Assembly: GCF_003860405.1 (NCBI RefSeq)
Contig: NZ_CP034170.1
Span: 1,426,001-1,490,000 of the forward strand
Length of the DNA: 64,000 bases
Direction: 5' to 3'
Origin: Nakamurella antarctica
Lineage (GTDB): Bacteria; Actinomycetota; Actinomycetes; Mycobacteriales; Nakamurellaceae
The stretch's first letter is position 1, and each line of letters begins with the position of its first letter. The notes beneath the pieces are model-generated. The model was given only the letters and a program-made list of their open reading frames with translations, was not told the origin of the DNA and ran no database searches. Below, in pieces: positions 1 through 64,000 of the stretch. Position numbers and translations under genes: made by a program.

Positions 1-1673
<1,673 letters not shown>

Positions 1674-1677
1674 GGCA

Positions 1678-4068
1678 ATGGATTTGGCCGTAGGAAGCGG
1701 CTATGCCGACCTACGGGCGCAGCTGCTGGGTCGGACCGGTGTGTCCGGTCCGGCCCGGCGGCGGGCATTAGCGCGGCTGACCGATTGCTGGCTGGCTGAA
1801 GTGGCTACCGCCGCCGGTGTCACCGTCGGCGGGGTGGCACTGGTTGCGGTGGGAGGCTACGGGCGCGGCGAGTTGAGCCCTTTCTCGGACCTGGATCTGG
1901 TGTTGCTGCATTCCACAGAAACCCCCGAGTCCTACGCTCATCTGCTGGCTGAACGCCTGTGGTACCCGATCTGGGATTCCCGGGTGAAACTCGACCATGC
2001 GGTGCGATCTGTGGGGGGAGCGCGGCAGATAGCGCAGACCGACCTTCCGGCGATGCTGGGGATGCTTGACATTCGGCATATTGCTGGCGACCCAGAACTG
2101 GCCTCTGCACTGCGCCGTCGCGTCCTGGCCGATTGGCGCGCGGAAGCCCGAAATCGACTTCCATTGCTAGAGAAGATGTGTCGCGATCGGTGGGAGAGAA
2201 GTGGCAACCTCGCGTTTGCCACCGAACCGAATCTCAAGGAATCCCGCGGTGGCTTGCGTGATCTTGTCGTCATGCGCGCTGTTGCCGCGTCCTGGCTCGC
2301 CGATTGCCCGCATCACGGCCTCGAGGAGGCTCGGTCGGATTTGCTCGACATACGAGACGCGTTGCATCTGTCGGCCCGCCGCGGCACCGACCGCCTCAGT
2401 AGTGAAGACCACGACGCGGTCGCAGCTGCACTGAATTACGGTGATCGTGACGCGCTGCGGACGCGAGTGGCGAGTATCGGTCGCAGCGTGGGTATTGCTG
2501 CAGATATGACCTGGCACCAAGTGCATCGGGTGATCACCAATCACGAAATGCCCGGCCAGGTGAGGGAAGTAGCGGGTCGCTTCGTCCGGAACATCCCGCG
2601 GTTGCCGCTCGCCGATGGTGTCGTTGACCAAGGCGGTGAGGCTGTTCTTGCCAAGAATGCCAATCCGGCCGGTGATAGCGGCCTCCCCTTGCGCGCCGCG
2701 GCGGCTGCCGCGCAGGCCGGAGTACCCATCGCGTCGGCGACCGTCTCCCGGCTGGCCAGGCTCTGCCCACCCTTGCCGACCCCTTGGCCGGCCCCCGCGC
2801 TGGCGGCATTCCTGTCGTTGCTGGGGTCCGGCGAATCGATGATCCCGGTCTGGGAATCGTTGGATCAAGCTGGCGTGATCTCGGCGTTGTTGCCCGGATG
2901 GGAGCGGCTGCGGTCCCAACCCCAATGGGATCCGATTCATCTTTTTACGGTTGATCGCCATCTGATGGAGACCGCTGTTCAGGCGTCAAAATTGGTCCGG
3001 AGAGTGAGCAGACCAGATTTATTGTTGCTGGCGGCCATCTTTCACGATATTGGTAAAGGGACGGGCGCTGACCACAGTATTTCCGGCGCCGAGATGGTGC
3101 CGGCGTGGCTGCAACGTCTGGGCCTCTCGCCGGCCGACACCGAAACTGTCCGGATCGTGGTGTTGCACCACCTCTTACTGTCGGCGACGGCCTCTCGGCG
3201 CGACCCTGCGGATCCGGCAACAGCGGCCGCGATCACTGCCGTGATCCCGGATCTGTCGACATTGGAATTACTGCACGCGCTGTCGGAAGCCGATGCACGA
3301 GCGGCCAATCCGAAGTTGTGGACGCGATGGAAGGCAGCGCAGATGGCGGCTGTGGTTGCTGCGACAGGGGCGGCCTTTCAGCATCCACCACCCCGTGGCT
3401 GGCGTGCAGTGGGTGCCGCCGCATCGGGTTGGTCGCCGCAGGATCTCACCGAGCAAGAGCGTTCGCTGCTTGACATCGCGCGGGGCGGCTCGCTCGGGGT
3501 GGGGGTGGAAGTCGAATCCGGTGGCCTGCAGGTGATGGTGACAGCGCGAGATCGCGCAGGGCTATTTGCGGCGACTGCGGGAGCGCTGACCCTGAACCGG
3601 CTATCCATTTCTTCAGCGAGCCTCCGGGTGATCGACGGTGTGGCACTGCTGGTCTGGCACGCACAGCCGCAGTTTGGCGATGCACCGATGGCCACCACGC
3701 TCCGATCGGATCTGATTAATGCGTTGGATGGCGGCATCGATGTGGCAGTCGCGTTGCGCAAGCGTGATCTGGCCGCGGCGCCGAGAGTCGCCGTAGCCGA
3801 GCCGGTGGTGATGGTGGTGCCCGAGGCATCGACGCGGGCAACGGTTCTCCAGCTACGCGCGCACGATATGCCGGGGCTGCTCTACCGGGTGACGGCGCTT
3901 CTCACCGGCTCTGGGGCAGTAATCACCTCGGCGCTTATCGATACTCATGGCAGCGAGGTGGTCGACGTGTTCTATCTCGTGGACGGCGAGGGCCGGGCAC
4001 TGGCGCCCCATCAGGCGAACGCGCTGGCAGCGCTGGTGCACAGCGCGTTGACGGCCCCGAGGCGATAA
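1678..4068 (+). CDS. glnD: [Protein-PII] uridylyl/adenylyltransferase GlnD
   Basis: Bifunctional PII-modifying and demodifying enzyme, 796 residues. The frame extends upstream to 1627, but the ATG at 1678 is four bases after the glnB stop with GGAAG upstream, so I use that start. Domains in order: a nucleotidyltransferase domain with GGYGRGELSPFSDLDL at residues 59-74 (metal-binding Asp71 and Asp73); the central GlnD helical region; an HD phosphohydrolase domain with LAAIFHDIGKG near residue 455; and two C-terminal ACT domains (starting near ARDRAGLFAATAGAL and RAHDMPGLLYRVTALL) that sense glutamine in the family. All catalytic motifs are intact. It is third in the amt-glnB-glnD operon, and ffh starts ten bases later. 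Confidence 0.94.
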   Translation: MDLAVGSGYADLRAQLLGRTGVSGPARRRALARLTDCWLAEVATAAGVTVGGVALVAVGGYGRGELSPFSDLDLVLLHSTETPESYAHLLAERLWYPIWDSRVKLDHAVRSVGGARQIAQTDLPAMLGMLDIRHIAGDPELASALRRRVLADWRAEARNRLPLLEKMCRDRWERSGNLAFATEPNLKESRGGLRDLVVMRAVAASWLADCPHHGLEEARSDLLDIRDALHLSARRGTDRLSSEDHDAVAAALNYGDRDALRTRVASIGRSVGIAADMTWHQVHRVITNHEMPGQVREVAGRFVRNIPRLPLADGVVDQGGEAVLAKNANPAGDSGLPLRAAAAAAQAGVPIASATVSRLARLCPPLPTPWPAPALAAFLSLLGSGESMIPVWESLDQAGVISALLPGWERLRSQPQWDPIHLFTVDRHLMETAVQASKLVRRVSRPDLLLLAAIFHDIGKGTGADHSISGAEMVPAWLQRLGLSPADTETVRIVVLHHLLLSATASRRDPADPATAAAITAVIPDLSTLELLHALSEADARAANPKLWTRWKAAQMAAVVAATGAAFQHPPPRGWRAVGAAASGWSPQDLTEQERSLLDIARGGSLGVGVEVESGGLQVMVTARDRAGLFAATAGALTLNRLSISSASLRVIDGVALLVWHAQPQFGDAPMATTLRSDLINALDGGIDVAVALRKRDLAAAPRVAVAEPVVMVVPEASTRATVLQLRAHDMPGLLYRVTALLTGSGAVITSALIDTHGSEVVDVFYLVDGEGRALAPHQANALAALVHSALTAPRR

Positions 4069-4078
4069 CCTCAACCCC

Positions 4079-5629
4079 ATGTTCGAAACACTGTCCGACC
4101 GACTTTCAACTGTTTTCACTTCTCTGCGCGGCAAAGGCCGGCTCTCGCAGTCTGATATCGACGCTACCGCTCGCGAAATACGGGTCTCGCTGTTGGAAGC
4201 TGACGTTGCGTTGCCTGTGGTCAAGGCCTTTGTAGGCGCTGTGAAGGAACGGGCCAGCGCTGTCGAGGTTTCGCAGGCGCTCAACCCCGCGCAGCAGATC
4301 ATCAAAATCGTCAACGAGGAATTGGTCAAGATCCTCGGCGGCGAAACCAGGCGGCTGGTGTTTGCCAAAAACCCGCCGACCGTCATCATGCTGGCCGGCC
4401 TGCAGGGTGCCGGAAAGACGACCCTGGCAGGAAAACTTGCCCGCTGGCTGCGCGAACAAGGTCACACCCCACTGTTGGTCGCCTGCGATCTACAACGTCC
4501 CAACGCTGTTACCCAGCTGCAGGTGGTGGGCGAACAGGCTGGGGTGAGCGTCTTCGCGCCAGAACCCGGCAACGGCGTCGGCGACCCGGTCGGTGTTGCC
4601 CGGGCCGGAATTGCCGAAGCGCGTGGCAAGCACTTTGACATCGTCATCGTCGATACCGCTGGCCGTCTGGGTGTCGATACGGAGATGATGGCGCAAGCCG
4701 CAGCTATTCGCGACGCCACTTCGCCGGACGAGGTCCTGTTTGTCCTTGACGCTATGGTCGGTCAGGACGCGGTCACCACCGCAGAGGCTTTCCGTGACGG
4801 CGTGGGTTTCACCGGCGTCGTTTTGACGAAACTCGACGGTGATGCGCGAGGCGGGGCCGCGCTCTCGGTGCGCCACGTCACCGGAGCGCCGATCATGTTC
4901 GCCTCGACCGGCGAAAAACTCAACGAATTCGATATCTTCCACCCCGATCGGATGGCTTCGCGCATCCTCGGGATGGGCGACATGATGACCCTGATCGAAC
5001 AGGCCGAGCAGGTCTTCGAAGCAGACCAGGCCGAGGCGATGGCCGGCAAGATGGCGGGCGGTGACTTCACCCTCGAGGATTTCTTGGACCAGATGCTCTC
5101 GATTCGCAAAATGGGTCCCATTGCCGGAATCCTGGGGATGCTTCCAGGCGCTGGTCAGATGAAAGAACAATTGGCCAACGTCGACGACAGGGACATCGAC
5201 CGCACGGCGGCCATCATTCGGTCAATGACGCCACAAGAGCGGCACGACCCCAAGATCATCAACGCGTCGCGGCGGCAGCGAATCGCCAAGGGATCGGGAA
5301 GTACTGTGGCCCAGGTCAACGCACTGGTTGATCGGTTTTTTGAGGCCCGCAAAATGATGGCAGCCATGGCCGGAAAATTTGGACTCGGAGCCTTGGCCCG
5401 TGGCAAGAGCAACGCGAAGAACCGCAAAGGCAAGAAGGGCAAGGTTTCCGGTCGAGGGCCGACCCCGCCGAAAATCCGCGGAGGCATGCCGGGCATGATG
5501 CCCGGAATGTTGCCGCCAGGGATGGGCGGTATGCCCGGCGGCGCTGGCGGCCCAGCGGGCGGCGGCATCCCCGGGCTCCCACCCGGATTCGACTTCGACC
5601 CGTCAAAGTTGAAGTTGCCGAAGCAGTGA
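4079..5629 (+). CDS. ffh: Signal recognition particle protein Ffh (SRP54)
   Basis: GTPase of the bacterial signal recognition particle. It binds signal sequences of nascent membrane proteins and docks with FtsY; 516 residues, normal for actinobacteria. The N domain comes first, then the G domain with P-loop GLQGAGKTTLAGKLA near residue 105, DTAGRLG (G3) and TKLDGDARGGAA (G4). The M domain contains DFLDQMLSIRKMGP and ends in a Gly/Met/Pro-rich tail (PGMMPGMLPPGMGGMPGG), an extension seen in other actinobacterial Ffh proteins. The start is close behind glnD. The stop overlaps the next gene by four bases (GTGA), implying coupled translation with the amidohydrolase. Confidence 0.97.
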   Translation: MFETLSDRLSTVFTSLRGKGRLSQSDIDATAREIRVSLLEADVALPVVKAFVGAVKERASAVEVSQALNPAQQIIKIVNEELVKILGGETRRLVFAKNPPTVIMLAGLQGAGKTTLAGKLARWLREQGHTPLLVACDLQRPNAVTQLQVVGEQAGVSVFAPEPGNGVGDPVGVARAGIAEARGKHFDIVIVDTAGRLGVDTEMMAQAAAIRDATSPDEVLFVLDAMVGQDAVTTAEAFRDGVGFTGVVLTKLDGDARGGAALSVRHVTGAPIMFASTGEKLNEFDIFHPDRMASRILGMGDMMTLIEQAEQVFEADQAEAMAGKMAGGDFTLEDFLDQMLSIRKMGPIAGILGMLPGAGQMKEQLANVDDRDIDRTAAIIRSMTPQERHDPKIINASRRQRIAKGSGSTVAQVNALVDRFFEARKMMAAMAGKFGLGALARGKSNAKNRKGKKGKVSGRGPTPPKIRGGMPGMMPGMLPPGMGGMPGGAGGPAGGGIPGLPPGFDFDPSKLKLPKQ

Positions 5630-6693
5630 CCGCGCTGCGCGTTACTGGAGTCGACCCGACCACGGGCGAATCAGTAGCGCATTGGATCGCCGGCGGCGTG
5701 TACGTCGACTCTCCGGTACGTGGCGCGCGGGAAGTCGCGGGGTTTGTTCTTCCGGGATTTGCCGACGCCCACTGTCACATCGGCTACTGCATCGACGGCG
5801 TAACTGATCTCGCTGCCGCGGAGCAGCAAGCACGGCTCAATCTTGCGTCGGGGGTGACGGTGATCCGCGACTGTGGCTCGCCGCTGGACACCCGACCGCT
5901 CGTCGACCGGGCAGATCTGCCGGTACTGATCCGGGCGGGTCGCCATATCGCCAGACCCAAGCGCTACATCCGCGGGCTGGGCATCGACCTCGAAGACCCG
6001 ACAGAGTTGGTAGCCGAGGTTGGCCGTCAGGCCGAGTACGGGGACGGCTGGGTAAAACTGGTGGGGGACTGGATCGACCGGGATCGCGGCGACCTTGCGC
6101 CGTTGTGGACGGACGCGGTGCTGGTGGATGCCATTGCACTTGCGCACGAAAAGGGAGCCAGGGTGACCGCGCATGTGTTCGGTGAGGATGCCATTCCCGC
6201 CTTACTGGCTGCTGGTATCGACTGCCTGGAACACGCCACCGGCTTGACGAGCGACACCATCGAGACGGTGCGGGCCAGCGGCGTGCACATCGTCCCCACA
6301 TTGATCAATATCGAAAACTTCCCGTCCTTCGCTGCGGCTGCGGGTGAGAAGTATCCGACCTACGCCAAGCACATGCGCGACCTCTATTCCCGCGCTGATG
6401 CCACGATCGCGGCCGTGGTCGAAGCGGGGATCGCCGTCCACGCCGGCACCGACGCCGGCGGCTACATCGAACACGGCCGCATCGTCGACGAGGTGACGTC
6501 ACTGCTTCGGGTCGGCATGACGCCTACCCAGGCGTTGAAGGCCGCAACCTGGGATGCGCGTCAGTGGTTGGGCGTCGCCGACCCCGAGCTGGGCGGTAGC
6601 GCCGACCTGGTGGTCTACGCCAGCGATCCCCGCATCGACTGGGACACGCTGCGCGAGCCGCTAGCGGTGATCCGTGCCGGCGTCATCAGTTAG
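5626..6693 (+). CDS. Amidohydrolase-family metal-dependent hydrolase
   Basis: Cytoplasmic 355-residue member of the amidohydrolase superfamily (imidazolonepropionase/prolidase-like branch). The GTG start overlaps the ffh stop by four bases. The metal-binding HxH lies in FADAHCHIG near residue 46. Other likely metal or catalytic residues are the Lys in GWVKLVGDW, His in VTAHVFGEDA, His in CLEHATG, and Asp in HAGTDAGGYIEHG. The N- and C-terminal strands forming the small beta-sandwich are present (GSADLVVYASDP). Substrate cannot be read from sequence; relatives hydrolyse cyclic amides, dipeptides or triazines. A homologous gene next to ffh and rpsP occurs in other actinobacteria, so this is probably vertically inherited. 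Confidence 0.8.
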   Translation: MTALRVTGVDPTTGESVAHWIAGGVYVDSPVRGAREVAGFVLPGFADAHCHIGYCIDGVTDLAAAEQQARLNLASGVTVIRDCGSPLDTRPLVDRADLPVLIRAGRHIARPKRYIRGLGIDLEDPTELVAEVGRQAEYGDGWVKLVGDWIDRDRGDLAPLWTDAVLVDAIALAHEKGARVTAHVFGEDAIPALLAAGIDCLEHATGLTSDTIETVRASGVHIVPTLINIENFPSFAAAAGEKYPTYAKHMRDLYSRADATIAAVVEAGIAVHAGTDAGGYIEHGRIVDEVTSLLRVGMTPTQALKAATWDARQWLGVADPELGGSADLVVYASDPRIDWDTLREPLAVIRAGVIS

Positions 6694-6829
6694 ACTCAGA
6701 CGCGTATCGACAATCGATCGGACCCTCTCGCCGATGAAAGTCGTCCTTTGGTGCGTTCGCAGACCGGGCAATACCCCACACGGTCGGTGATCCACCGCCA
6801 CATCCAGAATTGAAGGAGTACGTGCCACC

Positions 6830-7276
6830 GTGGCCGTCAAAATTAAACTTGCTCGCATCGGTAAAATCCGCGAGCCTTTCTACCGCATTGTTGTCGCCGA
6901 TTCACGTACCCGCCGTAGCGGCCGCGCCATCGAGGCCATTGGCAAGTACCACCCGAAGCTTGAGCCATCCCTCATCGAGATCGATGCAGAGCGTGCGGCG
7001 TACTGGCTCAGCGTCGGTGCGCAACCGACCGAGACCGTCGAAGCGCTGCTGAAGGTCACCGGTGACTGGCAGAAGTTCAAGGGTCTGCCCGGAACCGAAG
7101 GCACCCTCAAGCCGCAGCCGATCCCGGTCGACAAGCGCGCACTGTACGAGGCCGCCATTGCTGCCATCGGCACCGAAGAGGTTGTCGCGGCCACCACGGC
7201 CAAGAAGAAGGCAACGAAGAAGACTGAAGAAGCACCTGAAGCTGACGCCGAAGTTGTTGCCGAGAGCGCCGAGTAG
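6830..7276 (+). CDS. rpsP: 30S ribosomal protein S16
   Basis: Small-subunit ribosomal protein S16. The GTG start is preceded by AAGGAG at good spacing (GAAGGAGTACGTGCCACC-GTG). The N-terminus [19 protein letters not shown] and the segment [25 protein letters not shown] are characteristic. The core is about 85 residues, but this protein has 148; the last 50 or so are an Ala/Lys/Glu-rich, probably disordered tail, as in other actinobacterial S16 proteins. It heads the rpsP-khpA-rimM-trmD-rplS ribosome maturation cluster. The 136 bases upstream contain no other gene and probably hold its promoter and leader. Confidence 0.97.
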
Positions 7277-7278
7277 AC

Positions 7279-7512
7279 ATGTTAGAAGACGCCCTGGAGC
7301 ACTTGGTACGCGGTATCGTCGACCATTGCGAAGATGTCGAAGTTACAGTCACCACCGGCCGGCAGGGTCGAACCCTGCAGGTCCGGGTGCACCCGGACGA
7401 CCTGGGCAAAGTCATTGGTAGAGGCGGCCGCACCGCGACCGCACTGCGTACGGTGATGACCGCTGTCGGCGGGCGCGGTATTCGCGTTGACGTCGTCGAC
7501 ACCGATCGCTAA
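7279..7512 (+). CDS. khpA: KH-domain RNA-binding protein KhpA
   Basis: Small single-KH-domain RNA-binding protein (KhpA/YlqC family), 77 residues, full length. The GxxG loop is in VIGRGGRTATALRTVM. The family pairs with KhpB and binds RNAs involved in growth and division in Gram-positives. It starts two bases after the rpsP stop, and its place between rpsP and rimM is conserved across Actinomycetota and Bacillota. Confidence 0.93.
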   Translation: MLEDALEHLVRGIVDHCEDVEVTVTTGRQGRTLQVRVHPDDLGKVIGRGGRTATALRTVMTAVGGRGIRVDVVDTDR

Positions 7513-7534
7513 TCAGGAAACGCACGAGAAAATT

Positions 7535-8065
7535 ATGGAACTGGTTGTCGGCCGCATTGGTCGTCCCCACGGGCTTGCTGGTGGTGTGACTGTAGAAGTC
7601 CGCACCGACGACCCTGAAACCCGGTTTGCTGCTGGGTCGGTATTTCGTACCGATCCAGCAGCCACTGGTCCCCTTACGCTCAGCAGCCTCCGTCGGATCG
7701 GTGGGAACACGGTCCTTACCTTCGATGGGTTCGCAGATCGCAACGCAGCCGAGGCACTCCGCGGCACTTTGCTGATCGTGGACACAGAAGCGCTGCCAGA
7801 ACTTGAAGACTCCGAAGAGTTCTACGATCACCAATTGGTCGGGCTCAACGTTTTGCTCATTGGCTCCGACGAGGTGATTGGCTGCATCGCGGACATGATG
7901 CATCTCCCATCCAACGATGTGCTGGTGGTGAAAACCCCCACGGGCGAAGTGTTAATCCCCTTTGTCTCTGCCATCGTCCCCACCGTTGATCTTGCGGGCG
8001 GGTTTGTCGTGGTTGATCCGCCGGACGGCCTGCTTGACGACGGGCTGTCAGAAGATCGCGTCTAG
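7535..8065 (+). CDS. rimM: Ribosome maturation factor RimM
   Basis: 16S rRNA processing factor that binds S19 during 30S assembly; 176 residues. The frame is open upstream to 7487, overlapping khpA, but the conserved N-terminus [17 protein letters not shown] begins at the ATG at 7535, so I use that start; only a weak GAGA/GGAA ribosome-binding sequence precedes it. The second half is a PRC-barrel: [28 protein letters not shown], then [10 protein letters not shown]. trmD starts 10 bases downstream, as in most bacteria. Confidence 0.94.
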
Positions 8066-8075
8066 CAGGCCCGGT

Positions 8076-8774
8076 ATGCGCATTGACGTGCTGACGATCT
8101 TCCCGGAATACCTTGCGCCGCTGCGTGAATCGTTGGTGGGCAAAGCAATCACCGACTCCCTCATCGGGGTGCGTGTTCACGATCTTCGGGACTTCACCAC
8201 CGATCGACATCGCACGGTCGACGATTCGCCGTACGGCGGCGGTCCGGGCATGGTGATGAAAGCCGATGTCTGGGGCGCGGCCCTTGATTCCCTGGCAACC
8301 CCGGACACCATTTTGATTGTCCCAACTCCCGCGGGACGACCCTTCAGTCAACAGCTTGCTCAGCAGCTCAGTATCGCCCACCACTTAGTCTTTGCCTGCG
8401 GTCGTTATGAGGGCATCGACCAGCGCGTGGCTGACGAAGCAGCTACGCGGATGCCCGTGTTGGAGCTATCGATCGGGGATTACGTGCTCGCAGGCGGCGA
8501 GGTCGCCGTGTTGGTCATGGTGGAAGCAATTGCGCGCTTAATTCCTGGTGTGCTGGGCAATCCTGAGAGCGCTGTCCAAGACTCCTTCGGTGCAGCCTCG
8601 CCCGGTTTGCTGGAGCACCCCAGTTACACCAGGCCAGTGAACTACCGTGGCCATGAGGTGCCAGCTGTGCTTCTGTCTGGCAACCACGCCGAGATCGCCA
8701 GATGGCGACACTCGCAGTCAGTGGAGCGCACTCGTGAGCGCCGGCCAGACCTGCTCCCGGATACCGAGAATTAG
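8076..8774 (+). CDS. trmD: tRNA (guanine-N1-)-methyltransferase TrmD
   Basis: SPOUT-class methyltransferase that makes m1G37 in tRNA and so prevents +1 frameshifting; 232 residues. The frame is open upstream to 7962, but the conserved start [13 protein letters not shown] is at 8076, directly after rimM. The knot region is intact: [24 protein letters not shown], and [14 protein letters not shown] for SAM binding. The C-terminus has the expected [13 protein letters not shown] segment and the basic tRNA-binding helix. Confidence 0.96.
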
Positions 8775-8801
8775 CGCCAGCACTCGATGATCTGGCAGAC
8801 T

Positions 8802-8851
8802 AGGCAGGTTGCCTTCCGGCAGCCACACGCGACTCGGTAGTGACACGAGTC
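8802..8851 (+). promoter_or_regulatory. Structured leader of rplS
   Basis: The 109-base gap between trmD and rplS contains two small hairpins in a row: AGGCA-GGT-TGCCT (8802-8814) and GACTCG, nine-base loop, CGAGTC (8831-8851). Ribosomal-protein leaders often fold for autogenous control, and L19 leaders are known in other phyla, but I cannot match this one to a named motif. Confidence 0.3.
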
Positions 8852-8883
8852 CCCTCTTAGTGAAGATGAGCGAGGATACAACC

Positions 8884-9237
8884 ATGAACACACTGGATGA
8901 TCTGGATTCTGCGTCATTACGCAGCGATCTCCCCGATTTCCGCCCCGGCGATTTTGTCCGCGTTCACGTGAAGGTCATCGAAGGCACCCGCTCTCGTATT
9001 CAGGTCTTTGCTGGCCACGTCATCCGTCGTCATGGCGGCGGCGTCCGCGAAACCTTCACCGTTCGTAAGGTCAGTTTCGGCGTCGGCGTAGAGCGCACCT
9101 ATCCGGTGCATTCCCCGAACCTCGACAAGATCGAGCTCGTCACCCGTGGCGACGTGCGCCGCGCAAAGCTTTACTACCTGCGCGAACTGCGCGGCAAGAA
9201 GGCCAAGATCAAGGAAAAGCGCGACCTGACCCGCTAG
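8884..9237 (+). CDS. rplS: 50S ribosomal protein L19
   Basis: Large-subunit protein L19 at the 30S/50S interface; 117 residues, family length. The frame runs upstream to 8809, but GAGGA sits eight bases before the ATG at 8884 and the protein aligns from there. Signatures: [37 protein letters not shown] and the basic tail [21 protein letters not shown] strong hairpin terminator follows, closing the rpsP-khpA-rimM-trmD-rplS unit. Confidence 0.97.
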
Positions 9238-9262
9238 TCGGACCTGCAGTAGGTCATGAAAG

Positions 9263-9297
9263 AGCCGCTTTCACCGTCGCCGGTGGGAGCGGCTTTC
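9263..9297 (+). terminator. Rho-independent-type terminator after rplS
   Basis: GAGCCGCT and AGCGGCTTTC form a GC-rich stem, extended past a short internal loop by CACC/GGTG. A short T-containing stretch follows. It lies 25 bases after the rplS stop and before lepB. Confidence 0.75.
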
Positions 9298-9334
9298 TCG
9301 TGATTTCACAAGGAAGCACTTAGGGTGAGGACTG

Positions 9335-10354
9335 ATGAACAGCAACAGCGACGCGGCATCTGAGGGTCCGCGGGATCCATCGATCGAGCCCGCAGCCAAG
9401 CCCACTGAATATCCCTACGGCTACGGTATGCAAGCGTTTCCGTCGCATTCCCCTGCCGCTCTGAGGTGGAAGTCGCTCATGGAACGGCGCAAGCCGGGGA
9501 AGAAGCCGCGCCCATTCTGGATTGAATTACCTATCCTGCTGGTCATCGCCTTCGCTATGACATTTTTAATTCAGACGTTTTTCGTGAAGGTGTACTACAT
9601 TCCGTCGGGGTCGATGGAACAGACGCTGCACGGTGCGACCAGCGGCGGCGACAGGGTGCTGGTTAACAAGATCGTCTACGACTTCGCTGATCCATCGCCA
9701 GGTGAGGTCGTAGTCTTCAGCGGACCGCCGACGTGGGCGCCGGAGGCGGCTATCGGTGGTGCTACCACGTGGTTCGGCAAATTCTTTGAATCCCTGGGCA
9801 GCGTTGTGGGGTTAGCGCCGCCCAATGAGAAGGATTTCGTCAAACGGGTAATTGCCACCGCTGGGCAGACCGTTAGTTGTTGTGATCCCCAAGGCCACCT
9901 GATGGTCGACGGGAAACCCCTGGTAGAGCCATACATCTACGTAGATTTTGAATTCACACCCGGAGTGTTGGACTGCAATTCGGTGACGCGGTCCCGACGC
10001 TGCTTTGGACCGGTGACAGTTCCGCCGGATTCGCTGTGGGTGATGGGGGACCACCGGTCTAATTCGGCAGATTCGACGTTTGGCTGTCGAACCCCCGGAG
10101 GCGTCTGTCAAGGTCCGATACCGGTGGGTAACGTGATTGGGAAGGCTTTTGTGGTCGTCATGCCAATCTCGCGATGGCAGGGTATTCATTCCTACGATAT
10201 CCAAGGTCAGGATCAGTCCTCCGCGCTATCGGGGCCGCCGCCGGTCCCAGGCAGCGTCGGGTCGCTGCCGCTGCTGGCTGGTCTTGCAGGTGCAGCGCTG
10301 ATACGGCGGAAGCGCTTGTGGCCCAGCAGGAACAGTAGTGGCTTCCTCGACTAA
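9335..10354 (+). CDS. lepB: Signal peptidase I
   Basis: Type I signal peptidase that removes signal peptides from exported preproteins; 339 residues. The N-terminus is a long (about 60 residues) cytoplasmic Pro/Lys-rich segment, then one transmembrane helix (IELPILLVIAFAMTFLIQ, about 63-80). The catalytic serine is Ser93 in PSGSMEQTL and the general-base lysine is Lys170 in DFVKRVIA. Box E is VMGDHRSNSADS. A C-terminal hydrophobic stretch (GSLPLLAGLAGAALI) followed by basic residues suggests a second membrane anchor, common in actinobacterial LepB. The 3' end overlaps rnhB by 17 bases. Confidence 0.95.
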   Translation: MNSNSDAASEGPRDPSIEPAAKPTEYPYGYGMQAFPSHSPAALRWKSLMERRKPGKKPRPFWIELPILLVIAFAMTFLIQTFFVKVYYIPSGSMEQTLHGATSGGDRVLVNKIVYDFADPSPGEVVVFSGPPTWAPEAAIGGATTWFGKFFESLGSVVGLAPPNEKDFVKRVIATAGQTVSCCDPQGHLMVDGKPLVEPYIYVDFEFTPGVLDCNSVTRSRRCFGPVTVPPDSLWVMGDHRSNSADSTFGCRTPGGVCQGPIPVGNVIGKAFVVVMPISRWQGIHSYDIQGQDQSSALSGPPPVPGSVGSLPLLAGLAGAALIRRKRLWPSRNSSGFLD

Positions 10355-11081
10355 GCCACCGGATTTGCGGGCAGAAAAGGGCTTGCTGCGAGCGGGTCAT
10401 GCCCTGGTTGCCGCCTGTGACGAGGTGGGGCGCGGCGCAGTGGGCGGGCCAGTGTCGGTGGGGATGGTGCTCGTGGACGCGACGGTGAAACGACCGCTGG
10501 CAGGTGTGCGAGATAGTAAATTGCTTTCCCCTGCCGCTCGGATCGCGATGGTTCCCAAGATTCGGCGGTGGGTGGTTGGCTATGCGGTAGGCCACGCAAC
10601 CGCTGCAGAAATAGACGAATTCGGCATTATGGCCGCACTTCGGATGGCGGGCATTCGCGCCATGCTGATGCTTCCCGCCCAGCCGGATATTGTGCTGCTA
10701 GATGGTAACTACGACTGGCTTTCTACTCCCGTGCAGCCAAGTCTTTTCGATGATCTTGCCGCGGCACAAGACGCTGTTTGCCCGAATCGCAGGTCTCTCA
10801 AAGTAACGACCATGATCAAGGCTGATATGAAGTGCTCATCTGTGGGGGCGGCCAGCATCTTGGCAAAAACCGAACGGGACGCCATGATGGTCGATCTGGC
10901 GATGGTCCACCCCGGGTACGGATGGGAAGTGAATAAGGGATATGCAACGGCTGCTCACATGGATGCGCTGCGTCACCTTGGCCCCAGCACACACCACCGC
11001 CAAAGCTGGCGGTTACCAGAGAGGATGCCTGCCGATGCTGCGGGCGATAGCCTGATTCCCGATACGGGCGACTACCTTTGA
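10338..11081 (+). CDS. rnhB: Ribonuclease HII
   Basis: Cleaves RNA in RNA/DNA hybrids and initiates removal of misincorporated ribonucleotides; 247 residues. The GTG start lies inside lepB and aligns with the family. Catalytic residues: Asp28 and Glu29 in ACDEVGRGAVGGP, Asp122 in VLLDGNYD, and the fourth acidic residue in IKADMKCSSVGAASILAKTERD. The motif HPGYGWEVNKGYATAAH and the ending LGPSTHHRQSW are diagnostic. Confidence 0.95.
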   Translation: MASSTKPPDLRAEKGLLRAGHALVAACDEVGRGAVGGPVSVGMVLVDATVKRPLAGVRDSKLLSPAARIAMVPKIRRWVVGYAVGHATAAEIDEFGIMAALRMAGIRAMLMLPAQPDIVLLDGNYDWLSTPVQPSLFDDLAAAQDAVCPNRRSLKVTTMIKADMKCSSVGAASILAKTERDAMMVDLAMVHPGYGWEVNKGYATAAHMDALRHLGPSTHHRQSWRLPERMPADAAGDSLIPDTGDYL

Positions 11082-11112
11082 GACAACATGCGGTGGAAGG
11101 AGTTGAACCAAA

Positions 11113-11430
11113 GTGAGTGCAGAGGATCTCGAGCAGTACGAAACCGAGATGGAGCTGCAGCTCTACCGGGAGTACCGGGACATCGTCGGGCATTTTGCGT
11201 TTGTGGTGGAAACCGAGCGCAGGTTTTACCTGTGCAACTCGGTCGATGTTCAGGTACGCAATTCCGAGGGGGACATGTACTTCGAGGTGCGGATGTCGGA
11301 TGCTTGGGTCTGGGACATGTATCGTCCAGCGAGGTTCGTCAAGAACGTTCGCGTCGTTACCTTCAAAGACGTCAACGTGGAGGAGCTGGAAAAACCTGAT
11401 CTGCGATTGCCGGAGGACGGCGGCTTTTGA
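11113..11430 (+). CDS. DUF2469 family protein
   Basis: Acidic 105-residue protein of the DUF2469 family, almost confined to Actinomycetota and found downstream of rnhB (Rv2901c in M. tuberculosis). Typical sequence: SAEDLEQYETEMELQLYREY, then FVVETERRFYLCNSVDV and DAWVWDMYRPARFVKNVRV. The start is a GTG with AAGGAG upstream. Its biochemical role is unknown; the conserved neighbourhood only suggests a link to DNA or RNA maintenance. Confidence 0.9.
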   Translation: MSAEDLEQYETEMELQLYREYRDIVGHFAFVVETERRFYLCNSVDVQVRNSEGDMYFEVRMSDAWVWDMYRPARFVKNVRVVTFKDVNVEELEKPDLRLPEDGGF

Positions 11431-11438
11431 GCGTGGTT

Positions 11439-11465
11439 TTATCCACAAGCGGGGGGTTATCCACA
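11439..11465 (+). promoter_or_regulatory. Two perfect DnaA-box sequences upstream of yraN
   Basis: TTATCCACA occurs twice on the plus strand (11439-11447 and 11457-11465), 18 bases start to start, between the DUF2469 stop and the yraN start. Both match the consensus DnaA box exactly. A third perfect copy is at 14496. Whether DnaA binds here is inference. Confidence 0.5.
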
Positions 11466-11516
11466 TTCTTGTCAGCACGGCTCCGCTGAAGTGGTGCAAC
11501 TTGGCACGCTGATGTC

Positions 11517-11879
11517 ATGTCAAAAAATATCGAGCTGGGTCGCACCGGCGAAGACCTTGCGGTCGAGCACTACGAAGCATTGGGCTTGACGATAATTTCG
11601 CGTAATTGGCGATGCCGCGAGGGCGAACTGGACATTGTCGCCACGGACCACCGCGACCTTCTTGTCATCTGTGAAGTCAAAACTCGGTCGGGGGTGGGAT
11701 TCGGCTTGCCCGTCGAATCCATTACGAGCGGTAAGCGGCGCAGAATCCGGCGGTTGGCAGCTCTCTGGCTGGGTGAACACCGCACGCGGCCTGATATCCA
11801 CATCCGTTTCGACGTCGTTGGTGTTCTCGCAGAGCCGGGCAAGAGTGTGGAGCTCACCCATATCGAGGGCGCGTTTTAG
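11517..11879 (+). CDS. YraN family (UPF0102) endonuclease-like protein
   Basis: 120-residue YraN/UPF0102 protein with a restriction-endonuclease-like fold. The nuclease-type core is visible: LGRTGEDLAVEHYEALG, then RNWRCREGELDIVA (Glu/Asp), then VICEVKTRSG (ExK). The family sits between rnhB and comM in many bacteria and is presumed to act on branched DNA or in DNA processing; function is unproven in actinobacteria. Here the usual direct link to comM is broken by a 2.7-kb insertion carrying two lipoprotein genes. Confidence 0.9.
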   Translation: MSKNIELGRTGEDLAVEHYEALGLTIISRNWRCREGELDIVATDHRDLLVICEVKTRSGVGFGLPVESITSGKRRRIRRLAALWLGEHRTRPDIHIRFDVVGVLAEPGKSVELTHIEGAF

Positions 11880-11892
11880 TGCCCCGGCGCCA

Positions 11893-13266
11893 CTACGACG
11901 TGAGCACGGCGGATGCGGGGACCACAGTAGATCCGACGTCAAAGACCGCGAGGTAGACAACGGCTTTTGAGCAGGTCACAAATACGCCAGCCGGCCGCTT
12001 GCTACCCAGTTCCGCGGTGATGGTGGTGTCGGTGAGTTGCAAAGTGGCCCAGTCGTCGTCACAGCCGAACAGGAGGAACGCGAACCGGCGGGAACCGTCG
12101 GAAAGTGTTGGCAGCGGGGGGTTCTGGCCCCAAGCCCCGAGGCCAGCAGGGGCGGCCGTGAGTTCCATGGATCTGGGGCCGGTGATGCTCGCGATGTCCA
12201 ACTGCTGGAACGCTGTGGCGGTGATGGCTCCGTCCGGTTGCTGGGCGGTCAGTGTTGCTGCTTTCCCGAGCTCGGTAGAGTTCACGTCAAAGATCGCCAG
12301 GTACTGCAGTGCGGCTGAGCAGTTTGCAGACTCGCCCTGGGTGATCTGCGCGTTGATGGTGGTGGGAGTGAGACGTAGGTCTGCGGAATCGCCGGGGCAG
12401 GCGGTGAGCAGGAAGGCGAACCGGCGTGCGCCAGCCGGGATAGCTGGTACGTCCGGTGCCTTGACGCCCCAGCTGGAAAATTGCTGGGCGCCATCTGAAC
12501 TGGCTGTTAATTCGACACTGCCGAATATGTGCGGAAAGGTTGGCTGCACTTGTTGCAGCGTCACCAGTGACCCGGGAGAGGTGGTCCCACCCGGAATCTC
12601 GCCGGGGTCGACGGCGACGATGGCCACCGTGCTGTTGGCAACTACGCAGTCAGGAATTGGCCCTGCGAGGGTACCGGTGGCAGTGAGGACGAATTTTTCT
12701 CCAACGGCATCGACCACGGCTCCTTGCGGAATTTCGCAGCCCCGATTGATCTCTGCTGCGAGCAACACCTTTCCGGGAGGCACGACTGCAACTTGCTTCC
12801 GCAGCTTGTCCGCGAGTTCGGGGTCAGACCCAGCGGACAGTGCCGTGAAATAGTCGTTGAGCGCCTGCGTGTTGGGGATCCGGACAGTACCCGCAATGGC
12901 AGAAGGCGCCGGAAAAGCGTGGGTTGCCGCAATGGCGAGCAGGTCCGACCCGGGGCCAGTGCCATCGCGCCACACGGTCCCTGTGGGCGGTCCGTCGAGC
13001 GTGGCTTCCCCCGTGCCGGTGGGCGTCAGCGGCTCCGAAGGCGCAGTGGTGATCGTCGGGGACGGATCGCCCGTCGAGGACTTTGATGGCGGCGTAACTG
13101 ATGGCGGCATAACTGACGGCGGCCTCGCTGACGGCGGCGTAGTGGGCGAAGCCGAAGCTGACCCAGCGGCCGTGCTGGCCCCGCACGCGGCGAGAAGGAG
13201 CACTCCCGCAAGGGCGATGAAAGATGAAGCGACGAAACGCAGGCTGGGGTTTTTCTCCGAGGACAT
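11893..13266 (-). CDS. Lipoprotein with duplicated unknown module
   Basis: Predicted surface lipoprotein, 457 residues from the ATG at 13266 (the frame extends to 13362 but the signal peptide starts here). Signal peptide LRFVASSFIALAGVLLLAAC ends in a lipobox with acylated Cys. A Pro/Ser/Thr-rich linker follows, encoded by a 15-bp tandem repeat. The C-terminal half has two copies of a module of about 110 residues: a Trp-Gly step, P-x-G-x-RRFAFLL, a Cys, LTxTTI, a second Cys and YLA(I/V)FDV-x-ST; a weaker third half-copy (CVVANSTVAIVAVDPGE) precedes them. I do not recognise the domain. The gene is antisense to its neighbours and interrupts the conserved yraN-comM link, suggesting local insertion. 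It is divergent from the lipoprotein at 13454. Confidence 0.75.
   Translation of the reverse strand: MSSEKNPSLRFVASSFIALAGVLLLAACGASTAAGSASASPTTPPSARPPSVMPPSVTPPSKSSTGDPSPTITTAPSEPLTPTGTGEATLDGPPTGTVWRDGTGPGSDLLAIAATHAFPAPSAIAGTVRIPNTQALNDYFTALSAGSDPELADKLRKQVAVVPPGKVLLAAEINRGCEIPQGAVVDAVGEKFVLTATGTLAGPIPDCVVANSTVAIVAVDPGEIPGGTTSPGSLVTLQQVQPTFPHIFGSVELTASSDGAQQFSSWGVKAPDVPAIPAGARRFAFLLTACPGDSADLRLTPTTINAQITQGESANCSAALQYLAIFDVNSTELGKAATLTAQQPDGAITATAFQQLDIASITGPRSMELTAAPAGLGAWGQNPPLPTLSDGSRRFAFLLFGCDDDWATLQLTDTTITAELGSKRPAGVFVTCSKAVVYLAVFDVGSTVVPASAVLTS
13085..13144 (+). repeat. 15-bp tandem repeat, four units, inside lipoprotein gene
   Basis: Four adjoining 15-base units of the form GATGGCGGCGTAACT (13085, 13100, 13115, 13130) with a few substitutions. 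On the minus strand they encode the PPSV/PPSA linker repeats of the 11893-13266 lipoprotein. Confidence 0.8.
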
Positions 13267-13325
13267 GGTGAGTAAGACGGCCCAGAGGTCGCAGCGGTTG
13301 CACCCACGGATCCCCGGACTCGATT

Positions 13326-13341
13326 GTGGTGCAAGCACCAC
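13326..13341. promoter_or_regulatory. Operator-like palindrome between divergent lipoprotein genes
   Basis: GTGGTGC-AA-GCACCAC is a perfect 7-bp inverted repeat around two bases. It is placed 60 bases before the minus-strand lipoprotein start and 113 before the plus-strand one. A shared operator is possible; no regulator gene is adjacent. Confidence 0.35.
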
Positions 13342-13453
13342 CATGGAGCCCGGCTGGACCAACGCGAGCCGGAATGTCTTGTTTGTCTTGTCGTGGAGGC
13401 GTAGGTTAAGCGCGCGCGGCTGCCGGTGCTGGCAGTCTCTTGAGGAGGCGGGG

Positions 13454-14248
13454 ATGGTACGAAAGAGTCGATCAGCCTCGGGTAATGCGCCAGTTTGGCG
13501 CTGGGTGACCGTAGCCCTTTCGGTGGTGCTTGTCTCTGGGTGCGGCCCAGATCAAGGGTCAGCCATTAGTACCCTCGCGGCGCCTGCCGTGTCGTCCGGA
13601 GCCCCAGCGGTGGACAGCCCCTCACCGGCCGATGCGCCAGAATCCGGTCAGCCAGGGGAGCCAATTTCTGGGGCAGCTTCCAGCGAGCCGTCCCCTGAAA
13701 CCGGCGGCTCTGCTGCCGCTGAAGGCGCTGCCGCCGAAGGCCCTGCCGCTGAAGAACCTGCCGCTGAAGACCCTGCACCTGAAGCAGTCAGCGAGTTTTG
13801 CGCGTTGTTCTCGGGGGAGGAAATCAGCAAGATCCTCGGAGCAGGCGATTTTCAGAGCGCGAAGGATGTAAGTGTGTCCGGGCCATCGTGTGTGTATGGC
13901 AACCCGATGTATCTGTACACGGTCCTCACCAGCACCGAGGATGTGTCGTCGTACTACGAAGGCGATCTAGAGGGGCTGTCCCCGGCTGATGCTCGCGCGC
14001 GACTGGCCTCTGACATGAGCATCGTCCTCCAAGACCCCGTGATCAGTTCCGGGACTGTCGGCGATTCGGAATCCGTTTTAATCGTCGAACCACCCTCCAT
14101 CGTCGGTCCTTCGGGCACTGCCGGCGTAGTCGCAGACGGCAGGGTTATGCAGGTGTCCGTGACAGGTACCGAATTGGGGGCCGACGGTACGACTTTGTCC
14201 CAGAAGGCGAATGAAATCCTGGTCATGCTGCGGGATCGGCTGAAGTAG
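13454..14248 (+). CDS. DUF3558-like lipoprotein
   Basis: Predicted lipoprotein of 264 residues. The frame is open far upstream (12857), but AGGAGG at 13443-13448 and the signal peptide place the start at the ATG at 13454. Signal peptide WVTVALSVVLVSGC has a lipobox Cys. A linker rich in Ala, Glu and Pro, built from five 15-bp repeats, leads to a globular domain starting at FCALFSGEEISKILGA and containing GPSCVYGNP and SVLIVEPPS, which resembles DUF3558, a family of mycobacterial and actinomycete lipoproteins of unknown function. It is divergent from the preceding lipoprotein and lies in the same insertion between yraN and comM. Confidence 0.75.
   Translation: MVRKSRSASGNAPVWRWVTVALSVVLVSGCGPDQGSAISTLAAPAVSSGAPAVDSPSPADAPESGQPGEPISGAASSEPSPETGGSAAAEGAAAEGPAAEEPAAEDPAPEAVSEFCALFSGEEISKILGAGDFQSAKDVSVSGPSCVYGNPMYLYTVLTSTEDVSSYYEGDLEGLSPADARARLASDMSIVLQDPVISSGTVGDSESVLIVEPPSIVGPSGTAGVVADGRVMQVSVTGTELGADGTTLSQKANEILVMLRDRLK
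13712..13786 (+). repeat. 15-bp tandem repeat, five units, inside lipoprotein gene
   Basis: Five units of about GCTGCCGCTGAAGGC (13712, 13727, 13742, 13757, 13772) encode an Ala-Ala-Glu-x-x linker. Same period as the arrays at 13085 and 14303. Confidence 0.8.
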
Positions 14249-14302
14249 CCCGGCGCTCTTACCCTGTGGGCATGGTGTTTCTGTCCCCAGATGGCTGCCG
14301 GG

Positions 14303-14347
14303 TATTCGGGAGAGCTGTATTCGGAAGGGCTGTGTTCGGAAGGGCTG
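14303..14347 (+). repeat. 15-bp tandem repeat, three units, intergenic
   Basis: TATTCGGGAGAGCTG, TATTCGGAAGGGCTG and TGTTCGGAAGGGCTG follow one another at 14303, 14318 and 14333. Units two and three differ at one base. Confidence 0.8.
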
Positions 14348-14495
14348 TGCCCACCGTTGGTCAGTGAATGCCCAGACGGGTTCGCGGCCGCTAGCGCAGG
14401 GAAGTCCGTGGTCATTGCCAGCAAATCCGGGGAGGACGCCTGGAGGAATGGGTCTGAACCACCGAGCTTCACGTCGCTCGTCCCATTCTGCGGAC

Positions 14496-14504
14496 TTATC
14501 CACA
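14496..14504 (+). promoter_or_regulatory. Perfect DnaA-box sequence upstream of comM
   Basis: TTATCCACA, 95 bases before the comM start. The 13-mer TTATCCACAAGCG here is identical to that at 11439-11451. Confidence 0.45.
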
Positions 14505-14598
14505 AGCGCCTTTTTGTGCACAGCGTGGCACTCCCTGCGGGTGTGCCGTTGCGGCGTAATTGATGGTTATCCTCTGCGCTGGGTGACAGGGGGATCGG

Positions 14599-16113
14599 AT
14601 GCCGTTGTTCTGTACGACGTCGGTGGGGCTGAACGGAATTGAGGGCGAGCTGGTTCGCGTCGAGGTCGATCTTGCTCAGGGACTGCCAGGGACGACGCTG
14701 ATCGGATTGGGCGATACCGCCGTCCAGCAAGCGAAGGACAGGGTGCGGGCGGCGCTGGTGAATTCAGGGGAGACCTGGCCGTCTAGGAGGATCACTATCG
14801 CGCTGTCTCCGGCCTCGTTGCACAAACGCGGTTCGGCTTTTGACCTCCCGATAGCTGTCGCCGTGCTGGCAGCTGCCGGAGCGGTGCCGTTGAACTCAGT
14901 AGACCGAGGGGTGTGGCTGGGGGAGTTGGGTTTGGATGGCCGGGTGCAAGCGGTGCGAGGGGTGCTACCAGCGTTGCTGTCGGCTCGGGCAAGCGGAGTG
15001 AAATTCGCGATTGTGCCGATGGGGAATCTGGCAGAGGCGTCGCTGGTTTCGGGGGTGACGGTGCTGGGAGCGGCGTCGTTGCGTGATGTAGTGCGTTATC
15101 TCCGGGGGGACGCCGACATCTTGACGGCGACCGGTGAGACCTCCCAGGGTTACTGTGCCGAAAGCCCTGATATGGCAGATGTGTTGGGTCAGCCGGAGGC
15201 GCGTGCGGCGCTGGAGCTGGCAGCGGCTGGTGGCCACCATGTAGCGATGGTGGGTCCGCCTGGCGCTGGCAAAACCATGCTGGCGTCGAGACTCCCGGGT
15301 ATCTTGCCGCCGTTGACGACCGAGGAAGCGCTAAAGGTGACGGCGGTTCATTCGGTGGCCGGGGTCTTGAGCTCGAATATGCCGCTAGTAACGATGCCGC
15401 CGTTTATTGATCCACACCACACGGCATCGGATGTTGCCATAATTGGTGGCGGCTCGGGTGTGATTCGGCCGGGGAGTATCTCGCTCGCGCACCGGGGAGT
15501 CCTCTTCTTGGACGAAGCTCCGGAATTCAAACGCAAAGTGCTTGACTGTCTGCGGCAGCCGATGGAGAGCGGCGAAGTCCTCATAGCGAGATCTACTGGT
15601 GTGGCTCGATACCCAGCGCGATTTCAGCTCATTCTGGCCTCTAATCCTTGTGCCTGCGCCGCCGCTCGCGACATTGACTGCACCTGTGCAGCGGGCGCGC
15701 GTATGCGGTACTCCGGCAGGTTGTCCGGGCCACTGATGGACCGTATCGATATTCGTATCAACCTGCCCGCGTTGGACCCGGTATCCATGGCCAGCGCAGA
15801 ACCCGGAGAGGCTTCGGCGCCAATTCTGGAACGTGTGTTGCAGGCGAGAGATCGTGCGCGTCGACGGTGGCTTGGAACCACGTGGACTACCAATTCCGAA
15901 GTGCCGGGATCGATGCTGCGCAAGACGTGGCGGCCGAGCGGGGAGGGCGCCCGACTCCTTGACCGCGCCATCCGGACAGGCCTTCTCACCGGCCGAGGCT
16001 ACGACCGCGTTTTGCGATTGTCGTTGACTGCGGCTGATCTAGCCGAGCGGGATGTGCCCTGCATGTCCGACATCGCTACCGCGCTCGGAATGCGAAGTGG
16101 GGCGGCAGCATGA
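14599..16113 (+). CDS. comM: YifB/ComM family Mg-chelatase-like AAA+ ATPase
   Basis: AAA+ helicase-like protein (ComM/YifB), 504 residues, full length. In Haemophilus and Vibrio ComM drives branch migration during natural transformation. N-terminal Lon-protease-like fold: GLGDTAVQQAKDRVRAAL and SPASLHKRGSAFDLPIAVAVL. AAA+ core: Walker A GPPGAGKTMLASRLPG near residue 220, Walker B LFLDEAPEF, and LDRVDIR-type motif DRIDIRINLP. A four-Cys cluster (NPCACAAARDIDCTC) lies between them, a normal feature of the Mg-chelatase subgroup. The stop overlaps dprA by four bases (ATGA), so the two DNA-processing genes are coupled. Confidence 0.93.
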   Translation: MPLFCTTSVGLNGIEGELVRVEVDLAQGLPGTTLIGLGDTAVQQAKDRVRAALVNSGETWPSRRITIALSPASLHKRGSAFDLPIAVAVLAAAGAVPLNSVDRGVWLGELGLDGRVQAVRGVLPALLSARASGVKFAIVPMGNLAEASLVSGVTVLGAASLRDVVRYLRGDADILTATGETSQGYCAESPDMADVLGQPEARAALELAAAGGHHVAMVGPPGAGKTMLASRLPGILPPLTTEEALKVTAVHSVAGVLSSNMPLVTMPPFIDPHHTASDVAIIGGGSGVIRPGSISLAHRGVLFLDEAPEFKRKVLDCLRQPMESGEVLIARSTGVARYPARFQLILASNPCACAAARDIDCTCAAGARMRYSGRLSGPLMDRIDIRINLPALDPVSMASAEPGEASAPILERVLQARDRARRRWLGTTWTTNSEVPGSMLRKTWRPSGEGARLLDRAIRTGLLTGRGYDRVLRLSLTAADLAERDVPCMSDIATALGMRSGAAA

Positions 16114-17321
16114 TGGATCACCCGACGGTCGACATTCGGATTGCCCGCGCGGGCCTGCTCAGAATGGCCGAGCCGCCCGCTCCTGTTGTTGCGGCATACG
16201 CGGCGAAAGTCGGCTCGATACCAGCTTTTAAGGCGATAGTTTGCCGCACTGCTCCACCTAGCGTGTTGCGGGCCACTGCGGCCAGAACTGCTGGGAGGCA
16301 GCCCGAAGATTTGTATGCGCAGGCACGCCACGACTTGGCTTCAGCGGATGCTATCGGCGCCACTCTGCTCTGCCCCGAAGACAGTTCCTGGCCCACGGCC
16401 GCCCTGACCGCCTTTGAAATGGCGGCGGCTCGGGGTGTCACCGGATCTGCGCCGCCCATCGCCTTATACGTGCTCGGGAATCTGCCACCGAACCTGCCCA
16501 CCGCAGCGGTCACTCTGATTGGATCACGAGCGTGTAGTGGATACGGCGAACGGACTGCTGCTGAAATCAGTGGCGAATTGGCTGCCGATGGCGTGGTCGT
16601 GGTTTCGGGGGGCGCTTTTGGCATCGATACCACCGCACACAGGGCCGCGCTCGCCGTTGATGGCCGATCGGTTGCCGTCTTGGCCTGCGGGATTGACCGA
16701 TCTTATCCGGTAGCCAACACCGCCCTTCTGGCCGCAGTGCGTAAACAGGGGGCAGTCGTCAGTGAATACCCACCCGGCACAACGCCCGCCCGCCACCGAT
16801 TCTTGGTGCGCAATCGATTGCTCGCTGCCTTGGGTGCAGTAACTCTCGTGGTGGAGGCTGGGCGAAGGTCGGGCTCGTTGAGCACTGCGGCGGCGGCCAT
16901 GCATCTGGGACGGGTGGTGATGGCGGTGCCGGGTCCGGTGTCTTCTGCGATGTCGGCTGGATGCCACCTGCTCATCAGAGATCGAGCGGCAATTCTTGCG
17001 ACCTGTGCCGACGATGTTCTTCACGAACTCAGGGGCCTCGACGACCCGAAGCTGTTTGCAGAGCAACAATTCTCGGTGCCGATAATCGGCGCAGACGCAC
17101 GACGCCCTACTGATGGCCTCGATAGCCTGTCGGCCCGGATTTATGACGCCATCCCCGCTCGGGCAGCCGTGACTGTCCAACAGGTATGCGAATCTGCAGG
17201 CGTGACCGGTGCAGAGGCCTTGGCGATTTTACCCGTACTCCACGTCCATGGTTTGGTCGAACGCGACGGCGCTTGTTGGAAATTAGCTACCCGGATGGCC
17301 GCGGCCGTGAACCGAACATGA
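16110..17321 (+). CDS. dprA: DNA-processing protein DprA (Smf)
   Basis: Single-strand DNA binding protein that loads RecA on incoming DNA in transformable species; broadly conserved even in bacteria not known to be competent. 403 residues. The Rossmann-like core is clear: VTLIGSRACSGYGERTA, VVVSGGAFGIDTTAHRAAL, VAVLACGIDRSYPVAN and GAVVSEYPPGTTP, then RNRLLAALGAVTLVVEAG and RSGSLSTAAAAMHLGRVVMAVPG. A C-terminal winged-helix-like segment follows (ARAAVTVQQVCESAGV). ATG at 16110 overlaps the comM stop; an adjacent ATG at 16113 is equally possible. Confidence 0.93.
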   Translation: MMDHPTVDIRIARAGLLRMAEPPAPVVAAYAAKVGSIPAFKAIVCRTAPPSVLRATAARTAGRQPEDLYAQARHDLASADAIGATLLCPEDSSWPTAALTAFEMAAARGVTGSAPPIALYVLGNLPPNLPTAAVTLIGSRACSGYGERTAAEISGELAADGVVVVSGGAFGIDTTAHRAALAVDGRSVAVLACGIDRSYPVANTALLAAVRKQGAVVSEYPPGTTPARHRFLVRNRLLAALGAVTLVVEAGRRSGSLSTAAAAMHLGRVVMAVPGPVSSAMSAGCHLLIRDRAAILATCADDVLHELRGLDDPKLFAEQQFSVPIIGADARRPTDGLDSLSARIYDAIPARAAVTVQQVCESAGVTGAEALAILPVLHVHGLVERDGACWKLATRMAAAVNRT

Positions 17322-17377
17322 AGTGGATAGCGGCGCAATGAGAGCGGTTTCGGGGCTCAGTAGTGTTTTATGAACAT

Positions 17378-17566
17378 ATGACGACTCCCGACCCCCAGCA
17401 CGATAGCCCCATCGCAGATACCGCAATGTTTCGCCGGTTTGTAGACGAAGAGAACCCAGCTCCCGCTCCGGCACCGGCCACCATCAACAAGCGCCTCTGG
17501 CTTTTTGCCGGTGTGGGCGTGGCAGTGGTTGTACTGGCCGTCGTTATTGTCCTCCTCACTCGCTGA
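17378..17566 (+). CDS. Small single-pass membrane protein
   Basis: 62 residues from the ATG at 17378; a GTG at 17363 in the same frame is the alternative start. A hydrophilic N-terminus with a Pro/Ala run (ENPAPAPAPATINKR) leads to one C-terminal transmembrane helix (LWLFAGVGVAVVVLAVVIVLL) ending Thr-Arg, so it is a tail-anchored-type protein with the N-terminus presumably inside. No family recognised. It sits between dprA and xerC; no strong ribosome-binding site is visible. Its stop codon is the first three bases of a 13-bp triplicate repeat. Confidence 0.5.
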   Translation: MTTPDPQHDSPIADTAMFRRFVDEENPAPAPAPATINKRLWLFAGVGVAVVVLAVVIVLLTR

Positions 17567-17602
17567 CCCCTCTCAGTGACCCCTCTCAGTGATCCCTCTC
17601 AG
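17564..17602 (+). repeat. 13-bp tandem triplicate before xerC
   Basis: TGACCCCTCTCAG, TGACCCCTCTCAG and TGATCCCTCTCAG in direct tandem at 17564, 17577 and 17590. The first unit starts with the stop codon of the small membrane protein; the last ends 30 bases before the xerC start. Confidence 0.85.
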
Positions 17603-17632
17603 TGATCACAGATGCTGAGGTGGAAGCTTTGA

Positions 17633-18811
17633 GTGCTGCCCGATCTAACAGCATTACGAGAGAAAAGTGGAAACTCGGGGTTCGCCGTGAAAAAGTCGTC
17701 CAGCTCGTCTTCGGCGATTGCACCGGGTGCTGCTGCACCCACCCCCGCTAAGCCACCTATCAGGGTAGGCGCAGCCGCGAGGGCGGGCCGGCAAACCACT
17801 GCCCGCGTCACCCGCGCCGAACTCCTGCAGGATCTCCTTCCGGAACTCACGGTGACTCTGTCACGGTACGAACGGCATCTGCGCTCGGAGCGAGGGCTCT
17901 CCGATGCCAGCGTTCGGGCGTACCTGGGAGACGTCATCAGCTTGCTGCATCACGCGTCCGTGTTAAAAAAGCCGGAACTCGAGCATCTAGACCTACCGGT
18001 ACTGCGCAGCTGGCTGGCGAAAATGCGCACCGTCGGTGGCGCCCGCACCTCCCTTGCCCGCCGAGCCGCCGCAGCCCGCTCCTTCACCGTCTGGGCGCAT
18101 ACAGCGGGGCTCATCGCCGCCGACCCCGCTGCCCGCTTGGTTGCCCCTCGCACACATCGAACGTTGCCCTCGATTTTGCGCGAGGACCAGGCGGCGCAAC
18201 TACTGAACCATCCACCTGCCTCGGGGCAGCCAGGATGGTCCGCCACCTCGGACGCGCAGCGAGAAGATTTAGCTGGCAACGTGGCCCCAACCTCCCCTCT
18301 CGCGGCTCTCCAGCTGCGAGATAACGCGGCCCTGGAAATGCTGTACGCCACCGGAGTTAGGGTTTCCGAACTCGTCGGGTTAGACATCGATGACGTTGAT
18401 AGACGCCGTCGCGTTATGAGAGTTATCGGTAAAGGCGACAAGGAACGCGTGGTTCCCTATGGTCTGCCAGCCGACAGGGCCCTCGAACTCTGGCTCACCC
18501 AAGGACGTCGACATGTGCTCACTGCAAGCTCCGGAGCGGCAATTTTTCTGGGCGTGCAGGGGCGCCGGATGGACCAGCGAGCCGTGCGGACCCTGGTGCA
18601 CCAGCGCCTTGCGCTCGTCGAGGGCGCACCTGATCTCGGCCCACATGGATTGCGCCATTCCGCAGCGACGCACCTTTTGGAAGGCGGCGCCGATTTGCGA
18701 GCGGTGCAGGAACTATTAGGCCACGCGAGCCTGAACACGACTCAGATCTACACCCACATTTCCGCGGAGCGACTCAGTGCTGTGTATCGACAAGCCCATC
18801 CCAGGGCTTGA
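17633..18811 (+). CDS. xerC: Tyrosine recombinase XerC
   Basis: Site-specific tyrosine recombinase, 392 residues; XerC/XerD resolve chromosome dimers at dif. N-terminal SAM-like core-binding domain (SRYERHLRSERGLSDASVRAYLGD, in part), then the catalytic domain: Arg in ATGVRVSELVGLD, Lys in VIGKGDKERVVP, HGLRHSAATHLL, GHASLNTTQIYTH with nucleophile Tyr. All catalytic residues are present. The GTG start at 17633 (AGGTGG upstream) gives an unusual Ala/Ser-rich N-terminal extension of about 65 residues; a GTG at 17687 would shorten it by 18. Position between dprA and rpsB matches mycobacterial xerC. Its 3' end overlaps the convergent M23 gene by 38 bases. Confidence 0.9.
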   Translation: MLPDLTALREKSGNSGFAVKKSSSSSSAIAPGAAAPTPAKPPIRVGAAARAGRQTTARVTRAELLQDLLPELTVTLSRYERHLRSERGLSDASVRAYLGDVISLLHHASVLKKPELEHLDLPVLRSWLAKMRTVGGARTSLARRAAAARSFTVWAHTAGLIAADPAARLVAPRTHRTLPSILREDQAAQLLNHPPASGQPGWSATSDAQREDLAGNVAPTSPLAALQLRDNAALEMLYATGVRVSELVGLDIDDVDRRRRVMRVIGKGDKERVVPYGLPADRALELWLTQGRRHVLTASSGAAIFLGVQGRRMDQRAVRTLVHQRLALVEGAPDLGPHGLRHSAATHLLEGGADLRAVQELLGHASLNTTQIYTHISAERLSAVYRQAHPRA

Positions 18812-19340
18812 GCCGAATCCGCAGCGGAGCGAGCAGACTCGTCGGGTCTAGATAGGTCCCGCCGATCTTCGCGCCCCAATGCAAGCACGATGCTGGGGCG
18901 CACTTCGCATGCCCACGCTCCAGAACGCCGATCTGTTCGCCTGCCTCCACCATCGATCCGGCGATCACCGATGCCGTCACCGGTTCGTAAGTAGTGCGGA
19001 GGCCGCCGGAATGCTCCACCGACACCACGCCGCGACCTGCTAAATTCCCCGCGTACACCACCTTTCCCGCATTTGCAGCAAGCACCGCGTCCTGCGGGGC
19101 ACCTCCCAGATCCACTCCTCGATGGCCGGGCCCATACTCCTGAGTTGGAGGGAGGAACAGGGTGAGGACGGGCGGAATGGGTGCCAGCGGCCACCTGAAA
19201 CCGGTATCCGATGTGGAGGTCTTGGCCACTTCCGGGACCTGCCAGGCGAGCGGGTCACCGACGGTGCGGGCCGCGCCGGAGTCGGGAAGTGGGACAGGAA
19301 GCACCATCACGCACCACAGCATTATCGAGAACCGAAACAT
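18774..19340 (-). CDS. Secreted M23 family peptidase
   Basis: LytM/M23-type cell-wall endopeptidase-like protein, 188 residues, convergent with xerC. The N-terminus MFRFSIMLWCVMVLPVPL looks like a short signal peptide. The zinc ligands His and Asp are in GHRGVDLGG. The usual second motif HxH reads SCLHWG, so the first His is replaced by Cys and only the second is kept. The position between xerC and rpsB matches Rv2891 of M. tuberculosis, an M23-type protein. It may be an active peptidase with an altered site or a non-catalytic binding protein. Confidence 0.85.
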   Translation of the reverse strand: MFRFSIMLWCVMVLPVPLPDSGAARTVGDPLAWQVPEVAKTSTSDTGFRWPLAPIPPVLTLFLPPTQEYGPGHRGVDLGGAPQDAVLAANAGKVVYAGNLAGRGVVSVEHSGGLRTTYEPVTASVIAGSMVEAGEQIGVLERGHAKCAPASCLHWGAKIGGTYLDPTSLLAPLRIRLKPWDGLVDTQH

Positions 19341-19700
19341 CGTTCAAGAGTGCTGCACTCGGCGGGGCTCGTCGCGCGCGACGAGCCCGTATGTGCACGA
19401 ATAGCGGCTTGTGCACGGGCGCTTCAGGAGCCCTCGATGCGCTGTCTAGCTCTCATTCACGTTTGACACCCGATCTCGCGTACCATTATGGGCGCAGCCC
19501 GTGTGCGCATGGGCTGACTTCGCACGCTCCTACGCGGCCCCGCCTCGCCAGAGTCGGAAACCATGGCCGACGGTGCACTTCTCGGTCCTTTTCGAAGGCA
19601 AGAGCGCACCGAGGGCGTCAGGGCTCTATTCCACCGGAATAAGAGCGACAACCGAACTGCGGTGCGATTTACTCGCGCCGCCCAGTACTAAGGAATCATC
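19341..19700. other. rpsB upstream region, no gene
   Basis: These 360 bases hold no convincing gene. They contain a good promoter candidate (19463-19489) and thus a leader of about 200 bases before rpsB, long enough for S2 autoregulation, though no defined structure could be assigned. Confidence 0.5.
19463..19489 (+). promoter_or_regulatory. Probable rpsB promoter
   Basis: A perfect -35 TTGACA at 19463-19468 is followed after 15 bases by CATTAT (19484-19489) as -10. Spacing is short by about two bases, but a perfect -35 box in this GC-rich sequence directly upstream of the rpsB-tsf unit is unlikely by chance. Confidence 0.5.
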
Positions 19701-20627
19701 ATGGCTGTCGTAACAATGCGCCAGTTGCTGGATGCGGGTGTCCACTTCGGACACCAGACCCGGCGCTGGAACCCGAAGATGAAGCGTTTCATCTTCACGG
19801 AGCGCAATGGTATTTACATCATTGACCTTCAGCAGACTTTGACCTACATCGACAAGGCCTACGAGTTCATCAAAGAAACAGTCGCTCACGGCGGAACGGT
19901 GATGTTTATCGGCACCAAACGTCAGGCCCAAGAAGCGATTGCCGAGCAAGCGACTCGCGTTTCCATGCCGTACGTCAATCAGCGCTGGCTGGGTGGAATG
20001 CTCACCAACTTTCAGACCGTGCACAAGCGTTTGCTGCGCCTCAAGGACCTGGAAGCCATGGAAATTTCTGGCGACACCACCGGCCGCACCAAGAAGGAAC
20101 TGCTGTTGATGAGCCGCGAGCAGATCAAGCTCGCCAAGACCCTCGGCGGCGTTCGGGACATGGTCAAGGTTCCTTCGGTGGTGTGGATCGTCGATACGAA
20201 GAAGGAGCACATCGCCGTTGGCGAGGCGCGCAAGCTCAACATCCCGATCGTCGCGGTGCTGGACACCAACTGCGATCCCGATGAGGTCGACTTCCCGATC
20301 CCGGGTAACGATGACGCCATCCGCAGCGCCGCCGTCTTGACACGCGTTGTCGCCGACGCTGTCGCGGAAGGCCTCCTGGCTCGCTCCGGCAACGGCGGGG
20401 CCACTGTTGCCGAAGAACCACTGGCAGAGTGGGAGCGTGAGCTTTTGGCCCAGGGTACGCAGGCTCCGGTTGCTGAAGCTGCAGTCGCAGCGGTGGCAGC
20501 CGAGACTGGCGCAGCCGACAACGTAGTGGTCGAAGAGGTCGCCCTCGATGGCCGCACAGAAGACGTTCAGTCTGCTGTCGCCGACGTCGCCGCGCAGACC
20601 GAAGCTGGCGAAGCCGTCAACTCCTGA
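19701..20627 (+). CDS. rpsB: 30S ribosomal protein S2
   Basis: Small-subunit protein S2; 308 residues. ATG with AAGGA upstream. Signatures: [47 protein letters not shown] and [20 protein letters not shown]. The first 230 residues or so are the standard protein; the last 60-70 are an Ala/Glu/Val-rich acidic tail, common in actinobacteria. Paired with tsf 117 bases downstream. Confidence 0.97.
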
Positions 20628-20744
20628 GCTGCTCTCCTTGGACGCCTCTCTCGCGCAGTGCAAGTGTGCTGATGCGAAAAGGCGAAAGTAATGCGGTTAA
20701 AAATGAACGAACCACTACGAAACGAAAAGTGAGGGACGCCGAGG

Positions 20745-21569
20745 ATGGCGAACTACACCGCCGCTGACGTAAAGCGGCTCCGTGAGCTCACGGGCTCCGG
20801 CTTCATGGATTGCAAGAAGGCCCTCGAAGAGACCGATAGCGATTTCGACAAGGCCATTGAAATCCTGCGGATCAAGGGCGCCAAGGATGTAGGTAAGCGC
20901 AGCGAGCGCACCACCGCCGAAGGCATGGTCGCCGCCAGTGGCAACGCCTTGATCGAACTCAACTCCGAGACTGACTTCGTTGCCAAAAACGCCGACTTCC
21001 AGGAGCTGGCTGCCAAGGTGGCGGTTGCAGCCGCGGCAGCTTCCGAAGGCACCGTAGAGGCGGTCCTCGCGACCGAACTCGATGGCTCAACGGTCGGCGA
21101 AGTCATCAACGTGGCGTCGGCGCGACTGGGCGAGAAGATTGTTCTCAACCGCGTGGTCAAGTACGACGGTGAAACCTCCGTCTACCTGCACAAGCGTTCA
21201 GCTGATCTTCCCCCCGCCATCGGTGTACTGGTGTCATTTAGTGGCGCGGGCTCTGAAGCGGCTGCGGCTGCGAAGTCCGCAGCGCTCCAGATCGCTTCGC
21301 TCAAGGCGAAGTACGTCACCCGGGACGAAATCCCGGCTGAGGTGGTTGAATCTGAAAAGCGTATTGCAGAGGCTACCGCGCGCGAGGAGGGCAAGCCGGA
21401 AGCGGCTTTGCCCAAGATCGTTGAAGGCCGCGTTAACGGGTTCTATAAGGATTCGGTACTGCTGGAGCAGTCGTCCGTTCTGGACTCCAAGAAGACAGTC
21501 GGTAAGTTGCTCGAAGAAGCTGGCGTCACCGTCACCGCGTTCGCGCGGTTCGAGGTCGGCCAGGTCTGA
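20745..21569 (+). CDS. tsf: Elongation factor Ts
   Basis: Guanine nucleotide exchange factor for EF-Tu; 274 residues, family length. The N-terminal UBA domain reads [20 protein letters not shown]. The catalytic motif [14 protein letters not shown] and the core segment around [15 protein letters not shown] follow; the C-terminus closes with a typical [19 protein letters not shown] precedes the ATG. A very stable terminator follows directly. Confidence 0.97.
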
Positions 21570-21578
21570 TTTTTTCAT

Positions 21579-21636
21579 GGCCGGTGCCGTCAGCGAACTC
21601 CCCCGTGGAGCACGCTGACGGCACCGGCCCTGTTTT
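21579..21636 (+). terminator. Strong terminator after tsf
   Basis: A 17-bp perfect stem (21579-21595 with 21613-21629; arms GGCCGGTGCCGTCAGCG and its complement) around a 17-base loop, followed by TGTTTT. It separates rpsB-tsf from pyrH-frr-cdsA. Confidence 0.9.
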
Positions 21637-21652
21637 GTAAATGGGGTAGCTC

Positions 21653-22387
21653 GTGTCAGAAAATGTTCGTCATAAGTTTGGCCGGGTGGTTCTCAAGCTC
21701 GGCGGCGAGATGTTCGGTGGGAGTGGCGAAGTAGGGGTCGACCCAGTGGTCGTATCAACCGTTGCGCGACAGATCGCCGAAGTGGTGTGCGGCGGCACCC
21801 AAGTGGCTGTCGTCATCGGTGGAGGCAACTTCTTCCGCGGCGCAGAATTGCAGCAACGCGGAATGGACCGGGCTCGCTCGGACTATATGGGCATGCTGGG
21901 CACCGTGATGAACTGCCTTGCGTTGCAAGACTTCTTGGAGCGGGAACAGCAAATCGATACGCGGGTGCAGACCGCTATCACCATGGGCCAAGTTGCAGAA
22001 CCGTACATCCCCAGGCGTGCTGCTCGGCACCTGGAAAAGGGCCGTGTCGTCATCTTCGGCGCTGGCATGGGAATGCCCTACTTCTCCACAGACACCACAG
22101 CCGCGCAGCGCGCGTTGGAAATCTCCGCAGAAGTCGTGCTGATGGCCAAAGCCGTGGATGGCGTGTACGACAGCGATCCCAGAACCAATCCGGACGCACA
22201 GATGTTCACCTCCATCACGCATCGCGAGGTGGTGGAGGCAGGACTCAAGGTGGCCGATGCCACGGCGTTTACGCTGTGTATGGACAACCGCATGCCGATT
22301 ATTGTCTTCAACCTCCTGACCGAGGGCAACATTGCCCGCGCGGTGGCTGGCGACGATATTGGCACTCTCGTTTCGACCCCGCTGTAG
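21653..22387 (+). CDS. pyrH: UMP kinase
   Basis: Amino-acid-kinase-fold UMP kinase that phosphorylates UMP to UDP; 244 residues. GTG start 17 bases after the tsf terminator. Motifs: [13 protein letters not shown] (phosphate loop), [48 protein letters not shown], and [16 protein letters not shown]. The position between tsf and frr is standard. Confidence 0.96.
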
Positions 22388-22418
22388 TCACCGGCACTCA
22401 AAGAAAAGGTGCACCGAA

Positions 22419-22982
22419 ATGATCGACGAAACCCTCTTCGACGCCGAAGAGAAGATGGAAAAAGCCATTGACTCCGCCAAGAACGATATGGCGACCTTGC
22501 GCACCGGCAGGGCGAATCCCAATATCTTCTCGCGCATCCAGGTCGACTACTACGGTGCTCCGACCCCACTGCAGCAAATGGCGACCATCACTATCCCCGA
22601 AGCGCGGATGGCCGTCATTAAGCCATACGATATGACCCAGTTGCAGTCCATCGAAAAGGCAATTCGGGACTCCGATCTCGGTGTGAACCCGGGTAATGAT
22701 GGCAACGTCTTGCGCATCGTTTTTCCGCAGCTCACCGAAGAGCGGCGACGCGAGCTGGGCAAAACGGCCCGAGCAAAGGGTGAAGACGCGAAGGTCTCGG
22801 TTCGCAACATCCGCCGTAAGGCAAAAGACTACATCGACAAGATGGTCAAGGACAAAGATTCCGAAGTGTCCGAAGATGACGGAGCCCGCGCAGAGAAGGA
22901 ACTGCAGACCGTCACAGACCGTCATATCGCGATTATTGATGAGCTCGTTAAGCACAAAGAAGCCGAACTGCTTGAAGTCTGA
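22419..22982 (+). CDS. frr: Ribosome recycling factor
   Basis: Splits post-termination ribosomes together with EF-G; 187 residues, family length. The frame extends to 22332 within pyrH, but AAAAGG precedes the ATG at 22419 and the protein aligns from [17 protein letters not shown]. Signatures: [54 protein letters not shown]. The stop overlaps the cdsA start by one base. Confidence 0.97.
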
Positions 22983-23842
22983 TGGCGCAGAAATCACCTA
23001 GACAGCCCGACAGTTCGCCTGCTGTCCCGTCAAAGGCAGGACGAAATCTGCCCGTCGCCTTCGGTGTTGCATTGCTCTTCGCCGCGGTCATCATCCCCGC
23101 AGTGTTGCTGTGGCGCTGGACTTTCGTGGCCATCATTATCGCTGCGGTGGCGGCCTCCGTCTGGGAGCTACGCGCCACCTTGGCATCGGCGGTCAACATC
23201 ACTATCAGCTGGGAGCCGATTGTCCTCGGGGGCGCCGCAACTCTGGTCCTAACCTGGTTCTTCAGCTACCCAGCGCAAATTGTTGGAATCAGCTTGACGG
23301 TTCTTGCTTGCATGATCTGGCGGCTGCCGGGCGGTCAGCAGGGCTATCTGCGTGACCTATCCGCGTCGGTGTTCGTCGTGGTGTACGTGGTGTTCTTCGC
23401 TACCTTCGCGGTGTTGATGGCGGCGCCGCATGACGGGTCTTATCGGATCCTGACATTCCTCATCTTGGTTGTCTCTTCGGATACGGGCGGGTACGCGGCG
23501 GGCGTCCTCTTCGGCAAACACCCGATGGCTCCCAGCATTTCCCCGAAGAAAAGCTGGGAAGGCTTCGCCGGTTCGGTGGTGACCACCATGGCGGCGGGCG
23601 CTATTTGCCTCTGGTTGATGTTGGAAACCGATTGGTGGCGCGGACTTATCATCGGAGCCGTCATAGCTCTCATTGCCAGCGTGGGCGACCTTATCGAGTC
23701 TTTGATCAAAAGGGATATTGGGGTCAAAGATATGGGAACCCTGCTGCCTGGTCACGGTGGCGTTATGGATCGGATGGACTCCCTGTTGCCGTCGGCAGTG
23801 GCCGCGTGGATGCTCCTCACCCTGCTCGTCCCGGTGATTTAG
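22982..23842 (+). CDS. cdsA: Phosphatidate cytidylyltransferase
   Basis: CDP-diacylglycerol synthase, an integral membrane enzyme of phospholipid synthesis; 286 residues with about eight hydrophobic segments. The family signature near the C-terminus is complete: LIKRDIGVKDMGTLLPGHGG followed by VMDRMDS. Other motifs are SSDTGGYAAGVLFGKHP and SPKKSWEGFAG. The N-terminus is a hydrophilic stretch of about 25 residues. It starts on the last base of the frr stop. Confidence 0.95.
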   Translation: MAQKSPRQPDSSPAVPSKAGRNLPVAFGVALLFAAVIIPAVLLWRWTFVAIIIAAVAASVWELRATLASAVNITISWEPIVLGGAATLVLTWFFSYPAQIVGISLTVLACMIWRLPGGQQGYLRDLSASVFVVVYVVFFATFAVLMAAPHDGSYRILTFLILVVSSDTGGYAAGVLFGKHPMAPSISPKKSWEGFAGSVVTTMAAGAICLWLMLETDWWRGLIIGAVIALIASVGDLIESLIKRDIGVKDMGTLLPGHGGVMDRMDSLLPSAVAAWMLLTLLVPVI

Positions 23843-23851
23843 GCGCGCGGT

Positions 23852-24127
23852 GTGGCACGTAAGAACCGGCGCTACCCCGACGCCCAAGACAGGCCGCTGA
23901 ATGGCAGTTTTTCGCGGGTGGAGAGCGCCGCAGACGGCGAATACGTCGTGCGCACTATTCCTGCCGCTCGCGCGCTGAAATCCTACCGCTGTCCCTACTG
24001 TCAGCAGACAATCCCAGCTGGCACGCCGCATATTGTGAGCTGGCCGCGGGAAGCCGAAACCGCCATCGATAGCTCGGGCGATCGGCGGCACTGGCACACG
24101 GGGTGCTGGCAACGACATCTGCGGTAG
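23852..24127 (+). CDS. Zinc-ribbon-like protein
   Basis: 91-residue cytoplasmic protein with a basic N-terminus (MARKNRRYPDAQDRP). A CPYC pair near residue 49 and an HWHTGCW motif near residue 83 together look like a Cys/His zinc site. Similar small proteins, sometimes labelled ATP/GTP-binding, are conserved in actinobacteria near cdsA, but I know of no experimental function. GTG start nine bases after cdsA, so probably cotranscribed. Confidence 0.7.
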   Translation: MARKNRRYPDAQDRPLNGSFSRVESAADGEYVVRTIPAARALKSYRCPYCQQTIPAGTPHIVSWPREAETAIDSSGDRRHWHTGCWQRHLR

Positions 24128-24145
24128 CTGGCAGGATAAGCCTGG

Positions 24146-24892
24146 ATGAGTATCGACATACGAGCCAACACCATGCTCCCTGCCCGCAGGGAAGCCTTCA
24201 CCCTAACTACTGCTGACGGGGTGGACCTCGTAGCCGAGCTGGCCCTCCCGCTCGAACGCGATCCGGTCGCCGCCGTGATTTGTCTGCATCCACTGCCGAC
24301 CCACGGCGGCATGATGGACTCCCACATCTTTCGCAAGGCAGCCTTCAGGCTTCCGGCGCTGGCGGACTTTGCCGTGTTGAGGTTCAACACCCGGGGTACC
24401 GTCAGCGAGGCTGGCCGGAGTCAGGGAACCTTCGATGGCGGTGACGCCGAGCGCTTAGACGTTCAGGCAGCGGTGGACTTCGCGACGCTGCGCGGCCTGC
24501 CCGACCGCTGGCTCCTGGGCTGGAGTTTCGGGACCGAGCTGGCATTGCGGTACGGAGCTGGTCTGGATGTGACCGGCGCCATCCTGCTGTCGCCGCCGTT
24601 GCACCGGGCAACCGATAGCGACCTCGACACGTGGGCAAAGAGCGGAAAACCACTTCACGCTCTGGTGCCCGAGTTGGACGACTACCTGCAGCCTGACGAG
24701 GCAAGGATCCGCTTCGCCCGAGTGCCGCAGGCCCGGGTGACGGGCTTTCCGGGTACGAAACATCTCTGGGTGGGTAAGTCCGAAGTGGCCCTCGACGCCA
24801 TCGTGGCAACTATTCGCCCGTCATCGGCGCCGTTGCCGCAAACGTGGATGGGGGAGCACCACCTCGCAACTGTGAAGATCGTGAGCAGCTAA
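24146..24892 (+). CDS. Alpha/beta hydrolase
   Basis: 248-residue alpha/beta-hydrolase-fold protein of the dienelactone hydrolase/YfhR-like group. Oxyanion-side segment AVICLHPLPTHGGMMDSH, then RFNTRGT, then the nucleophile elbow GWSFGTELALRYG (Ser near residue 127). The catalytic His is probably in GTKHLWVG near the C-terminus. Substrate unknown. It follows the zinc-ribbon gene by 18 bases. Confidence 0.8.
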   Translation: MSIDIRANTMLPARREAFTLTTADGVDLVAELALPLERDPVAAVICLHPLPTHGGMMDSHIFRKAAFRLPALADFAVLRFNTRGTVSEAGRSQGTFDGGDAERLDVQAAVDFATLRGLPDRWLLGWSFGTELALRYGAGLDVTGAILLSPPLHRATDSDLDTWAKSGKPLHALVPELDDYLQPDEARIRFARVPQARVTGFPGTKHLWVGKSEVALDAIVATIRPSSAPLPQTWMGEHHLATVKIVSS

Positions 24893-24964
24893 CTCTGGAC
24901 TGGGGAGCGCCGATAGGGCCCCGCCCAGTCTGGGAACAGCCACAACTGGAAGCAGGATTTACTT

Positions 24965-25780
24965 ATGACAGCTCTTCCCGCATACCCAGGAAATTACGTG
25001 GATCCCAGCGTCGAAGGCAACGCGTTGGCGATCCGCGGATTACAGAAGAAGTTTGGCGAAAAAGTCGCCGTCGACTCCGTTAACCTCGATGTACCGGCTG
25101 GCTCGTTCTTTGGTCTTGTCGGACCCAATGGCGCTGGTAAGACAACACTGCTGTCGATGGTGACCGGTCTTTTGCGGCCGGATGCTGGTCGGGCGTACCT
25201 CGACGGAGTCGACGTCTGGCGCGACCCGGCGGAAGCTAAAGGGCGAATGGGGGTGTTGCCCGACGGACTGAAACTATTCGAAAGGCTCTCCGGCCGGGAG
25301 CTTCTGACCTATCTGGGCCGGTTTCGGCAGATCCCCGCCGAAGTGGTGACGGCGCGGGTGGACGAGCTGCTCGAAGTCATGGATCTCGCTGAGGCGGAGA
25401 ACAAGCTGGTAGCGGACTACTCAACAGGCATGCGCAAGAAAATAACCTTGGCTGCTGCGCTCCTGCACTCGCCCAAGGTCTTGTTGCTCGACGAGCCGCT
25501 AGAGGCTGTTGATCCCGTATCTGCTCGAGTCATTCGCACTGTGCTTAAACGATTCACCCGCGGCGGCGGGACAGTGATCCTATCCAGCCATGTCATGGCG
25601 CTGGTCGAGGAGTTGTGTAGTGATGTGGCGGTGATGGCTGCCGGCCGCATTGTTGCCGTCGGCTCGGTGCAAGAAGTTCGAGGCGCGGCCGCGAGCTTGG
25701 ACGATGCGTTTATCGACCTCATCGGGACAGACCACCGCGGCGAAGGGGGTCTGGAATGGTTGCAGTCTTCTTCAGTCTGA
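24965..25780 (+). CDS. ABC transporter ATP-binding protein
   Basis: ATPase subunit of an ABC-2-type export system; 271 residues. Walker A GPNGAGKTTLLS near residue 54, signature YSTGMRKKITLAAALLHSP, Walker B KVLLLDEPLEAVDP with catalytic Glu, and switch His in ILSSHVM. The first 20 residues or so precede the domain. Its 3' end overlaps the permease gene by 25 bases, so the two form one exporter. Cargo cannot be inferred. Confidence 0.92.
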   Translation: MTALPAYPGNYVDPSVEGNALAIRGLQKKFGEKVAVDSVNLDVPAGSFFGLVGPNGAGKTTLLSMVTGLLRPDAGRAYLDGVDVWRDPAEAKGRMGVLPDGLKLFERLSGRELLTYLGRFRQIPAEVVTARVDELLEVMDLAEAENKLVADYSTGMRKKITLAAALLHSPKVLLLDEPLEAVDPVSARVIRTVLKRFTRGGGTVILSSHVMALVEELCSDVAVMAAGRIVAVGSVQEVRGAAASLDDAFIDLIGTDHRGEGGLEWLQSSSV

Positions 25781-27336
25781 AATTCACACTTGTTGCCAGC
25801 AGATACCGCGTGATGCCGACGGCGAAGCGGGTGTGGGCGTTCGTGGGGTTGGCGGTCCTTTTCCTTGTGGTGGGGTTTTTTGCTTTCGGCATTTCGACGA
25901 CGCGGACCGAGCCAGACGTTGCCGTCACCGCGGCCACGATCGCACTGTTCACCCTCTTCATCGCATGGACCTTGACGCCCATGATCGCGTTTGGAGTTGA
26001 CGAGACCGTTGACCCGCATCGGTTCTCGCTCCTACCATTGCGGCGCCGGACGCTGATTCCGGGGCTGACCGCGGCTGCGGTCATAGGAATTTTACCGATG
26101 GTCAACATCATCGTTCTGATCGGTTTTGCTGTTTCGCTGGCGAAGAAGTGGTGGATACTGCCGCTAGCTCTGGTGTGCATGGGATTGGGCCTTTTGCTGT
26201 GCATCATGCTGTCGCGGGCAGCGGCCACATCCATTGCGACTCTGATGTCCAGTAGGCGGGGACGAGACCTGGGGATGCTCGCGGGGTTCGGCGTCTTCGT
26301 GCTCTACCTTGGCGTGGTTGGTTCGTTGAGCGCAATGAGCGACACCACGGACCTCGGCGCAAAGTTCACCCGAGCAGCAGACGCACTCGCGTGGAGCCCG
26401 GCGGGCGCACTGGCACGGCTGCCTGGTCTGGTGGAGGAGGGTGCCTTCGGTCAGGTGGGACTCTGTGTTGTGGTGCTGGTGGCGTCGTTTTCTCTCGTCG
26501 GCTGGTGGTGGGCGAGCGCGCTGAGGCGCAGCATGGAGTCAGTCCCCTCCAGCACTGAATCGTCCGCCCCGGCCGGACATTCACAGTTCGGCGGTCCCCA
26601 GGCCAGCACACGCTCGGTGGTGTGGATGCGGGATCTGATGCTTACCTGGCGGGACCCGATGCGCAGGCTGCCTTGGATGATCGTCATCGTGGTGCTTTTC
26701 GCGATGCCCTTCATCTACGTTCGCGGTCACGGCACCCTTTTTGCGGTGGCGTTGGGCGGCTGGATGACCGGCACGCAGGCTGCTAATCAGCTGGGCGTCG
26801 ACGGCTCCGGTCTGTGGTTGCACATCGTCGCCACAGGGAGTCGAGCGAAGGCAAAAGCTGAACTGATGGGGCACGCTTTGACATCGCTGATCCCGGGGCT
26901 GATTCTAGGCGGGCTTGCAGTACTGATGTGGGCTCTCATTCGCGGCGACACTGCATGGCTGCCGGCAGGTTTGGGCTTGACGTGGACGGCTGTAGTCAGC
27001 GCACTAGGGCTAGCTTCCTGGCTGTCGGTGAAACTTCCCGTGGCTATCCCGCAAAGCAGGACAGCGATGTTCGCCTCGGCAGTCCCCGCGCACAAGAGCC
27101 GTGCTCTCGGCACTACGATGGCGGTCCTTCTCGGCCCGGTGCTGCTGACCATCCCCGTGGGTGTTCTCGTATTCTTAAGCCTTTCGGTGGACCCGTTGTG
27201 GGGCTGGGTTGCCCTCGTGGTGGGACCGCTCTATAGCGGCGCAATGTGCCTGGCTCTGATCAATCGAGCCGCCACGCTGTACGCGGAAACCGGCGCCGAA
27301 ATTCTGCAATTAGTTTCGCTGGGCGATCGAGTATGA
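25756..27336 (+). CDS. ABC transporter permease
   Basis: Integral membrane partner of the upstream ATPase; 526 residues with about twelve hydrophobic segments arranged in two halves separated by a hydrophilic region around residues 255-300 (SVPSSTESSAPAGHSQFGGP). The size and layout fit large actinobacterial ABC-2 permeases. Substrate unknown. Convergent with the coiled-coil gene, whose stop is 27 bases away. Confidence 0.85.
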   Translation: MVAVFFSLKFTLVASRYRVMPTAKRVWAFVGLAVLFLVVGFFAFGISTTRTEPDVAVTAATIALFTLFIAWTLTPMIAFGVDETVDPHRFSLLPLRRRTLIPGLTAAAVIGILPMVNIIVLIGFAVSLAKKWWILPLALVCMGLGLLLCIMLSRAAATSIATLMSSRRGRDLGMLAGFGVFVLYLGVVGSLSAMSDTTDLGAKFTRAADALAWSPAGALARLPGLVEEGAFGQVGLCVVVLVASFSLVGWWWASALRRSMESVPSSTESSAPAGHSQFGGPQASTRSVVWMRDLMLTWRDPMRRLPWMIVIVVLFAMPFIYVRGHGTLFAVALGGWMTGTQAANQLGVDGSGLWLHIVATGSRAKAKAELMGHALTSLIPGLILGGLAVLMWALIRGDTAWLPAGLGLTWTAVVSALGLASWLSVKLPVAIPQSRTAMFASAVPAHKSRALGTTMAVLLGPVLLTIPVGVLVFLSLSVDPLWGWVALVVGPLYSGAMCLALINRAATLYAETGAEILQLVSLGDRV

Positions 27337-27363
27337 GCAGTGCGACCGTGGCTTGAATCCCCT

Positions 27364-28770
27364 TTACGGCTGCTGCACGTCGCCGTTCGTCGCGTCGTCT
27401 GCTGGCGCAGTTCCGTCCGCACTAGAGCCCTCACGCTCGATCTCCGAGTCCTGATCCCAGACCGCAGCTTCCGCCGGCGAGGGAGCGTTCGCCTCCTCGC
27501 TTGTCGGGTAGACCTGCGTTTCCGGCACAGGGTCGAAGTCGGCGGCGCTCGGACGAGCGGCTTCTGCTGGATCGACTCTCAGATTTGAGCATGCTTGCGA
27601 AGCCGCATCGCGGATGTGATCCAGATGCGGAAGAACGGACGAAAGTTGCTGCTGCACGTGGTCTCTCACATCTAACATTGCTGATACGGCGTCGTCAGCC
27701 GCACTGACGCGGCTATGTGCACGCGCCGTCGCCTGTTCAATAATGGCGTCGGCATGGTTGGTCGCATTCCTCACCAACGCTGCGGAGGTGGCGCTGGCGG
27801 TTGCCACCAACTCCGTCGCCCGCGCGTGGGATTCTTCTGTTATCTGCTCTGCACTTGCTAGTGCTTCGGACACCACGCGATCAGCTTCCGCCGTCGAGTA
27901 TCGCTCTTGTTCGGCCACCAACTGATGCGCTTCGATCCGGCGCGCGGAGATGGTGATCTCGAAATCGTCTTCGACCTCCTTGCGGCGCTCGGCAGATTCA
28001 GAATCGAGCAGGCGCCGTAATTCGCGGCCCTCGCTCTGAATGCGTTCGACCTCGGCGGTGGCTTCGGAAATAAGCGCTTGCGCCTGCGCCTGCGCCCGTT
28101 CCAGAGTTACTGCGGCCTGTTCTTCGTCTGCGGCGCATTTCGCAGCAAGGTCCTCCATCGCCTGGGTTCGAGTGGCGAGCGACTCGGCGTCAAGGCGGTC
28201 GCGCAAGTGGGTTGCGTCCTGGGTCAGGTTGTCGGCTTTCTCTGTTGCCGCCTCGATCATCGCTGCAGCTTCCTGAGCTGCATCTTCCCGAGCCTTGGCG
28301 CCTTCGGCGGTGGTCTCGGCCAAGAGGTCACGAACCTGTTCCGCCAGCAGCGCTCGGGATTTCTCACGCTCGGCCTCAAGCGCAGCGCGCTCTTGGGCCA
28401 GTTCGGCGACTGACCTGTCAAGCAGGGCCTGCTTATCCGTAGTTTCGGTGCGAGCCTTGGTCCGAATTTCGGTAGCTTCTTCTTCGGCGAGCCGGATCAT
28501 CCGCTGCATCCGGTCGGAAAGGCCAGCCATGGACGTGGGTGCCAGCGCGGTGTGATCCAACTGCCTGCGAAACTCGTCCGCTTCAGACTGCGCGGCGGCC
28601 ATCCCCGCCGCTAGTTCGGCTAAACGCTGGGAAGCCGAATCGCGGTCGGCAGCCAAGATTCGTAAGTCGTATTCGAGTCGGTCGAGGTGCTGGTTCACCT
28701 GCTCCGGAGAGTACCCACGGCGAACCAATTCGAATGCGGCCTGTTGCGGAAGCCACTCACCTGAAGTCAT
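27364..28770 (-). CDS. DivIVA-like coiled-coil protein
   Basis: 468-residue protein with an N-terminal DivIVA-like segment (FELVRRGYSPEQVNQHLDRL) followed by some 330 residues of almost uninterrupted Ala/Glu/Arg-rich coiled coil and a 70-residue acidic Pro-rich tail. This resembles the DivIVA/Wag31 and Scy/FilP-type scaffold proteins of actinobacteria, which organise polar growth, division or cytoskeletal filaments. There are no membrane segments. It is too long for canonical DivIVA, and the true paralogue near ftsZ is not in this window, so its exact job is unclear. Confidence 0.75.
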   Translation of the reverse strand: MTSGEWLPQQAAFELVRRGYSPEQVNQHLDRLEYDLRILAADRDSASQRLAELAAGMAAAQSEADEFRRQLDHTALAPTSMAGLSDRMQRMIRLAEEEATEIRTKARTETTDKQALLDRSVAELAQERAALEAEREKSRALLAEQVRDLLAETTAEGAKAREDAAQEAAAMIEAATEKADNLTQDATHLRDRLDAESLATRTQAMEDLAAKCAADEEQAAVTLERAQAQAQALISEATAEVERIQSEGRELRRLLDSESAERRKEVEDDFEITISARRIEAHQLVAEQERYSTAEADRVVSEALASAEQITEESHARATELVATASATSAALVRNATNHADAIIEQATARAHSRVSAADDAVSAMLDVRDHVQQQLSSVLPHLDHIRDAASQACSNLRVDPAEAARPSAADFDPVPETQVYPTSEEANAPSPAEAAVWDQDSEIEREGSSADGTAPADDATNGDVQQP

Positions 28771-28851
28771 TTACCTATCGTCCCACGCCGGTGTGACAGC
28801 GAAGCGTCGGGAGCGGCACGGCAGGTGGTTGATGACGGCTAAATACGAACC

Positions 28852-29298
28852 TTAGAGCGTGCTCGCGGGCTCGACCAGCTCAAGCAGCACGCCACCGGTG
28901 TCCTTGGGGTGCACAAAGTTGATGCGAGAGTTGGCGGTGCCGCGGCGCGCCTGCTCGTAAAGCAGCCGTAGTCCACTGGCCCGAATGGTTGCCATAGCAT
29001 CGTCAATATTGGGCACCCGGAGCGCGAGTTGCTGCAGACCTGGACCGCTGCGTGAAATAAATTTGGCGATCGCCGACTCCGGTGTCAACGCGGCAAGAAG
29101 CTGGATCTGGGTCCCGCCAGAGGCGCCGAAGGAGATCATGGCTTCTTCGACGCCCTGCTCTTCGTTTATTTCCCGGTGGACAAGTACGCCGCCCAGAGTC
29201 CCCACATGGAAATCGATCGCCGCGTCCAAGTTGGGTACGGCTATTCCGACGTGGTCAACCATGGTGACCGCAAGGCCAGGCGGTAAGTGGAGCGTCAT
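28852..29298 (-). CDS. mce: Methylmalonyl-CoA epimerase
   Basis: Glyoxalase/VOC-fold enzyme interconverting (R)- and (S)-methylmalonyl-CoA in propionate metabolism; 148 residues. Two beta-alpha-beta-beta-beta modules: [19 protein letters not shown] (metal His) and [18 protein letters not shown], with [19 protein letters not shown] at the end carrying the metal Glu. The start at 29298 would be leaderless, with a TACACT -10 box six bases before it; ATG at 29262 (MVDHVGIAV) is the alternative. Divergent from the thiolase, a common pairing in actinobacteria. Confidence 0.92.
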
Positions 29299-29304
29299 GA
29301 GGGG

Positions 29305-29328
29305 AGTGTAATTGGACTGCTCTACGCT
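29305..29328. promoter_or_regulatory. Face-to-face leaderless promoters of mce and thiolase
   Basis: In the 36 bases between the two starts, each strand carries a -10-like hexamer exactly six bases before its start codon: TACACT (29310-29305, minus) and TACGCT (29323-29328, plus). This spacing puts transcription at the first base of each ATG, as in leaderless genes. No clear -35 boxes. Confidence 0.45.
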
Positions 29329-29334
29329 CGGGTC

Positions 29335-30525
29335 ATGGGATCAACGGTGATTGTTGCGGGTGCTCGTACGCCATTTGGCAAAATGTCCGGGTCGTTGGGC
29401 ACTGTCAGGTCAACAGATCTGGGGGGAGCTGCAATCGCGGGAGCGCTGCGACGTGCTGGCGTTCCGGCATCATCTGTGGAGTACGTCATCATGGGCCAAG
29501 TGCTCAGCGCCGGCGTCGGCCAGATCCCCGCGAGGCAGGCTGCCTTCGCGGGTGGAATCAGCCTGGACGTCCCTGCGCTGACCATTAACAAGGTCTGCCT
29601 ATCCGGGTTGGACGCCATCGCGCTGGCGGATCAGCTAATTCGGGCCGGGGAGTTCACCACGGTGGTAGCCGGTGGAATGGAATCGATGACGCTGGCGCCG
29701 CATTTGCTGCCGCACTCACGTGCGGGATTCAAATACGGCAACGTCACCATGACGGACCACATGGCCTACGACGGCCTCTGGGATATTTTCACCAACCAGG
29801 CCATGGGGGCACTCACCGAGGCTGCCAACACCGAAGATCGAGGCGTTATCAGCAGGCCCGAGCAGGATGCGTTTGCAGCACGATCACACCAGCGCGCCGC
29901 CCGTGCTGTTGCGGCCGGGATTTTTGCCTCCGAAATTGAGCCTGTTGAGGTGCCCGGTCGTCGAGGACCCGTCACGGTTGCCGCGGATGAGGGGATCCGG
30001 GCGGAAACAACAGTCGAGGTGCTTGCGGGTTTGCGGCCTGCTTTCAGAGCTGATGGAACCATCACCGCGGGATCGTCTTCGCCCATTTCGGACGGCGCGG
30101 CTGCGGTGGTGGTGATGGATAAAGATCTGGCCGAGCGCCGCGGACTGGCCTGGATTGCCGAAATTGGTGCTCACGGTGTGGTCGCCGGCCCGGACTCCAC
30201 GCTGCAGATGCAGCCCGCCAATGCGATTAGGAGAGCGTGCGAGAAGCAGGGTATCGACCCGTCGGCACTGGATCTGATCGAGATCAATGAGGCCTTTGCG
30301 GCGGTGGGCATCGTCTCCGCGAGGGCGCTCGGCGTCAGCGAAGACATTGTGAACGTCAACGGGGGCGCGATCGCGCTGGGTCATCCCATCGGCGCATCTG
30401 GTGCACGGCTGGTACTGCACTTAGCGCTGGAGCTGGGACGGCGCGGCGGCGGCATCGGCGCGGCGGCGCTGTGCGGCGGCGGGGGTCAAGGGGACGCTTT
30501 GATCGTCTCCGTACCGCGGCGCTGA
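29335..30525 (+). CDS. Acetyl-CoA C-acetyltransferase (thiolase)
   Basis: Thiolase II-type enzyme that condenses or cleaves acetoacetyl-CoA; 396 residues. The frame extends to 29287, but [18 protein letters not shown] aligns from the ATG at 29335. Nucleophile Cys88 in [11 protein letters not shown]; His in [17 protein letters not shown]; second Cys in [11 protein letters not shown]. All active-site elements are intact. It is probably an ordinary biosynthetic or degradative thiolase near propionate metabolism. Confidence 0.93.
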
Positions 30526-30538
30526 CGCAAGAGCATCC

Positions 30539-31048
30539 TTAAAAGTCGCCGGCTGCCTTACGCAGCTTTGTCATCAGTACCGAAAGCAGTTGCAGCTCGC
30601 CATTATCAAGGCCGACAAAGCCAAAATCGGTCAGCAGCACCGAACTGGTCGCCGCCGTCAAGCGAGCTCGCCCCGAGGGTGTCAGAGCCACCAGGGTAGT
30701 TCGCCGGTCGGTCGGATGGGGGAGTCGCTGGGCGAGACCGTCGGCTTCAAGCCGGTCCACGATGTTCGTAATCGATGTGGGGTGCAGCTGCAGGCGTTCG
30801 CCCATAATGCGCATCGGCAGCGAGTCGCGCGAGGAGAATGAAAGCATCACCAACGCTTCGTAGCGCGCAAACGTCAGGCCGTGGGGACGTAAGGACTCAT
30901 CCACGGCCGCCTGCAAAATTTGCTGGACGCGCATGACGTTGGTGACGGCCTCCATCGACTCCGACGGGCCGATGCGCTCGCGCCAGATCTGCGAGGCACG
31001 GGCGATCAGATCGAATGGTTCGTCGGGGCTCGCGATGTCAGAACTCAC
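30539..31048 (-). CDS. MarR family transcriptional regulator
   Basis: Winged-helix regulator of about 169 residues, convergent with the thiolase. The DNA-binding core reads LTFARYEALVMLSFSS, then MRIMGERLQLHPTSITNIVDRL (recognition helix), then RLPHPTDRRTTLVALTPSG (wing). The start is uncertain: GTG at 31048 with AGGGG just upstream, or ATG at 31081. Targets unknown; MarR proteins usually control neighbouring or divergent genes, and the repeat-rich gap upstream (31163-31256) may be relevant. Confidence 0.88.
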   Translation of the reverse strand: MSSDIASPDEPFDLIARASQIWRERIGPSESMEAVTNVMRVQQILQAAVDESLRPHGLTFARYEALVMLSFSSRDSLPMRIMGERLQLHPTSITNIVDRLEADGLAQRLPHPTDRRTTLVALTPSGRARLTAATSSVLLTDFGFVGLDNGELQLLSVLMTKLRKAAGDF

Positions 31049-31162
31049 GCCCCTGACGCTAGCAGCAGCTGACCCGCCCATCTAGCTACGTTGGGGCGCC
31101 GCTCACGGACGTTACCCAACTGTTCCTTCCGATGCATGTGCGCGCCCACAACGACTAATTGC

Positions 31163-31184
31163 TGCCCTCGGCATGTCGAGGGCA
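31163..31184. terminator. Hairpin in marR-exonuclease gap
   Basis: TGCCCTCG, six-base loop, CGAGGGCA: a perfect 8-bp stem between the divergent marR and exonuclease genes. No T-run follows, so it may be an operator or RNA structure instead of a terminator. Confidence 0.35.
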
Positions 31185-31222
31185 AGACTGTCGGTGCACT
31201 CTCGTAACGTCGGCTACGCAAG

Positions 31223-31256
31223 CGGTGAAGCAGCGTCATCGGTGAAGCGGCGTCAG
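31223..31256 (+). repeat. 17-bp tandem duplication upstream of exonuclease gene
   Basis: CGGTGAAGCAGCGTCAT (31223) and CGGTGAAGCGGCGTCAG (31240) adjoin directly, about 60 bases before the exonuclease start. They differ at two bases. Confidence 0.7.
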
Positions 31257-31314
31257 TGCTGAAAAGAGACCGAGAAAAAATTCGGGTGGCGGACGGACGG
31301 AAGGCAGGGAAACG

Positions 31315-32265
31315 ATGAACAGGCCAGCGATAGCAGCGGCGAAGACTGAGCGACTGGGTTTGTTCGATCTCCCGAGCACAGCAGTGATGGTTCCTGCACG
31401 CACTCGGGTTGCGGCGATAAAGTCCTCCACCGCAACGGTTATTTCCGCACCCATCACCGTTGGCCCCCTTGCGGCGGGCACTGTGTGTTCACCCCCCGCA
31501 CGTCTGGTGTTCGCCCCACCACCACCGGCTCAGCTTTTCGCTGGCACGCTCGTGGGGTTCGACACCGAGACCACGGGTATCGACACCGCTACGGCACGAA
31601 TCGTTACTGCAGCTCTCGTGCATCTAGATCCTTCGGGAGAACAGTTACCAGCGACGCGATCCTGGCTGCTCGACCCGGGGGTCGATATCCCGGCGGAGGC
31701 CAGCGCCATCCACGGCATTTCCACCGAACATGCGCGGACTCACGGTAGGCCAGCTGCTCTAGCCATTGCGGAGATAATCGCGGGTCTACGTCAGTGTTGG
31801 GCCGCAGGGCATCCCACAGTAATTTTCAACGCCAGCTACGACCTGAGCCTGCTCGACTCCGAAGCCCGGCGGCACGGTCTCACACCGCTCACCGATCTGC
31901 CCGAGTGGGCAGAGGCCGTCATCATCGACCCACTGGTAATTGACCGCTTCGTTGATCGGTACCGGCGCGGTAAGAGAACACTCGACGCTGCCAGCGCCGT
32001 CTACTCCGTCCCCACCCCCGATGCGCATAACGCTACGGGCGACTCGATCGCAGCAGTAGCCGTGGCCCGAGCGATCGCGCACAAGTATCCGCTCATCAGA
32101 AACGCTGGAGCGGAGGCGCTGCGGTCCTCGCAGGTGGAGTGGCAACGTAATTGGGCGATTAACTTCCAGTCTTACCTGCGCTCGCGAGGTGAGGCCGACG
32201 CCGTCATTGACTCCGACTGGCCCTTGCGCGCAGGCGCGGCGACCCGAGCACCGAACGCCGTGTGA
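31315..32265 (+). CDS. DEDDh-type 3'-5' exonuclease (DnaQ-like)
   Basis: 316-residue exonuclease-domain protein. The DnaQ-type motifs are GFDTETTGIDTATARIV (Asp, Glu), FNASYDLSLLDSEARRHG (Asp) and HNATGDSIAAVAVA (His, Asp), all acidic residues intact. The ending resembles the actinobacterial single-domain 3'-5' exonucleases related to the DNA polymerase III epsilon proofreading subunit. The N-terminal 75 residues before the domain are Ala/Pro/Thr-rich and not family-typical; the ATG at 31315 has AGGGA upstream, so the extension may be real. Confidence 0.85.
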   Translation: MNRPAIAAAKTERLGLFDLPSTAVMVPARTRVAAIKSSTATVISAPITVGPLAAGTVCSPPARLVFAPPPPAQLFAGTLVGFDTETTGIDTATARIVTAALVHLDPSGEQLPATRSWLLDPGVDIPAEASAIHGISTEHARTHGRPAALAIAEIIAGLRQCWAAGHPTVIFNASYDLSLLDSEARRHGLTPLTDLPEWAEAVIIDPLVIDRFVDRYRRGKRTLDAASAVYSVPTPDAHNATGDSIAAVAVARAIAHKYPLIRNAGAEALRSSQVEWQRNWAINFQSYLRSRGEADAVIDSDWPLRAGAATRAPNAV

Positions 32266-32275
32266 AGATGGAACT

Positions 32276-33220
32276 ATGACCAGTGCGATTCCCGGCCAAC
32301 AGGCGGCCTTATCGGCCGCATTCTCCCGAGCGGTGGACCTATCCGCCCTGAAAAGCCGTGCGAGCGCGCCACCGACCGCGCTAGGCGCCGCAGCACCGGC
32401 AAGATCCCCTTTCGTCCTCGACGTGACCGAGGAGATCTTCGGTGCCATTGTCGAAAAATCCCACGATGTGCTCGTCATCATCGATTTGTGGGCGACATGG
32501 TGCGAACCGTGCAAGCAATTGTCACCAGCACTGGAACGCGTCGTCGATTCGTTTCATGGATCCGTCCTGCTGGCGAAAGTTGATGTCGACGCAAACCCTC
32601 GAATCGCGCAGGCATTTCAGGTTCAATCAGTTCCCACCATCGTGGCCCTAGCGCAGGGTAATCCTGTTGATGCCTTCTCCGGCGCACAGCCCGAGCCGCA
32701 GCTTCGCACTTGGATGACATCTCTGGTGGACGCTTTACGGGATAAATTGCCAGGAATTGCCGCAGCTGAGGCCGGGTCCGAGGATTCCATGGACCAGCCA
32801 GAACCAGCGCAAGACCCTCGACACGCGGCGGCCCAGGATGCCATCGAGATGGGCGATTATCCCGCGGCACTAGCCGCCTACCAGGCGATACTCGACGCCG
32901 AGCCAGCCAACACCGAGGTGCTGGCAGCACTGGGCCAAGTGCGCTTCCTGCAAAGGGTCGAGTCCTTGACGCCCGAGGTTGTCGCCGAGGCCGATTCCGA
33001 TCCCGATAATCTCGTTGTGCAAATAGCCGCGGCGGATTATGCCCTCTTCCTGGGCGAGGCTGAACAAGCATTCGACCGACTCATCGCAGTTGTTGCTCGC
33101 AACGGCGAACCGGACCGCGCACGCGCCCGCGAGCACCTAGTGGAGCTTTTCGCGTTGGTGGGGACCGAAGACGCCCTCGTCGTCAAGGCTCGTCGTAAGC
33201 TGGCCGCGGCTCTGTACTGA
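32276..33220 (+). CDS. Thioredoxin-TPR protein (CnoX/YbbN family)
   Basis: 314-residue protein: N-terminal 50 residues of low complexity, a thioredoxin domain with WATWCEPCKQLSP (CEPC in place of CGPC) near residue 78, cis-Pro in QSVPTIVALAQG, then a C-terminal TPR-like region (DAIEMGDYPAALAAYQAILD). This architecture is that of CnoX/YbbN holdase-type chaperedoxins. Start at the ATG at 32276, 10 bases after the exonuclease; the longer frame to 32189 overlaps that gene. Confidence 0.88.
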   Translation: MTSAIPGQQAALSAAFSRAVDLSALKSRASAPPTALGAAAPARSPFVLDVTEEIFGAIVEKSHDVLVIIDLWATWCEPCKQLSPALERVVDSFHGSVLLAKVDVDANPRIAQAFQVQSVPTIVALAQGNPVDAFSGAQPEPQLRTWMTSLVDALRDKLPGIAAAEAGSEDSMDQPEPAQDPRHAAAQDAIEMGDYPAALAAYQAILDAEPANTEVLAALGQVRFLQRVESLTPEVVAEADSDPDNLVVQIAAADYALFLGEAEQAFDRLIAVVARNGEPDRARAREHLVELFALVGTEDALVVKARRKLAAALY

Positions 33221-33300
33221 GGCAGTCGCTTCGACGGCGAACGCCCCACCCGGCAGGTTCACTGCACTGCTGCTGCGCGCTAGCTGTGCGTTGCCGACAG

Positions 33301-34539
33301 CTAGACGCAGCCGCGGGCGAAGCCGTCCACAAATCCGATCACTTCTGCGGAGCTTGCCGAGTCGCTCAGACGCATCAGGTCCAAGGCCTCGTCGACGTCG
33401 GTCGGCCAAGATCCCAAAGTTCCGGGCACCGCGCTGCCATAAATAGCCGCAACCCACCGTCCCACTGCGCATCCGGCTGCGGCGGCGTCTCGAGGAAACC
33501 GCAGCGCGGAAGCTGCCCGCACCGTGGCGGTAGCGAGACCGAACTGGCCGAGATCGGCAGCTGCCTTCCGGTCGGCGACGCTAGGGGCAACCGTGGACCA
33601 CTGCGCGCTCGTGAGAGCAAAAAGTCCGCTCTGCTCTGCGCTTGTCCGCGCGGCCTGGACCACGGAGGCATCATCACCAAATCGTGGCGAAGTCTTGAGC
33701 GCTGACTTCATTTTGCCGAGTGCGACCACTAGCCCTCGGTTGGCGATTTCTACGCAGTCGACGGGAGTGCCGCGATAACCCAATATCACGGCCTGCGCGC
33801 GGTCGATACCAAGGCCGTGTGCGCCGGCGGTAGCGGGGGAGAAGTCGGGTTGATCGCGAAAGTCTAGTAACGGAGCCAGTTCGGAGAGGAAGGCAGCGCC
33901 GGAACCTGCGAGATCAGCCCCCTCCGGCGATGCCTCCCAGGCGAGGAAATTGCCAGCAAAACAGTCTGCTTGGGCCTCTACATTGATGGCCGCTCCGGTC
34001 GCCACCTTCGCCCGGGCTGCCACCGCGTGGCCGAACTCGTGCGCAAAACTGGAAATGACGCCTGCGCGCCCGTAGTGCGTTGTGAGAACGGGTACCAACA
34101 CAGCGGTGTCATAGACGATCCCGTCAGTACCCGGACAGTAGTAGGCATTGCCGGCAATTTGCGCGGCGGTGATGATGCACAGAGCCCCAGTTTCAGGGCC
34201 ATTCGAATCCGCGATTTGAGAATCCAACGGATGTATACCGCCCGCCAGGGGCGTGAATTGTCGACCAAAAGCGTCTGGAAAGACCAAAGTCCAATACCGA
34301 ACCAGCTCCGCGAGGACTTCCGACGGCAGTGCGGTGTCCGGTCCAGGGTTTTTATCAGGGGATCCCGCCACGCGACTCACCGTCGGCGGGAGGGTTGCGT
34401 CCAGCAGCGCCGCAGAAGTCTCTGAGGTCGCCGAGCTAGGTTCGCGCTGCCGATACTGAGTGCAGGCAAACAACAACGACGCCACCGCGACCAAGGCCGT
34501 CATTCGGCTCAAGGTTCTGCGGTGGCGCCGTTGGTTCAC
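33301..34539 (-). CDS. Neutral zinc metallopeptidase lipoprotein
   Basis: 412-residue predicted lipoprotein: signal peptide MTALVAVASLLFAC with lipobox Cys, then a zinc-peptidase domain of the YpfJ type. HEFGH in SSFAHEFGHAVAA gives two zinc His and the catalytic Glu; the third ligand Glu is in NVEAQADCFAGNFLAWE, the pattern of that family. Biological substrate unknown. It is transcribed with, and 37 bases downstream of, glgB, but the functions do not obviously connect. Confidence 0.85.
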   Translation of the reverse strand: MNQRRHRRTLSRMTALVAVASLLFACTQYRQREPSSATSETSAALLDATLPPTVSRVAGSPDKNPGPDTALPSEVLAELVRYWTLVFPDAFGRQFTPLAGGIHPLDSQIADSNGPETGALCIITAAQIAGNAYYCPGTDGIVYDTAVLVPVLTTHYGRAGVISSFAHEFGHAVAARAKVATGAAINVEAQADCFAGNFLAWEASPEGADLAGSGAAFLSELAPLLDFRDQPDFSPATAGAHGLGIDRAQAVILGYRGTPVDCVEIANRGLVVALGKMKSALKTSPRFGDDASVVQAARTSAEQSGLFALTSAQWSTVAPSVADRKAAADLGQFGLATATVRAASALRFPRDAAAAGCAVGRWVAAIYGSAVPGTLGSWPTDVDEALDLMRLSDSASSAEVIGFVDGFARGCV

Positions 34540-34576
34540 AGCACCATTACTACACGCTTCGTGACCACCGGCCGAA

Positions 34577-36900
34577 CTAGTCGGTGAGTACCAACCACAG
34601 CGCGCCGAGCGGTGGCAGGGTCAGCACAGCTGAGGCTGGCTGTCCATGGAATGCTTCTTCGCTCGCAAGGATCTCGCCGTTGCCGACGCCAGAGCCGCCG
34701 TACACGTGGTTATCGGTATTGATGGCTTCGCGCCACGTTCCGGCAAATGGCATGCCCACCCGGTAGTTGTGGTGCACGTCGGCTGAGAAGTTCAGGACGC
34801 ACACCAGCGCGGACCCGTCGGATCCCCACCGAAGGTAGGACAACACGTTGCCGCCGCGATCATTGGCATCGATCCAGTTGAAGCCGGATGGTGTGAAGTC
34901 CTGGGTGTAGAGCGCAGGGAAGGCCCGATAAGTCCGGTTCAAGTCCCCGACCATCTGCCGAATACCGGCGTGCAGAGGCTGATCGAGCAGGTGCCAGGGC
35001 AGGGATTGCGCCTCGGTCCATTCCGTCGGCGAACCCAGTTCTTGACCCATGAACAACAGTTGTTTGCCCGGGTGAGCCCACATGTGCGCGTAGTAGGCGC
35101 GGAGGGTGGCGGCCTTACGCCAGTCGTCTCCGACAATCTTTCCCCACAATGAGCCCTTGCCGTGCACGACCTCATCATGGGAAATCGGCAACACGAACTG
35201 CTCGGAGAAGGCGTACATCAACGAGAACGTCATCTCGTTGTGGTGCCAGGACCGGTGCACCGGTTCCCGCGCCAGGTAGGACAGCGTGTCGTGCATCCAG
35301 CCCATGTTCCATTTCAGGTGGAAGCCCAACCCGCCCAGATGGGTCGGCCGAGTGACGCCCGGCCACGCGGTGGATTCCTCGGCGATCATCAGCGCGCCGG
35401 GTACTCGCTTGTCGACGGTCGCATTGACCTCCTGCAGGAACGACACGGCCTGCAGGTTTTCATTTCCGCCGTGTTCGTTAGGCAGCCACTGCCCATCTTC
35501 GCGCGAATAATCCAGGTACAACATCGACGCGACAGCATCGACCCGCAGGCCGTCGATATGGAACTCTTCGAGCCAGTACAGGGCATTGGCGACCAAAAAG
35601 TTGCGCACCTCGCGGCGCCCGAAGTCGAAAACGTAGGTGCCCCAGTCGGGTTGCTCTCCACGGCGGGGGTCGGCGTGCTCGTACAGTGCGGTTCCATCAA
35701 AGCGAGCCAGGGCGAATGCGTCCTTGGGGAAATGTGCGGGGACCCAGTCGAGAATGACGCCGTACCCGGCTTGATGAAGCCGGTCTACCAAGTAGCGGAA
35801 ATCGTCCGGAGATCCGAAGCGAGAATCGGATGCATAGTACGACGTGACTTGGTACCCCCATGACGGGGCGAACGGATGGCCAGCCAACGGCAGGAACTCC
35901 ACGTGGGTGAAGGCCGTCACGTCCAGGTCGGCGATCAGCGCGTCAGCCATTTCGCGATAGGACAGCCCCATCTTCCACGAACCCGCGTGGACTTCGTAGA
36001 TAGAGATGGGTGAGTGCAGCAGATCGGCTTTCGCGCGCTCGTCGATCCAGGTGGCGTCATCCCAGGCGTACTCGCTGCTGAACACCACCGAAGCGGTGTG
36101 CGGCGGGATCTCGGAATAGAACGCCAGCGGGTCGGCCTTGTCTCGCCAGACGCGGTCTGCACCCAGTATTTGGAACTTGTAGCGGGTTCCTGGATGGACA
36201 TCGGGCAGGAAGATTTCCCAGACGCCCGTGGACCCAAGCGAGCGCATCGGCTGGCCCGATCCGGTCCAATGGTCAAAATCGCCGGAAACGCGCACGCCCG
36301 CAGCGTTGGGAGCCCAGACTGCGAAGGAGGTGCCGGTGACAGAACCGCCAGGCGTGTCGTAGGTGCGCACGTGGGCCCCGAGGACATCCCAGAGACGCTC
36401 ATGACGGCCTTCGCCGATCAGGTACAGGTCGACTTCGCCCAAGGTGGGAAGCCAGCGATAAGGGTCGTCCACCACGAGCGGTTCGTTTTCCCCGTACGTC
36501 ACCCTGATCCGATAGTCGCCCACAGGCCCCGGAACGGTGACAGCCCAAATGCCGCCGTACGCGTGCTCGAAGCTCAGCTCTTGGCCGTCGTACAGCAGCT
36601 CAACGTTGGCGGCGTGATGCCGCAGGGTGCGGACGATCGTGCTGCCGTCGGTTTGCGGGTGCGCACCGAGAATGCCGTGGGGGTTGTGAGTTTCACCGCC
36701 AATCAGCTTCTCGTAGTCGTCGGTGCTGGGCCCCGCCGGAGCGGCAGGTGCGGCAACGTAGGTGCCGCTCGGTGCCGCCGCAGCCGTGGTGGTAACTTCG
36801 GCGCTCGCCGGGATATCCGCTGGGGGGCGACGGCAGCCGCAGCGGCTGCCGCGGCTGCGGTGGGACTAGCGGGATGGCGATCGTTGTTTTCGAGACTCAT
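34577..36900 (-). CDS. glgB: 1,4-alpha-glucan branching enzyme GlgB with apparent frameshift
   Basis: Introduces alpha-1,6 branches into glucan made by GlgE. The intact part (GTG 36523 to 34577, 648 residues) has the CBM48 domain and GH13 catalytic domain with [13 protein letters not shown] (Asp) and [13 protein letters not shown] (Glu). The same frame runs upstream without a start codon through a clear N1 domain ([20 protein letters not shown]). The true start is the ATG at 36900, overlapping the mak stop by ATGA and preceded by GGAGG; it encodes [18 protein letters not shown] in another frame. Adding one base to the six-base G run at 36822-36827 (C run on the coding strand) joins both parts into about 774 residues, the expected length. 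Either a sequencing error or a frameshift mutation. Confidence 0.85.
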
Positions 36901-38324
36901 GCATTTCCTCCGGCTTTAATCAATGTCGCGATGGCATGCAGCGGGATCGGTTCCCAGCTAGGCCGGTTGCCGTGTTCGTATGCCACTTCGTAGACCGCTT
37001 TATCCAGCTCATAGGCCCGAATAAGTGCCTTCTCGTGCAGGCTGGCCAATTGTTCTTCTCCCGCGACAGCTTCGTAGCCGGCGAGGAAAGCGTGCCGATT
37101 GCGGGTTGCCCATTCACCGGCGCGGTAGGTCTGCTGCGCATCGCTGGCACCGCCCGGCAGCAGGTGATGGGCCGCGTAATCTAACGACCGCAGCATGCCC
37201 GCGAGGTCTTTTGCCAGCAAGTGCTTGGCGCGGCGTTCGACCATGGGTTTGGCAGGTTCGCCTTCGAAATCGATGATGACCCAGCCGGTCAGGGTGCGCA
37301 GCGTTTGCCCGAGATGCAGATCGCCGTGAATACGCTGACGGGTGGCTGCGCTGCCGACGTGCCTGGCGGCCTCGAATGTAGCGATGATGCCGTCCAGATG
37401 TTCGGCGACGGAGGAAACGTAGGCAGCTACCGCCCGTGCCTCTGAAATCATGGCGTCCAGCGTCGTTTGCCATTGGCTGGCGTCTACATGGTCGGTGCCG
37501 AAAGCGGCTGCGAGGTCGGTGTGGACGTGTGCGACGGCTTCCCCGAGCCGATGAGCCTCAGCGGCGAAATCGCCACCTACCTCGTCGGCCCGCAGGTCAC
37601 CTTCGGCGAGGAGGTCCCGCACGCTGGCGCAGGCCATCGCCCAGCCGTCCGCGCTGTTGGCAAAAAAGCTGGCCATGAAGCCCAGCGTCGTCGGCACACC
37701 AGCAACGTCGGCCTCCAGGACGCCCTGCGGCGCCGCAACGTGTTTGCTACCAGCAACTTTCAAAGCCCGGTGGATCTCGACGTCGGGATTTTGGCCCGGC
37801 TCGATTCGCCGGAAGACCTTCAGGATTGAGGTGTCTCCAAAGATGATGGAGGTATTTGACTGCTCGCCGCTGATGACTAGACCGGGCGCAGTAGCGTCGA
37901 ACTCCGAATCCACTTCAGCAGCCAGAGTAATGGGACCCCACGTGCGCGAGGCATGAATTCTACTGAGCAGCTGTGAGCTGACCGCTGCGTCATGGAGCGC
38001 GTCGTACACCGTCTCGTTGCCGATGGAGCCAATGACGGAGTGCTGCAACCGATCGGAGACAGTGTGGCGCCAACCGAGGAAGAGCTGGTACATCTGCTCG
38101 CCAACGTTGGTATAAACACGCAGGATCAGGTGCTCGACCCGCATCATGTCAGCGGCGTCACCCGCGTCCCATTCCGGAGTATCGAGCGCGGCACGAGCTT
38201 CGATCGAGATCGGGCCCAGTTGGCCGCCTTTCCCGGCGAACCAGCGTTGGTGCGGTAGCCAGCTGCTGATCAGATCTAGTAAAGCCGGGTCGTCGAGCGG
38301 AAGCCGTGAAGTAGTTTCTGTCAT
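36897..38324 (-). CDS. mak: Maltokinase
   Basis: Phosphorylates maltose to maltose-1-phosphate, the donor for GlgE; 475 residues. N-terminal cap LISSWLPHQRWFAGKGG and the aminoglycoside-kinase-like catalytic part: RIHGDLHLGQTLRTLTGWVI (catalytic Asp) and IDFEGEPAKPMVERR (DFE metal motif). Start ATG with AAGGAG upstream, nine bases after treS; the stop overlaps glgB. TreS and Mak form a complex in mycobacteria, in line with the tight spacing. Confidence 0.94.
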   Translation of the reverse strand: MTETTSRLPLDDPALLDLISSWLPHQRWFAGKGGQLGPISIEARAALDTPEWDAGDAADMMRVEHLILRVYTNVGEQMYQLFLGWRHTVSDRLQHSVIGSIGNETVYDALHDAAVSSQLLSRIHASRTWGPITLAAEVDSEFDATAPGLVISGEQSNTSIIFGDTSILKVFRRIEPGQNPDVEIHRALKVAGSKHVAAPQGVLEADVAGVPTTLGFMASFFANSADGWAMACASVRDLLAEGDLRADEVGGDFAAEAHRLGEAVAHVHTDLAAAFGTDHVDASQWQTTLDAMISEARAVAAYVSSVAEHLDGIIATFEAARHVGSAATRQRIHGDLHLGQTLRTLTGWVIIDFEGEPAKPMVERRAKHLLAKDLAGMLRSLDYAAHHLLPGGASDAQQTYRAGEWATRNRHAFLAGYEAVAGEEQLASLHEKALIRAYELDKAVYEVAYEHGNRPSWEPIPLHAIATLIKAGGNA

Positions 38325-38333
38325 TATTTCTCC

Positions 38334-40133
38334 TTACCCTTCTTCGGGCGTGAGCACCGGGGTGAGCTCGAACCAGTAAAAGCCGTGGCCCGGCAGTGTG
38401 AGCAGATAGGGAAGCTCGCCGACGGGTGGGAACGCGGTCCCGCCTGTGAGCTCGGTGGGGATTGCACCCTCAAACTTTCGTAAATCCAGCTCGACCGGCT
38501 GTGGGAATCGCGACAGGTTGTTGACGCACAACACCGACTTCGTCGAGCCTCGCGCCCCCTCGACCGCCTCGTCGGCAACCACCAGCACGTACGACAGCAC
38601 AGTGGGATTGGAGCCGCCCAAGTCGGTGAAGGTGCCCGCGGAGAAAGCCGCGTGGCGCTTGCGGATTTCGATCATGCGGCGGACGAAATGCAACAGCGAG
38701 GCCGACGAGTTCATCTGCGCCTCAACGTTTACCGCTTGGAATCCGTAGATCGGGTCCATGATGGACGGCAGATTTAGCCTGGCTGGATCGGACCGGGAGA
38801 AACCGCCGTTGCGGTCGGGCGACCACTGCATGGGGGTGCGGACGCCATCGCGGTCGCCAAGCCAGATGTTGTCGCCCATACCGATTTCATCGCCGTAATA
38901 CAGACACGGCGAGCCCGGAAGGGAGAGCAGCAAAGCGGTGAATAACTCTTGCTGGTTGCGATCGTTGTCCAGCAACGTCGCCAGACGTCGCCGGATGCCG
39001 ATGTTGGCCTTCATCCGAGGGTCTTTGGCGTATTCGGCCCACATGTAGTCGCGGTCCTCGTCGCTGACCATTTCGAGAGTGAGCTCGTCGTGGTTGCGCA
39101 GGAAGATGCCCCACTGAGATGACGAAGGAATGGCTGGCGTCTGCGCAAGGATTTCCGAGATGGGGAATCGGGACTCCCGGCGAGCCGCCATAAAAATTCG
39201 TGGCATCAGCGGGAAGTGGAAGCACATGTGGCACTCGTCGCCGCCTGCGGCGGGGTCGCCGAAGTAGTCCACCACGTCGGCGGGCCATTGGTTAGCCTCG
39301 GCGAGCAGCACGGCGTCCGGGTATTCGGCTTCGATGACCGCGCGACACCGCTTGAGATAGGCGTGGGTTTCCGGCAGGTTCTCGCCGTTGGTGCCCTCGC
39401 GCACGTAGAGGTACGGAACCGCATCCAACCGGAAGCCGTCGATTCCGAGGTCTAGCCAGAATCGCATAATGTCGATCAGGGCGTCGCCCACCGCGGGGTT
39501 TTCGAAGTTGAGGTCGGGCTGGTGGGAGAAAAACCGATGCCAGAAATATTGCTTGCGGATGGGGTCGAAGGTCCAGTTGGACGGCTCGGTATCGACAAAG
39601 ATAATGCGCGCGTCCGGGTACAGGGTGTCGTCATCCGACCAGACGTAATAGTCGCCGTAAGGGCCGGTGGGATCGCTGCGCGACTCCTGGAACCACTGGT
39701 GCGAGTCGGAGGTGTGGTTCATGACGAGATCGGTCACCACCCGCATGCCGCGGGCGTGCGCAGCATCGAGCAGGGCTACGAAATCCTCGACCGTGCCGAA
39801 CTCGGGCAGCACCTTGCGGTAGTCGCGAATGTCGTAGCCACCATCGCGCAGCGGAGAGTCGTAGAACGGCGGGAGCCACAGGCAATCGACACCGAGCCAC
39901 GCCAAGTAGTCCAACTTCTCAATCAGGCCCCGAAGGTCTCCTGAGCCATCGCCGTTCGAGTCGTAGAAACTTCGCACGAGCACTTCGTAGAACACCGCCC
40001 GCTTGTACCAACCGGGATCAGCCGGTAAGGCCCGCGCGGAAGGGAAGTCGGAGGACGCCGGCTCGTCGATCACGTGGTCGTCGTGGCCGTCGTGCTGCTG
40101 ATGAGCGATTTCGCTGGAAGTCATGTGCACCAT
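38334..40133 (-). CDS. treS: Trehalose synthase (maltose alpha-D-glucosyltransferase)
   Basis: GH13 enzyme interconverting trehalose and maltose; 599 residues. Signatures: [21 protein letters not shown] (in part), [30 protein letters not shown] (nucleophile Asp), [18 protein letters not shown] (acid/base Glu) and [14 protein letters not shown]-terminal 35 residues are His/Asp-rich ([11 protein letters not shown]). Start at ATG 40133 or ATG 40124. Second gene of glgE-treS-mak-glgB; supplies maltose to Mak from trehalose. Confidence 0.94.
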
Positions 40134-40197
40134 TTTCTTGTGGGCAAGGGAGTGTGGGTCTGGCAGTGCTGTGGAGCCCGGCTAAAAAGGAATGAAG

Positions 40198-42195
40198 CTA
40201 GCGCGACTTCACCGTGAGAATGTGCGCGACCCGTTGCTCCGGGTCTAACCCCACGTCGTTGAACTGGCCCCAGTGATACTGCTCGCCCGATATTTCATCA
40301 ACGACGTCAAACTCGGCGCCCCATTCCAGACCGAGCGCCGGCAAGTACAGGTCGGTGGTTCCCCAGTACATGCCTTGCGCGGCGAGTGCGACCACCACGA
40401 TGACGGTGTCGCCGCTGCGCTCGTCCCGTTTGGAGAAACACAGCAGCTGCTCGTTATTGATGCCGTGGAACCAGAGGCCCTTGAGCTTTTGCAGTGCGGG
40501 ATGGTCGCGGCGAATGTGGTTGAGCTGGGTGATGAAAGGTTCCAAGGAGTCACCTCGCTGCAGCGCCCCGGCGTGATCCCGCGGCCGGAGTTCGAACTTC
40601 TCGGAGTTCAGATACTCCTCTTTGCCTTCCGCCAGCACTTCGCTTTCGTACAACTCGAAACCTGAATACACGCCCCACGTGCTGGCTAGCATGCTGGCCA
40701 GCACGGCGCGGATTGCGAACATTGCTCTGGACTGCGTCTGCAAATGGAACGGCAGGATATCTGGCGTGTTAACGAAAAAATTGGGCCGCATGTAGTCCGA
40801 TGCCAGGACCAATTCGACTCCGTAGTCGATGATGTCGGCCTTGGCGGTCCGCCACGTGAAGTATGTGTAGGACTGCGTGAAACCGACCCGACCCAGCTCG
40901 TGCATCATCGGCGCTCGGGTGAAGGCCTCGGCGAGGAAGATTACCTCCGGATGCGTGATGTGCACCTGATTGATTAACCACTCCCAGAAGTTAATGGGCT
41001 TGGTGTGTGGGTTGTCCACACGGAACACCGTGATCCCGCGGTCGATCCAGAATCTGATCACCCGCAGAATTTCTGCGTACAACGTCGCCGGAGCGTTATC
41101 GAAGTTAATGGGATAAATGTCTTGATACTTTTTCGGCGGATTCTCTGCATACGCAATTGATCCGTCGGCGAGCGTGGTGAACCACTCGGGATTCGACGTT
41201 ACCCAAGGGTGGTCGGGAGCGCATTGCAGCGCAAAGTCCAACGCGATCTCGATGTTTTGCTCCTTCGCCGCAGCGACGAATGCGTCAAAGTCAGCCAGCG
41301 TCCCCAGATCCGGGTTAATCGCATCATGGCCGCCCTCATCCGATCCGATGGCCCACGGGGAGCCGACATCGTGTTGCCCGCTCTCCACCGTATTGTTCTT
41401 ACCCTTGCGGTTCAGCTTCCCGATGGGATGGATCGGGGGTAGGTACAAGACGTCGAAGCCCATGCGGGCGACCCTCGGCAATTCTGCCGTCGCATCCGCG
41501 AACGTCCCGTGGCGCAGCACTTCACCATTCGGCCCGACCTCAGCGCTCAGGGAGCGGGGGAATAATTCGTACCAAGAGCCAAATTCTGCGAGCGGGCGGT
41601 CCACCCAAATCCGGATCGGGGCGGCTTTGGTAGTCAGCTCTCGAATGGGGTCGGCGGCGAGCACGGACCACAGCTCCTGCGCCACAGCAGGCCCGATACG
41701 CTCTGCGACAGAACGGCTTTCGTCGCGAAGGGCAGCGATAGCCGTGCGAATAGCGGTGGCGTACTTTTGCTGCGGCCGCCGAGAAATCCGGTCCAACAAT
41801 TCGATGCCAGTGGCCAGATCATTGGCCATTTCCGCGCCGGACTGGCCGGCGGCAGCCTTGATTTCCACGGCATGTTTCCACGTTTCAAGTGGATCCGACC
41901 ACGCCTCGACTGTTGCTGTCCAGATGCCCTGCCTGTCAGGGACTACGTGGGCGACATAGCGGTCGACGCCCGGCGCCGGCTGCATGCGTAAGAGGGGGGC
42001 CACCGTGCGGGTGCGCACCTTGACTCCACCTGCGACTTCCGGCCCACGCCACACCACATTTGCGGCTACCGCATCGTGGCCCTCTCGGAAAACCGTCGCA
42101 CTGATGAGGATGGTTTCGCCGATCACCGCCTTCGAAGGATAGGAGCCGCAAGCGACTAAGGGGGCAAGGTCTGAGATACCGATTCTTCCAGCCAC
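40198..42195 (-). CDS. glgE: Alpha-1,4-glucan:maltose-1-phosphate maltosyltransferase
   Basis: GH13_3 enzyme that extends alpha-glucan with maltosyl units from maltose-1-phosphate; 665 residues. N-terminal beta-sandwich domain (VVWRGPEVAGGVKVRTR), then the helical domain, then the barrel with FDVLYLPPIHPIGKLNRKGK, FRVDNPHTKPINFWEWLI (nucleophile Asp) and EVIFLAEAFTRAPMM (Glu). All are characteristic of GlgE. First gene of the minus-strand operon and divergent from glgP. Confidence 0.95.
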   Translation of the reverse strand: MAGRIGISDLAPLVACGSYPSKAVIGETILISATVFREGHDAVAANVVWRGPEVAGGVKVRTRTVAPLLRMQPAPGVDRYVAHVVPDRQGIWTATVEAWSDPLETWKHAVEIKAAAGQSGAEMANDLATGIELLDRISRRPQQKYATAIRTAIAALRDESRSVAERIGPAVAQELWSVLAADPIRELTTKAAPIRIWVDRPLAEFGSWYELFPRSLSAEVGPNGEVLRHGTFADATAELPRVARMGFDVLYLPPIHPIGKLNRKGKNNTVESGQHDVGSPWAIGSDEGGHDAINPDLGTLADFDAFVAAAKEQNIEIALDFALQCAPDHPWVTSNPEWFTTLADGSIAYAENPPKKYQDIYPINFDNAPATLYAEILRVIRFWIDRGITVFRVDNPHTKPINFWEWLINQVHITHPEVIFLAEAFTRAPMMHELGRVGFTQSYTYFTWRTAKADIIDYGVELVLASDYMRPNFFVNTPDILPFHLQTQSRAMFAIRAVLASMLASTWGVYSGFELYESEVLAEGKEEYLNSEKFELRPRDHAGALQRGDSLEPFITQLNHIRRDHPALQKLKGLWFHGINNEQLLCFSKRDERSGDTVIVVVALAAQGMYWGTTDLYLPALGLEWGAEFDVVDEISGEQYHWGQFNDVGLDPEQRVAHILTVKSR

Positions 42196-42614
42196 ATGGC
42201 AAACCTACCCAACAAGCACCACCCCTAACCTTTCGCAGGGGACTTCTTGCACCGATCCCGCAATCTGGCCTGGCGATTACGCGCTGACCTGCGGTTACGT
42301 TCGAATTGAGTAGAAAATATTTGGTTCGCATTCGACTTTTCGATTTCCGGCGCGCGGGCGGTCGAAATATTTCTTTTCTTACCGTTGCCTGGCAGCTCTC
42401 GTCGGCGCACCGGCGCCGGCGCGAGGCTATGGTGAGGGAGGCTGAATGGCCTGATCAGGCAAATCAGGGTGCAAAGTAGTGCCGGGTGCTCTCCGGGCGG
42501 GGTGCTGGGAGGTGTCTGAATCGTTCCCAGGTGCGCAGTTCGTTTCCCCTGAGGTGGGGAGAATTACCTCATGGTGGTCCCCAGAGCTGCGGAAAATCAG
42601 ATATTTTTCAAGGT
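42196..42614. promoter_or_regulatory. Divergent glgE-glgP control region
   Basis: This 419-base gap contains an unusually A+T-rich patch (about 42305-42385, with AAATATTT twice), suited to promoters for either side. A perfect 12-bp palindrome GCCTGATCAGGC (42449-42460) may be an operator. Closer to glgP, CCCCTGAGGTGGGG and the overlapping GAGGT...ACCTC could form alternative hairpins. A TATTTT hexamer lies seven bases before the glgP GTG. Confidence 0.4.
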
Positions 42615-45215
42615 GTGAAGGCACTCAGAAGGTTTACCGTCCGTCCCCAACTTCCAGAGGCGTTGCGGCCGCTAGGGGCACTTATCCGCAACTTGCGGTG
42701 GTCTTGGCATCCGGCCAGCCAGGATCTGTTCGCTGATATCGATCCGGAACTATGGAAAAAGGTCGAAGGCGATCCGCTGAGGCTGCTCGGAGCCGTCAGC
42801 GTCCAGCGGCTGCAGGAATTGTCCACCGATGTGGACTTCCTGCAACGAATGCATGCTCTGGACGCCGATCTGCAGCACTACCTCACCGAGCCGCGCTGGT
42901 ATCAACAGCAGATTTCTCATCACACCGAAACAGGCGACGGGCTAGGCGGCGACTTTCCCCGCGCCATTGCCTACTTCTCCCTCGAGTTCGGTGTGTCGGA
43001 GGTGCTCCCCAACTACTCGGGAGGGCTCGGCATCCTGGCGGGAGATCACCTCAAATCTGCCTCCGACCTCGGGGTACCCATTGTGGGTATCGGCCTCTTA
43101 TACCGATTCGGCTATTTCTGGCAGTCCCTCAACGCCGATGGTTGGCAGCAGGAGCACTACCCGTCGCACGACCCGCAGGGGCTGCCGCTATCGCCTGTTC
43201 TGGGTGCGGACTCCGAGCAGCTGTCGATTGCTGTACCGATGCCCGGAGGCCGCAATATTGTCGCTCGGATCTGGCTTGCACAAGTAGGCCGCGTCCCATT
43301 GCTGTTGCTGGACACCGATATTGAAGCCAATGATGTCGAGCTACGTCAGGTGACCGACAAGCTGTACGGGGGCGATCAAGACCACCGCATCAAACAGGAA
43401 ATCTTGGTGGGCATCGGCGGCGTTCGCGCCGTCCGTGCATTCTGCGAGGCGACGGGTCACCCGCTGCCCGAGGTCTTCCACATGAACGAGGGCCACGCTG
43501 GTTTCCTCGGTCTGGAGCGGATCAGGACCCTCATCGCGGAGGAGGGACTGACCTTCAGCGAAGCTCATTCCGCCGTTCGCGCTGGCACGGTCTTCACTAC
43601 CCATACCCCCGTGCCAGCAGGGATCGACAGATTCCCAATGTCCATGGTGGAGCACTATCTAGCAGGTGACTCGGAAGGTGACTCGTCGTTGGTTCCCGGA
43701 CTGCATGTGGGGGAGGTGCTCGCGCTCGGAGTCGAAGACGACCCATCAAGATTCAATATGGCTCACATGGGTCTGCGACTCGCGCAGCGCGCGAATGGTG
43801 TCGCAAAGCTGCACGGTGTGATCTCCCGGGAAATGTTCTCCGGTTTGTTCCCTGGTTTCGCCCCGCACGAGGTGCCGATCGGTTCTGTCACCAACGGCGT
43901 TCACCTGCCCACCTGGGCATCGCGTGAAATGCGCCAGATAGCGGGTGACATGGCGAACTGGCAGGATCTGGCCTCCGCCCCCGAGTGGCCCAATAGCGCC
44001 TCGGTGGACGGTGAGCGTCTCTGGGAGCTGCGCAACACTTTGCGCGCACGGTTGGTAGAGATGGCCCGGATGGCTGTGAAGAAGTCCTGGTTGCAGCGCG
44101 GCCGGACAGAGGCGGAGTTGGGCTGGACAGACAGCATTCTCGACCCGGAGATCTTAACGATTGGGTTCGCCAGGCGGGTGTCGACGTATAAGAGGCTCAC
44201 CCTGATGTTGCGCGATCCGGCGAGGCTCAAGGCGCTGCTACTGGACCCGGACCATCCGATCCAGATCGTCATTGCGGGTAAAGCGCATCCTGCTGATGAC
44301 GGTGGGAAGACGTACATGCAGGAGATGGTGCGCTTCACGGATGATCCGGAAATTCGACACCGCATCGTATTCCTCCCTGATTACGACATGGGGATGGCAG
44401 CGATCCTGTGTTCTGGAGCCGACGTGTGGCTAAACAACCCCCTGCGTCCACAAGAGGCATCCGGTACTTCCGGGATGAAGTCGGCACTCAACGGCGGTCT
44501 TAATCTCTCCATCTCGGACGGGTGGTGGGATGAGCTCTACGACGGCAACGACGGTTGGATGATCCCCACCGCTGACGGGATCTCAGACATGGAGCGCCGC
44601 AACGACTTAGAAGCCAACGCGCTCTATGCCTTAATGGAGAACCAGGTAACGCGACTGTTCTACGACCGCGGTCTTGACGGCCGCCCTGGCCGCTGGGTCG
44701 ATATGGTGCGGCATACCCTCGCCTACCTTGGCCCGCGAGTGCAGGCGACGAGAATGGTGCGCGACTATGTGGAGCAGTACTACGCCCCCGCAGCAGCAGC
44801 CAACAGGGCCGTTAGCGCGGATTCCCTCGCGCCTGCTAAACAGTTGGCCGCATGGAAGGACAAGGTGCGATCAGCGTGGCCCCAAGTCCGCGTGGTTAAT
44901 GTCGATACATCAGGAATCGGCGCAACCCCGTCAGTGGGTAGTGTGATGACCGTTCGAGCCCACGTTGATCTGGCAGGGCTTGCCCCCAGCGATGTTGCGG
45001 TGCAGGCGGTGATGGGGCGGGTCGGTGAAACTGACGAACTCCACGAGGTGTCGTTGACACCGATGGCGCCGATCGAAGGCGATTCCGACAACGTTGCTTA
45101 CGAAGTCGAATTGCCGTTGTCGCAGTCGGGGTCTGTGGGATACACCGTCCGAGTGCTGCCCCAGCACGCATTGCTGGCTGCTCCCGCTGAATTAGGTTTG
45201 GTAGTTACAGCCTAA
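42615..45215 (+). CDS. glgP: Alpha-glucan (glycogen) phosphorylase
   Basis: GT35 phosphorylase releasing glucose-1-phosphate from glucan; 866 residues from the GTG at 42615. The frame is open to 42486, but family similarity begins at RRFTVRPQLPEALRPL, so the upstream 43 codons are probably leader. Motifs: YFSLEFGVSEVLPNYSGGLG, EVFHMNEGHAGFLGLERI, TTHTPVPAGIDRF, FARRVSTYKRLTLML, and the PLP-lysine region ASGTSGMKSALNGGLNLS. This is the actinobacterial form lacking the long N-terminal regulatory segment. No ribosome-binding site precedes the GTG, compatible with leaderless translation. Confidence 0.93.
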   Translation: MKALRRFTVRPQLPEALRPLGALIRNLRWSWHPASQDLFADIDPELWKKVEGDPLRLLGAVSVQRLQELSTDVDFLQRMHALDADLQHYLTEPRWYQQQISHHTETGDGLGGDFPRAIAYFSLEFGVSEVLPNYSGGLGILAGDHLKSASDLGVPIVGIGLLYRFGYFWQSLNADGWQQEHYPSHDPQGLPLSPVLGADSEQLSIAVPMPGGRNIVARIWLAQVGRVPLLLLDTDIEANDVELRQVTDKLYGGDQDHRIKQEILVGIGGVRAVRAFCEATGHPLPEVFHMNEGHAGFLGLERIRTLIAEEGLTFSEAHSAVRAGTVFTTHTPVPAGIDRFPMSMVEHYLAGDSEGDSSLVPGLHVGEVLALGVEDDPSRFNMAHMGLRLAQRANGVAKLHGVISREMFSGLFPGFAPHEVPIGSVTNGVHLPTWASREMRQIAGDMANWQDLASAPEWPNSASVDGERLWELRNTLRARLVEMARMAVKKSWLQRGRTEAELGWTDSILDPEILTIGFARRVSTYKRLTLMLRDPARLKALLLDPDHPIQIVIAGKAHPADDGGKTYMQEMVRFTDDPEIRHRIVFLPDYDMGMAAILCSGADVWLNNPLRPQEASGTSGMKSALNGGLNLSISDGWWDELYDGNDGWMIPTADGISDMERRNDLEANALYALMENQVTRLFYDRGLDGRPGRWVDMVRHTLAYLGPRVQATRMVRDYVEQYYAPAAAANRAVSADSLAPAKQLAAWKDKVRSAWPQVRVVNVDTSGIGATPSVGSVMTVRAHVDLAGLAPSDVAVQAVMGRVGETDELHEVSLTPMAPIEGDSDNVAYEVELPLSQSGSVGYTVRVLPQHALLAAPAELGLVVTA

Positions 45216-45233
45216 ACATCGGTGACTACTTGC

Positions 45234-45264
45234 CGGGGATCCCTGACGACGTCGGGGATCCCCG
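45234..45264. terminator. Bidirectional hairpin between glgP and glgX
   Basis: CGGGGATCCC, 11-base loop, GGGATCCCCG: a perfect 10-bp stem centred between the convergent glgP and glgX stops. No strong T-run, but position and stability fit a terminator serving both strands. Confidence 0.6.
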
Positions 45265-45292
45265 CAAAAGCCAGCGTTCTCAGCACCTGCCC

Positions 45293-47419
45293 TTAGTTAG
45301 CCAAGGCCGCATCTTCGATGTCACCAGCCCGATGGATGCGGAAAAGCAAGAAAGTTCTGCCGGGAACCGTGATGTGGACTCCGGACGGGATCGCCGTCAC
45401 ATCGTAGGGGACACCGGTGACGCTGTCAGTGCTTAGCTCCGGGACATAGGCCTCGGCATAGGGCGGCCCGGGCAACGTCAGGTCGATCGGCGCGGCGCCA
45501 GCGTGCAGCACGATAAGCCAGGAATCATCGGATAGCGGCTGGCCGTATGGCCCGTGCCCACGGACGTCTTGGCCGTCGAGCCACATTTGCACCGTTTGGC
45601 GATTCGAGTCGAACCAATCCTCGTCCGTCATCTGCTGGCCAACGGTGTTGAACCAGACCAGGTCCGGAAGGCCATCGTCAAAGACGGTTTGCCGACCTTC
45701 AAAAAATTCCCCCTGATGCAACGCTGGGGAGTCGGCGCGGATCCGCAAAGTGTGTTGGAAAAATGCCAACATGTCTGCCTGTTCGGGTTCGAGAGTCCAA
45801 TCCACCCAGGAGATCTCGTTGTCGTGGCAGTAGGCGTTGTTGTTGCCTCCCTGGGTGCGCCACAGCTCGTCGCCCATGGTGACCATGGGGGTACCTGTGG
45901 ACAGCAACAAGGTGGCGGCGAGGTTTCGAGCCTGTCGGGTTCGAAGGGCACGGATTTCCAAGTTGCAGCTTTCGCCCTCTTCGCCGTAATTGGCAGACCT
46001 ATTGTTATCGGTGCCGTCGCGGCCCTGCTCACCGTTGGCCAGATTGTGCTTGTGTTCGTAGCTGACGGTGTCGCGAAGGGTGAACCCATCGTGTGCGGTG
46101 ACGAAATTGATAGACGCCCACGGCCGCCTGTTGCTGGAGTAAAGGTCGCTGGACCCGGTGAGACGATAGCCAATATCTCTCACGCCGCCGGCTCCACGCC
46201 AAAAGTCGCGGACGCCATCTCGGAATCGGTCGTTCCACTCTGCCCACATGGCTCCAAACTGACCGACTGCGTATCCCTCGCCCGTCGCGTCCCAGGGTTC
46301 GGCGATTAACTTGCGAGTGGCTAACAATGGGTCGGCGGCGATAGCGGTGAGCAGCGCAGCGCCCGGGTCGAATGCACCGCCGTGTGGCCGGCCGAGCACC
46401 GAGGCCAAGTCGAACCGGAAGCCGTCAATCTGGAATTCGGTTGCCCAGTAACGCAATGAGTCGCAAACCAACCGGGCGGTTTCCAGGCTTCCGGTCTGCA
46501 GCGTGTTCCCGGTGCCGGTGATGTCGGAGTCGAAGGGCAAATAGTAGGCGTCGGGGTCGAAACCTCGCAGAGTCAACGGGGTGGGATATTTGCGGCAGCC
46601 CTCGCTGGTGTGGTTGTAGACGACGTCGAGCACCACCTCGATGCCCGCGCCGTGTAACGCATCCACCATCGAGGCAAACTCGGTGCGTTCGGCCCCGGTT
46701 CGGCTGGCATATCGAGGATGCGGGGCGAAGTAGCTCAGCGTCGAATAGCCCCAATAATTGGATCTGCCAGTCGCTCGGAGTCCTGGTTCGGTGGAGAAGG
46801 CTTGGACCGGAAGCAACTCGAGGGTGGTGACGTTCAGAGACAGGAGATGTTCGATGATGGCGGGATGCGCGACCCCGGCGTAGGTACCGCGAAGACTTTC
46901 GGGCACCCCGGGGTGGAGTTGCGTGAGGCCTTTGACGTGCGCCTCGTAGAGGACCGTATGTTCCCACGGCACTTGGGGACCGGGGCGAGGAGAAATGAGT
47001 GGCGCGGTGACGAAACCGAGTGGGGCATGGCCAGCAGAGTCGACACCGGGCGCGGAGACGATATCAAGGTCGTAGTCGACAGAGTCGACGCGTCGGGCGT
47101 ACGGGTCGAGCAGAAGTTTGCTGGGATCGATGCCGTGGACTCGGTATCCGTAGCGCTGGCCAGCGCCGACGCCAGGGATGAATCCATGCCAAATACCAAA
47201 CGTTTGCTCAGTCAGTTCGATGCGAGTCTCCGCTCCGCCGGCGTTGACAAGACACAACTCCACGGCGCTGGCCTTGGCCGCGGCGACGGAAAAGTACGTA
47301 CCATCTGCTGCCAATGTGGCGCCCAGCGGAAATGGACGGCCAGGGTAGGAGCTTGCAGCACCGAGCCGGGGGCGCGGAATCCCCGGGGCGGCAGACGGTG
47401 TTCTTCCAGGGGGCAGCAT
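45293..47419 (-). CDS. glgX: Glycogen debranching enzyme GlgX
   Basis: GH13 isoamylase-type debranching enzyme removing limit branches; 708 residues from the ATG at 47419. The frame extends to a TTG at 47539, but the family start (GRPFPLGATLAADGTYFSV) is close behind the ATG. Catalytic motifs: VVLDVVYNHTSEG, FQIDGFRFDLASVLG (Asp), LIAEPWDATGEGYAVGQF (Glu), NFVTAHDGFTLRDTVSY. CBM48 domain N-terminal. With GlgP it completes glucan turnover beside the GlgE synthesis operon. Confidence 0.94.
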   Translation of the reverse strand: MLPPGRTPSAAPGIPRPRLGAASSYPGRPFPLGATLAADGTYFSVAAAKASAVELCLVNAGGAETRIELTEQTFGIWHGFIPGVGAGQRYGYRVHGIDPSKLLLDPYARRVDSVDYDLDIVSAPGVDSAGHAPLGFVTAPLISPRPGPQVPWEHTVLYEAHVKGLTQLHPGVPESLRGTYAGVAHPAIIEHLLSLNVTTLELLPVQAFSTEPGLRATGRSNYWGYSTLSYFAPHPRYASRTGAERTEFASMVDALHGAGIEVVLDVVYNHTSEGCRKYPTPLTLRGFDPDAYYLPFDSDITGTGNTLQTGSLETARLVCDSLRYWATEFQIDGFRFDLASVLGRPHGGAFDPGAALLTAIAADPLLATRKLIAEPWDATGEGYAVGQFGAMWAEWNDRFRDGVRDFWRGAGGVRDIGYRLTGSSDLYSSNRRPWASINFVTAHDGFTLRDTVSYEHKHNLANGEQGRDGTDNNRSANYGEEGESCNLEIRALRTRQARNLAATLLLSTGTPMVTMGDELWRTQGGNNNAYCHDNEISWVDWTLEPEQADMLAFFQHTLRIRADSPALHQGEFFEGRQTVFDDGLPDLVWFNTVGQQMTDEDWFDSNRQTVQMWLDGQDVRGHGPYGQPLSDDSWLIVLHAGAAPIDLTLPGPPYAEAYVPELSTDSVTGVPYDVTAIPSGVHITVPGRTFLLFRIHRAGDIEDAALAN

Positions 47420-47932
47420 ATGACGATTGTTCCGGCGAATCCCCAATTTGCCTAACCCGGCATTGGGGGCTGCTGTGCCTGTTGGGTGCCATGAGTTCGG
47501 CCGGATGCTGAGACTGGGAATCTGGCACGCCGATGGCAAGGGTTCCGTCCGGCCCTTTTGGGGTGGGGGAGTTTGCGCGCGCTCGGATTAAGTCCTTGCG
47601 GCGAGCGGGCGACAGTGCCGAAGTTCAAGGTGTACTAGTCGACCGCTGGCGGTGGTTAGAAGGGTTTCGGCTATTCGACCTCCCCAGCTCGTGCGGGGAA
47701 GCGGATCTTCAGGGACTGCCGGCTGCGGCGTGAATGGACGAGCAAGGCGCCCCCAGGCAGGCGCGACGGCAACGAGGGGCAAGGCGGATATTTGGTCACA
47801 GAACGGAGTTTTCGCTGCGTGCAAACAGGTGATGAATCGGCTGAATTGGTGATGGCCCCGTGCCTCCTTCGTGCTAAGTTTCTGTGAGATCGCGGCTACT
47901 GGAGGCGCGGAAGTGCCGGTTGGGTGGGTTCG
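47420..47932. other. Gap between glycogen locus and RHS locus
   Basis: I see no supported gene in these 513 bases. Short open frames on both strands lack ribosome-binding sites and recognisable sequence. The 3' part should hold the promoter for the LPXTG gene; TAAGTT at 47875-47880 is a possible -10, and GGAGGC lies further upstream of the start than usual. Confidence 0.5.
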
Positions 47933-48772
47933 ATGAGTCGATTACCGGTGATTTTCGCGTGGGCGCTAGGTCTTGTGCTGGCAATGGCCCCGGCGGCGCA
48001 CGGATCCGTCATTGAAGCGCCCGTGGCAGGCCAGATCCAAAATTTCCTTGGTATTTCTGCTGCTCCGGGCGATGTGTCGTTGTCGTGTGTGGGGGTGGAT
48101 GCTACGAAGTGCGATTCTGATGGTGATCGGATCACTGATGTTGTTGAGCGTCAGGTGTGCGGTACTGCGACGTGTTTGACGCCGGGGCAGGACAGTGATG
48201 GGGATGGTGTTCCTGATTGGGTGGAGCTGCGGGCGTGCGGCACGGCGACGTGTGCTGACCCGAAGGCTGACGCTGACGCCGATGGCATTCCTGATTATGT
48301 GGAACAGATCATCTGTGGGAGCGCTAGTTGTGAGGGCGGTTCCTCTGATGCTGACGCCGACGGTATCCCCGATTGGGTGGAGGTGTTGATCTGCGGCGAC
48401 GTGACTTGCGCTGTGGGGTCTGAGGACTTCAACGCCGACGGGGTTGCTGATGCGAAGCAGCTGAAAAAACTGTTTGATGACACCGCTGCAGCGGCCGCCG
48501 CCGCGCAGGCTCGTGGTGATGGGGGTGGTGGTGTTGCTGCCAGCGGCGGCGGTGTGGTGAGACCTGTGGGTGTGCTTGCGGTTCCGGTGGGGGGTGCGTT
48601 GCCGGTGACGGGTGTGAATGTGGCGGTGTGGGTGGTTTTGGCTGGGGTGTTGTTGTTGCTGGGTGCTGGGTTGTTGGCGGTGTCTCGGCGCCGCCGGCCT
48701 GACGGTGGGCCAAACGGCTCTGCGGGTGCTGGTGCTGGTTCTGCGTCTTCTGATGAAATGGGTTCGATCTGA
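47933..48772 (+). CDS. LPXTG-anchored protein with calcium-binding-type repeats
   Basis: Predicted cell-wall-anchored protein, 279 residues from the ATG at 47933 (GTG at 47924 is the alternative). Signal peptide LPVIFAWALGLVLAMAPAAHG. The middle has four repeats with an exact 26-residue period: D-x-D-x-D-G-(I/V)-x-D-(V/Y/W)-V-E then a Cys-Gly-x-x-x-Cys pair; one example is DSDGDGVPDWVELRACG. A fifth, degenerate copy follows. The D-rich part matches thrombospondin type-3-like calcium loops. The C-terminus is a full sortase signal: LPVTG, hydrophobic helix (VNVAVWVVLAGVLLLLGAGL) and RRRR, then a 25-residue tail. The stop overlaps the next gene by one base. Probably a surface partner of the secreted RHS protein. 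Confidence 0.8.
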   Translation: MSRLPVIFAWALGLVLAMAPAAHGSVIEAPVAGQIQNFLGISAAPGDVSLSCVGVDATKCDSDGDRITDVVERQVCGTATCLTPGQDSDGDGVPDWVELRACGTATCADPKADADADGIPDYVEQIICGSASCEGGSSDADADGIPDWVEVLICGDVTCAVGSEDFNADGVADAKQLKKLFDDTAAAAAAAQARGDGGGGVAASGGGVVRPVGVLAVPVGGALPVTGVNVAVWVVLAGVLLLLGAGLLAVSRRRRPDGGPNGSAGAGAGSASSDEMGSI

Positions 48773-50358
48773 TGCGGGCAGCTTCGGGGTTTGTGGGCGC
48801 TCGTGTGCGTGTGGGTGGGATGCGCGGTGTGTTGGCGGGGGTGGTTGCTGTTGCGTTGGCTGTTTCTGCTGTCGCTCCGGCGCAGGCGTTCCCCATTCCG
48901 GTCGTTGATTACGCCGGTATCGCAGCCCAAGCCGTGAAGGAACGGACAGCGGCGGCGGGTGTGGTGACGTTGGCGAAGGTGCGGGCCGCGGCGGCTGCGA
49001 ACATCCGAACCACCACCGCTGATCCGGCTGGCACCGACCCCACTGGCACCGGTCCTGCTGGTACGGATCCTGCAACCCTCGGCAGTCCCGGTAGCTCTGG
49101 CACCGGCGGTGTGGGTGGGGATGTGGTTGTTGGTTCCGGTCGGGTCACCGCGGGGTCTGGTGACATGGTGTCTGCTGATGCGGTGGGTGCGTCGATCGTT
49201 TTTGGTGGTGAGAAAACCGCAGGTGTGTTGGCCGTTGATGTTGCGCAGTTGCCGGCGACGGTTTCGGCGGCTGCGGCTATTGCGGTGGATGGTGTTGCGG
49301 TGTCAGCGCCGGTGGAAGTTACTGCCACTGATAGTGCTGGGGTGGGGGTGACGCGGTTTGAGGCTGCGGTAACGACGGTGAAAGTCCCTGACGGCCCGGT
49401 GATTGTGACGTCGGTGGACCCAGGTGTCACTGTCACCTTCGACGTGGATAAAACACAGTTGGCCGCGGCTGGGGTGGACCCCGCGACGGCGCGGATCTTC
49501 ACCCGCGAAAACACCGGCGACCCGTGGATTGCGTTGGCGTCCCGGTTTGATGCGGGGTCGGGGGCTGCGGGGTCGGGCAGGGTGGTGGGGGAGTCTGCGC
49601 ATTTGTCGCAGTTCGTGGTGATCGGTTTCCCGTTCGTTGCCCCTGTTGGGCCGTCGATTGTGTTGGACCCTGATGATGGTGTGGCGAACACGACTTCACC
49701 GGGTGTGGTGGCGTCGGAGTTGCCTTACAACATTGCGTTGTCCAAGGCCGTGCAGGTGTTGTTGGAGCAGCAGTGTTTAGCGACGGTGACGCTCACCCGC
49801 GATGACCCGAACACGAGGGTGGTGTCGGAGGCGATGCGGGCGGCTACTGCGGCGGCGGCGAATCCGGCTTTGACCGCCACGATCGCTTTCGACGCCCCGG
49901 AGGGGCATGCCTGGGGCACCAATCCGTCGCAGGGTGGGACGAAGGTTTTCAACTTCAATCGCCCCGCTGATGACGCGTTGGCCGGGAACATCATCGCTGG
50001 TCTGCCCACATACACCGGTCGCCCGGCCCAGAAGTGGAACGCCCTACCTAATGGGGTGCCGCATGCGGCGTTTGCGAATATTGCTGGCGCTTACACGCAC
50101 CTTGAGGTGTTGAACTTGGACAACAATTACGACTGGGCGGTGATCAACGACCCGGCCGGGTTCCAATCGATCGCCAATAGTTTGTTCGCCTCGTTCGCGC
50201 AGTACTTGACGGGGCGGGGTTTGATTGCGGCACTCCCGCCACCACTGGTTGGCCCGCGGCGCCGTCGGATGCGGAGAAAGCCCGGTGGCGGCAGCTGGGT
50301 GTGCATAACTATCAAACGTATGGGGCCGAGCCGGTGGCGTTCACCACCGGGAACCTGA
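48772..50358 (+). CDS. Secreted amidase-like N-terminal part of RHS protein (frameshift-split)
   Basis: 528 residues as read. Signal peptide MRGVLAGVVAVALAVSAVAPAQA at about 17-39; an Ala/Gly/Thr-rich linker; a beta-rich domain ending SAHLSQFVVIGFPFV; then a degenerate N-acetylmuramoyl-L-alanine amidase-like domain (SIVLDPDDGVANTTSP, ELPYNIALSKAVQVLLEQQC, THLEVLNLDNNYD). The first zinc His of the amidase motif is replaced, so it is probably non-enzymatic. The reading after about residue 485 (PPPLVGPRRRRMRRKPGG) is out of frame: one extra base near 50216-50223 would give GRGFDCGTPATTGWPAAPSD and run straight into the RHS gene, matching the continuous layout of related actinobacterial RHS proteins. 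The two should be read as one gene, 48772-56072. Confidence 0.75.
   Translation: MRAASGFVGARVRVGGMRGVLAGVVAVALAVSAVAPAQAFPIPVVDYAGIAAQAVKERTAAAGVVTLAKVRAAAAANIRTTTADPAGTDPTGTGPAGTDPATLGSPGSSGTGGVGGDVVVGSGRVTAGSGDMVSADAVGASIVFGGEKTAGVLAVDVAQLPATVSAAAAIAVDGVAVSAPVEVTATDSAGVGVTRFEAAVTTVKVPDGPVIVTSVDPGVTVTFDVDKTQLAAAGVDPATARIFTRENTGDPWIALASRFDAGSGAAGSGRVVGESAHLSQFVVIGFPFVAPVGPSIVLDPDDGVANTTSPGVVASELPYNIALSKAVQVLLEQQCLATVTLTRDDPNTRVVSEAMRAATAAAANPALTATIAFDAPEGHAWGTNPSQGGTKVFNFNRPADDALAGNIIAGLPTYTGRPAQKWNALPNGVPHAAFANIAGAYTHLEVLNLDNNYDWAVINDPAGFQSIANSLFASFAQYLTGRGLIAALPPPLVGPRRRRMRRKPGGGSWVCITIKRMGPSRWRSPPGT
50216..50223 (+). other. Likely frameshift point joining amidase-like and RHS frames
   Basis: The G4-T3 sequence GGGGTTTG lies where the sense reading passes from one frame to another. 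The RHS frame is closed by a stop at 50178 and open from 50181, so the shift must fall between there and about 50240. One additional G or T restores continuity. Confidence 0.6.
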
Positions 50359-53300
50359 TTGAGCAGCTGCCCATTTACAGCCTGCCCGGTGACAGCGGGG
50401 TGGATGTGGGGTTGACGTATAACTCCCAAGACGGCCGCCTGACCCGTAACGGTGCGGGTTGGTCGATGGGGCCGGGCGCGCATGTGCAGCGGTTCATCGA
50501 CGGGTCGGTGATGATGGCCGGTGGCGACGGCGCGTCCTACGTGTTCAACCCTGATGGGGCTGGTGGTTTCACCTCGGACCCAGGGGCGAACCTTGCCTTG
50601 GCTGATACTGGCAGCGGCCGGTTAACGATGACGTCCCCGGATGGGCGGACGTGGGTTTTTGATGCCGCAGGTGTGGAAGGCATCGGGCAGCTCGCCTCAT
50701 ACATTGATGCCCGCGGTCACGGCTACACCCTGCAATACGGCGCCCCTTCGGCGAACGCCCAGTTCCTACCCCTAGCTTCGATCACTGACACCAACGGTCA
50801 AGTCATCACCGTCGGCTCCGACGACGCCGGTCACATCACCTCATACACGGTGCCGGGCGGGCGGGTGTGGGGTTTCACCTACAACGCGGGTGACCTCACA
50901 TCCATCACCTACCCGGACGGTGGGGTGCGAACCTTCACCTACGACGGCGCCCACCAGTTGCTGACAGCCACCGACCCCCTAAATGTGCTGTATTTGGTGA
51001 ACACCTACGACACCGCGGGTCGGGTCGTGGAACAACGCGACGCCCAAAACAACATCCGCCGCTTCACCTACAACGCTGGCAGCACCGTTTACACCGACAA
51101 CGAAGGCAACAACACCACCTACGAATTCGACACCGCCTCCCGAGTCACCGCCATTGTCGATGCTGCTGGCGGGGTGAAACGTTTCGCCTACGACGGCGCC
51201 AACAATGTGGTGGCCTCCACCGACCAGTTGGGCCGGACCTGGAATTACACCTTCGACACCGCCGGAAACACCACCAGCATCACCCAACCCGACGGCACAG
51301 TCACGTCGTTTACGTACTCCCAGACTGGGACGGTTACTTCCAGCACTGACACCGGCGGGGTGGGCGGCGCCACCCGGACCACCACCTTCGATGTCACCTC
51401 GCAGGGTTTGGTCACCGGTGCGCATCTGCCGGATGGGTCCACAACTGCGGCGACGTTCGATGCGGCGGGGAACGTCCTGTCTCAAACTAATCCGGGTGGG
51501 GAAACCACCCTGTATGCGTGGAATTCGGTGGGGCAGTTAACGTCCAGCACCGACCCCGCCGGGAACATCACCACCCTTGGCTATGACAACGCCGGTCAAG
51601 CCGTGAGTACCACGGATGCGGCGGGGAACACGTCCACCTTCGGCTACGACCCCGCCGGGAACCTGTCCACTGTCACGGACCCGGCGGGGGCAGTCACCTC
51701 ATACACGTATGACCGCAACGGTCATGTCCTGACCTCCACCGACCCCGCCGGCGGGGTCACCTCTTACACCTGGGATGTGCTGTTCCGGGTCGCTTCGGTC
51801 ACCGACCCCACTGGGGCGGTAACGGGGTTTGAATACAACACCGAAGACAATTTGACCGCCACCACGGATCCGATGGGTGCGGTTACCAAATACACCCGGG
51901 ATCAGCTGTATCGGGTGGTGGGTGTCACCGACCCGAACGGCAACACCTGGGGCACCGGGTTCGATGCCACCGGGCAAGTCACCAGCAGCACGGATCCGTT
52001 GGGTGCGGTGTCCACCAACACTGTGGACGCCAACGGCCGCGTCATCACAGTGACCGACCCCCGGGGTGGGGTGTGGACCACCGAATACGACACTGTCGGC
52101 CGGGTTACTGCTTCCACCGACGCCGCCGGTGGTGTCACCGGTTACATCTACGACGTGCTGGGCCGGGTGGTGAAAACCATCGACGCTGTCGGGTCGGAAA
52201 TCGTTTACACCTACACAGTGAACGGGCAAATCGCCTCGGTCACAGACCCCGATGGTCGGGTCACCACCCACACCTACACCCCCACCGGGCAAGTGAAGAC
52301 GGTCACGGACCCGGCGGGGCAGGTCACTTCTTACACCTACGACACCCGCGGCCACCTCGTCGCTGTGACGGATGCGTTGGGTGCGGTGAACACCTTCACC
52401 TACGACACCCTCGGGCGTTTAACTGGGTCAACGGATCCGTTGGGACGCAACAGCACCCAAACCTTCGACTCCCGCGGCCTCGTCACCGCCGCGACCGGCC
52501 CCGATGGGAACGCCACCACTTTCACCTACGACGGCGCTGGCCGAGCACTGTCGGCCACCGACCCGTTGGGCGCGGTAACGGCGCAAACCCTGGACCCCGC
52601 CGGCCGGGTCACCGCGGTGACCGACCCGATGGGCGCCGTCACCAAAACCGGGTATGACCCAGCTGGGCAACCCATCACGGCCACCGACCCCGCCGGGACC
52701 GTCACCAAATACGGCTACGACCCCGTCGGGCAACTCACCACACTCATCGAAGCAGCCACCCCCACGGGGGTTGGATCTGCGGCCGCGAATGTGACCACCA
52801 CATACGGGTACGACAAAATTGGGAACCGCACCTCGGTTACTGACCCCAACGGCAACACCACCACCACCACCACCACCTTCGATGCTCTATCCCGACCCAC
52901 CCAGGTGAGGAACGCCGCTGGTGTTGTCACCACCAAAAACACTTTCGACCCGGTCGGGGAAGTGCTGGTTTCGGTGGATGGCAATGGGGACACCACCACC
53001 AACACCTACACCCCCGCCGGACTTCGCACCCAACAAAAGTTCGCCAACACCGGCGCCGCACCTGGACAGGCCCCCAAGCCTGATACGACGGTGGGGTGGG
53101 AGTTCGATGCAGTAGGTCGCCCCATCGCGATGACCGACAGTGTCGGTGTCACCGGCTGGACCTACGACCCCACTGGGCAGCTCCTCACCGAAACGAACCC
53201 CACCGGCGCCACCATCACCCACGCCTACAACAAAGCTGGCCAACAAACCGCCTTGACCTACCCCACCGGTGAAACCCTCACCACCACCTTCGACGCGGCT

Positions 53301-56072
53301 GGGTTGCCGGTGGCGCAGAAGTCGCCGTTCGGGGAGTTGAAATACGCCTTCGACAAAGCCGGACGCCTCGTCAAAGAGGACCGTTCGAACGGGGTGGACA
53401 CCACCTTCGGTTACGACAGGGCTGGTCGGGTCACCACCATCACCCACCAACTCCCCACCGACCCCACCCCCACAGCATTGGGCCCAGTTGCCCCCGGTGC
53501 GGGTGGGAACCCAGCTGGTGGGATCGCACCCGGTGACTACCTAGCCGGATGGGACATCCCGACCGCGCAAGGCCAAGTCCCGGCGGGCGGCAAAATTGTT
53601 CTCGGCTACGGATACGACACCCGCAGCAACGTCACCACCGAAACCAATACCGTCACCACCAGCGGCGCCGACCCCAAAGCTGGCCTAGCCGCGTTCCTCA
53701 CCCCCACCACCGTCGCCGGGGTCGCCGCAGGCCTAGCGAAACCAGTCACGTCCAACACCCAAACCCACACCTACGACCCCCTCGACCGCCTCACCGCAAC
53801 CACAACCACCACCGCCGGGGCAACAGCTGGTGGAACAGGGACAACAGGTGCGGCTGGTTCAGCTGCTGGTGCGGGTGGGGATGGGACAGCCACCTACACC
53901 TACGACCCAGCGGGGAACCGGGTTTCCGCGGTCACCACCGGAGCTGACCCCACCACCACCAACGCGACGTTCAACAACTTGAATCAAATCATTTCCTCCA
54001 CCGGCACCCACACCGCCGCCTACAGCTACGACGGGGTCGGGCAGCGAACTCAGGAAACCGTCGACGGATCAACCACCAACTACGGGTGGTCCCCGCAAAA
54101 CCGGCTCACCAAAATCTTGAGGGACGGCCGCACCACCGACAACACCTACGACGGAATCGGCCGGTTGCAAACCAGCACCGACACAAACACCACCGGAGCT
54201 GGGAATGCCGGCGGCGGTAATGCTGGGGCTGGTAATGCGGGAGGTGGCGTTGCCAACGGTGGTGTGGTGGGGCAGCCCACTGTGACTTCCAGTGTGTGGG
54301 ATGGCCTGAGCATTCTCGCTGAAACTAACCCCGCGTCCGGGACTACCAGCATGGTTCGGGATATCACCGGCAACGTCGCTATTCAGGCCTCCACGTTGAC
54401 CACCCCCGGCACCGGGGTGCGGTGGAACCTCGTCGATGCGCAAGGCTCACCCATCGCGCAAACCGTCGGGGCCACGATCACTGAACAAGCTTCTTACGGC
54501 GATTACGGGAATCAGACGTTCAACACCCCCGGGTGGAACGCAACAGTTGGATACGGCGGCGAGATCACTGATCCCACCAACGATTTGAACTCCTACTACG
54601 CCCGCCAATACGACCCTGTCACCGCTACCTGGCTCAGCCCCGACCCCTACCAGGGGTCAGCGCTGGCTTCGCAAACCCAAAACAGGTACGCGTTCGTCTC
54701 AGGGAACCCCACTACCAACACGGACTTTCTCGGGTACTGCCCACTCAATTCCAGCGACTTCACCGGCGGCCCCCGCTGCGGAGGCCAACCCAAACCGGTA
54801 AAGAATGTCAGTGTTCACAAGGACCCCCAATCAGCCGGGGACCTCTCATCAGTTCGGGTCACACCACCGCCGGTAGCGGCTCAGAGGGACCCCGACGCAA
54901 CGAATATCAACGCTAGCCAGAGCCCCCGTTGGCATACTGCAGCGGCCAGAACAGCAACCGGCAACGGTAAGCGGCTCGGCGGTGGCGGCCCCGATATGAA
55001 CTTCCGCCCGCAACCCATTGACAGCAGCCGCAACTCCCAACGTCACACAGGTGCTCTTTTGGTCGATGGGCAGTATCGCGTTTTCACTCCTGCAGATGTG
55101 CTGCCCAACGTCACCGACATCGCCGTTGCACGTGTGCAGTGGATGGACTGGGGCGCCTTGACGATTTCTAATGACGTTTTGATGAGCGGCAAAAGCGTTG
55201 TCTGCGTCACCACGGCAGCGTGCCGGATTGCCGCGGACTACCTTATTAAAGGCGGCACCGACCTGGAGTATGCGAAAACGTTGGCGTTAAGCGCCTGCAC
55301 TATGGACCCCGACCAATGCGCTGACTACAACTTTTGGCAAATCACCGGCCTTGGCCTCACCGGCATTGCTGCCTACGTCGGTGCTGGCATGAGCGGCCGC
55401 GGAGGCCCTTCGCGTGCAAGCTACTGCAGTTTCGCTGGCGAAACACTCGTATTAATGGCAGACGGCAGTAAACGACCCATTAAGGACATCAAAGTCGGCG
55501 ACTACGTCCTGGCCACAGACCCCGAAACAGACGAACAGGTGGCCAAGGAGGTAACGCACCTATGGGTCCACCAGGACCTCCTCACTGATCTCATACTTGA
55601 TGGTGAGGTCATCACCACTACTGAAGACCATCCATTCTGGGACGTCACTGACCAACGATTCGAACGCGCCGACCAGCTCGACTCCGGCGACAAACTAGAA
55701 ACCGCGTCAGGGAATGTAGTCTCAGTCAGCCGCTTCGACACCAACAGAAGCCACATCGGCACCGCCTACAACCTCACCGTCCAAGGTATCCACACCTACC
55801 ACGTCGGCGACAGCGAAATTCTCGTCCACAACACGTGCCCTCCGCTGACGCCAAACCAAATGAATTCAGCAATTGCACGTGGGCAAGCTCCGAAAGGAAT
55901 CTTTCGAATTGATACTGCGAAAGTTCCAAATGAGCAGACACACGTCGCCTTGGGTCCAGGGCGAGGCGCCCCTTCCCTGAACATTGATGGAACTTGGAAA
56001 CATGGACAGGGCGAGGTAGTGTTAACTAACAAGCAGATTTCTTGGCTTCGCGCTAATGGATGGAACATTTAG
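50301..56072 (+). CDS. RHS/YD-repeat polymorphic toxin with Hint domain
   Basis: 1,923 residues from the first in-frame GTG; the coherent frame begins at about 50220 and has no signal peptide of its own, hence the join to 48772. N-terminal RHS start AEPVAFTTGNLIEQLPIYSL, then over 30 YD repeats with a 21-residue (63-bp) period (for example YDNAGQAVSTTDAAGNTSTFG). The RHS core ends with LNSYYARQYDPVTATWLSPD at about 1430 and TNTDFLGYC at about 1480. The variable tip contains a short hydrophobic pretoxin segment, then a Hint (intein-like) domain from Cys1709 (CSFAGETLVLMADGSKRPI) to His1843-Asn1844, and a 79-residue toxin ending NKQISWLRANGWNI. I do not recognise the toxin fold. The immunity gene overlaps its end. 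Confidence 0.85.
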   Translation: MHNYQTYGAEPVAFTTGNLIEQLPIYSLPGDSGVDVGLTYNSQDGRLTRNGAGWSMGPGAHVQRFIDGSVMMAGGDGASYVFNPDGAGGFTSDPGANLALADTGSGRLTMTSPDGRTWVFDAAGVEGIGQLASYIDARGHGYTLQYGAPSANAQFLPLASITDTNGQVITVGSDDAGHITSYTVPGGRVWGFTYNAGDLTSITYPDGGVRTFTYDGAHQLLTATDPLNVLYLVNTYDTAGRVVEQRDAQNNIRRFTYNAGSTVYTDNEGNNTTYEFDTASRVTAIVDAAGGVKRFAYDGANNVVASTDQLGRTWNYTFDTAGNTTSITQPDGTVTSFTYSQTGTVTSSTDTGGVGGATRTTTFDVTSQGLVTGAHLPDGSTTAATFDAAGNVLSQTNPGGETTLYAWNSVGQLTSSTDPAGNITTLGYDNAGQAVSTTDAAGNTSTFGYDPAGNLSTVTDPAGAVTSYTYDRNGHVLTSTDPAGGVTSYTWDVLFRVASVTDPTGAVTGFEYNTEDNLTATTDPMGAVTKYTRDQLYRVVGVTDPNGNTWGTGFDATGQVTSSTDPLGAVSTNTVDANGRVITVTDPRGGVWTTEYDTVGRVTASTDAAGGVTGYIYDVLGRVVKTIDAVGSEIVYTYTVNGQIASVTDPDGRVTTHTYTPTGQVKTVTDPAGQVTSYTYDTRGHLVAVTDALGAVNTFTYDTLGRLTGSTDPLGRNSTQTFDSRGLVTAATGPDGNATTFTYDGAGRALSATDPLGAVTAQTLDPAGRVTAVTDPMGAVTKTGYDPAGQPITATDPAGTVTKYGYDPVGQLTTLIEAATPTGVGSAAANVTTTYGYDKIGNRTSVTDPNGNTTTTTTTFDALSRPTQVRNAAGVVTTKNTFDPVGEVLVSVDGNGDTTTNTYTPAGLRTQQKFANTGAAPGQAPKPDTTVGWEFDAVGRPIAMTDSVGVTGWTYDPTGQLLTETNPTGATITHAYNKAGQQTALTYPTGETLTTTFDAAGLPVAQKSPFGELKYAFDKAGRLVKEDRSNGVDTTFGYDRAGRVTTITHQLPTDPTPTALGPVAPGAGGNPAGGIAPGDYLAGWDIPTAQGQVPAGGKIVLGYGYDTRSNVTTETNTVTTSGADPKAGLAAFLTPTTVAGVAAGLAKPVTSNTQTHTYDPLDRLTATTTTTAGATAGGTGTTGAAGSAAGAGGDGTATYTYDPAGNRVSAVTTGADPTTTNATFNNLNQIISSTGTHTAAYSYDGVGQRTQETVDGSTTNYGWSPQNRLTKILRDGRTTDNTYDGIGRLQTSTDTNTTGAGNAGGGNAGAGNAGGGVANGGVVGQPTVTSSVWDGLSILAETNPASGTTSMVRDITGNVAIQASTLTTPGTGVRWNLVDAQGSPIAQTVGATITEQASYGDYGNQTFNTPGWNATVGYGGEITDPTNDLNSYYARQYDPVTATWLSPDPYQGSALASQTQNRYAFVSGNPTTNTDFLGYCPLNSSDFTGGPRCGGQPKPVKNVSVHKDPQSAGDLSSVRVTPPPVAAQRDPDATNINASQSPRWHTAAARTATGNGKRLGGGGPDMNFRPQPIDSSRNSQRHTGALLVDGQYRVFTPADVLPNVTDIAVARVQWMDWGALTISNDVLMSGKSVVCVTTAACRIAADYLIKGGTDLEYAKTLALSACTMDPDQCADYNFWQITGLGLTGIAAYVGAGMSGRGGPSRASYCSFAGETLVLMADGSKRPIKDIKVGDYVLATDPETDEQVAKEVTHLWVHQDLLTDLILDGEVITTTEDHPFWDVTDQRFERADQLDSGDKLETASGNVVSVSRFDTNRSHIGTAYNLTVQGIHTYHVGDSEILVHNTCPPLTPNQMNSAIARGQAPKGIFRIDTAKVPNEQTHVALGPGRGAPSLNIDGTWKHGQGEVVLTNKQISWLRANGWNI
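52978..54790 (+). repeat. Conserved RHS region, copy 1 (full gene)
   Basis: About 1.8 kb of the full-length RHS gene is repeated, nearly identical in long stretches, at 56747-58548, and its last 0.85 kb or so again at 61803-62655. It runs from the segment encoding GDTTTNTYTPAGLRTQQKFA to the CGGQP motif after the core. The copies are the substrate for homologous exchange of toxin tips. Confidence 0.85.
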
Positions 56073-56539
56073 TGAATTGGTGGACGGAATTAGATGATTG
56101 CTTGAATTTATGCCAGACGCAACTCGAGACAAGCACCTACGCGCGAATCAATGTCGACTGGTTGCTACCTGACCTGACGCCTGATAATGTGGCTCAGTTC
56201 TCCGTAAAAGCGTTCATACGTACAGTCGAGTTGACACGCGAGCAACTGTACAATTTAGTGATTATGCTAGTTTTTCCTGTTGGCGAGTCCTCAATTCTGC
56301 AAGTTGAGCATCCAGAGTTTGATCAAATTATGACGGAACCCTGGAATCAACGTCAATATCCTTCTCTTTACCTACTCAGGGCTGATCATTGGATGTTACA
56401 TGAGGAAGCCGAACGATACGAAATATTCTTAGATGCAAATATAGATTCTGACTTTAGGACGCATTGCTATTACAGTTCCTCTAAAAGGCGCTCAGGCTTA
56501 GACTACTACGACGCCAACATTTATCTGAGGACTGTCTGA
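56060..56539 (+). CDS. Candidate immunity protein for Hint-RHS toxin
   Basis: 159-residue soluble acidic protein, no signal peptide or membrane segment, Trp/Tyr/Leu-rich (VNWWTELDDCLNLCQTQLE; YPSLYLLRADHWMLHEEAE). No family recognised. The ATG at 56060 overlaps the RHS 3' end by 13 bases; a GTG at 56072 in frame is an alternative. Base composition is clearly A+T-richer than the RHS gene. An overlapping small gene directly after a polymorphic toxin tip is the classic place for its immunity gene; this is inference from position. Confidence 0.7.
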   Translation: MEHLVNWWTELDDCLNLCQTQLETSTYARINVDWLLPDLTPDNVAQFSVKAFIRTVELTREQLYNLVIMLVFPVGESSILQVEHPEFDQIMTEPWNQRQYPSLYLLRADHWMLHEEAERYEIFLDANIDSDFRTHCYYSSSKRRSGLDYYDANIYLRTV

Positions 56540-56550
56540 CACATAATTAG

Positions 56551-56723
56551 CGCGGCGCTCGTGATCGCTTTGAAGCAGAAGCCTCGACTAATGATTTTCT
56601 CGCGAGCGCGGTGTCACCCACTGAGGATCTGAATGAGTGGGCGGCTTCAGCATGAAAATATTTGCCATCGCATCTGGCGGGTCCCTGTTAGTCGGTCCGT
56701 CTGCACTTAGAGTCTCGGGTTAA
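56551..56723 (+). pseudogene. Possible remnant coding fragments
   Basis: Between the first immunity gene and orphan cassette 1, a 34-codon open stretch (56551-56655, FEAEASTNDFLASAVSPTED) ends in TGA overlapping an ATG at 56652 that opens a 23-codon frame (MKIFAIASGGSLLVGPSALR). The ATGA overlap and protein-like composition suggest the 3' end of one lost gene and the 5' end of another. Could be chance. Confidence 0.3.
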
Positions 56724-56746
56724 TTTGGTCAGTCCTCAGCTCGGAG

Positions 56747-58548
56747 GATGGCACTGGTGACACCACCACCAACTCCTACACCCCTGCCGGACTGCGCACC
56801 CAGCAAAAGTTCGCCAACACCGGCGCCGCACCTGGACAGGCCCCGGCACCTGATACGACGGTGGGGTGGGAGTTCGATGCAGTAGGTCGACCCATCGCGA
56901 TGACCGACAGTGTCGGTGTCACCGGCTGGACCTACGACCCCACTGGGCAGCTCCTCACCGAAACTAACCCCACCGGCGCCACCATCACCCACGCCTACAA
57001 CAATGCGGGTCAGCAAACCGGGTTGACGTATCCGACTGGTGAAACGATCACCACCACCTTCGACGCGGCTGGGTTGCCGGTGGCGCAGAAGTCGCCGTTT
57101 GGGGAGTTGAAATACGCCTTCGACGAAGCCGGACGCCTCGTCAAAGAGGTCCGTTCGAATGGGGTGGACACCACCTTTGGTTACGACAGGGCTGGTCGGG
57201 TCACCAACATCACCCACCAACTCCCCACCGACCCCACCCCCACACCGTTGGGCCCAGTCCCGCCCGGCAGCGGTGGGAACCCAGCCGGTGGGATCACGCC
57301 AGGAGACTACTTAGCCGGGTGGGACATCCCGACCGCGCAAGGCCAAATCCCGGCGGGCGGCAAAATTGTTTCCGGCTACGGGTATGACACCCGCAGCAAC
57401 GTCACCACCGAAACCAACACTGTCACCACCAGCGGCACCGACCCCGCAGCTGGACTAGCCGCTTTGCTCACCCCCACCACCGTCGCCGGTGTCGCCGCAG
57501 GATCAGCGAAACCAGTCACCTCCAACACCCAAACCCACACCTACGACCCCCTCAACCGACTCACCACAACAACCACCACCAACACCCCCACCACCGGGGC
57601 AACAGCGGGCGGGGCGGCCACCGGCGGTTCAGCAGGTGCGGGCGGCGCAGCAGCAGGTGGGGATGGGACATCTGCCTACTCCTACGACGCGGCCGGGAAC
57701 CGGGTTTCCGCCATCACCACCGGAACCGACCCCACCAGCATCACGGCGACGTTCAACAATTTGAACCAAATCATTTCCTCCACCGGTACTCACGCCGCCA
57801 CCTACACCTACGACGGAGCCGGGCAGCGGACGAAGGAAACCGTTGACGGGTTGATGACCAACTACACGTGGTCACCGCAAAACCGGCTCACCAAAATCAT
57901 CAGGGACGGCCGAACCACCGATAACACCTACGACGGCATCGGCCGCCTGCAAACCAGCACAGACACCACCACCACACCCACCACTGGCGGCGGGGGCAGC
58001 GGCAGTGGGGGCAGTGCTGTGGGGCAACCCACCGTCACCTCCAGTGTCTGGGACGGCCTGAGTGTCCTCACCGAAACCAACCCCGCATCCGGAACAACCA
58101 ACATGGTTCGGGATATCACCGGCAACGTCGCTATCCAAGCCTCCACCCTCACCACCCCCGGCACCGGGATCCGGTGGAACCTCACCGACGCCCAAGGCTC
58201 CCCGGTAGCGCAAACAATCGGCGGAACGGTCACCGAACAAGCCACTTACGGCGACTACGGGAACCAAACGTTCAACACCCCCGGGTGGAACGCAACCGTT
58301 GGGTTCGGCAGCGAAATCACCGACCCCACCAACCATTTGAACTCCTACTACGCCCGCCAATACGACCCCGCCACCGCCACCTGGCTCAGCCCCGACCCCC
58401 ACCCATGGTCAGCAGCAGCGTCGCAAACCCAAAACAGGTACGCATTCGTCGCCGGCAACCCCACCACCAACACCGATTACCTCGGGTACTGCCCACTCAA
58501 TTCCAGCGACTTCACAGGCGGCCCCCGCTGCGGAGGCCAACCCACCCC
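56747..58548 (+). repeat. Conserved RHS region, copy 2 (orphan cassette 1)
   Basis: Repeats 52978-54790 of the full RHS gene with scattered substitutions. Similarity starts abruptly at about 56747 in an otherwise unrelated A+T-rich stretch and ends at the CGGQP motif, after which the tip is different. Confidence 0.85.
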
Positions 58549-59488
58549 GGCTAAACACAAAGGCGTCCTCAAAGACCCCCAAGCATTCGGGCCCATACCA
58601 ACGGTGCGGACGACACCACCGCCAGTGCCGGCCCATATGGACCCGCAACACGTAACCAGCTCCAAAAGCAAGGAGAAAAACGACACTCAGTGGAGCGCCG
58701 CGACGGCGCCCAAGGGTGGCAACAAACCAATAGATAGCAGCCAGGTTTCGGTGCGACACCCTAAATGCGAGGACTTAGCCTGTCTTCGGAATGAGGTCTT
58801 CGATACCTGCGCTTCTCTTTACCTACCTGAGATGTGCGCTGGAATGACCACCCAAGAACAAGGAAAAATGATTTCGGAGAAAGGCCAAAGCACTAGCTTC
58901 TTGGGCCTCCTCCTGGGGATCGCACTGATTGCTACCGTTATAGCAGCACCTGAAATCCTCGCAGCATGCGTTAGGGGCGGCTGCGCCGCCCTCATTGCGG
59001 GCCTGTCCGGTGATATCAACCTCGCCGCTGATTTAGCAGTCATCGAGCAAGGGCTGACAGCAGGAACTCTTGTTGCTTCAGACGTTGCGCTCATCGAAGC
59101 CCGGCTCGCCGCCGCGCGAATGGCGGGCACTGAAGCCGCAACGGCCACAGAAACAATTGGTGCTGCCGATCACATCGTTCTCGGATTGCGGGCTAACGGC
59201 CTTGAGACCCTAGCGGCCAAGGTCGGTGGAAGGACTCTTCTCGAAGATGCGGAGTGGAGGATAACCTTGCTACAAGCAATCGCTGACCCATCGACAAAGT
59301 TCACGGTCAGCCTAGATGGAATGTCAGGATCTACGGCTTACAATCAAGTTATGTCTGCTGCTAGCCGTGGAGCGAACAGCTCGGTGGGCTACACCGACTG
59401 GGAGATGGCTCAGCTGTACGGGGGCGGCCGCCTGTCCGATACAACCTTTATGCGCGGCGGCGTTGTCGTCGAGAACCCGTTCGGCTGA
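56861..59488 (+). CDS. Orphan RHS C-terminal cassette 1 with distinct toxin tip
   Basis: 875 residues from the first in-frame GTG; RHS similarity extends back to 56747, and the frame is open from 56711 with no start codon before 56861, signal peptide or promoter, so it is an orphan (silent) cassette. The RHS part matches the full gene through SYYARQYDPATATWLSPD and TNTDYLGYC. The tip diverges after CGGQP: a linker, a hydrophobic helix (FLGLLLGIALIATVIAAPEI), then a domain from about DHIVLGLRANGLETLAAKVG to the end (TDWEMAQLYGGGRLSD; RGGVVVENPFG). Function of this toxin not assigned. Recombination into the upstream gene could swap tips. Followed six bases later by its likely immunity gene. Confidence 0.75.
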   Translation: MGWEFDAVGRPIAMTDSVGVTGWTYDPTGQLLTETNPTGATITHAYNNAGQQTGLTYPTGETITTTFDAAGLPVAQKSPFGELKYAFDEAGRLVKEVRSNGVDTTFGYDRAGRVTNITHQLPTDPTPTPLGPVPPGSGGNPAGGITPGDYLAGWDIPTAQGQIPAGGKIVSGYGYDTRSNVTTETNTVTTSGTDPAAGLAALLTPTTVAGVAAGSAKPVTSNTQTHTYDPLNRLTTTTTTNTPTTGATAGGAATGGSAGAGGAAAGGDGTSAYSYDAAGNRVSAITTGTDPTSITATFNNLNQIISSTGTHAATYTYDGAGQRTKETVDGLMTNYTWSPQNRLTKIIRDGRTTDNTYDGIGRLQTSTDTTTTPTTGGGGSGSGGSAVGQPTVTSSVWDGLSVLTETNPASGTTNMVRDITGNVAIQASTLTTPGTGIRWNLTDAQGSPVAQTIGGTVTEQATYGDYGNQTFNTPGWNATVGFGSEITDPTNHLNSYYARQYDPATATWLSPDPHPWSAAASQTQNRYAFVAGNPTTNTDYLGYCPLNSSDFTGGPRCGGQPTPAKHKGVLKDPQAFGPIPTVRTTPPPVPAHMDPQHVTSSKSKEKNDTQWSAATAPKGGNKPIDSSQVSVRHPKCEDLACLRNEVFDTCASLYLPEMCAGMTTQEQGKMISEKGQSTSFLGLLLGIALIATVIAAPEILAACVRGGCAALIAGLSGDINLAADLAVIEQGLTAGTLVASDVALIEARLAAARMAGTEAATATETIGAADHIVLGLRANGLETLAAKVGGRTLLEDAEWRITLLQAIADPSTKFTVSLDGMSGSTAYNQVMSAASRGANSSVGYTDWEMAQLYGGGRLSDTTFMRGGVVVENPFG

Positions 59489-59494
59489 TCTGCG

Positions 59495-59893
59495 GTGACC
59501 CTTCCAATCGACCGCCGTGAGCGCGTCTTTCAACTGTGGGGCTACACGGTCGGCATGGGTCGACTTTGCCTGCGCAGCACCAAGAGCGATCAGTTCACAA
59601 CCCGTATAGATGTAGTTTTCCAAAATGTGAAAGCAGTTCATCTGCCTACGTTCTTACAGGGACTGGTCATCTCGGATGCCAACGCCACCGAGACAGAGCG
59701 CATTATCAGGGACACGGGAATGCTGCCGGATAACGGGTGCAAATTCTTCTCTATGGTTGGCTCGAATTTCAACGGCTTCGTTGTGGCCAGCGTCATCACG
59801 ATTTGCGAGGACGACGGCGAGTTCTTCGAGCCAAGCCGACTATGGCCGAACGCCCCCCCTCTCCCGACTAAGGCGCCCGGGGCTACCGGATAG
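59495..59893 (+). CDS. Candidate immunity protein for orphan cassette 1
   Basis: 132-residue soluble protein starting at a GTG six bases after the cassette stop. Sequence features: ERVFQLWGYTVGMGRLCLRS, TRIDVVFQNVKAVHLPTFLQ, and a Pro-rich end. No named family recognised. Position and size fit an immunity gene for the preceding toxin; that is inference. Confidence 0.65.
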   Translation: MTLPIDRRERVFQLWGYTVGMGRLCLRSTKSDQFTTRIDVVFQNVKAVHLPTFLQGLVISDANATETERIIRDTGMLPDNGCKFFSMVGSNFNGFVVASVITICEDDGEFFEPSRLWPNAPPLPTKAPGATG

Positions 59894-59989
59894 ACGTCGA
59901 ACCCAGCCCCGGTGTTCGACCTGGACTGCTGCACATTCAGGCCAGACCAAACAAGTATTTGTATGACTTCCGCTCGGGCTGATGTGAAC

Positions 59990-61798
59990 CTAGGGAAGGT
60001 TCCGCAGCCTGACCCACCGTCCACCATCAGGGGCAACCCCAGCCGAAGTTTTAGCGACTGAGGCCGGGTCCTGTGTTGGGTCCGTTGTTCCAGTTGCTTC
60101 GGTAGGCGGGGGTGATCCGTGCTGGTCGCGGTTTGGAGGTGGGGGCTCTTTTGGGGTGGTCGTGGCGGTTTTGGTTAGTTGGGTTTGCTCTGTGCGCCAC
60201 TGCTTGGCTTGTTGGGTTTGCTGCTCTGGGGTGCCTCGGTCGAGGTTGTTCAGTGCGGTGGCCACGGCCCCTAGCTTCTCTACAGCCACTCTGTGTGTGG
60301 GGCGTTGTTCGGCGGGGACGGCCAGGTCTCGGTATTGGCTTGTGAGTTGGGCTAGTTCCCTCGCGGCGTCAATGTAGGTGAGCTTGGTTTCTGCGAGTTC
60401 AGCGGCTTGCTTCGCGGCTTGGTCTGCGGCTTTCACTGCTGGTTGCCGCCCCACGAAGTCGTTGAGTAGTTGCTGGTGGTCACCTTTAGCTTCCGGGTCG
60501 CCTAGGGGCCCTAATTGGGTGACTGCCTCGATCCGGGTGTTGTGGGCTGTCACTCTGGCGTAGTTGGCGGCGTCTTGGGCTGCGGCTTTACCGAAAACCC
60601 TGGTCCGGTCGGCGTTGGCTATCGCCTCAGCGGCAGCGCGGTAAGCCGCCCGAACCTTGATGTGCGCGGCCGGTAATTGCCGGGTGATGTCAGCTATGTG
60701 TTGTTGCCGGACCTGTTCGGCGTGGTCGACTGCTACCTGCACCTGCTCGGTGATGCCGTTTTTGATCCGCTGCACATCGCTGTCCCAGTAACCGGTGGGG
60801 TCATCTTCCATTCCCGCTTGCCCAGCAAGTTGCGCAACAGTCCTGGTGCGAAGTCGTAGGTCTAACTCCATCGCGGCCGCCTGGTGCTGCTCGTACTGGG
60901 CCACCGATTCGATGGTGGCAATCTGCTTCTCATACTGGCTGATCGCAGCTACCAACGACGCCCGGTACCTGGCGACACCCCCTGCCGCAGCTGCTGTTGC
61001 CTTCGCTGCTGCTGGATCCACAGCGGTTGGGGTCGCAGCTGGTTGGCCTGCGGTGTTGTTGTATTGGCGGGTTTCGGCGAGGGCGGTTTGTTGGGCTTGG
61101 TGGATTCCGCGGTCAGCGCGGTCCCTGCCTGCTGCGGTTACCCATTGTTGGCGGGCTTGTTGTGGGGTGTCGGCGATGATGACGGCCGTGTTGTGGGTGC
61201 GGCCTCTGGTCATTCCGACGTATTGACCGGCGCCGTCTGTGTACTCATCGTGTAGGAGGGTGGCTTTGTCGGTGGTTTGTCCTTGCACTCCATGCCCAGT
61301 ACTGGCATAGCCGAGTTGCACTGATTCCTGCACGTAGGTGGGTGGGAGGGTCCTGGTGTACCGGTCAGCGGTGCCGGTCACGGTTAAAGCCCCATCGGGG
61401 CTGATTGCAGTGACAGCCCAAGCATCCCGGTTCGCAACTTTCAGCCCGGGGTCATTGACCCTGGTGACAACACGGTCCCCGACTCCGATCCGGTTGTCAT
61501 CCCTTCCGGTGACAGTCGTGTGGTCATCGACCACACCTGCGGCCACCAATCGGTCCCGGATCGCGGCGTTGAGTTCATCAGCGGCTTGGTTCGTTGCGGT
61601 GACCACACTGTGTGATCCGTTGCCGATGATCGTTTCCGCCGCCATGTCGGCGATGCGTTCCCTGGCCTGGTCTGTAACAGGCACGACGGTGATGAGGCCA
61701 CGTTCGGTGAGGCGATCAAACACTGTCCCCGGGTCAAGGTTGTCCCACAGCGCCAGGGAAAGAATCGCGTACCGCTCATCCGGAACGACTTCCATGTA
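59990..61798 (-). pseudogene. Truncated conjugative relaxase/helicase (TraA/MobF C-terminal part)
   Basis: About 600 codons of a TraI/TraA-type relaxase-helicase, antisense to the RHS cassettes. The retained part is the 3' half of the SF1 helicase (VVTATNQAADELNAAIRDRL; GDRVVTRVNDPGLKVANRDA; VQLGYASTGHGVQGQTTDKA; GQYVGMTRGRTHNTAVIIAD) plus the long Gln/Ala-rich C-terminal tail. The relaxase domain and Walker A/B motifs are missing. The open frame continues to 62308, but beyond about 61798 it is the antisense of RHS sequence and not relaxase. First Met in the real part is at 61795. It marks past integration of a conjugative element; no origin of transfer, integrase or other conjugation gene is nearby. 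Confidence 0.8.
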
Positions 61799-61802
61799 TC
61801 CG

Positions 61803-62655
61803 GCGCAGCAGCAATGGCGGATGGGGCATCTGCATACGCCTACGACGCGGCCGGGAACCGGGTTACCGCCATCACCACCGGCGCCGACCCCAGCAGCATC
61901 GCGGCGACGTTCAACGATTTGAACCAGATCATTTCCTCCACCGGCACGCACGTCGCGACCTAGGCCTACGACGGGGTTGGGCAGCGGACGAAGGAAACTG
62001 TGGATGGTTTGCTGACCAACTACGCGTGGTCCCCGCAAAACCGGCTCACCCACATCGTGAGGGACGGCCGAACCACCGATAACACCTACGACGGTATCGG
62101 CCGGCTGCAAACCAGCACCGACACCACCACCACACCCACTCCCGGCAATGCTGGCGGCGGTGCGGGCGGCGGCAGTGGGGGCGGCATGGTGGGGCAACCC
62201 ACTGTGACTTCCAGTGTCTGGGACGGCCTGAGTGTCCTCACCCAAACCAACCCTGCCTCCGGTACCACCAGCATGGTTCGGGATGTCACCGGCAACGTCG
62301 CTATCCAAACCTCCACGTTGACCATCCCCGGCACCGGTATCAGGTGGAACCTCACCGACGCCCAGGGCTCACCCATAGCGCAAACCATTGGCGGCGCTGT
62401 CACCGAACAGGCCACCTACGGTGACTATGGGAATCAGACGTTCAACACTCCTGGTTGGAACGCAACAGTTGGGTTCGGCGGCGAGATCACTGATCCCACC
62501 AACGATTTGAACTCCTACTACGCCCGCCAATACGACCCCGTCACCGCCACCTGGCTCAGCCCCGACCCCTACCAGGGGTCAGTGTCAGCGTCGCAAACCC
62601 AAAACAGGTATGCATTCGTCTCAGGGAACCCCACCACCAACACGGACTTTCTCGG
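61803..62655 (+). repeat. Conserved RHS region, copy 3 (orphan cassette 2)
   Basis: Matches the last 0.85 kb of the conserved RHS region (57643-58491 in copy 2). It begins at GGCGCAGCAGCA immediately beside the relaxase fragment. Confidence 0.85.
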
Positions 62656-63658
62656 GTACTGCTACCAGAACTACACCACCGGTAACTACATCGGAGTCAA
62701 CTGCGGCGGGAAACCAATCGGACCTGGGCTGGAAACGTTCACCAGCGAGAAGTCCGTCGGAAACGCCGCCACCGGACCAGTCCGAAACCTCACCACGACC
62801 ACCACACGCAACAGCCCCCATACGTTCCCAAAGCCGTGGCCACCACGAAAAGCAACGAGAAAAACGACACTCAGTGGAGCGACCCGACGGCGCCCAAGAG
62901 TGGAAGCGACCCCATCGCGAGCAGCAACGTCGCTGTTACTCATCGGTCCTGCGGAGACAGTCTTAGCCTGAAATGCCCTTCAGGTGGACCCAATGTAAAT
63001 TCTGGGCGAATCCTGCCGAAGGGGGTAGAGACGCCAGACCAGTTGTCCCAATGGTATATGGATCAGTGTAATGGAGACGCTGGTTGTGCATACGACGTGG
63101 GATACAAAAGTTGTCAATCATTAAGCATTCAGTTGTGCGATAACCTATCAGGCTGGAATCTCGCACGTGAAAACTTCTGCAAAAGCGATCCAGCAGATAG
63201 ATCCTTTTGTCCCGAAAGCTATGGGGCTGGATACAAATACTCCTATACTTGGCATATCGGGTCAATCGCATCGGTCGGAAACGCCACCACAGCCGCTCAG
63301 AAGTTTGAGGCAAATCCAGGTGCGGTATTCCCGTTTCCGATTAGTGGATGCGATAAACTTAAAGACGGATCTATATGCACGCTCCACGCTTGCCCGGAAA
63401 TTTTTTTTCGGAGTCGGAGAGGTGCTGGTAAATACCACTAGCAGTGGGCTCCAATTTACCGTACTGTCTGAAGACTATTTCGACAGTCCTGGCTCAACAA
63501 TTAAATTTAATTTGACTGAACAGGGAGGCGAGCTATACCTCACACAAACAGCTAACGCGATTAGCTCTGTCTCCGTGGCGCAAATAGGACTAAGCCTGGG
63601 CTCTGTTCGATATACTTGGTTGAAGCAAGCTCGAAACTTATCTAATTTGTCAAAATAG
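61803..63658 (+). pseudogene. Orphan RHS C-terminal cassette 2, disrupted
   Basis: Third RHS copy, starting mid-gene at the relaxase junction. Three lesions: TAC to TAG at 61961-61963 (other copies read T-Y-x-Y-DG); a missing base in the C5 run 62815-62819; an extra base in the T8 run 63401-63408. Restored, the frame passes the core (SYYARQYDPVTATWLSPD, TNTDFLGYC), a Thr-rich linker, KSNEKNDTQW, and a Cys-rich tip (about ten Cys: CGDSLSLKCP, QCNGDAGCAYDVGYKSCQ) ending in FTVLSEDYFDSPGSTIKFNL and LSNLSK. The tip differs from the other two and is A+T-rich. Function unassigned. The longest intact pieces are 62000-62971, 62836-63441 and 63167-63658 in three frames. Confidence 0.7.
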
Positions 63659-63662
63659 GAAT

Positions 63663-63701
63663 TTCCTGACTCAGGAATACTGATTGCGCTCGTGGTAAAA
63701 T
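63663..63701 (+). promoter_or_regulatory. Palindrome and possible promoter before last gene
   Basis: TTCCTGA-C-TCAGGAA (63663-63677) is a perfect 7-bp inverted repeat around one base. TAAAAT at 63696-63701 is a fair -10 box, 27 bases before the ATG at 63729, with the palindrome reaching into the -35 zone. Confidence 0.35.
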
Positions 63702-63728
63702 TTCCAGCAAGGACGGTGAGAGGCGGTT

Positions 63729-64000
63729 ATGAATAGAATTTGGCCAACGAATAAGGCTGATAACTCCATTTCCTCATGCTTGACAGTGGGATTAGCAGGA
63801 TTGATCTGGGCTATTTCAGTATTGTTTGCAATATTTACTACTTTTTTTGTAAGTGTAATTGCTGGGCTGGCATCATTTTTGGTGGCAGCACTGGTTCCGT
63901 GGATTGTTGGATCTTTAGGTCTAAAACCCTATCCTGCTGTCGCCCTGGGTGGGGTGCTTTCCTTAGTAACCACCTATGTGGTTTCCTTCCAGTTTATACA
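63729..64000 (+). CDS. Small membrane protein, 3' end outside window; possible immunity gene
   Basis: Open from the ATG at 63729 to the window edge (90 codons seen), with GAGAGG as a good ribosome-binding site. The sequence is MNRIWPTNKADNSISS, then hydrophobic: LTVGLAGLIWAISVLFAIFT, FFVSVIAGLASFLVAALVPW, and a third segment (VALGGVLSLVTTYVVSF), so at least three membrane helices. A+T-rich like the neighbouring tips. It follows orphan cassette 2 by 70 bases and could be its membrane-located immunity protein; the rest of the gene is not visible. Confidence 0.6.
   Translation, partial: MNRIWPTNKADNSISSCLTVGLAGLIWAISVLFAIFTTFFVSVIAGLASFLVAALVPWIVGSLGLKPYPAVALGGVLSLVTTYVVSFQFI

Follow-up and report, generated by a model that had tools for sequence, protein, structure and literature searches.

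A frame break at a cytosine run in the linker of Nakamurella antarctica glgB, probably reflecting one base missing from the assembly

The glgB gene of the soil bacterium Nakamurella antarctica is predicted to encode an ordinary Type-1 1,4-alpha-glucan branching enzyme with its N1 domain present, and the moderately favoured reading (probability of approximately 0.6) is that one base of a C6 run near its 5' end was lost through a consensus error in the assembly rather than through a mutation of the strain. The frame break was first described in an earlier note on this DNA, whose observation is correct and whose interpretation, as far as sequence comparison can tell, is also right. The window analysed comprises 64,000 nucleotides (positions 1,426,001 to 1,490,000 of NZ_CP034170.1) on a single contig of 3,377,955 bases, and has a G+C content of ~0.61. 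The gene forms the last member of a glgE-treS-mak-glgB cluster on the minus strand, which includes the maltosyltransferase gene glgE (40198..42195; ORF list and Pfam), treS, coding for a trehalose synthase/maltose glucosyltransferase (38334..40133; ORF list and NCBIfam), and the maltokinase gene mak (36897..38324; ORF list and profile matches). A lipoprotein-like ORF is also found in the window (33301-34539, minus strand), with no Pfam match at E 0.001 and a HEFGH sequence that is presumably a metallopeptidase-type motif.

The GlgB frame on the minus strand is open from 36865 to 34577 (762 amino acids, stop to stop) and spans the end of a linker, the N1, CBM48 (N2), catalytic and C-terminal domains, with no usable start at its head. 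Its first ATG, GTG or TTG codon is the GTG at 36523, within N1, from which a shortened form of 648 amino acids is read (34577..36523). Ahead of it stand 114 codons, none of them a stop and none a start, where the earlier note had described about 110 start-less codons of good N1 domain; the lack of a start holds, but only 67 of these codons belong to N1, with ~14 located upstream of the frame switch and ~33 in the variable linker, and N1 itself extends beyond the GTG. An ATG at 36900-36898 overlaps the mak stop codon (TGA, 36899-36897) and is preceded at 6 nt by GGAGG, a strong Shine-Dalgarno site, the anti-Shine-Dalgarno pairing amounting to -9.5 kcal/mol as compared to the weaker -5.0 kcal/mol at the GTG. 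This ATG reads into another frame, as had been claimed; its coding piece (36823..36900) runs through an Ala tract to the C6 run, and the frame closes at a TGA (36705-36703). The latter forms part of a CTGA (36703..36706) just past the start of N1 homology, where the stop overlaps a CTG and an ATT of the GlgB frame (36706/36703; pairing -3.0 kcal/mol), which could possibly act as a weak re-initiation site. Fusion of both pieces would give 774 amino acids, 126 more than the 648-residue form. With one base too few in the run, software would thus miss about the first 126 of 774 residues, in line with the truncated 648-residue GlgB and the loss of around 125 residues expected earlier from automated calling, for which a mechanical ORF list rather than the deposited annotation served as the test. 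A second ATG, at 36904, sits in the GlgB frame and meets a TAG after 12 codons. It was rejected as a start, being too near the Shine-Dalgarno site (2 nt from GGAGG), and a nonsense mutation in its frame was likewise rejected on a score of -11.7, against +10.3 for the 36900 frame, on the linkers of the relatives.

The run at which the frame switches (36822..36827; G6 on the plus and C6 on the minus strand) holds exactly six Gs in the assembled sequence, and both the 5' piece and the start of the open frame have linker-like composition. Using a linker amino-acid model built from the sixteen relatives only, with -1 junctions scored from 5 to 65 codons into the 36900 frame, 0.955 of the switch weight falls where the last base of the 5' frame is 36829 to 36820, that is, on the C6 run and its edges. 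The codon-usage model gives a weaker placement (0.77 of the weight at the run, 0.20 further downstream), while the gene-finding models that report the break place it at 36820/36821. The best -1 junction score was 21.4, which none of 2000 dinucleotide shuffles reached (mean -13.9; sd 9.0; maximum 10.3). Comparison with the relatives shows that the 5' piece and the GlgB frame belong to one reading frame, in agreement with the earlier proposal that one extra base in this run would fuse them. Runs of at least six G or C, with one flanking base, make up 0.16 % of an 864-kb sample, so chance is an unlikely cause of a break at such a place, which implies slippage by an enzyme or in sequencing. The Ala tract holds a strong hairpin with an 11-bp GC-rich stem (36833..36858, minus strand), located 5 nt upstream of the C6 run (z -2.7; 2/200 shuffles fold as well).

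A search of the genus took in seventeen genomes, including that of N. antarctica, and GlgB was found in all of them. The frame break is absent from the sixteen others (0/16), where glgB is one unbroken frame with a start codon, read from the sequence, at the end of mak. The two genes share a four-base overlap in thirteen, while the glgB start lies 25 nt after the mak stop in two and 7 nt before the last base of mak in one. Relatives starting at the internal GTG had been named in the earlier note as evidence that would count against the break; all sixteen start at the mak end instead. From these starts the proteins are 753-1023 amino acids long, with a mostly Pro/Ala-rich and very variable stretch of 28-302 amino acids before the N1 anchor. 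The ratio of identity in N1 (residues 46-114) to identity in the rest of the protein is 0.842, against 0.840 over the genus pairs (0.77-0.91 for single genomes), which argues that constraint on N1 is not relaxed and that there has been no old decay. Since N1 is conserved as in the relatives and the 114 start-less codons include no stop, the break would be either recent or absent from the cell. One member of the genus carries a second, 55 %-identical GlgB (L152, G008:C189). Separately, mak and glgB are apparently joined in one fused frame in 16 of 80 named loci (L048, L052, L059, L061, L064, L068, L071, L074, L075, L080, L085, L086, L090, L091, L095 and L099), the mak frame stopping just beyond the glgB match, and the NCBIfam model NF011293 matches both the mak and the glgB parts.

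Profile comparisons place the N1 domain (Pfam GlgB_N, PF22019) at 36458..36724 on the minus strand, corresponding to residues 48-136 of the open frame (P0001), with 81.2 bits (cut-off 27; 6e-23). On the 648-residue form the same profile reaches 26.1 bits, under the cut-off of 27, with the alignment shifted further along. CBM48, alpha-amylase and alpha-amylase C domains are each matched above the gathering score in the open frame, which also exceeds the cut-offs of the NCBIfam models TIGR01515 (887.8 bits; cut-off 463.95) and NF003811 (962.9 bits; cut-off 741). The shortened form retains the CBM48, catalytic and C-terminal domains and likewise exceeds the NCBIfam cut-offs.

Frame breaks were also sought elsewhere in the assembly. 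A strand-by-strand codon Viterbi found glgB at 36820 but was rejected for its many shadow calls; a joint six-frame codon model also found glgB at 36820 and detected 18/150 simulated deletions, while four retuned six-frame settings detected between 27 and 44 of 120, three of the four missing glgB. A Markov model with a gene-boundary filter detected 60-74/150 or 36/100 simulated deletions. Training on 80 kb of a further genome (G004) was unsuccessful (21 predicted breaks) and its counts were dropped. Since much of what was flagged reflects noise or the edges of genes, the count was restricted to those with Pfam support, which were four of 34 flagged in 864 kb of the N. antarctica genome (G000; 36/100 simulated deletions detected) and three of 21 flagged in 480 kb of the control G006 (51/100 detected). 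Corrected for sensitivity, the break rates of the two are alike. The four N. antarctica breaks affect an ABC sugar-binding protein (SBP_bac_1; L124:13241), a GntR regulator (L158:4349) and the transposase of an IS remnant (L130:12273), in each of which one domain crosses the junction, as well as a mannonate dehydratase (UxuA; L130:4285), for which the domain is matched in two stretches; only one match, to AP_endonuc_2, spans this last junction, and at 30.5 bits it falls just below the cut-off of 31.1. All carry the sign of one missing base, as does glgB, as do the three in G006 (a transposase, a penicillin amidase and GmrSD_C), and as does a short-chain dehydrogenase (adh_short; L130 near 5475) spotted by eye outside the flagged list. 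Further apparent breaks that looked genuine by eye, with no Pfam domain across the junction, were left out of the rates (L122:12261, L125:17731, L126:3094, L126:5442, L153:11010, L169:2004 and L172:11618), such reading having been less close for G006 than for N. antarctica. Two of these lie beside G6 runs and are likely breaks, one in a protein with no Pfam match that appears baseplate-like by eye (L122:12261) and the other between the ATPase and TOBE parts of an ABC ATPase (L125:17731). A weak MFS match across L157:1955 fell under the Pfam cut-off and was not counted. G006 is taken as strain PAMC28650, for which passages of PMC9789016 give 5,629,850 bases, PacBio sequencing and HGAP assembly; as a PacBio-only assembly it is not a clean control and may be prone to similar errors.

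Homology-based censuses were also applied. The first gave five splits, all discarded as antisense shadow ORFs, a refined version gave none over 32.6 kb of the window and 5.5 kb elsewhere, and a reciprocal protein comparison gave none in 51 kb of the N. antarctica genome or in 59 kb of the relatives. Such comparisons are blind to the glgB break, since the linker cannot be aligned. Among 71 runs of at least six G or C that touch called coding sequence in 464 kb, 57 hold one frame across ±60 nt. The census establishes that glgB is not the sole break, yet it gives no proof of assembly error.

Single-base indels at G/C homopolymers occur in assemblies, and C runs slip in vivo too. With a consensus error, the start of glgB would be the ATG at 36900, which overlaps the stop codon of mak, and the assembled sequence would have dropped one base of the C6 run within the hypervariable Pro/Ala linker, so that the first codons no longer share a frame with the remainder of the gene. 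This is preferred on prior judgement and because of the homopolymer, the missing-base sign and the unrelaxed constraint on N1; the hairpin close to the run and the breaks of like sign elsewhere in the assembly also speak for it. Against it stand a Pfam-supported break rate no higher than in G006, itself taken as PacBio-only, the absence of splits in the reciprocal comparison, and the 57/71 runs that keep frame. A real and recent deletion is less probable; it would leave the 648-residue GlgB from the GTG at 36523, a near-complete protein through weak re-initiation at the CTG/ATT, or little GlgB. Replication slippage at a C run would leave the same mark, the linker is unconstrained in length, ranging from 28 to 302 amino acids among the relatives, and the shortened form keeps its CBM48, catalytic and C-terminal domains and scores higher than the NCBIfam cut-offs. 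Furthermore, N1-truncated enzymes stay active (passages of PMC6339891) and Mycobacterium smegmatis survives deletion of glgB (passages of PMC4981310). However, N1 is without relaxed constraint, none of the sixteen relatives shares the break, and the GTG lies inside N1 with pairing of -5.0 kcal/mol against -9.5 at the ATG and -3.0 at the CTG/ATT.

The two frames could in principle be joined at the C6 run by programmed -1 ribosomal frameshifting or by transcriptional slippage, which would place GlgB under control from the mak transcript, as the required shift is -1, a CCC codon can slip back by one base and pair again, and the hairpin at 36833..36858 adjoins the run. The sequence nevertheless makes this unlikely: the incoming codons, GCC CCC CAG, do not match the phase of the heptamer C CCC CCA, so that tandem slippage is impossible; the hairpin is upstream of the run, and the 75 nt downstream fold no better than shuffles when modelled with pseudoknots excluded (z -0.46); and the site is broken in 0/16 relatives. 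Even less probable is a real six-base run from which full-length GlgB arises only through an infrequent -1 slip, or which leaves an N1-less form, such that a homopolymer in the disordered linker of the mak-glgB message would set branching activity and glucan chain length. The least probable reading is that the upstream sequence is non-coding and GlgB truly starts internally, for although the 648-residue ORF is what a mechanical call returns, N1 homology to the solved M. tuberculosis GlgB (3k1d) begins at residue 46, GlgB_N matches at 6e-23, both pieces are linker-like and a start codon stands at the mak end in 16/16 relatives.

If the deletion were real, the 648-residue form would be without most of N1. 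Passages of PMC6339891 cite 50 % less activity for an N1-truncated M. tuberculosis enzyme and reductions of 50-60 % elsewhere, and according to PMC4433092 in situ truncation in E. coli caused a shift towards longer chains that was non-linear with length. M. smegmatis tolerates the deletion of glgB, with maltose-1-phosphate not reaching toxic levels, unlike in M. tuberculosis (passages of PMC4981310). Were the missing base instead a consensus error, as preferred here, the corrected gene model would mean that neither an N1-less branching enzyme nor a damaged GlgE pathway should be read from the N. antarctica sequence. Other genes of this assembly also carry one-base breaks, and apparent gene losses would need checking against reads before they are believed.

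The missing base resembles the known homopolymer indels of assemblies in that glgB is likewise one base short in a G/C run, its status as an error being probable here rather than demonstrated. With the GlgB of M. tuberculosis (PDB 3k1d), a Type-1 enzyme of the Actinobacteria, the N. antarctica protein has the N1, CBM48, catalytic and C-terminal domains in common (aligned residues 46-759), and differs in a frame broken ahead of N1 and in a Pro/Ala linker before it. Passages of PMC6339891 describe Type-3 branching enzymes as carrying more than ~100 amino acids before N1, and eight of the sixteen genus relatives likewise have 101-302 amino acids before the N1 anchor, whereas the extension in N. 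antarctica would be ~57 amino acids. The genus extension (L003-L018) is mostly low-complexity and hypervariable with no evident domain, which bears on the 'N0 domain' proposed for Type-3 enzymes in those passages.
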